Virus record (IMG/VR): IMGVR_UViG_3300009161_005622
Span: 1 to 36,161 of that record
Source: a virus
DNA length: 36,161 bases
Direction: 5' to 3' (one strand)
The stretch's first letter is position 1. Each line of letters starts with the position of its first letter. Made by a program: the position numbers and the translations under genes. Below, piece after piece: positions 1-36,161 of the stretch. The notes under the pieces were generated by a model. The model was given only the letters and a program-made list of their open reading frames with translations, had not been told where the DNA came from and ran no database searches.

Positions 1-836
1 AGGTCTTGAATGATGTCGTCGGTAATTTCATTTTCATCTTCAACAACAGGCTCAGCTTTTACTTCAGTCTGCTTTTCGGGAACTTTAGTATTAGTAGCTT
101 TTACTGCGGGGCTAGGGCTTGGAGTTTCATTTACACCTCTAAGATGGAAGTGCTCGTTAAACAATGCACGAATTTCATCTGCAGTCTTTACCGTCATTAC
201 AGATTCAAGATTATGTACCCCTTTATAGATCTCTTCAATCTTTTGATTAGATAATTTTAAGTCTGATGCAGAGGCAAATCGGCTGCTTACGTAAGTTGGG
301 TAATCACCTTGAGTCTCGCACTTAATCTTCAAGCTGCATCCTTCTGCTGAAAGATCAAATACTCGATGACCAAACTCTTCAACATCTTCACCATTTACTG
401 CAGCTTCGATAATCTTATGGAGCTGTCGACCATAGCGAAGGATTTTTACCTTACCTTTATTCTCTGGATTCGTAGGATCATCAATTACATACACATTAAC
501 TAGCCATTTTTCAGCTCGTTTAACGCTCTCAACCTTCGACTTCTCATCATCAGTTCCGACTCGAAGTAACTTAAATCGCTCTTCTGCAATTGGATCTCGT
601 TCATTAAACGTTTGCAGAGACAGAGCTGATACATATTGACCCGTAGCAAATGAAGTCCAACCATGAACAAAGTAATGAAAAAAGGTCTTTACTGGATCTA
701 AGCTATTAGGCAGAATCCGTACAGTATAAGTATTACCAGGCTCAAGCTTAAGAACTTCTTTATAAGTCGTAGCACCGCTGCTATCGTCTTTGTTAAGGGC
801 ATCGCGAATTGACTGGAACATTGTTTTTGTAATCAT
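1..836 (-). CDS. 32: Single-stranded DNA-binding protein gp32 (3' end outside window)
   Basis: The minus-strand frame opens at ATG 836 and runs off base 1, so the C-terminus is missing. The N-terminus MITKTMFQSIRDAL is followed by an OB-fold-like core with FFHYFVHGW, then GKVKILRYGRQLHKII and a GDYPTYVSSRF segment typical of T4-type gp32. A Pro/Lys/Glu linker and an acidic stretch (EPVVEDENEITDDI) close the visible part, as expected for the tail that recruits other replication proteins. In T4, gp32 coats ssDNA at forks and recombination intermediates. It is last in a minus-strand run, and an AGGAAA-class promoter sits directly before its ATG. The gene is identified by motif and gene context; no alignment was run. 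Confidence 0.88.
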   Translation of the reverse strand, partial: MITKTMFQSIRDALNKDDSSGATTYKEVLKLEPGNTYTVRILPNSLDPVKTFFHYFVHGWTSFATGQYVSALSLQTFNERDPIAEERFKLLRVGTDDEKSKVESVKRAEKWLVNVYVIDDPTNPENKGKVKILRYGRQLHKIIEAAVNGEDVEEFGHRVFDLSAEGCSLKIKCETQGDYPTYVSSRFASASDLKLSNQKIEEIYKGVHNLESVMTVKTADEIRALFNEHFHLRGVNETPSPSPAVKATNTKVPEKQTEVKAEPVVEDENEITDDIIQD

Positions 837-842
837 ATTAGT

Positions 843-860
843 ATTATAAGCGGTTTCCGT
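843..860 (-). promoter_or_regulatory. AGGAAA-class promoter of gp32
   Basis: On the minus strand it reads ACGGAAA, 5 nt, TATAAT, 6 nt, then the gp32 ATG. The hexamer position predicts a transcript starting on the start codon. No TTGACA-like -35 box is seen at 16-17 bp. Confidence 0.65.
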
Positions 861-864
861 TAAA

Positions 865-1503
865 TTAAATTTTTGATTTCTCTTTAATTAACTCATTACC
901 TGCACGAATTAATTGCTTTGCTTGTGTGGACTTTAGATACATTACATATGATGTATTGTTGTCGTATTCAAATCGTTCACCGAACATGAACGCTAGTACT
1001 TGTTTGTCTTGTTGTTTCATAGATTGTTGGAAATTTTTAAGTTCAAATAAATTGTGTATTGTTACTTTGTGCTCTTTTAAGTGTAGTAGGTAACTTGATA
1101 TATTATTGGTTTTGTGGTTTATGTATTCATCAATATTAATATTTTGCTCATTGCAAAAATCTCTTATATAAATTAATGAATCTTTTAGTTTTTGTAGTAT
1201 TGAATCTGGATTAGTTAGTTTTAATTTGTCTTGAAATAATGTATATAATCTTAGTGCTTTTTGTGATGTATAGAACTTTAAATTGAACTCTTTATCATTA
1301 TAAATTGTATATGGGGCTTGAATAAATTCAACTAAATTAATATTTTTAAATTTAGTTAGCAGACGAGAAATTTTGTTAAGATTATTTGCATCCTCTGCAT
1401 TAAAATTATCAAAATTAATTCGTAATTTGTACGGTTTATCGTTCTGCACCCTACTAATTTTTAAGTATGTGTTGTAAATGTGTTTTTCGAAGTCAGTTAG
1501 CAT
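865..1503 (-). CDS. Conserved phage-type protein in the position of helicase loader gp59
   Basis: A 212-residue protein, rich in Lys, Asn and Leu, with no signal peptide or membrane segment. The only argument for gp59 (helicase loader, 217 aa in T4) is position and size: in T4 gene 59 lies immediately upstream of 32, as here. The sequence has no motif I can assign; YNTYLK near the N-terminus and LLHLKEHKVTIHNLFEL in the C-terminal half are its most distinctive segments. It starts with ATG 1503, preceded both by an SD-like AGGAAT and by an AGGAAA-class promoter inside the 3' end of the previous gene. It could also be an unrelated accessory protein. Confidence 0.6.
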   Translation of the reverse strand: MLTDFEKHIYNTYLKISRVQNDKPYKLRINFDNFNAEDANNLNKISRLLTKFKNINLVEFIQAPYTIYNDKEFNLKFYTSQKALRLYTLFQDKLKLTNPDSILQKLKDSLIYIRDFCNEQNINIDEYINHKTNNISSYLLHLKEHKVTIHNLFELKNFQQSMKQQDKQVLAFMFGERFEYDNNTSYVMYLKSTQAKQLIRAGNELIKEKSKI

Positions 1504-1511
1504 TATTCCTA

Positions 1512-1529
1512 ATAATATTTATTTTCCTT
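1512..1529 (-). promoter_or_regulatory. AGGAAA-class promoter before the gp59-position gene
   Basis: Minus strand: AAGGAAA, 5 nt, TATTAT, 8 nt, ATG 1503. It overlaps the last codons of the upstream 90-residue gene. Confidence 0.55.
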
Positions 1530-1791
1530 CTTTTGAATTAAAAAATTTAGATATATACTTACTCTTACTTAAGGTCGAATCATACGTTAAAAATATACGT
1601 ACTAATTCAAAATCTGTATCAATACATAGATTAGTCTTAAAAATATATTTAAATTGATCGCTTTGTAAAGTATGTAAAAAAACATTAGGTAGATTTAATT
1701 TTTTTCGGCAAAGAATACAAATTAACGAACAATAACTTAAAAAGTTATGATCTTGTTCCTTTTCTTCTAATGTTTGATAATCTGCAATCAT
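1519..1791 (-). CDS. Small protein of unknown function (position of late co-activator gp33)
   Basis: Ninety residues, starting MIADYQTLEEKEQD, containing a SLICILCRKK segment and a basic C-terminus. Its ATG overlaps the stop of the DHH gene by 4 nt, so the two are translationally coupled. In T4 the gene two places before 32 is 33, the late-transcription co-activator that bridges sliding clamp and polymerase. Position and small size allow that role, and a late sigma gene (gp55) is in the window, but I see no sequence similarity to T4 gp33. Treat the function as unknown. Confidence 0.55.
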   Translation of the reverse strand: MIADYQTLEEKEQDHNFLSYCSLICILCRKKLNLPNVFLHTLQSDQFKYIFKTNLCIDTDFELVRIFLTYDSTLSKSKYISKFFNSKEGK

Positions 1792-2687
1792 GTGGTTATA
1801 GGTTTAAATGTTTTACTGAACGTTGAAAAGATTTCGGTAATTTTTCCGCCGCCAGCAGCTTCATGACCACCCCCATCACATAATTTTCTCGCTAATACTC
1901 CCATGTTTACCGGACAACCTGCTTTTCGCCTAAAGCTAACTGCTTTACTAGATAGATTAACTATAATAGCAATGTCTGCATTATATTTGGTCATTAAATA
2001 ATCTGATACCTCATTGATAGATACCTCAGCGAATGCACTATAAACACTGTAGAACTGATTATCTTTGTTTATCTGAGTATTATATACTTCTAGCGTTTCA
2101 ATTAAGTTCTTGAGTCTTTTATTGTGAAGAGAAATAATATTTAAATTAAAGTCCGAGAATTTACTAAAACCAGCATTAAATTCATCACAGAATTTTTGTA
2201 ATTTGTTGCCGGTTCCATACCAAAAAATATTGTTCAAATCATTTGATTCTGGTAATTGCAGTTTATAGCAATCATAGTCATTAACAATTGCAATTAATCG
2301 GAGCTGTTCACGGGTTAACGTTTTTGCAAACTTAAAGTGCTTTAAAATTAATTTACAGCACGACTCACACTCTTCAATAATTGTAGTAGCATTAATATAT
2401 ACATGTTTGGTATTAATGTGAGTACTGTGATGATCAATAATCGTTATATTTTTTTGATCTATAATATCATAATCATTCGATACATCTAAATCAAGTATGT
2501 ATACGTCTGTATAATGTTTAATATTATTTTTATTCTGCCAGCTTAAGAATCTTTCACGGAAGTTTTTTACCGTAGTTGTATGAACTTCATATCTCTGACC
2601 AAGATACCACGATAAGGTTAGGTATGAAGCTGCACCATCCATATCTACATCAGTCCATATTACAATTTTATTTGATTGGTTGCTCAT
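1788..2687 (-). CDS. DHH/DHHA1 family phosphoesterase (RecJ/NrnA-like)
   Basis: A 299-residue two-domain hydrolase. The N-terminal DHH domain shows TDVDMDG (residues 12-18), ILDLD (64-68), DHH (85-87) and NDYDCY (136-141), which are the metal-binding aspartates and histidines of the family. The C-terminal DHHA1 domain has GGGHEAAGGG near residue 272, the substrate-binding loop. Family members degrade ssDNA (RecJ), short oligonucleotides (NrnA) or cyclic dinucleotides. Its length is like NrnA, shorter than RecJ. It is encoded between gp41 and gp32, which points to nucleic-acid turnover during replication, but anti-signalling activity on cyclic or oligo-nucleotides cannot be excluded. All key residues appear intact. 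Confidence 0.88.
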   Translation of the reverse strand: MSNQSNKIVIWTDVDMDGAASYLTLSWYLGQRYEVHTTTVKNFRERFLSWQNKNNIKHYTDVYILDLDVSNDYDIIDQKNITIIDHHSTHINTKHVYINATTIIEECESCCKLILKHFKFAKTLTREQLRLIAIVNDYDCYKLQLPESNDLNNIFWYGTGNKLQKFCDEFNAGFSKFSDFNLNIISLHNKRLKNLIETLEVYNTQINKDNQFYSVYSAFAEVSINEVSDYLMTKYNADIAIIVNLSSKAVSFRRKAGCPVNMGVLARKLCDGGGHEAAGGGKITEIFSTFSKTFKPITT

Positions 2688-2724
2688 TTAGTGTCTGCTT
2701 TATTTAGTTTAATTGTCATGAAAT

Positions 2725-4050
2725 TCAATCTTGTAGTAAATTTAAAGTATTCAGACTATCTTCTGCTTCAGTAGTTAATGAGTTTAATTCCTCATCTTCT
2801 ATAATAGTTAATGTAGAATAATCAATTGAGAATGCATTATTACCAAAATTAGGACCAAATCGATTTTTCATAATACCCATTCGAATAATACCGTTTTCCG
2901 AGTCTTCATCTTGCTGATATACACCTGCAATAAAATCAGCTGTTGCTCCCATACCATAACTTTCACTTAATGACTTCAATGATGGCTCACCTACATCGTA
3001 TTCAGAGCGATTAATTTGGGTCGCTGTAATAATAGGGCAACTAAATACATACGTCAGTGCTCTTACCTGTTCAGATAAATATTTAACCCTTTCATATGAA
3101 TTACTCCCAACCGGTGAGTTTAATAAATTTAAGTAATCTAATACAATTGCATCAATATTAATACCTTTACTCTTTAGCTTCTTAATAAATGCAGATAATT
3201 GATTTGGCGTAATTAAACTTGGTGGAAATTCTTTAATAAAAATACGGCCCTTAGGATTTTTATTTTTAATCTCAGTAATTGTTTCTTTTAATAATCTGCA
3301 ATTGGTTCTTAGCTCTCTAATTGGAATTTTAGAAACTGAAGAGCAAATACGTCTTGCATACATCATCTCTGACATTTCAAGGGTAATTAAAAGAACAGTC
3401 TTACCAGTTTCAGCGATATTTTTTGCAATATTACCCAATACAATACTTTTTCCAATATTTGTCTGTCCTGCAAAAATATATAACCCTCGACCATTCTGCA
3501 AAAAGCCACCATCCAGTTTATCATCAAGCCATTTCCATTTACTCGCAATAACGGGCTCTGCATTATTGAGATCTGCAATAACATTATCAATATTACTGTA
3601 AATCTCAATCCCTGAGTCTGAGATTAAACTAATATTGCAATTCTTCTCGAATTTATCCAGAATTAATGATGTATCGAATTCCCCTGTATGAATACTATCA
3701 GCAACCTCTAGAATAGTATTATACACAGCACGCTCTTTTAAGAAACGTTCTGTGTTTTCAATTAATTCATCTTTATTGAAGGTCTTATCAAGATTCTGCA
3801 CTATATTAAGAATAAATTTAAAAGCACCAATTTCATCCTTAGTTGTAATGTAAGTTTTTAGCTCTGTTAAGGTCGGTAGAGCACTTCGCTTACTAAAGAA
3901 GTCCTTAATAATATTAAAAATTACTTTGTTCTCACTATACTTAAGGCAATCTACATTGGTTACATCTACGATCGTTGTAAAGTACTCTTCATCTGTTATG
4001 CACTTATACATAAAGATTTTTTCGAAGTGATCCAAATCAATTTTTGACAT
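2725..4050 (-). CDS. 41: Replicative DNA helicase gp41 (DnaB-like)
   Basis: 441 residues, close to T4 gp41 (475). An N-terminal helical domain is followed by the RecA-like core with Walker A GQTNIGKS (residues 195-202), then LLITLEMSE, a Walker B-like IDAIVLDYLNLL and a SCPIITATQINR segment typical of DnaB-family helicases. An acidic C-terminal tail follows. It unwinds duplex DNA 5' to 3' on the lagging strand as a hexamer with the primase, which is not in this window. Its ATG is preceded by an AGGAAA-class promoter that overlaps the stop of the upstream glycosyltransferase gene. Confidence 0.93.
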   Translation of the reverse strand: MSKIDLDHFEKIFMYKCITDEEYFTTIVDVTNVDCLKYSENKVIFNIIKDFFSKRSALPTLTELKTYITTKDEIGAFKFILNIVQNLDKTFNKDELIENTERFLKERAVYNTILEVADSIHTGEFDTSLILDKFEKNCNISLISDSGIEIYSNIDNVIADLNNAEPVIASKWKWLDDKLDGGFLQNGRGLYIFAGQTNIGKSIVLGNIAKNIAETGKTVLLITLEMSEMMYARRICSSVSKIPIRELRTNCRLLKETITEIKNKNPKGRIFIKEFPPSLITPNQLSAFIKKLKSKGINIDAIVLDYLNLLNSPVGSNSYERVKYLSEQVRALTYVFSCPIITATQINRSEYDVGEPSLKSLSESYGMGATADFIAGVYQQDEDSENGIIRMGIMKNRFGPNFGNNAFSIDYSTLTIIEDEELNSLTTEAEDSLNTLNLLQD

Positions 4051-4055
4051 AATTT

Positions 4056-4073
4056 ATGTTATCTTATTTCCTG
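4056..4073 (-). promoter_or_regulatory. AGGAAA-class promoter of gp41
   Basis: Minus strand: CAGGAAA, 5 nt, TAACAT (a poor -10), 5 nt, ATG 4050. The spacing matches the other members although the hexamer is weak. Confidence 0.5.
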
Positions 4074-4777
4074 GATGCATATTCAGCAAGAAAGGTGTTG
4101 TTACTCTTCAACCAATTGGGTTCAAACACACCACCTTTTAGTCCCGGGGAATTATGAATAATATAAATTGGGTAAACCCCTACTTTTAATCCCATTTTGT
4201 GTGCATCAATACAACTTGCAATATCATAATGATGGAAGTTGTAGTTTTCATTAAATTTCCAAGCTGTCTTTAAGATAGTTGGTAAGTGAATAGCAAGAAA
4301 TGATCCATCTGCAATTACAACACGACTGGGAGTTTGTCCGAATACAGTTGTGTACATAGTATTATGCGGTGCAGGGTGTGCTGCTTGCCCTCTATGGTTT
4401 TCTTTCTTACACATAATGTGCCACAAAGTTGGAAATTCAATTACTGGATCAATACCACCTGCAACACCAATAATATCATACTTTAATTCATTGTGAGCTT
4501 TGTATAGCTTTTCTTGTAACATTCCATCATCAATAAATACATCATCGTGACAGAAGACAATAAAATCAAATTTTTCGGCATACGCTGGTGTAATGTATCT
4601 ATTATACACTTTTGATAGACCATCGGTATTTTCTGTTACTACCTCAGATTTATATTTTATTAATGAATTATTTTTATAATCTGATTGAGTAATAAAGCTA
4701 ATAGATTTACTGACTTGCAAATTATTAATATTTTTAGTGCTTTGCTGAGTGGCGCTGACAATTAGGATCGGTTTCAT
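4064..4777 (-). CDS. GT-A fold glycosyltransferase
   Basis: A 237-residue protein from the ATG at 4777 (MKPILIVSATQ). An in-frame ATG further upstream (4834) would overlap the previous gene by 53 bases and adds residues that do not look like a fold, so I reject it. LSKVYNRYI, FIVFCHDDVFIDD (the DxD-like metal/nucleotide-sugar site) and the IADGSFLAI and FHHYDIASC segments match the glycosyltransferase-2-like family that transfers sugars from nucleotide donors. It follows the amidotransferase gene by 4 nt and probably shares its mRNA. Acceptor and sugar cannot be read from sequence; modified DNA bases, virion proteins or host glycans are all possible. Confidence 0.75.
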   Translation of the reverse strand: MKPILIVSATQQSTKNINNLQVSKSISFITQSDYKNNSLIKYKSEVVTENTDGLSKVYNRYITPAYAEKFDFIVFCHDDVFIDDGMLQEKLYKAHNELKYDIIGVAGGIDPVIEFPTLWHIMCKKENHRGQAAHPAPHNTMYTTVFGQTPSRVVIADGSFLAIHLPTILKTAWKFNENYNFHHYDIASCIDAHKMGLKVGVYPIYIIHNSPGLKGGVFEPNWLKSNNTFLAEYASRK

Positions 4778-4781
4778 TGTA

Positions 4782-5450
4782 TTATATTGTAAAGTATGGA
4801 GTTGTATTTGCAAATTTGCCAACAGCTTTGACATTTTTAGTATTTAAATTAATTTGATAAATATTACCTTCAATTAATTCGGTCCAATTACCTGATATTG
4901 AATTAATTGAGCAAAAGTCACCAGTCTTTGTATTGCAGAATAAAGTACTTCCCTGTCTTGCAATATATAAGCTGTTGCTTTGCTCATTAAAAATCCAAAC
5001 AGCAAACGTCCCTTCTAATAATGATAAAATACTACTAATATTTTCAATTTCAGTAACTGTTTGATTGTCTGTACTAAATTGATTTAATAGTGATGGAATT
5101 ACTGCACTATCAACCGGGCTTTTATTCCATTTACAATATGTTTCAGTTAGTTCTTTTGAGTTTGTAATAACGCCATTATGGCCTACAATCCAATCACCTG
5201 ATCTAAAGGGATGACTCGTTAATGCAAGGTACTCTCTTTGTGCGCTTGTAGGTGCTTGATTATGTCCTAACGCAAATTTAGTATTTTTGCTCAAATTAAT
5301 TTCTTCTGGATGATCTTTTTGTCTAATAATTTTAAGCGAATTTTTATTAGATATAGATAACAAGCTAAAAGCATATTCACCTCTAAAGATTGTTGCTGAA
5401 TGTAATATTTCGAGCATTGATTGATTTGCAGACCCATAAATTGAACACAT
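4782..5450 (-). CDS. Stand-alone class II glutamine amidotransferase domain
   Basis: 222 residues, starting MCSIYG, so Cys2 becomes the N-terminal nucleophile after Met removal. LGHNQAPTS (61-69) replaces the usual GHTRWAT, HNGVITN is at 91-97 and the SPVDSAVI aspartate at 114. Only the glutaminase domain is present; there is no attached sugar isomerase, PurF or asparagine synthetase domain. It should release ammonia from glutamine for a separate acceptor enzyme. The candidate partner is the phage QueC: archaeal and some phage Gat-QueC fusions make archaeosine-type bases, and here the two parts would be split. A role in amino-sugar synthesis with the adjacent glycosyltransferase is the alternative. 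It has an AGGAAA-class promoter, like the que genes. Confidence 0.83.
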   Translation of the reverse strand: MCSIYGSANQSMLEILHSATIFRGEYAFSLLSISNKNSLKIIRQKDHPEEINLSKNTKFALGHNQAPTSAQREYLALTSHPFRSGDWIVGHNGVITNSKELTETYCKWNKSPVDSAVIPSLLNQFSTDNQTVTEIENISSILSLLEGTFAVWIFNEQSNSLYIARQGSTLFCNTKTGDFCSINSISGNWTELIEGNIYQINLNTKNVKAVGKFANTTPYFTI

Positions 5451-5460
5451 AATTACTAAT

Positions 5461-5478
5461 ATTGTATATGTTTTCCGT
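5461..5478 (-). promoter_or_regulatory. AGGAAA-class promoter of the amidotransferase gene
   Basis: Minus strand: ACGGAAA, 5 nt, TACAAT, 10 nt, ATG 5450. It is divergent from the late promoter at 5498. Confidence 0.55.
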
Positions 5479-5497
5479 TAAAAAACTATATTTTTTT

Positions 5498-5505
5498 TAT
5501 AAATA
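5498..5505 (+). promoter_or_regulatory. T4-type late promoter TATAAATA
   Basis: A perfect TATAAATA, followed by C as in many T4 late promoters, 5 nt before ATG 5511. With T4 geometry (box at -13 to -6) transcription would begin on the A of the ATG. Confidence 0.8.
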
Positions 5506-5510
5506 CTTGT

Positions 5511-6533
5511 ATGAGTAATATTTTAAATCGTCCCGGCTGGACAAATAAATCTTTAAGCGGCCCTATACTCGAAATGGCGCGTAAACAAGGTATGCCAATA
5601 GTCGAGTTAATGCAGCAATTAATACACGATTTTCTCATGAGGAAAGAAATTGTTATGTTACGCGGAACTCCCCGTGAAACTGTATTTTGCATGATTCGAA
5701 AAGAGGGGTTTTCCTGGCTAACAGATCCGCCATTTCCAAACCGACATTGTAGAGTTAATGTATATATGGCTCTACCACCTAAAATTAAAGCTAAAGCAGA
5801 TAGAGACTTATTAAAGTTAGCAGAAGATATTAAAGATGATTCTACTATGTTAAGAAAGTTAGTAGCTCTTGATTTAACAAAACCTCATGATGAAGCTGCT
5901 TCTAAAAGAAAAGAACTAGCCATTGCTGAGTTAACAAGACAGCAGAAAATTTCAGAAGCAAGAGTAAATAAACTTGATGCTGATGTCAAAAAAATTGTAG
6001 ATTCTATAGATCAAACTGAGGTACCAGAAGATTTATTACATTATATTTTACCTGTAATGTTTGCACGACTTAGTTACAATCTCCAAGGAGAAGACATTGA
6101 GATGTCGACCCTACAACAGGTTATGGATCAACTTGAGAGCAGTATAGTTAGAGGTGAAGAAGCATTTGCAGAAACTATTCTAGATATTGTTGATAGTGAT
6201 AATGAAGAGGAATCAAGAATAGCTGTGTTTGTTTACAAAGCATATAAAAATGCTATTAAAGAAGTTACAACTAGTGCAAAACTTGGACCATCCTTTAGAA
6301 AAGGTCTCCGTGCGAGTGAAAATACACCTGACAGTAAACCTGATTTTAATATCGATCCTAGACCCGAAAATTCTGAGCATTCATCTATGCCCTATCCTTC
6401 TGAATATGGCGAATATAATTATAAAGAAGAGGTAAAAATTTCTCAGACTAAACAAAATCAATTACTAGCTGAAAATTATAGACAGCGCAGACAGCATCAA
6501 TATCGCATCAACGAAAAGTATAATAAACAGTAA
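5511..6533 (+). CDS. Late protein of unknown function
   Basis: 340 residues without a motif I can assign. The N-terminal ~100 residues contain PILEMARKQGMPIVELMQQLIHDF and a compact segment FSWLTDPPFPNRHCRVNVYM. A long charged helical, probably coiled-coil region follows (about 105-240), and the C-terminal 80 residues are polar, Pro/Ser/Asn/Gln rich and probably disordered. A perfect T4-type late promoter sits 5 nt before its ATG, so it is expressed with virion genes; a structural or assembly role is an inference. It is a single plus-strand gene between two minus-strand blocks. Confidence 0.75.
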   Translation: MSNILNRPGWTNKSLSGPILEMARKQGMPIVELMQQLIHDFLMRKEIVMLRGTPRETVFCMIRKEGFSWLTDPPFPNRHCRVNVYMALPPKIKAKADRDLLKLAEDIKDDSTMLRKLVALDLTKPHDEAASKRKELAIAELTRQQKISEARVNKLDADVKKIVDSIDQTEVPEDLLHYILPVMFARLSYNLQGEDIEMSTLQQVMDQLESSIVRGEEAFAETILDIVDSDNEEESRIAVFVYKAYKNAIKEVTTSAKLGPSFRKGLRASENTPDSKPDFNIDPRPENSEHSSMPYPSEYGEYNYKEEVKISQTKQNQLLAENYRQRRQHQYRINEKYNKQ

Positions 6534-6573
6534 AATTATACTTTTAAAAAGTATAATAAACAGTAAAATTATA
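6514..6573 (+). repeat. 33-bp-period tandem repeat with AT-rich palindrome
   Basis: A 27-nt sequence occurs exactly at 6514-6540 and again at 6547-6573. The first copy carries the stop codon of the plus gene, the second the stop of queC. Between them, 6536-6556 is a palindrome with 10-bp arms (TTATACTTTT and its complement) that could act as a weak bidirectional terminator between these convergent genes. Confidence 0.8.
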
Positions 6574-7297
6574 TTTCTCTACAATCGTGCTTAATGTATT
6601 GCACGTTTATTGCTTCTTGCTGCAAATATACTAATGGATCTTTTAGCTTTGCTTCAATAAACCCTTGGAGTCTTAAACTACTACTTGCAGTTGTTGCATC
6701 AGATAAGTTATTACCAGCATAACAAGTCCAAGTCTTCTCAAAGTTTACTCCTAATCGGACTCCTTCGAGAATAATATCCTTCTTACTCATATTAATTAAT
6801 GGAGCAAATACATTAACATTATTTTTTCTATTAAGTAGGTTTAGATTATTAACACTCTCAAGAAACTCGGGCGAACCATCCCAATAACCTGCTAAACTAT
6901 CAGCTTGAGCAGATCCAATATATACATTCTTACAAACTAATGCCTCGGCATATGCAGTTGCAATACTTATGAACACCATATTTCTGTTTGCAACATATGT
7001 ATTAGGTTGCGCTTCACCTTTAATATCTTTTACATTAGGCGTTGCAATGTCATCATTTAAAAGCGAGCTAGTCCTTACAAGCTCCTTAAGAAATTGTACA
7101 TCAATTACTTTATTAGTAATTTCTATACCTTTTGCTTTCAAAGCATTAATATGGTAATCAACACAATCAATCTCTTTGAGATGTCTCTGACCATAATCAA
7201 AAGTTAATGTATGAATTTCTTTAAACTTCTCTGAAGCAAGATAACACAAGACTGTACTATCCATTCCACCACTAAACGGTATAACTACTTTATTCAT
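6569..7297 (-). CDS. queC: QueC-like 7-cyano-7-deazaguanine (preQ0) synthase with degenerate zinc site
   Basis: 242 residues. The PP-loop SGGMDS is at 9-14, FDYGQRH at 33-39 and YVANRNMVF at 101-109, all typical of QueC, which converts 7-carboxy-7-deazaguanine to preQ0 with ATP and ammonia. Normal QueC ends with four zinc cysteines in a WSCY...CGxCxxC-like pattern. Here Cys192 (TWTCYAG) is kept, but the stretch 198-207 reads LSDATTASSS, so the other three cysteines are gone, while the following LRLQGF and DPL remain. The gene overlaps the upstream 74-residue gene by 8 nt and is the last gene after uvsX. Loss of the zinc cysteines may mark a changed reaction, such as amidine formation on preQ0. 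Confidence 0.9.
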   Translation of the reverse strand: MNKVVIPFSGGMDSTVLCYLASEKFKEIHTLTFDYGQRHLKEIDCVDYHINALKAKGIEITNKVIDVQFLKELVRTSSLLNDDIATPNVKDIKGEAQPNTYVANRNMVFISIATAYAEALVCKNVYIGSAQADSLAGYWDGSPEFLESVNNLNLLNRKNNVNVFAPLINMSKKDIILEGVRLGVNFEKTWTCYAGNNLSDATTASSSLRLQGFIEAKLKDPLVYLQQEAINVQYIKHDCREI

Positions 7298-7514
7298 TTA
7301 ATAGTATACTCCCTGTTGAATTGTTCTCTGTAATGACTGAATTTCGCACAGTATTCATAATTGATTGTTTATCCATATTCACCCAATCATTAATATAGAG
7401 TTTCCTTGAATTTTTAAAATTAATTAAGAGTCGATTACCATCAACATTAACTGTCGAAATAGTATTATTGAACTCATTTAGGATGCTATTAATTACTTCG
7501 TTTGTGTTTGTCAT
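7290..7514 (-). CDS. Small protein of unknown function between uvsX and queC
   Basis: 74 residues, MTNTNEVINSILNEFNN..., polar, with alternating beta-like hydrophobics (NRLLINFKNSRKLYINDWVNM). No known motif. It starts 3 nt after the uvsX stop and overlaps queC, so it is part of a uvsX-queC transcription unit. Confidence 0.65.
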   Translation of the reverse strand: MTNTNEVINSILNEFNNTISTVNVDGNRLLINFKNSRKLYINDWVNMDKQSIMNTVRNSVITENNSTGSILLNE

Positions 7515-7517
7515 AAA

Positions 7518-8645
7518 TTACTTGGTTGTTGCTACGTCATCAGATTCTACTTCATCTTCATCGTCAGTTAGTTCATCGGTTGAGTCTTGATTAACTCCAT
7601 ACTTCCATTCTGTAAGCATCTTTGCTTCGATTTCTGGAATAATACTCTCCCAGAATACTGCATCATCTTGAAAGGACTTTGCATACCCCATCTTCTTCCC
7701 CTTATACACATATGTAGAACCCGTTTGTTCCATAACCCCCATACCAACTGCTATTTCCAATAAACCATAGTATTTATCAAGTCCTGTATTGAATGATAAA
7801 TAAATATCACCCTCAAGATATTGTTTAATAAATCGGTTCTTTGCAGTCAATGCTCTAATAACAATACCAACATAGTTTCTTTGCAATGTTGCTAATTGAT
7901 CCTTACCTTTAGAGTCTGCTTCTTTAATAGGCTTTCGCATTAACTGTACACTAATACTCGGCATATACACACATGCTTTGCCACCTGGCATAGTCTTTAC
8001 TAACGATGGATGCAATTCACCGGGATTATCATATAAATGGTTAGTAAAAATAATTGGCGTCTTTGTCAGTGCACTTAACTGCGTAGCCGTTCGCAATAAT
8101 GATTTAATTGCTCGTGCCCTTGTACCCATATCCATACTTGAAGATTCTTTCTCCATCCGATTTGATTCCATTTGACTTTCTAAGTTACCCAAAGAATCGA
8201 CTGCAATAATAAATTTGCCTTCTAACCCCTTTTCTTTTACATTTGTTAAGAATTTAAAGATATCATTTCGGCATTTCTCAATATTGAATGTTGGAATATA
8301 TTTTACTTTGCTCGTATCTAATCCAAGACGCTCAGCTCCTTCGCAGTCAATAGCATTCTCTGTATCAAAAATTACAGGAATTAGTCCTTTGCGCTGAGCA
8401 GATGCAAGAATTTGTTGTACGAAAAATGATTTACCAACCATGCTCTCACCGTATAACATTGTTACTCGACCCTTTGGAATACCACCGTTTTTAATTTTAC
8501 CTGAAATAATAGCATTTAGTACATAACTACCAGTATCGATCCAGTCATCATCGCCAACAATTGATAGAGTAGAGTTCTTTAAAAAACAAGCATATGGATT
8601 ATTTTCATCTAAAATACTCAAAGCCGACATTATATCTTTATTCAT
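7518..8645 (-). CDS. uvsX: UvsX recombinase (RecA-like)
   Basis: 375 residues, close to T4 UvsX (391). Walker A GESMVGKS is at 66-73, and Walker B-like FIIAVDSLGNL and a PIIFTNHLYDNPG loop follow. An acidic C-terminal tail (DSTDELTDDEDEVESDD) matches the regulatory tails of RecA/UvsX proteins. It forms filaments on ssDNA and carries out strand exchange for recombination-dependent replication with UvsY, gp32 and UvsW, all also in the window. It has its own AGGAAA-class promoter just after a strong terminator that isolates it from the upstream genes. Confidence 0.94.
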   Translation of the reverse strand: MNKDIMSALSILDENNPYACFLKNSTLSIVGDDDWIDTGSYVLNAIISGKIKNGGIPKGRVTMLYGESMVGKSFFVQQILASAQRKGLIPVIFDTENAIDCEGAERLGLDTSKVKYIPTFNIEKCRNDIFKFLTNVKEKGLEGKFIIAVDSLGNLESQMESNRMEKESSSMDMGTRARAIKSLLRTATQLSALTKTPIIFTNHLYDNPGELHPSLVKTMPGGKACVYMPSISVQLMRKPIKEADSKGKDQLATLQRNYVGIVIRALTAKNRFIKQYLEGDIYLSFNTGLDKYYGLLEIAVGMGVMEQTGSTYVYKGKKMGYAKSFQDDAVFWESIIPEIEAKMLTEWKYGVNQDSTDELTDDEDEVESDDVATTK

Positions 8646-8651
8646 ACGTTT

Positions 8652-8669
8652 ATAATATTATCTTTCCTT
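8652..8669 (-). promoter_or_regulatory. AGGAAA-class promoter of uvsX
   Basis: Minus strand: AAGGAAA, 5 nt, TATTAT, 6 nt, ATG 8645. It lies in the gap between the terminator and the gene. Confidence 0.65.
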
Positions 8670-8681
8670 ATTTTTATATAA

Positions 8682-8714
8682 AAAACCGCATATAATATTA
8701 TTATATGCGGTTTT
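8682..8714 (-). terminator. Bidirectional intrinsic terminator
   Basis: A 14-bp perfect stem (AAAACCGCATATAA with its complement) around a 5-nt loop, with A-tract before and T-tract after on both strands. It ends transcription coming from the 8737-9365 genes before uvsX. Confidence 0.8.
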
Positions 8715-8736
8715 AATACTGCTTAATCTTTAATTG

Positions 8737-9015
8737 CTAGCTGCAACAAGATTTTGTATCTGATACAAACTTATACAATTCTTCTGCTCGTTGAATAATA
8801 TCAGCCGTCTTCGGAAAGAGAGTTTCAATAACAACCTCATTTAGAATAAGCGGGGAAATCCTACCCTGACCAATTTCACTGCGTTGTTGCTCATCAATTA
8901 ACGTTTGCATCTTACTAGCAAACAGTTGATTAATGTCATCACGAGCCATAGCTAATACAGCTAGTCTAATTTCATATGCATTTTTATTCATGTGTGTGTG
9001 TTCTTGGTTAAACAT
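8737..9015 (-). CDS. Small conserved-type phage protein, function unknown
   Basis: 92 residues from ATG 9015, supported by a GAGGA ribosome-binding site 6 nt upstream. A second in-frame ATG (MNKNAYEIRLAVLAMARDD) begins at 8991 and could be the true start. It is mostly alpha-helical by composition and ends in KSCCS. It follows the 115-residue gene by 2 nt and is the last gene before a terminator. Similar small proteins beginning MNKNAYEIR are, from memory, present in marine T4-like phages without assigned function. Confidence 0.7.
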   Translation of the reverse strand: MFNQEHTHMNKNAYEIRLAVLAMARDDINQLFASKMQTLIDEQQRSEIGQGRISPLILNEVVIETLFPKTADIIQRAEELYKFVSDTKSCCS

Positions 9016-9017
9016 TT

Positions 9018-9365
9018 TTAGTCCTCAAATAACTTAATAATTTGAGGATCGGATGGCGGGATAATCAGAGACTGAGTAAAGACTCGGTCATACTGTTCAT
9101 TAAGCTTAGACTCTACTTCAAGGTCATTAACAGCAAGAGAAATCTGGCTGAGATTAAACGACCAACTGGTTCCGGTTACCTGGCTACTTGCAGATAAGAA
9201 TTCACGGAAGAACAAAGGGATCAATTGAACCTGCAATTGACCATTTTGAGTCTGAGCAACATGAATCATTGCTGGATCCTTAACTACAAGGTTAGTTTCA
9301 CTGCGGCTAATTTCCTGGGCTAGAATAGTCCGCCCAACATTGTCAATAAATACGATTTTTTTCAT
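9018..9365 (-). CDS. Conserved-type phage protein, small beta-rich, function unknown
   Basis: 115 residues: MKKIVFIDNVGRTILAQEI, then VVKDPAMIHVAQTQNGQLQVQLIPLFFREFL. The alternating hydrophobic pattern suggests a small beta-barrel, and an Sm-like fold is one possibility. Similar proteins occur, from memory, next to replication genes in cyanophages, with no known role. It is co-transcribed with the following 92-residue gene. No AGGAAA-class promoter is visible before it. Confidence 0.72.
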   Translation of the reverse strand: MKKIVFIDNVGRTILAQEISRSETNLVVKDPAMIHVAQTQNGQLQVQLIPLFFREFLSASSQVTGTSWSFNLSQISLAVNDLEVESKLNEQYDRVFTQSLIIPPSDPQIIKLFED

Positions 9366-9403
9366 CTTGTATAGATTAATATGGTTTATTAAATAATCAA
9401 GAA

Positions 9404-10507
9404 TTAAATTCCAAATAAATCAAACAAATCTGTCTGCACAGCTTCAGATGGCTTTCTAGGTACCCAGTTTACAGCTTCATAAAAACGTTCCACACAAGAG
9501 TAAACAATTTTATTGAACATCTTCTCCTTGTCTGGTGTAAAGATACTTTTTAGTTCTTCGGGAAATTTATACTTAAATGCAATTGCATCAATACCATACT
9601 TGTTAGGTTTCTCTACGTAAATATACTTGATCTTATCACCATCTGCAATTGATTCGTACTTAGTATCTAGATTTAATTTTTTGAGAATCAAATTATAAAA
9701 GTATGCTGCTTTAACATGACATGGCATCCGTAATGAAGTCTTAAATTCACTACATTTACTAGCATATTTATCATAATTTCTAATACTAGAAGTAAAAGCA
9801 GTGTCTTTAATATCTAGCCTCTTAAATGTATTATATGCATCCATTAAGATTTTATTCGTACTACTCTGAGAGTGAGTAGTCAGCATATTCTCAATAATAC
9901 TCTTTACATATGGTTTAATTGCTCTTGGCATTGTAGTTCTAACAACTTCTACCCCAGTATATTTCCACTTATCGCAATTAATTCCTTCATCGTCTAATAC
10001 ATGCAAAACATATCGCTTCTTTTCGAGAAATATTCCTGTATCAGCAAGAGACTCGCGCTTAAATAAGAATCGACTATCTTTTGAATTTAGTGAACTTTTC
10101 GCCCATTTAGCAATACCACTATTAATATATTTCTCAATCTTATCTACAACAGAATACGTCTCTTTAGTAATTTTACCGTTCTCCGAAAAATTTAGATTTG
10201 GTATCTTGTTCAGACTAATATATAAAGAATCGGTATCCCCGTAAGTCCTTACTTCTGAAGCAGTTATATTCAAATTGTAATTTGTATTAATAAATTCCGC
10301 ACTTAATTCTGCTGCTTGCTTAATAACAGCTTGACCAGTCAAAGTAATTGATGCTGCAATATCATCATCACCAAAAGAAGCATGCTTGTTTCCGAAGAAA
10401 CCATACACGCTATTAATAAAAACCTTAATACAATGCTGCTTTGTATTAAGCCGCTCAATTTTATCCTTCAGCTCTTTCTGACGAGCTAACAACTGTTCTT
10501 TATTCAT
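9404..10507 (-). CDS. 43B: DNA polymerase gp43, C-terminal fragment (43B)
   Basis: 367 residues containing the second half of a B-family polymerase: motif B KVFINSVYG (28-36), motif C YGDTDS (89-94) with the catalytic aspartates, and the thumb region. The C-terminus DLFDLFGI resembles the clamp-binding peptide at the end of T4 gp43. The N-terminal 25 residues are a charged helix that would continue the fingers helix ending gp43A. The ATG overlaps the TilS-like gene stop by 4 nt, and an AGGAAT-N5-TATAAT element sits 5 nt before it. It must pair with gp43A to form an active enzyme; no catalytic motif is missing between the two. Confidence 0.93.
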   Translation of the reverse strand: MNKEQLLARQKELKDKIERLNTKQHCIKVFINSVYGFFGNKHASFGDDDIAASITLTGQAVIKQAAELSAEFINTNYNLNITASEVRTYGDTDSLYISLNKIPNLNFSENGKITKETYSVVDKIEKYINSGIAKWAKSSLNSKDSRFLFKRESLADTGIFLEKKRYVLHVLDDEGINCDKWKYTGVEVVRTTMPRAIKPYVKSIIENMLTTHSQSSTNKILMDAYNTFKRLDIKDTAFTSSIRNYDKYASKCSEFKTSLRMPCHVKAAYFYNLILKKLNLDTKYESIADGDKIKYIYVEKPNKYGIDAIAFKYKFPEELKSIFTPDKEKMFNKIVYSCVERFYEAVNWVPRKPSEAVQTDLFDLFGI

Positions 10508-11163
10508 AATTTATTATAATTTAATTCCTTGATATCTTTTGTGATTAACGAAATACAATGTTTCTTTAGATTTACTTTCTGTTGTTGCATTGATGGAATA
10601 ATTTCTGTTCTAATCCAGTTACGCCTCGATCCTTTAATCTGATTATTAGTTTCATCCTCAGTCACAAAGTCTTTTAAGTATCCATTCTTCCACCTATTTA
10701 CAAAATTAATAAAATCTTTCTTTTCTGTTAATAAAAAGGGATGAGCAATTTTAAATGTATTGAAGTCTGATACTAATTTAATTGGTCTGTAATTTGCATG
10801 GCCCCTAAAACAATTTAAAATATAACTCTCAACATAATCATCCAGATGATGACCAGTAATTACAATACTATTGTGTGCAATTTCGCCAAAAAATTTTAAT
10901 CGAGCATCTCTACAGCTCTTTTCTGATTTTAAATTCTTTCCATAACCAATATGGTGTTTAATATTTAAATCTTTTACTTTTTTTTCCATTAAATCGTTCT
11001 GTTTACGCAACTTGTGATTAAAATGTAGTGCAGTGACATTATATCCAAGTTTTTGCAAGTAAAAGAAAGCTGCAAGGCTGTCAACTCCCATAGACAGAGC
11101 AACAAAGATCTGTTGTTCTTTACTTTTGAGGCTAATTAAAGAATCTAAATTATTTTTAATCAC
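10504..11163 (-). CDS. TilS-like PP-loop ATPase inside the split polymerase locus
   Basis: 219 residues with a GTG start (11163), supported by the promoter spacing upstream. VALSMGVDS (21-29) is a PP-loop with Met in place of the first Gly of SGGxDS. HFNHKLRK and GHHLDDYVES match tRNA(Ile)-lysidine synthetase (TilS), and GSRRNWIRTEIIP near residue 180 fits the end of the TilS catalytic domain. It lacks the C-terminal domains of bacterial TilS (around 430 aa). TilS changes the CAU anticodon to read AUA, a frequent codon in AT-rich genomes. It could instead modify another RNA or base. It lies between gp43A and gp43B, overlapping 43B by 4 nt. Confidence 0.8.
   Translation of the reverse strand: MIKNNLDSLISLKSKEQQIFVALSMGVDSLAAFFYLQKLGYNVTALHFNHKLRKQNDLMEKKVKDLNIKHHIGYGKNLKSEKSCRDARLKFFGEIAHNSIVITGHHLDDYVESYILNCFRGHANYRPIKLVSDFNTFKIAHPFLLTEKKDFINFVNRWKNGYLKDFVTEDETNNQIKGSRRNWIRTEIIPSMQQQKVNLKKHCISLITKDIKELNYNKL
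10513..10530 (-). promoter_or_regulatory. AGGAAA-class promoter of gp43B, inside the TilS-like gene
   Basis: Minus strand: AAGGAAT, 5 nt, TATAAT, 5 nt, ATG 10507. It lies within the last codons of the TilS-like gene. Confidence 0.5.
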
Positions 11164-11169
11164 ATTTAT

Positions 11170-11187
11170 ATTTTAATTTGTTTCCTG
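11170..11187 (-). promoter_or_regulatory. AGGAAA-class promoter of the TilS-like gene
   Basis: Minus strand: CAGGAAA, 5 nt, TAAAAT, 6 nt, GTG 11163. The spacing supports the GTG start. It is divergent from the late box at 11191. Confidence 0.55.
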
Positions 11188-11190
11188 CTG

Positions 11191-11198
11191 TCTAAATA
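11191..11198 (+). promoter_or_regulatory. Late promoter variant TCTAAATA
   Basis: TCTAAATA lies exactly 5 nt before ATG 11204, the same spacing as the perfect TATAAATA boxes at 5498 and 24492. Confidence 0.65.
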
Positions 11199-11203
11199 AT
11201 TGA

Positions 11204-12232
11204 ATGATTAGTTTTCTACGTTATTTTACACTTTTGAGGGAGGGCGGGTGGTCTAATGCGATTACTCAAGGTACTATAATACACCCACCATTGATTCGTA
11301 AAATATTAATTGAAATAAAAAAAGTTGTAGCTGATTTTAATCACTGGACAAAAAATAATTATGGGCAATTTCCAATTGAGGTAGACTCCCCACTAGGTAG
11401 TTCTGCATATTATGAGCAAGATGATGAATCTACTGTATACGGTGATATAGATATATTAATAATTACACCCGATGGTAATGAGCGCACTCCAGGACGATCA
11501 CGATCTTATTGGAACAAATTATTTCAAAGTTTTATTAAAGAAACAAAACCCGAAAATATTCATAGAGATAGTAAAGAAGGTCATCCAATTTTTATCACAG
11601 AGAACAATGAGTGCGTCCAAGTTGATTTACTTTTTTGCACTGAGAAAAATAAAGCCTGGTATAAAGCAAGATTAACTCCTGAACGAGGATTAAAGGGGGC
11701 TGCTTACGGTAAAATATTTACAGCACTTGGTGACACATTAACTGCTAGCATACAGGATAGTGGAGTACAAGTAAAAATATCTTATGGCAAACGAATGAAT
11801 TATGCAAATACTAAATCTAATTACAAAATAGAAGTTATTAGTACAAATATTAGCACTTTTGCATATGATATTTTAATGGCAGAAATAGGTAGTTCTATAC
11901 CCGCAAATGAAATAAAAGTTGACCCGCTGTTGGATCAAAATAGAGGTGTAGATGTTAATAATATTACTGCTCTCAAATTACTTAAAGCTGTAAAGGGTCT
12001 AGGTAAAAGTTTTGAACAAAATAAACTCTTCGGAAAAGGTCATCTTGAGCATATAAAGAGTTTACAAAATTATTATTCCACCTTTATTTCAAAATATGCC
12101 GAGTTAATGGATAAAAATATTGGTTCCTCTAAACGGGATAAAGCAATTGATAAACAAAAGGCAATTAATGATGTAGAGAAAGTTAAAGAAGGTAAAAATA
12201 GAGTTATTAAGCAGTTTAATTCAATTCCATAG
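11204..12232 (+). CDS. Late nucleotidyltransferase-like protein with capsid-targeting-like N-terminus
   Basis: 342 residues. DSPLGSSAYYEQDD...GDIDIL (61-85) has the GS and DxD signature of the Pol-beta-type nucleotidyltransferase superfamily (Gly65-Ser66, Asp81, Asp83), and VQVDLL supplies a third acidic residue (Asp140). The N-terminus MISFLRYFTLLREGG resembles a T4 capsid-targeting peptide ending in a gp21-type site (LRE before GG). A late promoter sits 5 nt upstream. It is the only plus-strand gene between the two polymerase halves, and its last 17 bases overlap the end of gp43A convergently. Substrate is unknown; RNA, protein or small-molecule nucleotidylation are open. It may be an injected head protein. 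Confidence 0.77.
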   Translation: MISFLRYFTLLREGGWSNAITQGTIIHPPLIRKILIEIKKVVADFNHWTKNNYGQFPIEVDSPLGSSAYYEQDDESTVYGDIDILIITPDGNERTPGRSRSYWNKLFQSFIKETKPENIHRDSKEGHPIFITENNECVQVDLLFCTEKNKAWYKARLTPERGLKGAAYGKIFTALGDTLTASIQDSGVQVKISYGKRMNYANTKSNYKIEVISTNISTFAYDILMAEIGSSIPANEIKVDPLLDQNRGVDVNNITALKLLKAVKGLGKSFEQNKLFGKGHLEHIKSLQNYYSTFISKYAELMDKNIGSSKRDKAIDKQKAINDVEKVKEGKNRVIKQFNSIP

Positions 12233-13724
12233 CTTTAAGCTTTTGAATAATTTCTACTTCTTCATTCTTACATTTTTTAAGCTCTGCTTGAATCTTTTTA
12301 CGTTCTGTATAATAAAAATCTACTAAGTCAGGCATAATACCTTTAGTTTTTTGCGAGAACAAAATCTTTGCTTTTGATACTGCAATATCTTCTGTTTTAA
12401 GATACTTAACAAACTTATCTCTAGTCAATTTAAATATCTGACCATTTACATGTCTAACAGTAATGTGATTATCGTCACTCTCAATAATTTTACCCACTTT
12501 AGTCTCAGGAGACATATTTAAACTAATCATGACGTTCGGATATAGAGAGTTTGCATCAAAACTTACAATATTTTTCTGAAATCCTTTTTGAGGCTCTGCA
12601 ACAAATGCTCCTGGGTTCTTACCTTCTACGTCACTTCTAATAAAAGTTGAAATATGTAAGTTATTTTTTCTTGCCCTAATAGCTGATGCACCCGTAATTA
12701 CAGATAATGTACCCATTGCACCCTCAAACGTAGTCAGCCCCATGTATGCTAACATTCTCAGCAAAGATATATACTGCAACTTAATTTCTAGCTTAACTAA
12801 AAGATTTACATCTTGAATATTATAATCAACAAATGTATTCCAATCAGTTTCCATTAACTGATACAAATCTTTATCGCCAATATCAACTTTTCGTTCATTT
12901 AATTCAGTCTCTCCAATAAAATCTAAACGATATGATTCTTGATTTTTAAATCTAAATCGTTTGTAAATATCTAGGTAATCCACGCACGAAATACCTTCAA
13001 TATACCACTGAATTTGCGGTCTACCAAAGCTATTCATAAAAGTTCTTGAATATACTCTATCAACCGGTGATAGATCATTAACTGCACTAGCACCTAATAT
13101 ATTCCTGATACGATTTACAATATATGGAATATCAAAGAAGGTACTATTCCAGCCACTTAAGATATCGGGAGGATTCTTTCGAATAAACTCAACAAAATCC
13201 GTCAGCAAGTCAATCTCAGTAGCACAGTTAAAGTACTTAATATTTTTCTGCTTAGGTTTGTATTCCCCTGTACCCCAAACATAATATACCTCTTCAATAC
13301 TATCAAAGACGTTGATCAAGTTAATCGGATATGCTGCATTTTCTGGACTAGGAAATCCCATTCCAGTCGGCGCAACAGCTTCAATATCGAAAAAATAAAT
13401 CTTTAACGGAAATTTAACAAAGTCTTCTGTATCATTGTAATCACCATACATATCGATTAGCGATTGCTGCACAGGATTGAAATTTTCAAATAATCTCTTC
13501 GTCCCAGTCTCTTTAATCCACTTCAATTTATCGAAATATGTATTAAATGATTTTTTACGGATCTTAGTATTAAAGATACTTAAGTCGGCACCTTTACTAT
13601 CCTCAATATACACATAGGGATTAAACTTCGAGACATAACTTACTCGCTCACCAGTCTCAGCCCAAGTAAATACTTCAAACGTTTGCTCTTTCGCATTATA
13701 AACTGCATTTCTATATCCAACCAT
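12216..13724 (-). CDS. 43A: DNA polymerase gp43, N-terminal fragment (43A)
   Basis: 502 residues with the N-terminal domain, the 3'-5' exonuclease (FFDIEA 111-116, GWNSTFFDIPY, DYNIQDVN) and polymerase motif A (FDANSLYPNVMIS). It ends in a charged helix, ...AELKKCKNEEVEIIQKLKAMELN, within the fingers and before motif B, which is in the separate 43B gene. The combined length (869) is close to intact T4 gp43 (898), so nothing appears lost. Split gp43 with a break in this region is known from some Aeromonas T4-like phages. An AGGAAA-class promoter with 6-nt spacing precedes its ATG. Confidence 0.94.
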   Translation of the reverse strand: MVGYRNAVYNAKEQTFEVFTWAETGERVSYVSKFNPYVYIEDSKGADLSIFNTKIRKKSFNTYFDKLKWIKETGTKRLFENFNPVQQSLIDMYGDYNDTEDFVKFPLKIYFFDIEAVAPTGMGFPSPENAAYPINLINVFDSIEEVYYVWGTGEYKPKQKNIKYFNCATEIDLLTDFVEFIRKNPPDILSGWNSTFFDIPYIVNRIRNILGASAVNDLSPVDRVYSRTFMNSFGRPQIQWYIEGISCVDYLDIYKRFRFKNQESYRLDFIGETELNERKVDIGDKDLYQLMETDWNTFVDYNIQDVNLLVKLEIKLQYISLLRMLAYMGLTTFEGAMGTLSVITGASAIRARKNNLHISTFIRSDVEGKNPGAFVAEPQKGFQKNIVSFDANSLYPNVMISLNMSPETKVGKIIESDDNHITVRHVNGQIFKLTRDKFVKYLKTEDIAVSKAKILFSQKTKGIMPDLVDFYYTERKKIQAELKKCKNEEVEIIQKLKAMELN

Positions 13725-13730
13725 GCAATT

Positions 13731-13748
13731 ATTGTATTGTGTTTCCTT
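13731..13748 (-). promoter_or_regulatory. AGGAAA-class promoter of gp43A
   Basis: Minus strand: AAGGAAA, 5 nt, TACAAT, 6 nt, ATG 13724. It overlaps the stop codon of the upstream glycosyltransferase gene. Confidence 0.62.
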
Positions 13749-14934
13749 AATTATACCGCTTTAAATTCACCCGCTGATCACTACCATATGGATGGTTAAT
13801 TAACTCAAGGTAGCAATCAATATTTTTATCTAATTCAAGAAACCTGTCTTCTGCGATCAGTCTCCGGGCGTATGCCTTCTCTTTATAGGTCTTTAGGTGT
13901 GATAGTTCCCTATCAATGCAGTCAATCATCTCTCTCCCCGTGTTAAATTTAGTGTCTGCATCCTTGTAAGTGCACATATCTTGACATGCAACAGGTATAC
14001 CATAGCAACATCCCTCAATAAATTTTAAATCGCTCTTTGCTTTATTAAAATTGTTGTTCTGTAGTGGTGCTACCATCATTTGCACATTTAAGCTTGCAAT
14101 CTTTTTAGGGTATTCGTAGATTCTTTGCCATGGATGAAATTCGAGATCACCATTACGAATATATGGATCCAATCTCATTGGATATGCGCCTAAAAATACC
14201 CACTTATACTTGTGTCTCGTATTAATAATTGCATCAATGACATGTTCGAAGTCATCTCTTTGATTTGTTTTGTTGTCTACATCAAAGTGAGCACCGGAGC
14301 CCGCATATAGAATACGTGGCCGCTTACGGTTTAAGTTAAATCCTTGCTCAAGTCGAGTAATATTAAAGAAGTTACCCATCCACCATTGCGGAGGAAAATT
14401 AGGAATGACCGTAATCTCACTCTTACCAGTTTTCTCTTGGTAATATTTTCGCATAAAGTTACATGTTACAGTAACTTCATCACATAAGCTAATAATTTCA
14501 AGTGCTGAATTTCGAATTTCATCAGACTCAAAAGCAAATTTAAACTTATTGTAATTTGGAATGTCTTCTCTAAAAATTACATCATCAACCTCATAAACAA
14601 TCCTAAACCCATGCTCTTGCTGTACTTGCTTGAGATACTTAATAAATTCTAATTGATGTGGCGTTGCTTGACTTTGTACTCTAACTACTTTTGTATTAGT
14701 ATACCATCTAGGCTCTGCAATCATTACTGTACTTTCTTGTACATTAGCCTTTTCGTGAAAATTTAGCAAATGAGAGGGCCAAGCCATTCTCCATGCACCG
14801 CAACCGCTAGCATCAGCCCAATATTGCACCATTCTAGGCGTTTCTGGTGCTTGTGGAGGGATAGGCGCAGGCGCTACTGTTTGTGGCGATATGTTTAAAT
14901 TAAATGGTGTTCGATTTATAGTAGGAGTAAACAT
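13747..14934 (-). CDS. GT-B type glycosyltransferase (group 1-like)
   Basis: 395 residues. A Pro-rich N-terminal tail (about 1-35) precedes MVQYWADASGCGAWRMAWP. IVYEVDDVIFREDIPNY, ITVIPNFPP, RPRILYAGSGAHFD, WVFLGAYP and KSDLKFIEGCCYGIPVACQD are spread as in GT-B enzymes, the last being the nucleotide-sugar binding region with its conserved Glu. Similar enzymes are common in marine T4-like phages. It lies 3 nt after gp46 and is probably transcribed with it. Acceptor unknown; virion or DNA glycosylation are both possible. Confidence 0.8.
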   Translation of the reverse strand: MFTPTINRTPFNLNISPQTVAPAPIPPQAPETPRMVQYWADASGCGAWRMAWPSHLLNFHEKANVQESTVMIAEPRWYTNTKVVRVQSQATPHQLEFIKYLKQVQQEHGFRIVYEVDDVIFREDIPNYNKFKFAFESDEIRNSALEIISLCDEVTVTCNFMRKYYQEKTGKSEITVIPNFPPQWWMGNFFNITRLEQGFNLNRKRPRILYAGSGAHFDVDNKTNQRDDFEHVIDAIINTRHKYKWVFLGAYPMRLDPYIRNGDLEFHPWQRIYEYPKKIASLNVQMMVAPLQNNNFNKAKSDLKFIEGCCYGIPVACQDMCTYKDADTKFNTGREMIDCIDRELSHLKTYKEKAYARRLIAEDRFLELDKNIDCYLELINHPYGSDQRVNLKRYN

Positions 14935-14937
14935 GAA

Positions 14938-16758
14938 TTATAATGTATTTACATTTTCATCAGTATAATCAAGTCTTGTCGTAATACCATCTTTTTTTTC
15001 TAAAAAGATTACCTCGCCCGTTGCAATATTAACGCTTTCTTTTCTATGCGAAATAATCATTACACATTCATTGTAATTTTGTACACGTTCATTTAGGATA
15101 TTTGTGATAATATCTACGCCTTTTTCATCTAAACTAGAATCAAACAATTCATCATAGATACTAATATTGTAAGAGACATTACCCTGTAGTCTCCTCATGT
15201 CCATAAAGGTAAATAGACAAGCAAAATCAATATTCTTACGTTCTGCTCCGCTAAAATTAAAATATGAACTAATTTTATTTTTATCATTAATAATCTCTTC
15301 CTCAAATAGCTCGTTAAAGTAGCAAGAGCAATTCGAGTCCATCTTTTTGAGGTATAGTGATATTTTACTGTTAAATAATTCAAGTATTTTATTGACAATA
15401 TAAGTCTTGACGCCTTCTTCAGATACAATATACTTGACAGTCTCGAGTAAATTTAAATTAGTTCGATATTTGTTTGTATTATTCCGAATACTGTCAATTT
15501 CTTTATTTAAATTTACTAAAAGGTCATCAAATTCTGTATTTGTATTGTTGATATTATTAATATCTTCTTTTAGCTGCAGTTGCCAGGTGTTTAATTGATT
15601 TATACGATTTTCAGTATTAACTTTCTCAGCATTTTCAATTTTAATCTGACTAATACGCTCTTGTAATTTATTTAAATGCGCTTTTATTTTAAGTTTCTGT
15701 GAGCGAGTAATTTCAATATCGCTATTTGAGCTAATAACTGCTTCCAAATACTTATTACGCTCTTCTATTAGAGATTGTTTTTCATTATTAATATGGTCTA
15801 TATCATGCTCTTTAATGCTTCGCAAGCATACGGGGCATTTATCCTTATTTGTTCCAATATTTTTAAGCTCTTTATCTTTTTGAGTAGCTAAAATATTATT
15901 ACTAAGCTTTACTTCATTTAATCGTTCAATTTTTTGATCGCATTTATTAATACCATCATCATATTTGGATAATTCCTTTATTACATCATTTAGATCTTGT
16001 TCGCAATGTTTAGTATTCTTTAGATTTAGTTCCTCTATTTCTTTTGCATTATTAATTTGCCGGTTTGTATAATCAGCAATTTTATCTTGCTGTGATTTAA
16101 TAGTTTTTTGTTTGCGTTCATCGAAAATATTATACGATTTAATTTGCTCCTCTAATTTAGTAAGCTCTATTTCGTAAACACGCTTTGCGGACGAATAATT
16201 ATCGCGAACCTTTAATAGCATTTCACTAAAAATTTCAAGATTAAAAATACCTTCAATGAATTTACGCTTTTCGATTTTTGATTTAGCCATAAACGGGGTA
16301 GTTCCGTTTAATGTCATTACTACACAGTTTTCGAAAATATTTGGTGTTGCAGATAAAATACTCGCAATGTCAGCTTCAGTGTTTTTTACTGTGTCCCTAG
16401 TCTCATCCTTGCCATTTTTATACAAATACAGTTTAGTTGGATTTAAAGTCCTTGTAACCGTATAAGAGTCAGTTGAACCTAATTCATTTACAGTAAAGTT
16501 TAAAATAACCTCACATGATTCATTGCTACAGTTATTAGTAATTAAATCCTTGCGAATATCTCGAATGGTTTTACCGAAAATAGCAAAGTAAATTGATTCT
16601 ACTACGCTCGTCTTACCAATACCATTGCGTCTATCGGGTTTATCTCTATTGATACCTGTAATAATATGTAGACCTGGTGTAAAATTAATTACTACTGGCT
16701 CATTACCAATAGATAAAAAATTACGTATACTAATATTGTTAAAATTTATTTTTTTCAT
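14938..16758 (-). CDS. 46: Recombination endonuclease subunit gp46 (SbcC/Rad50-like)
   Basis: 606 residues. Walker A NGIGKTSVVE lies near residue 45, long coiled coils flank a zinc hook CPVC (RNIG...DKCPVCLRSI, around 310), and a C-terminal SYFNFSGAERKNIDFA signature and Walker B-like IYDELFDSSLD complete the ABC ATPase. With gp47 it resects DNA ends to feed UvsX-dependent recombination and degrade host DNA. The ATG overlaps the gp47 stop (ATGA), so the pair is coupled. Length agrees with T4 gp46 (560). Confidence 0.95.
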   Translation of the reverse strand: MKKINFNNISIRNFLSIGNEPVVINFTPGLHIITGINRDKPDRRNGIGKTSVVESIYFAIFGKTIRDIRKDLITNNCSNESCEVILNFTVNELGSTDSYTVTRTLNPTKLYLYKNGKDETRDTVKNTEADIASILSATPNIFENCVVMTLNGTTPFMAKSKIEKRKFIEGIFNLEIFSEMLLKVRDNYSSAKRVYEIELTKLEEQIKSYNIFDERKQKTIKSQQDKIADYTNRQINNAKEIEELNLKNTKHCEQDLNDVIKELSKYDDGINKCDQKIERLNEVKLSNNILATQKDKELKNIGTNKDKCPVCLRSIKEHDIDHINNEKQSLIEERNKYLEAVISSNSDIEITRSQKLKIKAHLNKLQERISQIKIENAEKVNTENRINQLNTWQLQLKEDINNINNTNTEFDDLLVNLNKEIDSIRNNTNKYRTNLNLLETVKYIVSEEGVKTYIVNKILELFNSKISLYLKKMDSNCSCYFNELFEEEIINDKNKISSYFNFSGAERKNIDFACLFTFMDMRRLQGNVSYNISIYDELFDSSLDEKGVDIITNILNERVQNYNECVMIISHRKESVNIATGEVIFLEKKDGITTRLDYTDENVNTL

Positions 16759-17807
16759 TTACTTAATGATTTGTATAATTCAGTTGTGTGCTTAATAATC
16801 TCTGGTTTATTGTTAATGTCCATTAATTCGACGAATTCAATAATTGCTTGCTCAATATCAATACCCGATAAGTCTTTTCTCTCACAATTAATATTATAAT
16901 CACAATAATTACCTTCATACTCAATAACTATTGAAATTGGATTGTATTGTTTAATTTTAGTTACTAAAATATCAGTATCTTCAGTAGAGATACGCATATT
17001 AATTTTTAATTTAATAAAATTACCTTTAATACTACTTAATACATTTTCAGTTAGGGTAGTCTCTGCTACTAATTCTGATAAAATTAAGACATAATGCTTA
17101 GGCGAGATTGTATTCTCAATATATTCCGTATCTAAATTATCTGTATTTAAAATATAATAGCCTTTTGAGGTATTAGCATCTCCAAAATCCATTTGAAAGG
17201 GGTTACCTACGTATAGCACCCGGCCATCTGTAAATTTCCTATCATCTCTTAAATGAAAGTGACCCGTAATTACGAATTTTGTCTTACTTAAAAGGTCTTG
17301 AGCATTTTCCCCAGTATCACAAATGTAATATGCGCTATTTTTAAAATAATTAATAGCAAAATGCCCGAAAATTACGTCCGAATTTGGTATTTCATCCAAT
17401 TTTACACCCCAAGGCACACATGCAAATGTTTTATCGTGTGATTTAATTACTGTAATAGTGTCAATTACAGTAATATTGCTCCAATTTTTAAATTGCGAGA
17501 CGGAATTTATAGCGGAACTATCCTTTAAAAAGCAATCATGGTTACCAATAATGATTACTAGATTAAAATCCTTAAATTTATCAAGAAGTTTAGTACCAAC
17601 ATGTAAAGTACTAACAGATATATCAGATCTTACGTGAAAAAGATCTCCGCAGAACACTATATCTGTTATATTGCGGGATTTTAAATCTGAAATAAACCAA
17701 TCTGCCCAATCAAGTGAAATTGAATGCCAAAAAGAGCTGTTTTTGTGTACTCCTAAGTGGATATCTGAAAAAATTGCGACTTGTTTGCTGTTAAAAAAAT
17801 TCTGCAT
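16755..17807 (-). CDS. 47: Recombination endonuclease subunit gp47 (SbcD/Mre11-like)
   Basis: 350 residues (T4 339). The calcineurin-like phosphoesterase motifs are complete: FSDIHLG (14-20), FCGDLFHVR, IIGNHDCF, GHFAIN and TGHFHLR. It is the nuclease partner of gp46. An AGGAAT-N5-TATTAT element lies 7 nt before the ATG, inside the end of gp55, so it may be expressed independently of the upstream genes. Confidence 0.95.
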   Translation of the reverse strand: MQNFFNSKQVAIFSDIHLGVHKNSSFWHSISLDWADWFISDLKSRNITDIVFCGDLFHVRSDISVSTLHVGTKLLDKFKDFNLVIIIGNHDCFLKDSSAINSVSQFKNWSNITVIDTITVIKSHDKTFACVPWGVKLDEIPNSDVIFGHFAINYFKNSAYYICDTGENAQDLLSKTKFVITGHFHLRDDRKFTDGRVLYVGNPFQMDFGDANTSKGYYILNTDNLDTEYIENTISPKHYVLILSELVAETTLTENVLSSIKGNFIKLKINMRISTEDTDILVTKIKQYNPISIVIEYEGNYCDYNINCERKDLSGIDIEQAIIEFVELMDINNKPEIIKHTTELYKSLSK

Positions 17808-17814
17808 CTCTTCT

Positions 17815-17832
17815 ATAATAAAGAGATTCCTT
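17815..17832 (-). promoter_or_regulatory. AGGAAA-class promoter of gp47
   Basis: Minus strand: AAGGAAT, 5 nt, TATTAT, 7 nt, ATG 17807. It is mostly in the 23-nt gap after gp55. Confidence 0.55.
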
Positions 17833-18316
17833 ACACATCATCAGAATTTTCACTATAATCGTTATTTATTGGCTTAATATAGATATTTGAATTGCCAGAT
17901 GTTATGTACTCTTCATATTTACTTTCGCGGAACCTTGTTAATGTGTCGTGATGCTTTTTTTCTTTTTTAATTCGATTTATGAATGCATTAATAGCAATCG
18001 TAGTAAAATAACTAAAAGGATTTGACCCATTTAGCATATCATACTTTTTACGAATTAATGCACTGTACATTTTTACTATTGCATCACCAATCATTTCATC
18101 TTTATACGAATAGTTAATGAATGATGGATAATAGCTTAATCTGTTAGCAATTTTATTTAAACAATCACCCAAATAGTTTTCACCTTTACCGGTATCATAA
18201 TAATTTCGAATTGCATCTTTAAATTCTTCCGGTTTGACATAAAATTCAGTAATTTTTATTTTTTTGACTTTAGGTATACCATCAATATCTGGTTCTTTTA
18301 TTGCTTTCTTTTTCAT
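17831..18316 (-). CDS. 55: Late-transcription sigma factor gp55
   Basis: 161 residues (T4 gp55 185). The central part, LNKIANRLSYYPSFINYSYKDEMIGDAIVKMYSALIRKKYD followed by NPFSYFTTIAINAFINRIKKEKK, is the sigma region 2-like core that in T4 binds RNA polymerase and reads TATAAATA. The C-terminus is acidic; in T4 the gp55 tail contacts the sliding clamp. It explains the late boxes found upstream of many genes in this window. It lies between UvsW and gp47, as 55 is near 46-47 in T4. Confidence 0.92.
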   Translation of the reverse strand: MKKKAIKEPDIDGIPKVKKIKITEFYVKPEEFKDAIRNYYDTGKGENYLGDCLNKIANRLSYYPSFINYSYKDEMIGDAIVKMYSALIRKKYDMLNGSNPFSYFTTIAINAFINRIKKEKKHHDTLTRFRESKYEEYITSGNSNIYIKPINNDYSENSDDV

Positions 18317-18343
18317 TTATTATAATGTGGCATCGATTTGCTA

Positions 18344-19780
18344 TTACTCAACTGAAGATTGTAAATTATGATTAGTATACTTAATTTTTTCTTTGTCGTA
18401 TATTTTTATGCGCTGGTCACTGTGTTGTTTTCCATATTTTAAATTATCAGAAATGTCTATAATTTGAAGATTAACTTTATTTTCATGCAATCGTAGACCG
18501 CGTCCAATAGATTGTACAGTTCTAATAAAAGATTTACCGCCAGCTGCAAATATAATCATATGAATGTTTTTTATGTTAACTCCTGTCGAAAATATAGCAC
18601 TAATAGCTATACAAACTATATTTTGCTGCAACTCCATTAGGTTTTTTATTTTTTCGCGCTCCTCAACATCAACTTCACCGCGAATAAAATAAATACTCTT
18701 ACTTTTATTCAAGTTGTCTGTTAATAATTGAAATAATTTTTCACCGTGGTCAATATGATTAACCAATATAAGAATATTTTGATTAAAATTATTACAAATT
18801 GACTTAATTACGTTATTTCTATAACAACTATTCTTTAAAAAATCTAACTCTGTAAGGTAATTTGCAGTTGTTGATCCGGACTTAACATAAACAGGCTTAG
18901 TATTATATTGTATATTAAATACCTTGACTTTAACATCCGATAAAAATCCGCCCTCTCTTAATTCATAGGATGACATATCAATTAATACTGGACCTATCTT
19001 ACCAAGTATATTCCATTTATCGATAAGAGACTCTGGCAAAGTTCCCGTAAATCCAAATTTATAATTAGTTTTAATTTTGCTAATTATTTTGCTTAATTTT
19101 GTAGAAGAGCCGCATTTATGTGCTTCATCTACAATAACTGCATCTACATATTGAATCCACTCATTGTCTTCAAATTTACTCTGCAAATTAGATGAATTAA
19201 CTATACAGACATTTGTTTCTTGATCGAGAGCTGTTGAGCCTGTCCATATTGAGTGCGTAAAGTTGACACCATAATTAATAAAGTCATTATTTGTCTGTGT
19301 TGTTAATCCTAAATCAGGCACAATTACTAATATGCGCAATAATTTATTTGCTGCATAAAATGTTTCAATTAAAGAAGCAATTACGAGAGTTTTGCCTGCT
19401 CCTGTTCCTAATTTTACAATTCCTCTACCATTGCGTACACATTGGGTAATTGCATCAGTCTGATAATCACGTAGCTCTATATTCAACTTAGTTCTCGATA
19501 ACAAAGACAGTGGAGGACGATATGCTGAGACAAAGGACTCGGTTTTGTCTATTAATATTGCTTCAGGCAGACTATTAATATACAATTCAATTTCGCCTGC
19601 TAACCCAACATTAAACTGACCAGTAGGTGTAATAGCATATAAACGCTTAGGAATATAACTATACCCTCTAGTAAATTTCGCAGCTGGGTTTGGTACACTA
19701 AAGTGTTCTCTAATTTTGCTAAACTCATCTCCAAAAATTATACCCTTCCCTTTTTTATTATCGTAGTTAAACGTTATCAT
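18344..19780 (-). CDS. uvsW: UvsW helicase (superfamily 2)
   Basis: 478 residues (T4 503). An N-terminal ~100-residue domain is followed by the helicase core: LRDYQTDAI Q-motif region, Walker A GTGAGKT, VIVDEAHKCG (DEAH box), GFTGTLPES, and the C-terminal ILVNHIDHGEKL and SIGRGLRLHE arginine-finger motif. It remodels branched DNA and D-loops, and in T4 shuts off origin initiation late. The gene starts directly after uvsY, an adjacency also seen in T4. Confidence 0.93.
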   Translation of the reverse strand: MITFNYDNKKGKGIIFGDEFSKIREHFSVPNPAAKFTRGYSYIPKRLYAITPTGQFNVGLAGEIELYINSLPEAILIDKTESFVSAYRPPLSLLSRTKLNIELRDYQTDAITQCVRNGRGIVKLGTGAGKTLVIASLIETFYAANKLLRILVIVPDLGLTTQTNNDFINYGVNFTHSIWTGSTALDQETNVCIVNSSNLQSKFEDNEWIQYVDAVIVDEAHKCGSSTKLSKIISKIKTNYKFGFTGTLPESLIDKWNILGKIGPVLIDMSSYELREGGFLSDVKVKVFNIQYNTKPVYVKSGSTTANYLTELDFLKNSCYRNNVIKSICNNFNQNILILVNHIDHGEKLFQLLTDNLNKSKSIYFIRGEVDVEEREKIKNLMELQQNIVCIAISAIFSTGVNIKNIHMIIFAAGGKSFIRTVQSIGRGLRLHENKVNLQIIDISDNLKYGKQHSDQRIKIYDKEKIKYTNHNLQSSVE

Positions 19781-19781
19781 A

Positions 19782-20177
19782 TTAATTGTTTTCTACTTTA
19801 ATAATTTCTATAATGTTGCGAATATCAAATGTTAGAGATGAAAAGACCTTTTCAGTTTTTTCTAAAAATTCAATTAATATTTCATTCTCTTTAATTTTAA
19901 AATTTAAGCGTTCAATCTCATCAGTCTTATCTACAGTTTTTTCTAGTGCAGCAAAGCTTAAAGTTACTGGGCTATTTTCGGATACTCTTTCAATTAAGGT
20001 TTTGCGAGTAGTATTTTTCTCATTTTTAAGATTATTTAACTCAACTTTGTGATTTATTAATCGCGAAATCCAGAAATGCTTTTTACCAGGTGCATTCATT
20101 TGAACTTCTTTAACATTAAATTCATCAATTTTTAAATCTTGCTCAATTTCTTTAATATATTTTTGTAGCAATTCCAT
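19782..20177 (-). CDS. uvsY: UvsY recombination mediator
   Basis: 131 residues (T4 UvsY 137), strongly helical and charged. An N-terminal EIEQDLKIDEFNVKEVQMNAPGKKHFWISRLINHKVEL segment and a C-terminal helix ending FSSLTFDIRNIIEIIK follow the UvsY plan. Direct adjacency to uvsW is the strongest support. UvsY loads UvsX on gp32-covered ssDNA. Its start is 106 bp from the divergent late gene at 20284. Confidence 0.82.
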   Translation of the reverse strand: MELLQKYIKEIEQDLKIDEFNVKEVQMNAPGKKHFWISRLINHKVELNNLKNEKNTTRKTLIERVSENSPVTLSFAALEKTVDKTDEIERLNFKIKENEILIEFLEKTEKVFSSLTFDIRNIIEIIKVENN

Positions 20178-20265
20178 GATAAGACGATTATAGCTACTTT
20201 TTTAGGTAAATCCACCTTTTACAGTTGATTAACTTACTATACAATACAATCTAATTGATGTGTTG

Positions 20266-20273
20266 TATAAATA
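20266..20273 (+). promoter_or_regulatory. T4-type late promoter TATAAATA
   Basis: A perfect box 10 nt before ATG 20284; the predicted leader is about 5 nt. Confidence 0.8.
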
Positions 20274-20283
20274 ATTAATAATA

Positions 20284-20499
20284 ATGATTAAGACATTTAA
20301 AAATTTTTTTATTGAAGACTCTACTGTTGGCGGAGGTAGCTTAGGAGCAGCAGCTGCAATTGGACACGGGGGTGATGTACCAAATACAGATTTTTATGCT
20401 AAAGGTGATAGTAGACTACCTAAAGTACTTGGCAAAAAACGCAAAGGTAAGCGCAAAGGTAAAACACCAATGCAACGACGCAGTTTTATTAAAATGTAA
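20284..20499 (+). CDS. Small basic late protein with capsid-targeting-like N-terminus
   Basis: 71 residues: MIKTFKNFFIEDS resembles the T4 capsid-targeting peptide (MKTYQEFIAE). Then comes a Gly/Ala-rich stretch (GGGSLGAAAAIGHGG) and a highly basic segment KKRKGKRKGK. Size, charge and late promoter fit a DNA-binding internal head protein. The function is inferred; the short peptide and basic tail are directly visible. The next gene starts 2 nt after its stop. Confidence 0.75.
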   Translation: MIKTFKNFFIEDSTVGGGSLGAAAAIGHGGDVPNTDFYAKGDSRLPKVLGKKRKGKRKGKTPMQRRSFIKM

Positions 20500-20501
20500 T
20501 T

Positions 20502-20909
20502 ATGGATTTAGGACACTGGCAAACACTACAACCAATACCAGTTGAGCCATTTGGATTTGTTTATTTAATTACCAATAATGCTAATGGTAAAATGTATGTT
20601 GGTAAAAAATTAATGACTTGCGTACATAAAAAGCAACCTCTCAAAGGTAAAAAAAATAAAAGACATAGTATAAAAGAGACAAACTGGAAAGAGTATACTG
20701 GGAGTAGCAATGACTTAAATGAAGACATAATAAAGTATACGAAATCTCAATTTACATTTGACATTTTAAGGTTTTGTGCATGCAAGTGGGAAATGAGCTA
20801 CTACGAGGCTGTTGAGCAAATAAACAGGCAAGTACTATTAAGTGAACAATATTATAATGGTATATTAAATTTGCGAATAGGTAAAAAACCTAAAAATGTT
20901 ATAATTTAG
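20502..20909 (+). CDS. GIY-YIG-like endonuclease
   Basis: 135 residues. FGFVYLITNNANGKMYVGKK (18-37) is the GIY-YIG catalytic strand pair, WKEYTGSS follows at a typical distance, and the downstream FDILRF and EAVEQINRQVLLSEQYYN helix with the conserved Glu completes the fold. Small GIY-YIG nucleases in T4-like phages are often mobile (Seg type) or repair-like. No separate DNA-binding domain is seen. It is co-transcribed with the small basic late gene. Confidence 0.8.
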   Translation: MDLGHWQTLQPIPVEPFGFVYLITNNANGKMYVGKKLMTCVHKKQPLKGKKNKRHSIKETNWKEYTGSSNDLNEDIIKYTKSQFTFDILRFCACKWEMSYYEAVEQINRQVLLSEQYYNGILNLRIGKKPKNVII

Positions 20910-20959
20910 TAGTTGACTTTAAAATTTTATTAGCTACAATTGTTTTGAGGGAGGAAAAA

Positions 20960-21454
20960 ATGATAAAGACAGAATTTACTGATTATAATATTAATATAGT
21001 TTGTTTTAATATTTTATATAAACAAAAAATTGAAAAGGATATATTGGATTACTTTAGAATGTATAACTTAAAATCTACAATAAATAGTTCCGACAATAAA
21101 TCAATTATAGCACATTGTATAATTTCAAACATACTTGATAATTATACAAAATTACCCGCGAATTTAAGGAATGTATTAATTATTGAAGAAAATATAAATT
21201 TTGACGTATTGTGCGAAACATTTAAAGCTACACAAGCAGAGATTTATAATTTATTTTCTGCAATTATAAAAAAAATCCCAATATATTATATTTTCGCAAG
21301 TAAACAAGATAATAACTTATTATTCAAAATTAAACGTATACTTGAAAAAAATAGAAAATTAGCAAGATTGAAAAAGTTTGTGGATCAATATTCATTAAAA
21401 ATTTTAAAGAGTAAATTTAATTACATAAAAAGTACCTGCATTCATTTAAAATGA
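20960..21454 (+). CDS. Protein of unknown function with a strong Shine-Dalgarno
   Basis: 164 residues from ATG 20960. GGGAGG 5 nt upstream decides this start and is one of few good ribosome-binding sites in the window. The protein is very rich in Ile, Asn and Lys, likely all helical, with a basic C-terminal third (RILEKNRKLARLKKFVDQ). The gene is more AT-rich than its neighbours and lies between two nuclease genes. Its stop overlaps the HNH gene by 4 nt, so it could be part of a mobile nuclease cassette. Function not recognised. Confidence 0.65.
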   Translation: MIKTEFTDYNINIVCFNILYKQKIEKDILDYFRMYNLKSTINSSDNKSIIAHCIISNILDNYTKLPANLRNVLIIEENINFDVLCETFKATQAEIYNLFSAIIKKIPIYYIFASKQDNNLLFKIKRILEKNRKLARLKKFVDQYSLKILKSKFNYIKSTCIHLK

Positions 21455-21738
21455 GTAAGTACTTAAAGCGATTTTTTAACTCTACTGGACATGCTGTATG
21501 CGAAATTTGTGGAGAAAATCAAATATTAAATCAACATCACATCAATGGACGTAAAATTAAAAATGCTAATCACCCTACAAATATTGCGAATTTATGTAGT
21601 AACTGTCATGTTAAGGTACATCATGGTATTTATATTTGCGAGAAACGCGCCCTTACAACAGAAGGGTATAAGTTAATTTGGCATTATAGTAAAAAAGAAT
21701 CAATTACTGGTGACAATGGTTGCGTACATTTAGTATAA
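21451..21738 (+). CDS. HNH endonuclease-like protein
   Basis: 95 residues. CEICG (17-21), HHINGRK (31-37), the N..NLCSNCHVKVHHG block and paired Cys-x2-Cys motifs form a complete HNH/zinc unit. Such small proteins nick DNA and often spread as free-standing homing nucleases. It is coupled by ATGA overlap to the preceding gene. The late box for the next gene overlaps its stop region. Confidence 0.82.
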   Translation: MSKYLKRFFNSTGHAVCEICGENQILNQHHINGRKIKNANHPTNIANLCSNCHVKVHHGIYICEKRALTTEGYKLIWHYSKKESITGDNGCVHLV

Positions 21739-21741
21739 ATA
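21734..21741 (+). promoter_or_regulatory. T4-type late promoter TATAAATA
   Basis: A perfect box overlapping the HNH stop codon, 16 nt before ATG 21758; the predicted leader is about 11 nt. Confidence 0.78.
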
Positions 21742-21757
21742 ATATTACAATTAAATT

Positions 21758-22789
21758 ATGAAATTTAACCAAACATTAACAAGAATAGCAGAGGCAATGA
21801 TTTCACCAGCTGCTACAACAGGGGTTGTTGCTCCTCCCGCAAAGGTACTTGCTCCTAAGCCAACCGGTGTTTCATCAGTTGCACCTGCTCCAGCTCCTGT
21901 TGATAATACTGCAAAAATTACTGAGTTGCAGGCCGCAGTTAATAATTTGCCCGACACTCACCCCGACAAACCTGGATTTTTAAATCAAATAAAAGAGCTA
22001 CAGCAAACAGATAAAATAAAACAAATGCTTGCTAGTCTACAAACACCTAAGCTAGAAAAAACATTAACACCCTTTTATAATATACTCGGCAAAGCATATG
22101 AAGCTCTTAATGAAGCTGGTCCCGATGACCCTGCTTTTGCTCAACCTCCCGGAGCACCACCAGATGCAGCAATGCCGCAACCTAATGCGGGTCAACCCGA
22201 TGCAGCTCAGGCTCCACAGACCCCACCACCTACTCCTGAAGAAGTTGACAAATCAGGTAAGACTGAAGAGCTTGAAAATGACTCAAATAAAATTGCATTA
22301 GTTGGTATTATTACTAGAATATTAGCCGAGTTATTAAAGCACCAAAATGAAGTTATTGTTAATAGCTCATCTGAGGTAGAAGAAAAAAAATCAGCTAAAT
22401 TTAGAGCAAAAGAACTTACTAAATTAATTAACACTACTACATCCGAAAATTTAGCTACATCAAAATTAAATGATTTAATAACACATATTCAAGAACAATT
22501 TTACGTAATTTATCCAACCGGGCAGACAAGTAGAGATGCAAATAATGGTGAGCAAACAAATAAAAGTGAATTAGTTAATATTATAATTGGAATATTAAAT
22601 GAGCTGTTAAAGCATCAAAATGAAGTTGTTACAAATAAAGCGGCTAATATGCCCGATAAATCTTCTGCGGGTAGACGCTCTGAATCACTAAAACGGTTAA
22701 TTGATTATATAGCATCCGACAGTTCTGACTTAAATAAATTATTACAATATATTCAGTCACAATTCAATCAAATTTACCCCGTGACTTAA
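21758..22789 (+). CDS. Late protein with capsid-targeting-like N-terminus and a tandem helical repeat
   Basis: 343 residues. MKFNQTLTRIAEA ends in an I-A-E/A site like those cut by T4 gp21. Two Ala/Pro-rich linkers (about 20-50 and 120-165) enclose a helical part. The C-terminal ~170 residues are two copies of one domain: the first contains ILAELLKHQNEVIVN and HIQEQFYVIYP, the second ILNELLKHQNEVVTN and YIQSQFNQIYP. No enzymatic motif is seen. The late promoter and targeting-like peptide suggest an internal head protein, but a structural protein elsewhere is possible. Confidence 0.75.
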   Translation: MKFNQTLTRIAEAMISPAATTGVVAPPAKVLAPKPTGVSSVAPAPAPVDNTAKITELQAAVNNLPDTHPDKPGFLNQIKELQQTDKIKQMLASLQTPKLEKTLTPFYNILGKAYEALNEAGPDDPAFAQPPGAPPDAAMPQPNAGQPDAAQAPQTPPPTPEEVDKSGKTEELENDSNKIALVGIITRILAELLKHQNEVIVNSSSEVEEKKSAKFRAKELTKLINTTTSENLATSKLNDLITHIQEQFYVIYPTGQTSRDANNGEQTNKSELVNIIIGILNELLKHQNEVVTNKAANMPDKSSAGRRSESLKRLIDYIASDSSDLNKLLQYIQSQFNQIYPVT

Positions 22790-22795
22790 TAAATA
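22788..22795 (+). promoter_or_regulatory. Late promoter variant AATAAATA
   Basis: AATAAATA overlapping the stop of the previous gene, 7 nt before ATG 22803. Confidence 0.55.
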
Positions 22796-22802
22796 TACAT
22801 AT

Positions 22803-23414
22803 ATGAAAAATGATTTCGATAATTTAATCTTAAGCTATTTAAGTATTTATAATGAGTCCAGCTATTACAATGCACCAGAAACTTGCCCAACATGCGAATC
22901 TGATATATATGATGGTGAATGTGTCAACTGCGGACACAGCATGGATAATGAATCAGAAAATAGTGAGTCTAGTGATTATATTTCTAAACGCTATACACCT
23001 GAATGGATGGCTCATCATGGTAATCCACGCTCTTTGGGACCTAGGCCTGAGGGGCCGACGCCTGTAGAGGCTTGGGAGAGAAGTCCAGGTGGACAACGTG
23101 AAGAAACTGAAAGACGTAAATATCTTGCTATGTCAGATGATGAGGCAAGGGCTTATTTAAAACAAAAGTCTAGTGAAGATAATGAATCAGAATATGGGGA
23201 TCACTATCACAATGATGCTGATAGCCCAAGAAATAACTACGGACATTCGTTTAAAGATGGTGACTATCCCGATGATGTTGATTATAAAGATGATGACTTT
23301 AATAATAGTGAAGACTGTCCAGAGTGCGGGGAGGAGGGTTGTGTAGATAAAAACGGCTATTGTCATCACTGTAATCTAGAAGACGAAGAACCGGAATCAG
23401 GCAGAGAATATTAA
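22803..23414 (+). CDS. Acidic late protein with zinc-ribbon motifs at both ends
   Basis: 203 residues. After MKNDFDNLILSYLSIYNES (possibly another head-targeting peptide), CPTCESDIYDGECVNCG forms one zinc ribbon (about 28-44) and CPECGEEGCVDKNGYCHHC a second near the C-terminus (about 175-193). The middle is very acidic and Ser/Asp/Asn rich except for a Pro/Arg patch (WMAHHGNPRSLGPRPEGPTP). Function unknown. The next frame begins exactly at its stop codon. Confidence 0.7.
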   Translation: MKNDFDNLILSYLSIYNESSYYNAPETCPTCESDIYDGECVNCGHSMDNESENSESSDYISKRYTPEWMAHHGNPRSLGPRPEGPTPVEAWERSPGGQREETERRKYLAMSDDEARAYLKQKSSEDNESEYGDHYHNDADSPRNNYGHSFKDGDYPDDVDYKDDDFNNSEDCPECGEEGCVDKNGYCHHCNLEDEEPESGREY

Positions 23415-23811
23415 TAAGTTTAATTTATTTTTTGCAGAGAAAGCTACAATTTTTAATGTTAGAGAGAAAATTTACATTAAAAATATAGGAACTGTGCAGG
23501 CTATTATAGATAGTGGTAATACTGCATACAATGTAATTCATGGCACAGATATTAAAGTAAGTGATAATATTGTAAGTTTTACTACTGCAGGTAATAAGTC
23601 TGTGCGATTCAAATTAGCAGGTAAAATACAAATTAATGTTGGTGCAGGTCATATTGAAGATAGACCTCTAATAAAGCTAGATTTTAAATTACATGGAAAA
23701 GTGTATAAAAATATTACCTTTTCAGTGGGAGATAGAGAGCATGATCCTGAAAAATGCTTATTGGGAATGCAGTTTCTAAAAAAATTGAGTAACAGTTATA
23801 TTAAGATATAA
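23410..23811 (+). CDS. Retropepsin-like aspartic protease-type protein, unusual start
   Basis: AIIDSGNTAYNVIHG carries the DSG active-site motif, and GHIEDRPLIKLDF and REHDPEKCLLGMQFL match the RimB/ATP-dependent zinc protease-like retropepsin family. The first standard start is GTG 23494, only three codons before the DSG motif, which would cut the domain's first strands. The open frame continues upstream to 23380 and encodes KFNLFFAEKATIFNVREKIYIKNIGTVQ, which looks like real N-terminal protein. There is no ATG, GTG or TTG in it. ATT 23410, overlapping the previous stop, is my best guess by re-initiation; a frameshift from the zinc-ribbon gene is the alternative. A maturation protease role is possible. 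Confidence 0.68.
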   Translation: MNKFNLFFAEKATIFNVREKIYIKNIGTVQAIIDSGNTAYNVIHGTDIKVSDNIVSFTTAGNKSVRFKLAGKIQINVGAGHIEDRPLIKLDFKLHGKVYKNITFSVGDREHDPEKCLLGMQFLKKLSNSYIKI

Positions 23812-23835
23812 TCTGCCCTGGGTAGATTATTTTTT
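23808..23835. terminator. Bidirectional terminator between convergent genes
   Basis: A 9-bp stem (ATAATCTGC pairing with GTAGATTAT, one G-U) around a 5-nt loop, followed by six T. It contains the stop codons of both the protease-like gene and folE. Confidence 0.65.
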
Positions 23836-24468
23836 AGAGAACTCGACAAACTTATAAAACTCGGCTCTTGATTGATCCGAATTTTTTAAAAATGCACCAG
23901 ACATACGAGCAGTTCTCATTGTTGAGTCGTGCTTAATACCTCGATTACTGCAGCAAGTATGTTCACATTCAATCATTACAGCAACTCCTTTATTGTCTTC
24001 ACATACTTTATTAACATACTCTGCAATCTGCGCAGTTAAATTCTCCTGCACCTGCATACGCCTCGCAAACCAATCTACAATTCTATTTAACTTACTCAGA
24101 CCAATAACTTTACCAGTTTTACTCGGAATATATGCAACGTGAGCTAAACCTGTAAATGCTGCATGGTGATGGCTACACATTGAAACAACTTTAATATTAT
24201 TCTGACAAACCATTCCATCATACTGATCTACGTTTTCAAATGCAGTAATTTTAGGCGGTGGATTGTAGCAACCAGAAATTAAGTCATTAACAAATGCTTT
24301 AGCAACACGATTAGGAGTATCAGAACTATTCGGATCATTTCTCCAATCAATCTTTAGAGCATCCATAAACAGTTCATATGCCATACTAGCATTTTTAATA
24401 ATTTGATTCTTCTCTTCGTCAGTCTGAGGAACATTACCGTTCGCGTTACCAATATTTTTTGATTGCAT
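23827..24468 (-). CDS. folE: GTP cyclohydrolase I (FolE)
   Basis: 213 residues. [18 protein letters not shown] holds the zinc Cys/His and substrate residues, [17 protein letters not shown] the conserved helix, QENLTAQIA follows, and [10 protein letters not shown] supplies the second zinc Cys. It converts GTP to dihydroneopterin triphosphate, the first step to preQ0 (and to folate). QueD, QueE and QueC in the window point to the 7-deazaguanine route. Its ATG has an AGGAAA-class promoter with 6-nt spacing, divergent from the late promoter at 24492 and sharing one base with it. Confidence 0.95.
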
Positions 24469-24474
24469 AAAGTA

Positions 24475-24492
24475 ATTATATATGCTTTCCGT
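24475..24492 (-). promoter_or_regulatory. AGGAAA-class promoter of folE
   Basis: Minus strand: ACGGAAA, 5 nt, TATAAT, 6 nt, ATG 24468. Confidence 0.65.
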
Positions 24493-24499
24493 ATAAATA
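24492..24499 (+). promoter_or_regulatory. T4-type late promoter TATAAATA
   Basis: A perfect box followed by C, 5 nt before ATG 24505. It fixes the start at 24505 rather than an upstream in-frame ATG. Confidence 0.8.
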
Positions 24500-24504
24500 C
24501 TAGT

Positions 24505-25308
24505 ATGTCAGCATTTAATAATTTAATCGAACAAGTAGCATTAAAAGAAAAACTAGTTAAAGTACAGCTAAAGACTGATCCTGCTTTTTCAAATCTAGGT
24601 AACATTAGTAAATTTCAAGGATACATTGGATATATTTTAAGAGAAAATGGGTCTTCTTCAAAAGTATTTCTTGAGCAAAACGGTGCTGTAATAATTGTAC
24701 CTAACAAAATGTTAGAGCCTGTGCAAAATAAATTATCCAAAGTAGATATGTTTAAACTTGCAGCTCTGAGATACTTAAAGGAAAAGCGTGATATTAAGCA
24801 AACAGATACAATAACAAAATTAATTATAAATTGTAATAGTATTGAGTACGTTGAATCATTTTGCATAGATAATGGTTGTACACAAAATGATATAAAAAAT
24901 ATTTATAAATTAGCATTTAATAGTACAATTAATGAAAGTTTGTGGGATGCCGCTAAGCCATGGTTAAAAATTGCAACAGGTCACATGCCAAATAAACCCT
25001 GGGTGCCTGGGGCCCATGATAATTCTGCTGCGAATATAATGGATTTATTAGGTAAAAAAACTACTTCTAAGTCTGGTTATCAGGTACCTGATGCTATTAA
25101 AAAGTACATAAAAGATACTCACGATAACAAAAAAGGTAATGCGGCCGCTGACTCTGCGCAAATTCAAGCATTGACAGCTGAGATTGCGAAAGCTGCTAAT
25201 GCAGAAATACAAAAGAAATTTAACGAAGGGCTCAAAACATATCATTCAGCCATAACAAACGATCAATTAATTCAACTTTATTCGCAAGCCGCGCATCTTA
25301 TAGATTGA
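24505..25308 (+). CDS. Late protein of unknown function with capsid-targeting-like N-terminus
   Basis: 267 residues. [16 protein letters not shown] offers an L-I-E/Q gp21-like site. The following ~100 residues ([30 protein letters not shown]) look beta-rich, then helical; [26 protein letters not shown] is a distinctive Trp/Pro segment near the middle. A long Ala-rich helix ends the protein. No known family recognised. It is late-expressed and convergent with the collar gene, whose stop codon begins on the next base. Confidence 0.72.
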
Positions 25309-25940
25309 TTAAGTCTTTATAATATAATTAATTACAGTGTAGGGCTGCATGTTGGGATGACTAGCACCACCGCCATTTGAACCAGTGAAACTAACATTTA
25401 TACCCTGAGGGTCTAGAGCAGATTGATTATTAAGTTTTGAATCAAACTTTTTATTACTAAATCCTCTATCGTATTGATGGGTATGTGGAGGTATTTGATT
25501 AATATTAAGTGTAACATTCTCAACTCCACCTGATTCACCAAAGTTATAATTTCCGCCTAACCCTGCACCCTGCCCAGCACCAATTAAAGTGCGTCCACGT
25601 AAATCAGGTAATTTAAAATTATTAGTATTAGTAGATACACCATATGTATCACCTATTGCTTCGTAAAGTGCATTGTAATTTGATATTACAAGTGAAGAAC
25701 CATCACATACTACCCACCCCTTTAACGTAGTATTTAAAATAGTTGGCGTAATAATTCCTCCATATGGTAAAATTAATCCAATTGGAAATAGGGCGGAAAA
25801 TAAATCAAAAACTTCTGTAACGTTGTTTTGTATGTTGTTATTACGTTATCATTAATTACATCCGGCTGCGATAAAGGAAAAACTCCATCTAACGTTAAGT
25901 CGGTAACTGCTGTTAATTCAGAAATTCTAATATTTGACAT
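25309..25940 (-). CDS. Tail-collar domain fibre-type protein, reading frame interrupted
   Basis: The first frame from ATG 25940 encodes MSNIRISELTAVTDLTLDGVFPLSQPD..., a virion-protein N-terminal module like that of the 31999 gene, but stops soon after. The -1 frame continues VTEVFDLFSALFPIGLILPYGG, GWVVCDGSSL, NFKLPDLRGRTLIGAG, IPPHTHQY and ASHPNMQPYTVINYIIK, a complete phage tail collar domain. Joining them requires one extra base or a -1 shift, most simply near the four-A run (25826-25829 on the plus strand). A sequencing or assembly indel, a real mutation or programmed shifting could explain it. A late-type box (AGTAAATA) 5 nt before the ATG supports the start. Confidence 0.82.
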
Positions 25941-25945
25941 AAAAA

Positions 25946-25953
25946 TATTTACT
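25946..25953 (-). promoter_or_regulatory. Late promoter variant AGTAAATA
   Basis: Minus strand AGTAAATA, exactly 5 nt before ATG 25940. Confidence 0.55.
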
Positions 25954-25992
25954 ACATAAATGCAAAATTATAATCGTAAAAGTTGAAATATT

Positions 25993-26010
25993 AAGGAATC
26001 AGCATATAAT
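25993..26010 (+). promoter_or_regulatory. AGGAAA-class promoter of queD
   Basis: AAGGAAT, 5 nt, TATAAT, 6 nt, ATG 26017. A TTGAAA at 25983-25988 is also 16 bp from the hexamer, so an ordinary sigma70 reading is possible here. Confidence 0.65.
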
Positions 26011-26016
26011 AACAAT

Positions 26017-26733
26017 ATGAGTACTTTTAATTCTACTAAACTAATCAAACTAGGCAGCTGTGCATTTCGACAATTTACTGCTGAAAGTCATTGCAAATAT
26101 GTTCACGGTTATCGTCTATCTGCAAAGATTACAATAAGCTGCAAAGAGGTTGATAAAAATAACTGGTGTTTTGATTTCGGTGACTTTAAGGAGATTAAGT
26201 CTATTCTTGGATATCAATTTGACCACACTCTCTGTATTGCTGAAAATGATCCATTGCGTTCAACTTTTGAATTGTTGCAATCACAGGGTGGGTGCGATTT
26301 ACGGATTATGCCAGCTGTTGGAATTGAAAAATTTGCTGAATGGTGTTACAATACTGTAAATAAATTTGTTCAGAATCGAACTCATAAACGCTGCTGGGTA
26401 TCTTCAGTAGAATTGTTTGAGCATGAAGAGAATTCTGCAATCTATTCACCTAAATGTGATAATACAGTCCTAAATCTTACTGCAGTTAGTGGGGACGAGC
26501 TTCTTGCTAAATATACAGAGAAGTTTCTTTTCGATGAAGTACCTGTACCTGTAGTAAATGGCAGCTGGGAAAATGTTAATATTTATACAAATCCTGACCC
26601 TGAGCCGACATCTGTATCTACTCCTGCTCCCGTATCAACACCAGAGCCTAATCAACGCCGTGGTGCTAATGTCGGATCTAATAACTCACCTGGCAAAGGT
26701 AATTGGTTTGCAGGAACAACTTGGGGTGAATAA
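26017..26733 (+). CDS. queD: 6-carboxytetrahydropterin synthase-like protein (QueD)
   Basis: 238 residues, longer than E. coli QueD (121). ESHCKYVHGYRLSAKI carries the catalytic Cys and zinc His residues; canonical HGH is HGY here, and the loop between the first His and the Cys is absent. NWCFDFGDFKEIK, QFDHTLCIAENDPL, GIEKFAEW and VELFEHEENSAIY follow the family order. From memory a subfamily with this HCxxxHGYR pattern exists, so activity is likely. The last ~60 residues form a Pro/Thr/Ser/Gly-rich tail. It makes 6-carboxy-tetrahydropterin from the FolE product. Confidence 0.88.
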   Translation: MSTFNSTKLIKLGSCAFRQFTAESHCKYVHGYRLSAKITISCKEVDKNNWCFDFGDFKEIKSILGYQFDHTLCIAENDPLRSTFELLQSQGGCDLRIMPAVGIEKFAEWCYNTVNKFVQNRTHKRCWVSSVELFEHEENSAIYSPKCDNTVLNLTAVSGDELLAKYTEKFLFDEVPVPVVNGSWENVNIYTNPDPEPTSVSTPAPVSTPEPNQRRGANVGSNNSPGKGNWFAGTTWGE

Positions 26734-27084
26734 ATGAGCGCAGATCCGCAATTACAAAATATTTATACTACACAAGTATCAAATAATTCTGGACCAATAA
26801 AAAACGGAATGTATAGCTCAACTTTTAGGGTCCCGCCATTTGAGCGGGACCCTAAAACGGCACAGTTGGAAAATACAGTTTTTAGTTTACTCAATAAAAA
26901 ACTAAACGAGTTAAATAATTCTAGTGATCACAAAGAGGTGTTACCTGCCATTCCTCGGGATACTGTCCGTATGGTGTCATTTGAGGAGGCACTACGGGAG
27001 TTGAGTGCGATTTCTGCTTATGAGCTCTGTAATCCTGAGATTCAGAGTAAGCCTGCTGAACTGTCTCCAACTTCTGCACAATAA
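26734..27084 (+). CDS. Possible small protein downstream of queD
   Basis: 116 codons beginning on the base after the queD stop. The first part (MSADPQLQNIYTTQVSNNSG) and LENTVFSLLNKKLNELNN look protein-like, but a 14-bp palindrome is translated through (STFRVPPFERDPK), and the last 164 bases overlap the C-terminus of phoH on the other strand. No family recognised. It could be real and coupled to queD, or a chance frame. Confidence 0.4.
   Translation: MSADPQLQNIYTTQVSNNSGPIKNGMYSSTFRVPPFERDPKTAQLENTVFSLLNKKLNELNNSSDHKEVLPAIPRDTVRMVSFEEALRELSAISAYELCNPEIQSKPAELSPTSAQ
26823..26857. repeat. Perfect 14-bp palindrome with 7-nt loop
   Basis: TTTTAGGGTCCCGC at 26823-26836 is mirrored by its complement at 26844-26857. 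The G/C core is unusual in this AT-rich genome. The T-run precedes and the A-run follows the stem on both strands, opposite to an intrinsic terminator, so it is better called an RNA hairpin or protein-binding site of unknown role. Confidence 0.8.
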
Positions 27085-27829
27085 ATCTTAGAATCTTAGA
27101 ACGGACAATCTCGTTTTCACCGAATTTAAATACGTGAATACCTTTATCTTGACTCTGTTCATCGTTAAATACATTCAAGATTCCTAAATAACCAGACTTA
27201 TTGTAAATATCACTCTGCCTAGTATCACCAATAACTACATATTTAGTATTTTCACCAAATCGCGTTAAGATAGCAACAAGCTCAGTATGCGTTAAATTTT
27301 GAGCCTCATCTACAATAACTAGTGAATTACGAAAAGTTAATCCACGTACGAAGTTTACCGGTAAGCATTTGACAACATCACTTTTTAATAGCTCTGTTCT
27401 ACTAACAGGTCCAACTAGCTCATCAAGTTTTTCGATTAATGGTAGTGCCCAGGGCATGAATTTATCTTGTAGTTCACCAGGCAATGATCCCATGCTCCTA
27501 GATGCACTCTCTACAATACTTCTGATATATACAATATTATCAATACTCTTTAATTGCAACAATTCGAGAGCAGCAAGTACAGCCAGATAAGACTTTCCTG
27601 TGCCAGCGGGCCCATCAGCGAACACCATTTTAGTCTCTTTAAGCTCAAGTAATTTTACAAATGAGCTGTGTACATCATTTAATTTAAACGAGTTTTTAAT
27701 TTTAAACGTATTTTTCCATGTCTTAGCACTATTACTTGCAATTTCTTCCTCTAGATTATAGTCAACACGGTCATCATTATATCGATTAGAACGAGCTGAA
27801 CGCTTTCTTGGTTTTTTTGTTGTTTGCAT
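26921..27829 (-). CDS. phoH: PhoH-like ATPase
   Basis: 302 residues from ATG 27829; a TTG two codons earlier is less likely. A basic N-terminal tail (KKPRKRSARSNR) precedes the P-loop GPAGTGKS, YIRSIVESASRSMGSLPGE, and Walker B IVDEAQNLTHTEL, then VVIGDTRQSD, as in phage PhoH proteins. The last ~40 residues are polar and Pro/Gln rich. PhoH is common in marine phages; its biochemical role is unsettled, with RNA binding or helicase-like functions proposed. A possible late-type box AATAAATA lies 9 nt before the ATG. It is divergent from queE. Confidence 0.92.
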   Translation of the reverse strand: MQTTKKPRKRSARSNRYNDDRVDYNLEEEIASNSAKTWKNTFKIKNSFKLNDVHSSFVKLLELKETKMVFADGPAGTGKSYLAVLAALELLQLKSIDNIVYIRSIVESASRSMGSLPGELQDKFMPWALPLIEKLDELVGPVSRTELLKSDVVKCLPVNFVRGLTFRNSLVIVDEAQNLTHTELVAILTRFGENTKYVVIGDTRQSDIYNKSGYLGILNVFNDEQSQDKGIHVFKFGENEIVRSKILRFIVQKLETVQQAYSESQDYRAHKQKSHSTPVVPPQMTPYGQYPEEWQVTPLCDH

Positions 27830-27869
27830 ATTCAATATTATTTATTTGAGTTTATCTGGATTAATAGGT

Positions 27870-27887
27870 AAGGAAATAATATATAAT
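27870..27887 (+). promoter_or_regulatory. AGGAAA-class promoter of queE
   Basis: AAGGAAA, 5 nt, TATAAT, 6 nt, ATG 27894. It supports this start over an in-frame TTG at 27846. Confidence 0.68.
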
Positions 27888-27893
27888 GAACAT

Positions 27894-28712
27894 ATGAAAA
27901 ATGAATTAAATGTATCAGAAAAGTTTTACTCAATCCAATGCGAAGGAGTTACTACAGGTTTTCCTGCTTATTTTATTAGATTAAAGGGATGTAACTTAAG
28001 TTGTGGTATCTCAAGTGAAGGCATCAGTAATATCCTCAAAACTGGTAAGGGTAATATTGATTCGGGCTCGTTTGTTGGTGATCTGCATCAGCAAGACAAA
28101 GCAACTTGGACTTGCGACTCAGCTCCGATTTGGTTATTTGGTAATAAAATTACTTATGAGCAAATTGTGCAAGATTGGATTGATGAAGGTATTTTTGAAT
28201 GGGTTAAGTGGGGCAGGGTTCATATTATTTGGACTGGCGGTGAACCAACTATGCCTATTCACCAAGAAGCTATTGTTGGATTTCTAAATTGGTTTAAGCT
28301 TACATATCCTGAGTCAAGTCTCTATAGTGAAATTGAAACTAATGGTACTTTTTATATTAATGATGAATTATTCAATCATTTAAATCAAATTAATTGCTCT
28401 GCTAAATTAGATAACTCAGGTATGGCAGAATCTAAGCGTATTAAACCGGATGCACTTCGACGAATTGTTGAACATAAAAATTATTGGTTTAAATTTGTTA
28501 TTTCAAATGAAAGTGATTTAGAAGAAATTATTACTCAATATAGATTACCGTTTCATATCGATCAACAGCGGTTAATTATTATGCCAGGTCTTGATGCACA
28601 GGAGAACTTTCATGAACGTACTAAATTTATTCTCGAAACGGCTAAAAAATATGGTTTCATTGGGTTGACCCGTTTACATATCTCTGCATGGGATAAGACT
28701 TGCGGAGTTTAA
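27894..28712 (+). CDS. queE: 7-carboxy-7-deazaguanine synthase-like radical SAM enzyme (QueE)
   Basis: 272 residues. FYSIQCEGVTTGFPAYFIRLKGCNLSCG begins as in QueE. The third cluster Cys is displaced: after CNLSC it appears only 37 residues later in ATWTCDSAPIW, giving Cx3C-x36-C rather than Cx3Cx2C. IIWTGGEPTMP is the SAM-binding GGEP motif, YSEIETNGT follows, and SAKLDNSG and NYWFKFVIS complete the barrel. Variant cysteine spacing is known among QueE enzymes, so function is likely kept. It converts the QueD product to 7-carboxy-7-deazaguanine. Confidence 0.92.
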   Translation: MKNELNVSEKFYSIQCEGVTTGFPAYFIRLKGCNLSCGISSEGISNILKTGKGNIDSGSFVGDLHQQDKATWTCDSAPIWLFGNKITYEQIVQDWIDEGIFEWVKWGRVHIIWTGGEPTMPIHQEAIVGFLNWFKLTYPESSLYSEIETNGTFYINDELFNHLNQINCSAKLDNSGMAESKRIKPDALRRIVEHKNYWFKFVISNESDLEEIITQYRLPFHIDQQRLIIMPGLDAQENFHERTKFILETAKKYGFIGLTRLHISAWDKTCGV

Positions 28713-28722
28713 TGTTTTATAA

Positions 28723-28730
28723 CATAAATA
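28723..28730 (+). promoter_or_regulatory. Late promoter variant CATAAATA
   Basis: CATAAATA, 6 nt before ATG 28737; it would serve the NUDIX, ART-like and SOD genes. Confidence 0.6.
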
Positions 28731-28736
28731 TGTTAT

Positions 28737-29201
28737 ATGGAAGATACAAAACAAATATCAAAAGCCATATTATGCTATAATAGTAGAGTATTATTACTAA
28801 AGCCTGTTTATAGTGTGTATTGGCATTTGCCTGGCGGACATTTGCATGTAAAAGAATCTTATGTAGATGGACTAAAGCGGGAAATTAAGGAAGAAACTAA
28901 TATTAATATTAGTAAGATACTTGAAATACAAAATAAATTAAATTTTAAATTATTTATTTGTATGTCAAATACTGAACATGTTAAATTAAGTGATGAGCAC
29001 TCTAGATTTAAATGGGTTGACCCGTTGTTTTTACGCAATGTATATTTAACCAAAGAAACTCTGCGAGATATCTATTATGTAATAAATAATAGTGAATCAT
29101 TTAAGCAATATATACCTGTTACTTATGCTTACAACTTAAATAAGAAACAGCTTAAAAAAGCCGCTAATGACATAGAAGAAACCCCTAATGAAAACATTTA
29201 A
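28737..29201 (+). CDS. NUDIX hydrolase
   Basis: 154 residues with a full Nudix box: GHLHVKESYVDGLKREIKEETNI fits Gx5Ex7REUxEExxU. LPGGH precedes it. It hydrolyses a nucleoside diphosphate linked to another group; the substrate (damaged dNTP, NAD-type cofactor, RNA cap) cannot be told. Its 3' end overlaps the first copy of a 29-nt repeat that encodes the start of the SOD gene, so originally the SOD gene probably began inside its last codons. Confidence 0.9.
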   Translation: MEDTKQISKAILCYNSRVLLLKPVYSVYWHLPGGHLHVKESYVDGLKREIKEETNINISKILEIQNKLNFKLFICMSNTEHVKLSDEHSRFKWVDPLFLRNVYLTKETLRDIYYVINNSESFKQYIPVTYAYNLNKKQLKKAANDIEETPNENI

Positions 29202-29216
29202 TCAGCAAATATCACA
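29188..29216 (+). repeat. 29-nt direct repeat, left copy (orphan SOD start)
   Basis: Identical to 30071-30099, the first 29 bases of the SOD gene. Here it encodes MKTFNQQISHAYA and then stops, a decapitated start. The ART-like gene lies exactly between the copies. Confidence 0.88.
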
Positions 29217-30061
29217 TGCCTATGCTTAGCAATTTTAAAATAGTACCGTTTAAAACATTTTTTGAAGAGGGTATCGCTCAAAAAAGAAATGGAGTACCGT
29301 ACGGAAATATATATAACTTTAATAGAGATAAAGATGGTAATGTTATTGGTTTCAAGATTGAAAAAGATGTTGAAGAATATAAAAAAAGACGGGCTGATGC
29401 ATTTGAGCCAAGAATAACCACAGACCTTGGAAGTATTACAGACAATATCCGCTACGATATAAACAATCAAATAGATGCAGTGATGAAATATTACGGATTT
29501 AGTTTAAAGGCGGGGTTTGATTCTTTACCCAGAGACGGTTCTCTAGTGTATAGAGGACACAAAGATCCAGACCCATTTTCAAAAAGTGAAGATGCTAAGG
29601 CTAGGGGGAGTTCAGTCTATTTTTCATCTAATCCAGAGTATACACACGGTGCATATTCGGTTGGATATAATTTAGGCTCAACACAAATAGGGCAAACTGG
29701 ATTTAATAGTCTACAATCTACAGTTAGCGACCCAAAATCTTTTTCTGGGTGGGGACCCATAGGAGTTGGATTTTTTACCGTAGCAACTCCTAAAAATGCA
29801 GATAAAATTTTGTGGTATAGTAATTATGGCTACGAAAAGTCAGGAGCAGAAGGATACACTAGATTGCAGCGAGAGATTAAAGATGGGTGGGATTTTGAGT
29901 GTGTTGAACCTATAGAATCATTTTCAAAAATAAAAACATATTTGACATATAATAAATATATGATAAGTTTCGATAGATTAAAACAAGTTCAGCCTGATTT
30001 ATATAACCAGGCTAAAAATAGCTATGTAATTAAATCTATAAAAGAGCTAAGAGCTATTTAA
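29216..30061 (+). CDS. Late protein with ADP-ribosyltransferase-like motifs, between direct repeats
   Basis: 281 residues. VPFKTFFEEG near the N-terminus resembles the capsid-targeting peptides of the neighbouring proteins. SLVYRGHKDPDP and GSSVYFSSNPEYTHGAYSVGYNLG are reminiscent of the R and STS motifs of R-S-E type ADP-ribosyltransferases; I cannot place the catalytic ExE motif with certainty (candidates are in the C-terminal third, around DFECVEP). T4 Alt is a packaged and injected ADP-ribosyltransferase, so the context is apt. The gene starts on the last base of the left 29-nt repeat and ends just before the right copy, showing it was inserted into the NUDIX-SOD junction. Confidence 0.6.
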   Translation: MPMLSNFKIVPFKTFFEEGIAQKRNGVPYGNIYNFNRDKDGNVIGFKIEKDVEEYKKRRADAFEPRITTDLGSITDNIRYDINNQIDAVMKYYGFSLKAGFDSLPRDGSLVYRGHKDPDPFSKSEDAKARGSSVYFSSNPEYTHGAYSVGYNLGSTQIGQTGFNSLQSTVSDPKSFSGWGPIGVGFFTVATPKNADKILWYSNYGYEKSGAEGYTRLQREIKDGWDFECVEPIESFSKIKTYLTYNKYMISFDRLKQVQPDLYNQAKNSYVIKSIKELRAI

Positions 30062-30070
30062 TTTATCCCT

Positions 30071-30099
30071 ATGAAAACATTTAATCAGCAAATATCACA
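30071..30099 (+). repeat. 29-nt direct repeat, right copy (SOD start)
   Basis: Encodes the first nine residues of the SOD targeting peptide; identical to 29188-29216, with an 883-nt period. Confidence 0.88.
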
Positions 30100-30700
30100 C
30101 ATTCTAGAGGCTACTAACTCTACCTATAAACCTGCAAAACTTCCCTATAACCTTAATGCATTGAGTCCAATTATTAGTAGTAAGACGATGAATGAGCATT
30201 ATAATAAACATTATAAGAATTATATAAACAAATTAAATGATGCAATTAAAGGAACTAAGATAGTTGATATTGTAACATTAATTAAAAGCTGTAAATCTAA
30301 GCCAGATATTATTAAAAATAATGCTGGAGGTTTTTATAATCATAGTCTATTTTGGAATATGCTATCACCTAAGTCTGAATTAAGTGGAGATATTAAAGAT
30401 GTTATAATTGACGATTGGGATAGTTTTAAGGGATTTAAAGAAGATTTTATTAATGTTGCTTTAAAACAATTTGGATCCGGTTGGTGCTGGCTAGTTAAGG
30501 ATAAAAACAAATTTGAAATTATTACAACTGCTAATCAAGACAATCCATTAATGACAAATAAAGATATAGGTATCGTCTTGGGGGTAGACCTATGGGAACA
30601 CAGTTTTTATCTGGATTACAAGTCAGACAAGCAGACTTACTTAAACAAAGTTCTCGGCATTATTAATTGGGATTATTGCAATAGTTTGTTGATTTCTTAA
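30071..30700 (+). CDS. Mn-type superoxide dismutase with capsid-targeting-like N-terminal extension
   Basis: 209 residues. Metal ligands are intact: His43 (NEHYNKHY), His91 (NNAGGFYNHSLFW), Asp173 and His177 (DLWEHSFY). FGSGWCWLV and TTANQDNPL (Gln156) point to the Mn/cambialistic class rather than Fe. Cellular enzymes begin near LPY (residue 24). The first ~20 residues, MKTFNQQISHILEATNSTYK, are an extension that resembles T4 capsid-targeting peptides and contains an I-L-E/A site. This suggests an injected or capsid-stored enzyme that removes superoxide at the start of infection. It is third in a late transcription unit. Confidence 0.92.
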   Translation: MKTFNQQISHILEATNSTYKPAKLPYNLNALSPIISSKTMNEHYNKHYKNYINKLNDAIKGTKIVDIVTLIKSCKSKPDIIKNNAGGFYNHSLFWNMLSPKSELSGDIKDVIIDDWDSFKGFKEDFINVALKQFGSGWCWLVKDKNKFEIITTANQDNPLMTNKDIGIVLGVDLWEHSFYLDYKSDKQTYLNKVLGIINWDYCNSLLIS

Positions 30701-30716
30701 ATTAGAATAATATAAT
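30689..30716 (+). promoter_or_regulatory. Sigma70-like promoter of the P-loop kinase gene
   Basis: TTGATT, 16 bp, TATAAT, then 6 nt to ATG 30723. It lacks the AGGAAA element but keeps the -10-to-ATG distance. Confidence 0.6.
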
Positions 30717-30722
30717 ACATTT

Positions 30723-31487
30723 ATGAGAATAGCAATTAGCGGAACAGCATGTACAGGTAAATCGACTCTTATTGCAGATATGATTAAAAAGTGGCCAAAA
30801 TATACCACTCCTGCAAAAACTTACCGGGCACTATTAAAAGATACTCCGCATAGTAAACAATGTAATAAAGATGGTCAGTGGGCAATCTTGAATCACTTAA
30901 TTGATGATTTGCAAAAATATACTAAAGATGATATGGTATTATTTGATAGAGCGCCACTTGATAATTTAATCTATTCTATGTGGTCGTTTGATAAGGGCGC
31001 AAGCGATATTGATGAACCATTTATTGAAAAATGTATTCCATTGGTGAGAGAGTCAATGCGTCTTCTTGATATTATATTTTTTATACCACTAACTAAGTCG
31101 TCTCCTATTACTATTGTCGATGATAAGACAAGAGAGGTTGACCCGCTTTATATTACAGAAATCGACCACCTCTTTAAGGCTATTCTGCAGCAATTTAATA
31201 AAGCACCTGAAAATTCTGTTTTCTTCCCCAAGGGTGATGCTCCTGCAATTATTGAGATCTTTGGTAAGCCAGCAGAGCGTATATACTTAATTGATCAATA
31301 TTTAAATGAAGATGGAGATATTATCGGTGCAGAGGGGGATACAGTATTAAACCCAGAGATGCTAAAAAGTATTGAGCAATTATATGCTCAGCAAACAGAG
31401 GAATTAAAATTATCTAAAAATGTCGATTTTCAGAAAGATCTTATTAAGAAGTACGAAAAGAAAATAGGTAAAAAGCTTATTAATTAG
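30723..31487 (+). CDS. P-loop kinase/ATPase (NadR- or AAA_28-like)
   Basis: 254 residues. IAISGTACTGKSTL (3-16) is a Walker A of the nucleotide-kinase type. VLFDRAPLDNLIYSMW supplies the DR motif found in deoxynucleoside and NadR-type kinases, and a lid-like region with charged residues follows. The C-terminal ~60 residues are an extra charged helical tail. Substrate unknown: nucleoside, ribosylnicotinamide or another small molecule. The stop overlaps that of the convergent fibre-like gene by 4 nt. Confidence 0.78.
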   Translation: MRIAISGTACTGKSTLIADMIKKWPKYTTPAKTYRALLKDTPHSKQCNKDGQWAILNHLIDDLQKYTKDDMVLFDRAPLDNLIYSMWSFDKGASDIDEPFIEKCIPLVRESMRLLDIIFFIPLTKSSPITIVDDKTREVDPLYITEIDHLFKAILQQFNKAPENSVFFPKGDAPAIIEIFGKPAERIYLIDQYLNEDGDIIGAEGDTVLNPEMLKSIEQLYAQQTEELKLSKNVDFQKDLIKKYEKKIGKKLIN

Positions 31488-31999
31488 TAGTAGGGCTTAA
31501 TAATACTTAAGTTAAATCGACTATTATTTCCCGATACAGCATGAGACACTGTAACATTAATGCTGGGATTAATAGTGTCTTTTGTTAGCCCCGTAACATA
31601 AACTGAGTTACTAAGTGAATTGCTATTAGCTGGTGTAATAATAACATCATTAACAGTTAAGCTCTTGACCACATTAGATGTAGGTGGAGCAGGTATTAAA
31701 GTAACTGATCCGGATTTATTTGTTTTAAGGTCTATACTTGCAGTACCATAATACATTTTAGGATAAGTCTTACTTATTGTAGTTGAAAGAGCATTAATAC
31801 TAGTTGTAATGTTTGCTGCGTTATCTACATTATTCGTAGAGAGCAAATTACTAAATGTAGTATTAGCTGCTGTAATTATAAAGTTCTCGAAATTGAGAAT
31901 ATTGGTTCCCGCCTGTGTTTCCACAATTAAATAATCTCCTGGATTAATTTGTTCCGTTTCGGGTAAGTTTTTAATGTTGACGAATACTTCAGAGGCCAT
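31484..31999 (-). CDS. Late fibre-like virion protein
   Basis: 171 residues. MASEVFVNIKNLPETEQINPGDYLIVETQAGTNILNFENFI is the N-terminal attachment module seen on many T4-like marine phage fibre proteins, and it resembles the start of the 25940 gene. A short helical linker and a Ser/Thr/Asn/Val-rich beta segment follow, ending FNLSIIKPYY. There is no enzymatic domain. A perfect late promoter is placed 6 nt before the ATG. Confidence 0.78.
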   Translation of the reverse strand: MASEVFVNIKNLPETEQINPGDYLIVETQAGTNILNFENFIITAANTTFSNLLSTNNVDNAANITTSINALSTTISKTYPKMYYGTASIDLKTNKSGSVTLIPAPPTSNVVKSLTVNDVIITPANSNSLSNSVYVTGLTKDTINPSINVTVSHAVSGNNSRFNLSIIKPYY

Positions 32000-32005
32000 T
32001 TTAAT

Positions 32006-32013
32006 TATTTATA
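32006..32013 (-). promoter_or_regulatory. T4-type late promoter TATAAATA
   Basis: A perfect box on the minus strand, 6 nt before ATG 31999. Confidence 0.8.
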
Positions 32014-32079
32014 CAAGCAATTTAAATAAAAAAGGGTAAAATTGCTTGATATTAATTTTTATTATATTAAAATATTATA

Positions 32080-32919
32080 ATGCAAAAGAAAATAGGTGTA
32101 GGTATTATCACTTGCAATAGGCCTGAATATTTAAGAAACCTACTTACCTCTCTACGACACCGCAAACACGATGAGCTTGTAATAGTTGATGATGGTGACG
32201 AAGAATATCCGTATGACTCAGCGCTAGGATTTACATACATTAAAAACGAAATTAATCTGGGTGTTGGTAAATCCAAGAATATAGCAATGCAGCATCTTCT
32301 CGATAAAGGGTGTGAGTATATTTTTATTATTGAAGATGATATAATAATTAAACGAGCAGATGTTTTTGATCAATATATCAAGACATCAAACGAGACAGGC
32401 ATTTTACATTTAAATTATGCGCTAGGCACACCATTCAATTTAAAGCAAATTGTAAATTTTGATTTACATAATAGACATGAACTTAATATGGATAGTAAGC
32501 CGAATCCCAAGACCATAGTTGAGTATAGAAATAATATTAAAGTAGAGTTATATGAACATATTTGTGGTATGTTTTCCTTTTTTCATAAAAACGTTCTAAA
32601 TAAAATAGGGTTAATTGATGAGCAATTTTATAATGCTTGGGAGCATGTTGATCATACTTACCAGGCAATAAAAAATCAATTTCATCCACCGTTTTGGTGG
32701 TTTGCTGATATTTATAATAGTTGGGAATACTTAGAACCCCAGCCAGATTCAATAAAAAATAGTAGCACAGCATCTAATAAGGTAGAGTGGTTAGATAATG
32801 TAAAATTAAATGCTAATAAATACAAAATTAAAAATGGTATGTATCCTAATGAAACACCGAAAGCAGTTCTTACCGAAGTATTAGATTCGCTCAAAATAAT
32901 TAAAGATAGAAATGGATGA
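32080..32919 (+). CDS. GT-A (family 2-like) glycosyltransferase
   Basis: 279 residues. IGVGIITCNRPEYLRNLLTSL opens the nucleotide-binding fold, VIVDDGDEEY and NLGVGKSKNIAM follow, and FIIEDDIII provides the acidic metal site. The AWEHVDHTYQAI motif near residue 190 resembles the catalytic ED/EH region. It heads a run of three glycosyltransferases and a sugar-dehydratase gene, overlapping the next gene by 8 nt. Likely used to build a glycan on virion proteins or to alter host surface sugars. Confidence 0.82.
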   Translation: MQKKIGVGIITCNRPEYLRNLLTSLRHRKHDELVIVDDGDEEYPYDSALGFTYIKNEINLGVGKSKNIAMQHLLDKGCEYIFIIEDDIIIKRADVFDQYIKTSNETGILHLNYALGTPFNLKQIVNFDLHNRHELNMDSKPNPKTIVEYRNNIKVELYEHICGMFSFFHKNVLNKIGLIDEQFYNAWEHVDHTYQAIKNQFHPPFWWFADIYNSWEYLEPQPDSIKNSSTASNKVEWLDNVKLNANKYKIKNGMYPNETPKAVLTEVLDSLKIIKDRNG

Positions 32920-34330
32920 TTTAACTCTACTTACTTGTTCATATAATACACCTGCTTTAACACTGACAATGTTAAAGTCATGGATGCATGTCCATAATAG
33001 AACCCAAAGACTAGTATTGTGTGATAATTCAACAGACAGTGACACTAAGAGTCTATTATTTGATCATCAAATACCATATATAACACGGCCAGGTATGAGT
33101 CACGGTAATGGCATTAATGAGCTATTAAAATTATGTAAAACGAAATATGCTCTTCTTGTTGATACAGATGTAATATTTTTAAAAGACCACAGTGACATCT
33201 TTGAACAATTTAAAGACATGGATCTAGCTATTATGGGTAAAATAGAAGGGGACCGCGGCGGCAAATCTATTTATAATCGAGTTAATCCATGGCATTGTTT
33301 TATTAATGTAGAGAAAATTAAGCAGCATAATATTATTTTCTTTGATGAGAAACGGATGCGAGATAGCTTTAATACTAATAAAATCTACGATATTGGATCA
33401 ACATTTTTACAAGACATTAAATCGAGTGGACTTAAAATTGGCAACGTGGATTTATTAAATAACTACTATATACATTTTGAGGGAATGAGCTGGTACAAAA
33501 ATAAATTTGACAGTACTAAAGAAGATACAGGCATTGACTTTGGTGGTACACATAACAACCCTGCATACGTAGATGCATATGAGCAAAAATATAAAGTTTT
33601 TGAAAATATTAAACAGCAGTACAATAATGTTAAAATATCAGGGAATAAATTTATATATGAAGAACCCAAGCTCTTAATAAAATTTCCTACTAGAGGCAGA
33701 GTTAATAAATTTTTTAATACATTAAATAAGTATTATGAATTGCTATCGGGCAAATGCAATGTAGAGTTTTTAGTTACTTGTGATATAGACGATACATCAA
33801 TGAATAATTCTGTGGTGATAGATAGATTAAAAACATATGCTAATTTAGAAGTTGAATACGGTAATAGTAAAACTAAGGTTGAAGCTATTAATGCAGGTGT
33901 TTCACGTCGTGACTTTCAAATAGTATTACTTGCATCAGATGATATGGTGCCAGTAGTCAGTGGGTATGATTTAATTATAATTAACAGTATGTGTAAAAAT
34001 TTTCCAGATTTTGACGGTATTGTTTGGTTTAACGACAGTGTGCAGCAAAATAGACTTAATACTCTTTGCATTTTGGGTAAAAATTATTATAATAGGTTCG
34101 GTTACATATATAATCCTGAATATAAGTCTCTATGGTGTGATGTCGAGTTTACGCGGGTTGGTAATCTGTTAGGCAAACAAAAGTATTTTAATCAAGTTAT
34201 TATTAAGCATAATCACCATTCAGTAACAGATGAAGCATTTGACGAAACATACGCAAAAAATGAAATATATGAAAATGAAGACAAACTTATCTTTTTAAAA
34301 AGGCAAAATAATAAATTCAACCTTATATAA
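32912..34330 (+). CDS. Two-domain GT-A glycosyltransferase
   Basis: 472 residues made of two GT-A-like halves. The N-terminal one has TLLTCSYNTPALTLTML, LVLCDNSTD and ALLVDTDVIF (DTD metal site). The C-terminal one restarts at LLIKFPTRGRVNKF with FLVTCDIDD and VLLASDDMV. Such fusions add two sugars or combine an active with a binding domain. It overlaps the previous gene by 8 nt and is part of the same sugar operon. Confidence 0.78.
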   Translation: MDDLTLLTCSYNTPALTLTMLKSWMHVHNRTQRLVLCDNSTDSDTKSLLFDHQIPYITRPGMSHGNGINELLKLCKTKYALLVDTDVIFLKDHSDIFEQFKDMDLAIMGKIEGDRGGKSIYNRVNPWHCFINVEKIKQHNIIFFDEKRMRDSFNTNKIYDIGSTFLQDIKSSGLKIGNVDLLNNYYIHFEGMSWYKNKFDSTKEDTGIDFGGTHNNPAYVDAYEQKYKVFENIKQQYNNVKISGNKFIYEEPKLLIKFPTRGRVNKFFNTLNKYYELLSGKCNVEFLVTCDIDDTSMNNSVVIDRLKTYANLEVEYGNSKTKVEAINAGVSRRDFQIVLLASDDMVPVVSGYDLIIINSMCKNFPDFDGIVWFNDSVQQNRLNTLCILGKNYYNRFGYIYNPEYKSLWCDVEFTRVGNLLGKQKYFNQVIIKHNHHSVTDEAFDETYAKNEIYENEDKLIFLKRQNNKFNLI

Positions 34331-34348
34331 AACTTAAAGATATAAATT

Positions 34349-35182
34349 ATGATAGTACAAATAACTATAACTCGAAATGAATTATTTCTTATTAAAGAAA
34401 TGATGCCACTGTGGCAAAAATATGCTGATGCTTTTGTTTTTATGGACGATAGATCTACTGATGGCACATATGAGTATCTAATGGAAAATAAAGAAAAATT
34501 TAATATATTAAATATAATCCCCAGTAACTTTACTGATACAGAGCTCTCAGTAGAATCAACAACAAGACAGCGATTATATGATGAAGCTTATAAACATTCA
34601 GGTAAAATAATATGCCTCGATACAGATGAATATCTAGACGGGATACTAAATAAAACTCAATTAAATGAATTATTAGAAAACAATAAAGATACTTTAATTC
34701 ACCTACAGTGGATACAGTATACTGATACAAATAAGATAAGAATAGACGGTCCATGGAGATATAATTTTAAAGATAGACTAGCTTCATATACATCGAGAGG
34801 TGTATTTAAACTATGTCAGATGCATTCAGAGCATTTACCAGCTCCCGCAAAACATGGGAGCATTAATTGCCCTGTGTTATTTATAGCACATCTACAGTGG
34901 TTAGATAAACCGACTGTAGCAGTCAAGCAATACTATTGGAAAATTGTAGATTACATTACACGGAATAAATATCAAGCAGAAACTGTACCGGTTACAGCAT
35001 ATGATGACTCAGTAAATAGTTTTAATTGGGAATATGAGAATTTTATAATACCATTAAAAGTTAGCTCAAAAATTTACGATATGCACGACATTCAGACAAG
35101 CTATAAATATAAATTTATTAAGGAAAATATTAAAAAGTTTAATATACCTAATTTAAATGATTGGGAAATGAATATACATTAA
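34349..35182 (+). CDS. GT-A glycosyltransferase (family 2/92-like)
   Basis: 277 residues. IVQITITRNELFLIKEMMPLW, FVFMDDRSTDGTYEYL and IICLDTDEYL form the usual order, the last being the metal-binding site. A His-rich segment, CQMHSEHLPAPAKHGS, follows and may lie in the acceptor site. It starts 18 nt after the two-domain enzyme. Confidence 0.8.
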   Translation: MIVQITITRNELFLIKEMMPLWQKYADAFVFMDDRSTDGTYEYLMENKEKFNILNIIPSNFTDTELSVESTTRQRLYDEAYKHSGKIICLDTDEYLDGILNKTQLNELLENNKDTLIHLQWIQYTDTNKIRIDGPWRYNFKDRLASYTSRGVFKLCQMHSEHLPAPAKHGSINCPVLFIAHLQWLDKPTVAVKQYYWKIVDYITRNKYQAETVPVTAYDDSVNSFNWEYENFIIPLKVSSKIYDMHDIQTSYKYKFIKENIKKFNIPNLNDWEMNIH

Positions 35183-35184
35183 AA

Positions 35185-35202
35185 CAGGAAACAAATTATA
35201 AT
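35185..35202 (+). promoter_or_regulatory. AGGAAA-class promoter of the RfbH-like gene
   Basis: CAGGAAA, 5 nt, TATAAT, 5 nt, ATG 35208. Confidence 0.65.
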
Positions 35203-35207
35203 AATTT

Positions 35208-36161
35208 ATGGATGAATTAAAAAATAAAATTTTAAATCTAGTAACTGAATATATTAATAAACGGGAGTTACTTAAGAGTTGGGAACCAGGTAAAGACTGG
35301 GTACAATATGCAGGACCTATTTTCGATAAAAATGAATACGTATCATCGATTGAAACAATTCTCGATGGATGGTTAGTTTTAGGTAAAAAGGGTACAGATT
35401 TTGAACATCAATTTCCAAAATTATTAGGAAAAGATTATGGCATTTTGACTAATAGCGGTAGTAGCTCAAATCTTATAATGATGTCATGCCTAACCTCAAA
35501 GAGGACATATGACTTACCTAAAGGTACTAAAGTCATTACACCTATTGCAGGTTTTCCAACTACTATTAATCCTATTTTTCAACTTGGATTTATTCCATTA
35601 TTTGTCGATATTGATCTAGAAACATTAAATTTAAATCTCGATCAAGTTGAGCAACAGGCAAAGAATGGGGCCCGAGTTATTACATTTGCGCATGTATTGG
35701 GTAATCCACCTAATATGGATAGGTTAATGGATATTGTAACTAAGTATAATTTAATTTTATTAGAAGATTGTTGCGATGCGCTCGGATCGACATATGACGG
35801 CAAACCATTAGGATCATTTGGCGAATTTGCAAGTTGCTCATTTTATCCTGCTCATCATATTACTATGGGAGAAGGAGGGTTTGTTGCATGTAATAATAAT
35901 ATAAATGAAAATATTATACGGAGTTTTCGTGAGTGGGGCCGAGGCTGCTATTGCGTAGGGAAAAAGGCAGGTCTACTTAAAAACGGCACATGCGGTAATA
36001 GATTCTCTAATTGGCTACCATCATTACCTAATGAAGTATTTGATCACAAATATGTGTATGACGAAATTGGTTATAATCTAAAACCAATTGAAGTGCAAGC
36101 AGCAATGGGGGTAGAACAAATTAAAAAATTACCGTATATTAATGAAAGACGTAAACATAAT
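35208..36161 (+). CDS. rfbH: RfbH-like CDP-4-keto-6-deoxyglucose 3-dehydratase (3' end outside window)
   Basis: The 318 visible residues belong to the DegT/DnrJ/EryC1 PLP fold: GTDFEHQFPKLLG, ILTNSGSSSNLIM, ITPIAGFPTTINP, EDCCDALGSTYDGKPLGSFG. At the PLP-lysine position the sequence is FYPAHHITMGEGGF, with His in place of Lys, as in RfbH (DdhC, E1) and ColD 3-dehydratases rather than aminotransferases. FREWGRGCYC is also typical of RfbH. It removes the C3 hydroxyl in 3,6-dideoxyhexose synthesis. An iron-sulfur reductase partner would be needed and is not in view. Its product may feed the preceding glycosyltransferases. Confidence 0.88.
   Translation, partial: MDELKNKILNLVTEYINKRELLKSWEPGKDWVQYAGPIFDKNEYVSSIETILDGWLVLGKKGTDFEHQFPKLLGKDYGILTNSGSSSNLIMMSCLTSKRTYDLPKGTKVITPIAGFPTTINPIFQLGFIPLFVDIDLETLNLNLDQVEQQAKNGARVITFAHVLGNPPNMDRLMDIVTKYNLILLEDCCDALGSTYDGKPLGSFGEFASCSFYPAHHITMGEGGFVACNNNINENIIRSFREWGRGCYCVGKKAGLLKNGTCGNRFSNWLPSLPNEVFDHKYVYDEIGYNLKPIEVQAAMGVEQIKKLPYINERRKHN

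Follow-up and report, generated by a model that had tools for sequence, protein, structure and literature searches.

Phage head cargo described so far consists mainly of restriction inhibitors and modifiers of the host polymerase. The best-known examples, the T4 internal proteins IPI, IPII and IPIII (and Alt), carry a short MKTF/MKTY propeptide with an aromatic residue at position 4 and an (I/L)xE↓A site for gp21 (arrows mark cut sites, here and below); the tag is MKTFKEF...ITE↓A in IPI and MKTYQEFIAE↓A in both IPII and IPIII, and the mature proteins, which are unrelated, have only the tag in common. The first 10 residues of IPIII are enough for packaging, residues 4 and 7 serving targeting and residues 8 and 10 processing; when foreign proteins carry the T4 targeting sequence as a fusion, they too are packaged and delivered (PMC9026906). 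Once delivered, T4 internal proteins function in the newly infected host (PMC12373910).

Two other systems bear on a virus-borne superoxide dismutase (SOD). Chlorovirus PBCV-1 encodes a Cu/Zn SOD (A245R) as a late gene and packages the enzyme in the virion, and less superoxide accumulates during PBCV-1 infection than with a SOD-less virus (PMC7019647). The polyvalent proteins of phages and conjugative elements are multi-domain, contain zincin-like domains and are delivered with the DNA; their survey makes no mention of SOD (Iyer et al. 2017). None of the open-access papers that we searched describes a SOD as cargo of a phage head, which is no proof of absence.

Here we analyze a viral DNA stretch of 36,161 nucleotides (IMG/VR record IMGVR_UViG_3300009161_005622; "the window") that encodes a SOD with an N-terminal extension. 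Its tag resembles those of the T4 internal proteins, but its mature part is a SodFM metabolic enzyme rather than a restriction inhibitor or RNA polymerase modifier, and it is known here from sequence alone. Like A245R it is a virus-encoded SOD; A245R is an unrelated Cu/Zn enzyme of a eukaryotic virus with neither a T4-type tag nor a prohead protease. Unlike the polyvalent proteins, the window SOD is single-domain, although SOD fusions of related phages look similar to them.

The SOD gene and its product

The gene at 30071–30700 (plus strand) encodes a 209-residue Mn-type SodFM superoxide dismutase, as indicated by its open reading frame, Pfam and PDB searches, alignments and codon comparison with the sister contig L001. 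Pfam searches matched Sod_Fe_N (E 2.5e-21, 76.4 bits against a cut-off of 27) and Sod_Fe_C (E 6.6e-32, 110 bits against a cut-off of 20.9), and the top PDB matches found with phmmer were MnSODs (E 2.6e-50), aligned from query residue 22. The initial annotation had reported all four metal ligands and the Mn-type Gln, and these are indeed present and invariant: the ligands His43 (codon 30197–30199), His91 (30341–30343), Asp173 and His177 (DLWEH, 30587–30601) and the second-sphere Gln156 (30536–30538), which comes from the C-terminal half within NQDNPL, are the same in 17 phage SODs and remain so when bacterial SODs are added (29 phage and bacterial sequences; all codons on the plus strand). Second-sphere or interface residues H47, Y51, S136, W138, E176 and Y180 are likewise invariant in the 17.

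An AlphaFold model computed with 29 sequences has a mean pLDDT of 86 and a pTM of 0.85, with pLDDT below 50 only at residues 1–7, and matches staphylococcal MnSODs in the PDB with TMt values of up to 0.91. Fold, ligands, Gln and oligomer-interface residues are thus those of bacterial SodA (S. aureus 5n56/6ex3, S. equorum 5x2j), from which the phage protein differs in its ~40% identity and in a 13-residue tag that the cellular enzymes lack. Selection is evident from the comparison with L001, in which 15 codon differences are synonymous and 2 non-synonymous. Sequence and model together indicate that the SOD is maintained and very probably active. Judged from its residues, its metal is likely Mn, not Fe; of the NCBIfam subtype models, the one for Fe and the one for Mn each match below their own cut-off.

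The N-terminal extension

Relative to cellular enzymes, the SOD had been credited with about 20 extra N-terminal residues. The extension is genuine but shorter, at ~16 residues, since residue 6 of 5x2j is aligned with query residue 22. For homologues from cells and plasmids, the alignment starts at query residue 16–24, mostly at 18 or later. We looked for the same extension on cellular SODs and found nothing comparable among ~30 relatives taken from bacterial and archaeal genomes; their N-termini are short, and the longer ones resemble signal peptides or low-complexity leaders.

The first 13 codons (30071–30109, plus strand) encode a predicted capsid-targeting propeptide, MKTFNQQISHILE, recognized by its likeness to T4 IPI and IPIII, by the tag register of the lineage and by the distance from site to core. 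The predicted cut, ILE↓A, lies between residues 13 and 14 and 10 residues ahead of the SOD core, a spacing also seen in L110 and L147. MKTFNQQISHILE↓A has the form of a 10–20-residue N-terminal propeptide with an end (L/I)xE ahead of a small residue. Compared with the T4 tags, F4 provides the expected aromatic residue, position 7 holds Gln instead of the T4 Phe, and residue 8 is Ile; Gln7 and Ile8 follow the register of the window's lineage, not that of T4. From its sequence, there is good support for an extra N-terminus built like the capsid-targeting propeptides of T4, prohead-protease site included. The head-targeting peptide proposed in the initial annotation is, on this tag register and protease-type site, well supported; more support comes from unrelated lineage proteins that carry this tag form, from the prohead protease of the lineage, from cellular SODs, which lack such an extension, and from independent SOD lineages with a site of the same kind.

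The prohead protease of the gp21 (S77) type is encoded in 11 of 13 large records of the window's lineage and in 11/20 SOD-bearing records. The 36-kb window fragment itself contains no capsid, prohead protease or scaffold genes. By eye, the major capsid proteins of the lineage have predicted sites (CFE↓A, IRE↓G or LKE↓A) near the N-terminus, where T4 gp23 is cut. In phages with multi-domain SODs, the capsid proteins show LINE↓A at the corresponding position, which resembles the LINE↓M and IINE↓M that precede their SODs.

Tags in the window and its lineage

The N-terminus had also been matched to a tag family, which holds up: several other window ORFs begin alike, and in the wider lineage such N-termini occur far above chance. 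Within the 36-kb window, a broad tag regular expression matched 8/42 N-termini and 13/144 internal Mets (p=0.07, not significant); as this expression is too weak within single genomes, lineage-wide tests were used in its place. The lineage was gathered via the neighboring thymidylate-kinase gene (80 loci, 516 non-redundant proteins), and its tags share the register F4-N5-x2-hydrophobic8-x2-[LI]11-L12-E13. Searched as F/Y near position 4, a hydrophobic residue near 8, two hydrophobics and E near 13 before a small residue or Lys, the pattern was found at 21 of the 516 N-termini, compared with 0 of 1330 internal Mets (p=2e-12); MSNFNNKFKSLLE↓G, MTKFNDKFEQLLE↓S and MSLFNDKINEILE↓K are among the matching N-termini. 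Because the pattern was drawn with examples already in view, we trained a narrow profile of 14 columns on nine tags with no SOD among them. The score of the window SOD was equalled by 804 of 82,748 internal windows (top 1%) and by 9/1281 internal Mets, and T4's own tags fail this profile, which we therefore regard as a conservative test of one subtype.

Other tagged proteins lie in the window, all on the plus strand. A 267-residue protein (24505–25308) has a strong lineage-type tag with a profile score of 10.5, reached by 8 of the 82,748 internal windows (top 0.01%), and its true start is probably the ATG at 24505. An Ala/Pro-rich protein of 343 residues (21758–22789) bears the tag MKFNQTLTRIAE↓A, which fits the register pattern, scores poorly in the narrow profile and is kept in a homologue from L018 (84% identical). 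The tag-like N-terminus of a 342-residue protein (11204–12232), MISFLRYFTLLRE↓GG, has a borderline score. In the syntenic relative L110/L198, the SOD tag MSYESKVYQLLE↓A is diverged but of the same design; the gene upstream of the SOD carries MSLFNDKINEILE↓K, a score matched by none of the 82,748 internal windows, and the gene downstream carries a tag ending in SVNE↓A.

SODs of other phages

At least 327 viral stretches in IMG/VR encode SOD relatives, the best 80 of which were examined. Matches to SOD were also found in 28 "phage" records; H1–H14 (Staphylococcus, Listeria, Enterococcus, Salmonella) and MW462191 resemble bacterial DNA in phage records and were left out as phage SODs. The phage SODs fall into four classes. 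Class (a), single-domain with a short tag, comprises the window and L001 (ILE↓A), L110 (LLE↓A), L147, L151 and L152 (ILE↓G or ILE↓S) and the cultured PA5oct-type Pseudomonas phages (IAE↓A, in MNDSIKKYISIAE↓AASS), with the Glu 9–10 residues ahead of the SOD core in the members measured. Class (b) has no extension (L002, L003, L115, L116) and class (c) a coiled leader of 35 residues (L004–L013). Class (d), multi-domain proteins of 320–915 residues, makes up 71 of 84 listed sequences from viral contigs, with a few shortened by contig ends; most have [ILV]xE↓M or LTE↓A eight residues ahead of the SOD core. Independent SOD lineages carry a site 8–10 residues ahead of the core: ILE↓G in L147, IAE↓A in the PA5oct type and LTE↓A in L138.

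Shuffled sequences were used to gauge chance. A site near the core is present in 20 of 22 non-redundant N-terminal extensions (4.8 expected) and [ILVMF]xE[AGST] in 12 of 12 non-redundant linkers after the SOD (3.0 expected), with p-values that are optimistic in both tests because rows share ancestry. In the fusion linkers, E245 and E255 are invariant amid otherwise variable sequence, and linker residues 239–256 have low pLDDT; by sequence and model, both features point the same way as the shuffle tests on linker sites.

SOD fusions of 500–900 residues are encoded at L177:15941–17503, L122:4848–6416, L137:4488–6701 and L138:4917–7652, with linkers rich in [ILV]xE. They contain a HEWVHEHQ domain of zincin-like type, a C-terminal domain that is PD-(D/E)XK-like by eye, or both. 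From their sequences, these four multi-domain proteins are possibly head-cargo polyproteins. The tagless SODs of L002, L003 and L116, from another phage group, adjoin genes for small membrane or lysis-type proteins, not head genes. Divergent SODs are found in cultured jumbo phages at L041:5971–6519 (Pseudomonas phage Callisto) and L040:5968–6537 (Vibrio phage 2.275.O); that of Callisto starts MNDSIKKYISIAE↓AASS and seemingly lacks the Mn-type Gln, and its metal use may therefore differ. Mass spectrometry of MIJ3 virions named only four major structural proteins and speaks neither for nor against a SOD.

In a 60-row tree, phage SODs need 2 label changes compared with 20 when labels are shuffled, which indicates that they are not scattered recent pickups from hosts. 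The window SOD sits on a long branch of this tree, and a single origin of phage SODs is conceivable.

Gene neighborhood

The window SOD is flanked downstream by a thymidylate-kinase-like gene (30723–31487, plus strand; PHROG 2107), the synteny anchor for the 80 related loci, and on the other side by an inserted gene for 281 residues (29216–30061, plus strand) that is missing from sister L001, where a NUDIX gene takes this place. The inserted gene has no Pfam, PHROG or phage match; YRG...YFSSNPEY motifs make its product an ADP-ribosyltransferase-like candidate by eye, and its N-terminus, MPMLSNFKIVPFKTFFEE↓G, is tag-like but weak, with a low tag score. An exact direct repeat of 29 nt, ATGAAAACATTTAATCAGCAAATATCACA, flanks the 854-bp insert that holds this gene: the left copy (29188–29216) repeats the SOD tag-coding sequence in truncated form and the right copy (30071–30099) is the start of the SOD gene, from its ATG exactly (both plus strand). 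In L001 the 29-nt sequence is present once and the insert is missing. L034 carries a homologue of the 281-residue gene directly before a tagged gene. The flanking repeat and the L034 arrangement suggest, at the level of sequence, that tag-coding DNA may be a landing site for new cargo genes.

In six related phages (L025/L013, L177/L093, L122, L145, L137 and L138), the SOD gene is immediately followed, on its own strand, by a head-tail adaptor gene, except that one extra gene intervenes in L013; the adaptor is PHROG 211, shown for L025, L177, L122 and L138. Where tested, the gene before the SOD in these phages encodes a DNA helicase (PHROG 62). A terminase had been considered for this upstream position and was rejected on the PHROG results; a terminase-like part occurs only in a 952-residue protein of G004. 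The T4 late promoter TATAAATA is not enriched in the window (14 occurrences, 12 expected), and none lies between 26,767 and 32,006, hence no T4 late promoter is near the SOD.

The window also encodes QueC (above cut-off) and FolE-, QueD- and QueE-like proteins at 6569–7297 (minus), 23827–24468 (minus), 26017–26733 (plus) and 27846–28712 (plus), a preQ0 pathway that suggests 7-deazaguanine modification of the phage DNA. Its DNA polymerase is seemingly split (9404–13724, minus strand) into ORFs at 12216–13724 and 9404–10507, between which lie a TilS-like ORF and the tagged 342-residue ORF; in sister L033 a 744-residue ORF (17717–19951) spans the split part and may carry an intein. A fragment at L033:6850–7275, beside a DnaB-like helicase gene, ends in ...ANDILTHNSE and resembles an intein end, which the window helicase lacks.

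Discussion

We propose that this T4-related phage loads its SOD into the head, where it is clipped, and injects it along with its DNA, a reading to which its sequence features lead us to assign a probability of roughly three in four, mainly for packaging. Late in infection, the propeptide would anchor the SOD to the prohead scaffold core, and a T4-type prohead protease would cut at ILE↓A inside the head, freeing an enzyme of ordinary cellular shape that starts ATNSTYKPAKLPY. The SOD would then leave the head together with the DNA and clear superoxide in the new host cell before phage genes are expressed. The sequences show the family, ligands and selection of the SOD, its tag and site pattern, and the tag family and protease of the lineage; packaging, cleavage, ejection, refolding with metal loading, and early action, which the initial annotation also proposed, are inferred. 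The place of the SOD gene beside a head-tail adaptor gene in related phages is a further point in favor. Several points weigh against a cargo role: an oligomeric metalloenzyme would have to unfold to pass the tail, the tag motif alone is weak, its residue 7 departs from T4, the window fragment holds no capsid, protease or scaffold genes, and some phage SODs have no extension (L002, L003, L115, L116) or a different, 35-residue leader (L004–L013).

That extensionless SODs exist is also what one would expect if the enzyme were an ordinary intracellular auxiliary protein against superoxide during replication and its extension an incidental leader. The PA5oct-type jumbo phages carry their SOD among ClpX, ClpS and chaperone genes rather than head genes, and the window neighbors are NUDIX, kinase and other metabolic genes. 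Such a role is nevertheless rather unlikely, as several SOD lineages whose tags otherwise differ keep a protease-type site at constant spacing from the core, unrelated neighboring proteins bear the same tag form, and cellular SODs lack the site. The location beside head-tail adaptor genes and the fusion to other domains in related phages might instead reflect a structural or scaffold-associated head protein whose enzyme activity is lost or unneeded; we consider this very improbable, because a purely structural role would not maintain ligands, Mn-type Gln and second-sphere residues that are invariant in 17/17 phage SODs.

The SOD could also be packaged and yet do its work inside the particle, shielding packaged DNA and the capsid against oxidation while the virus persists in water for long periods. 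As packaging is common to both, this overlaps with the injection reading: the packaging evidence is the same and no sequence feature separates the two. We judge protection of the particle to be unlikely. Superoxide reacts poorly with DNA itself, which speaks against it. A second point against it is that T4 internal proteins with such a signal are injected and act in the host (PMC12373910).

Returning to packaging followed by injection, the window SOD belongs by sequence to a wider class of phage SODs, some of which appear to be cargo polyproteins. Tentatively, and at slightly less than even odds, the sequences of uncultivated T4-superfamily phages suggest SOD as a general head cargo, often within a polyprotein of leader, zincin-like domain, SOD and C-terminal domain; the prohead protease would cut the [ILV]xE linkers, one gene beside the head-tail adaptor could deliver several enzymes at injection, and the window SOD would be a single-domain member.

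With its well-supported tag, as read from sequence, the phage SOD joins two known kinds, the capsid-targeted cargo of T4 and the SodFM enzymes. The tag logic offers a route to listing the head cargo of uncultivated T4-like phages without cultivation of the phage, from sequence data. If the proposal is true, redox defense joins the list of uses of phage head cargo. If superoxide meets phages at entry, a ready-made SOD would be among the few answers that work before transcription, and the tagged SOD makes it directly testable whether phages are held back on entering the cell by oxidative stress or by redox-based immunity.
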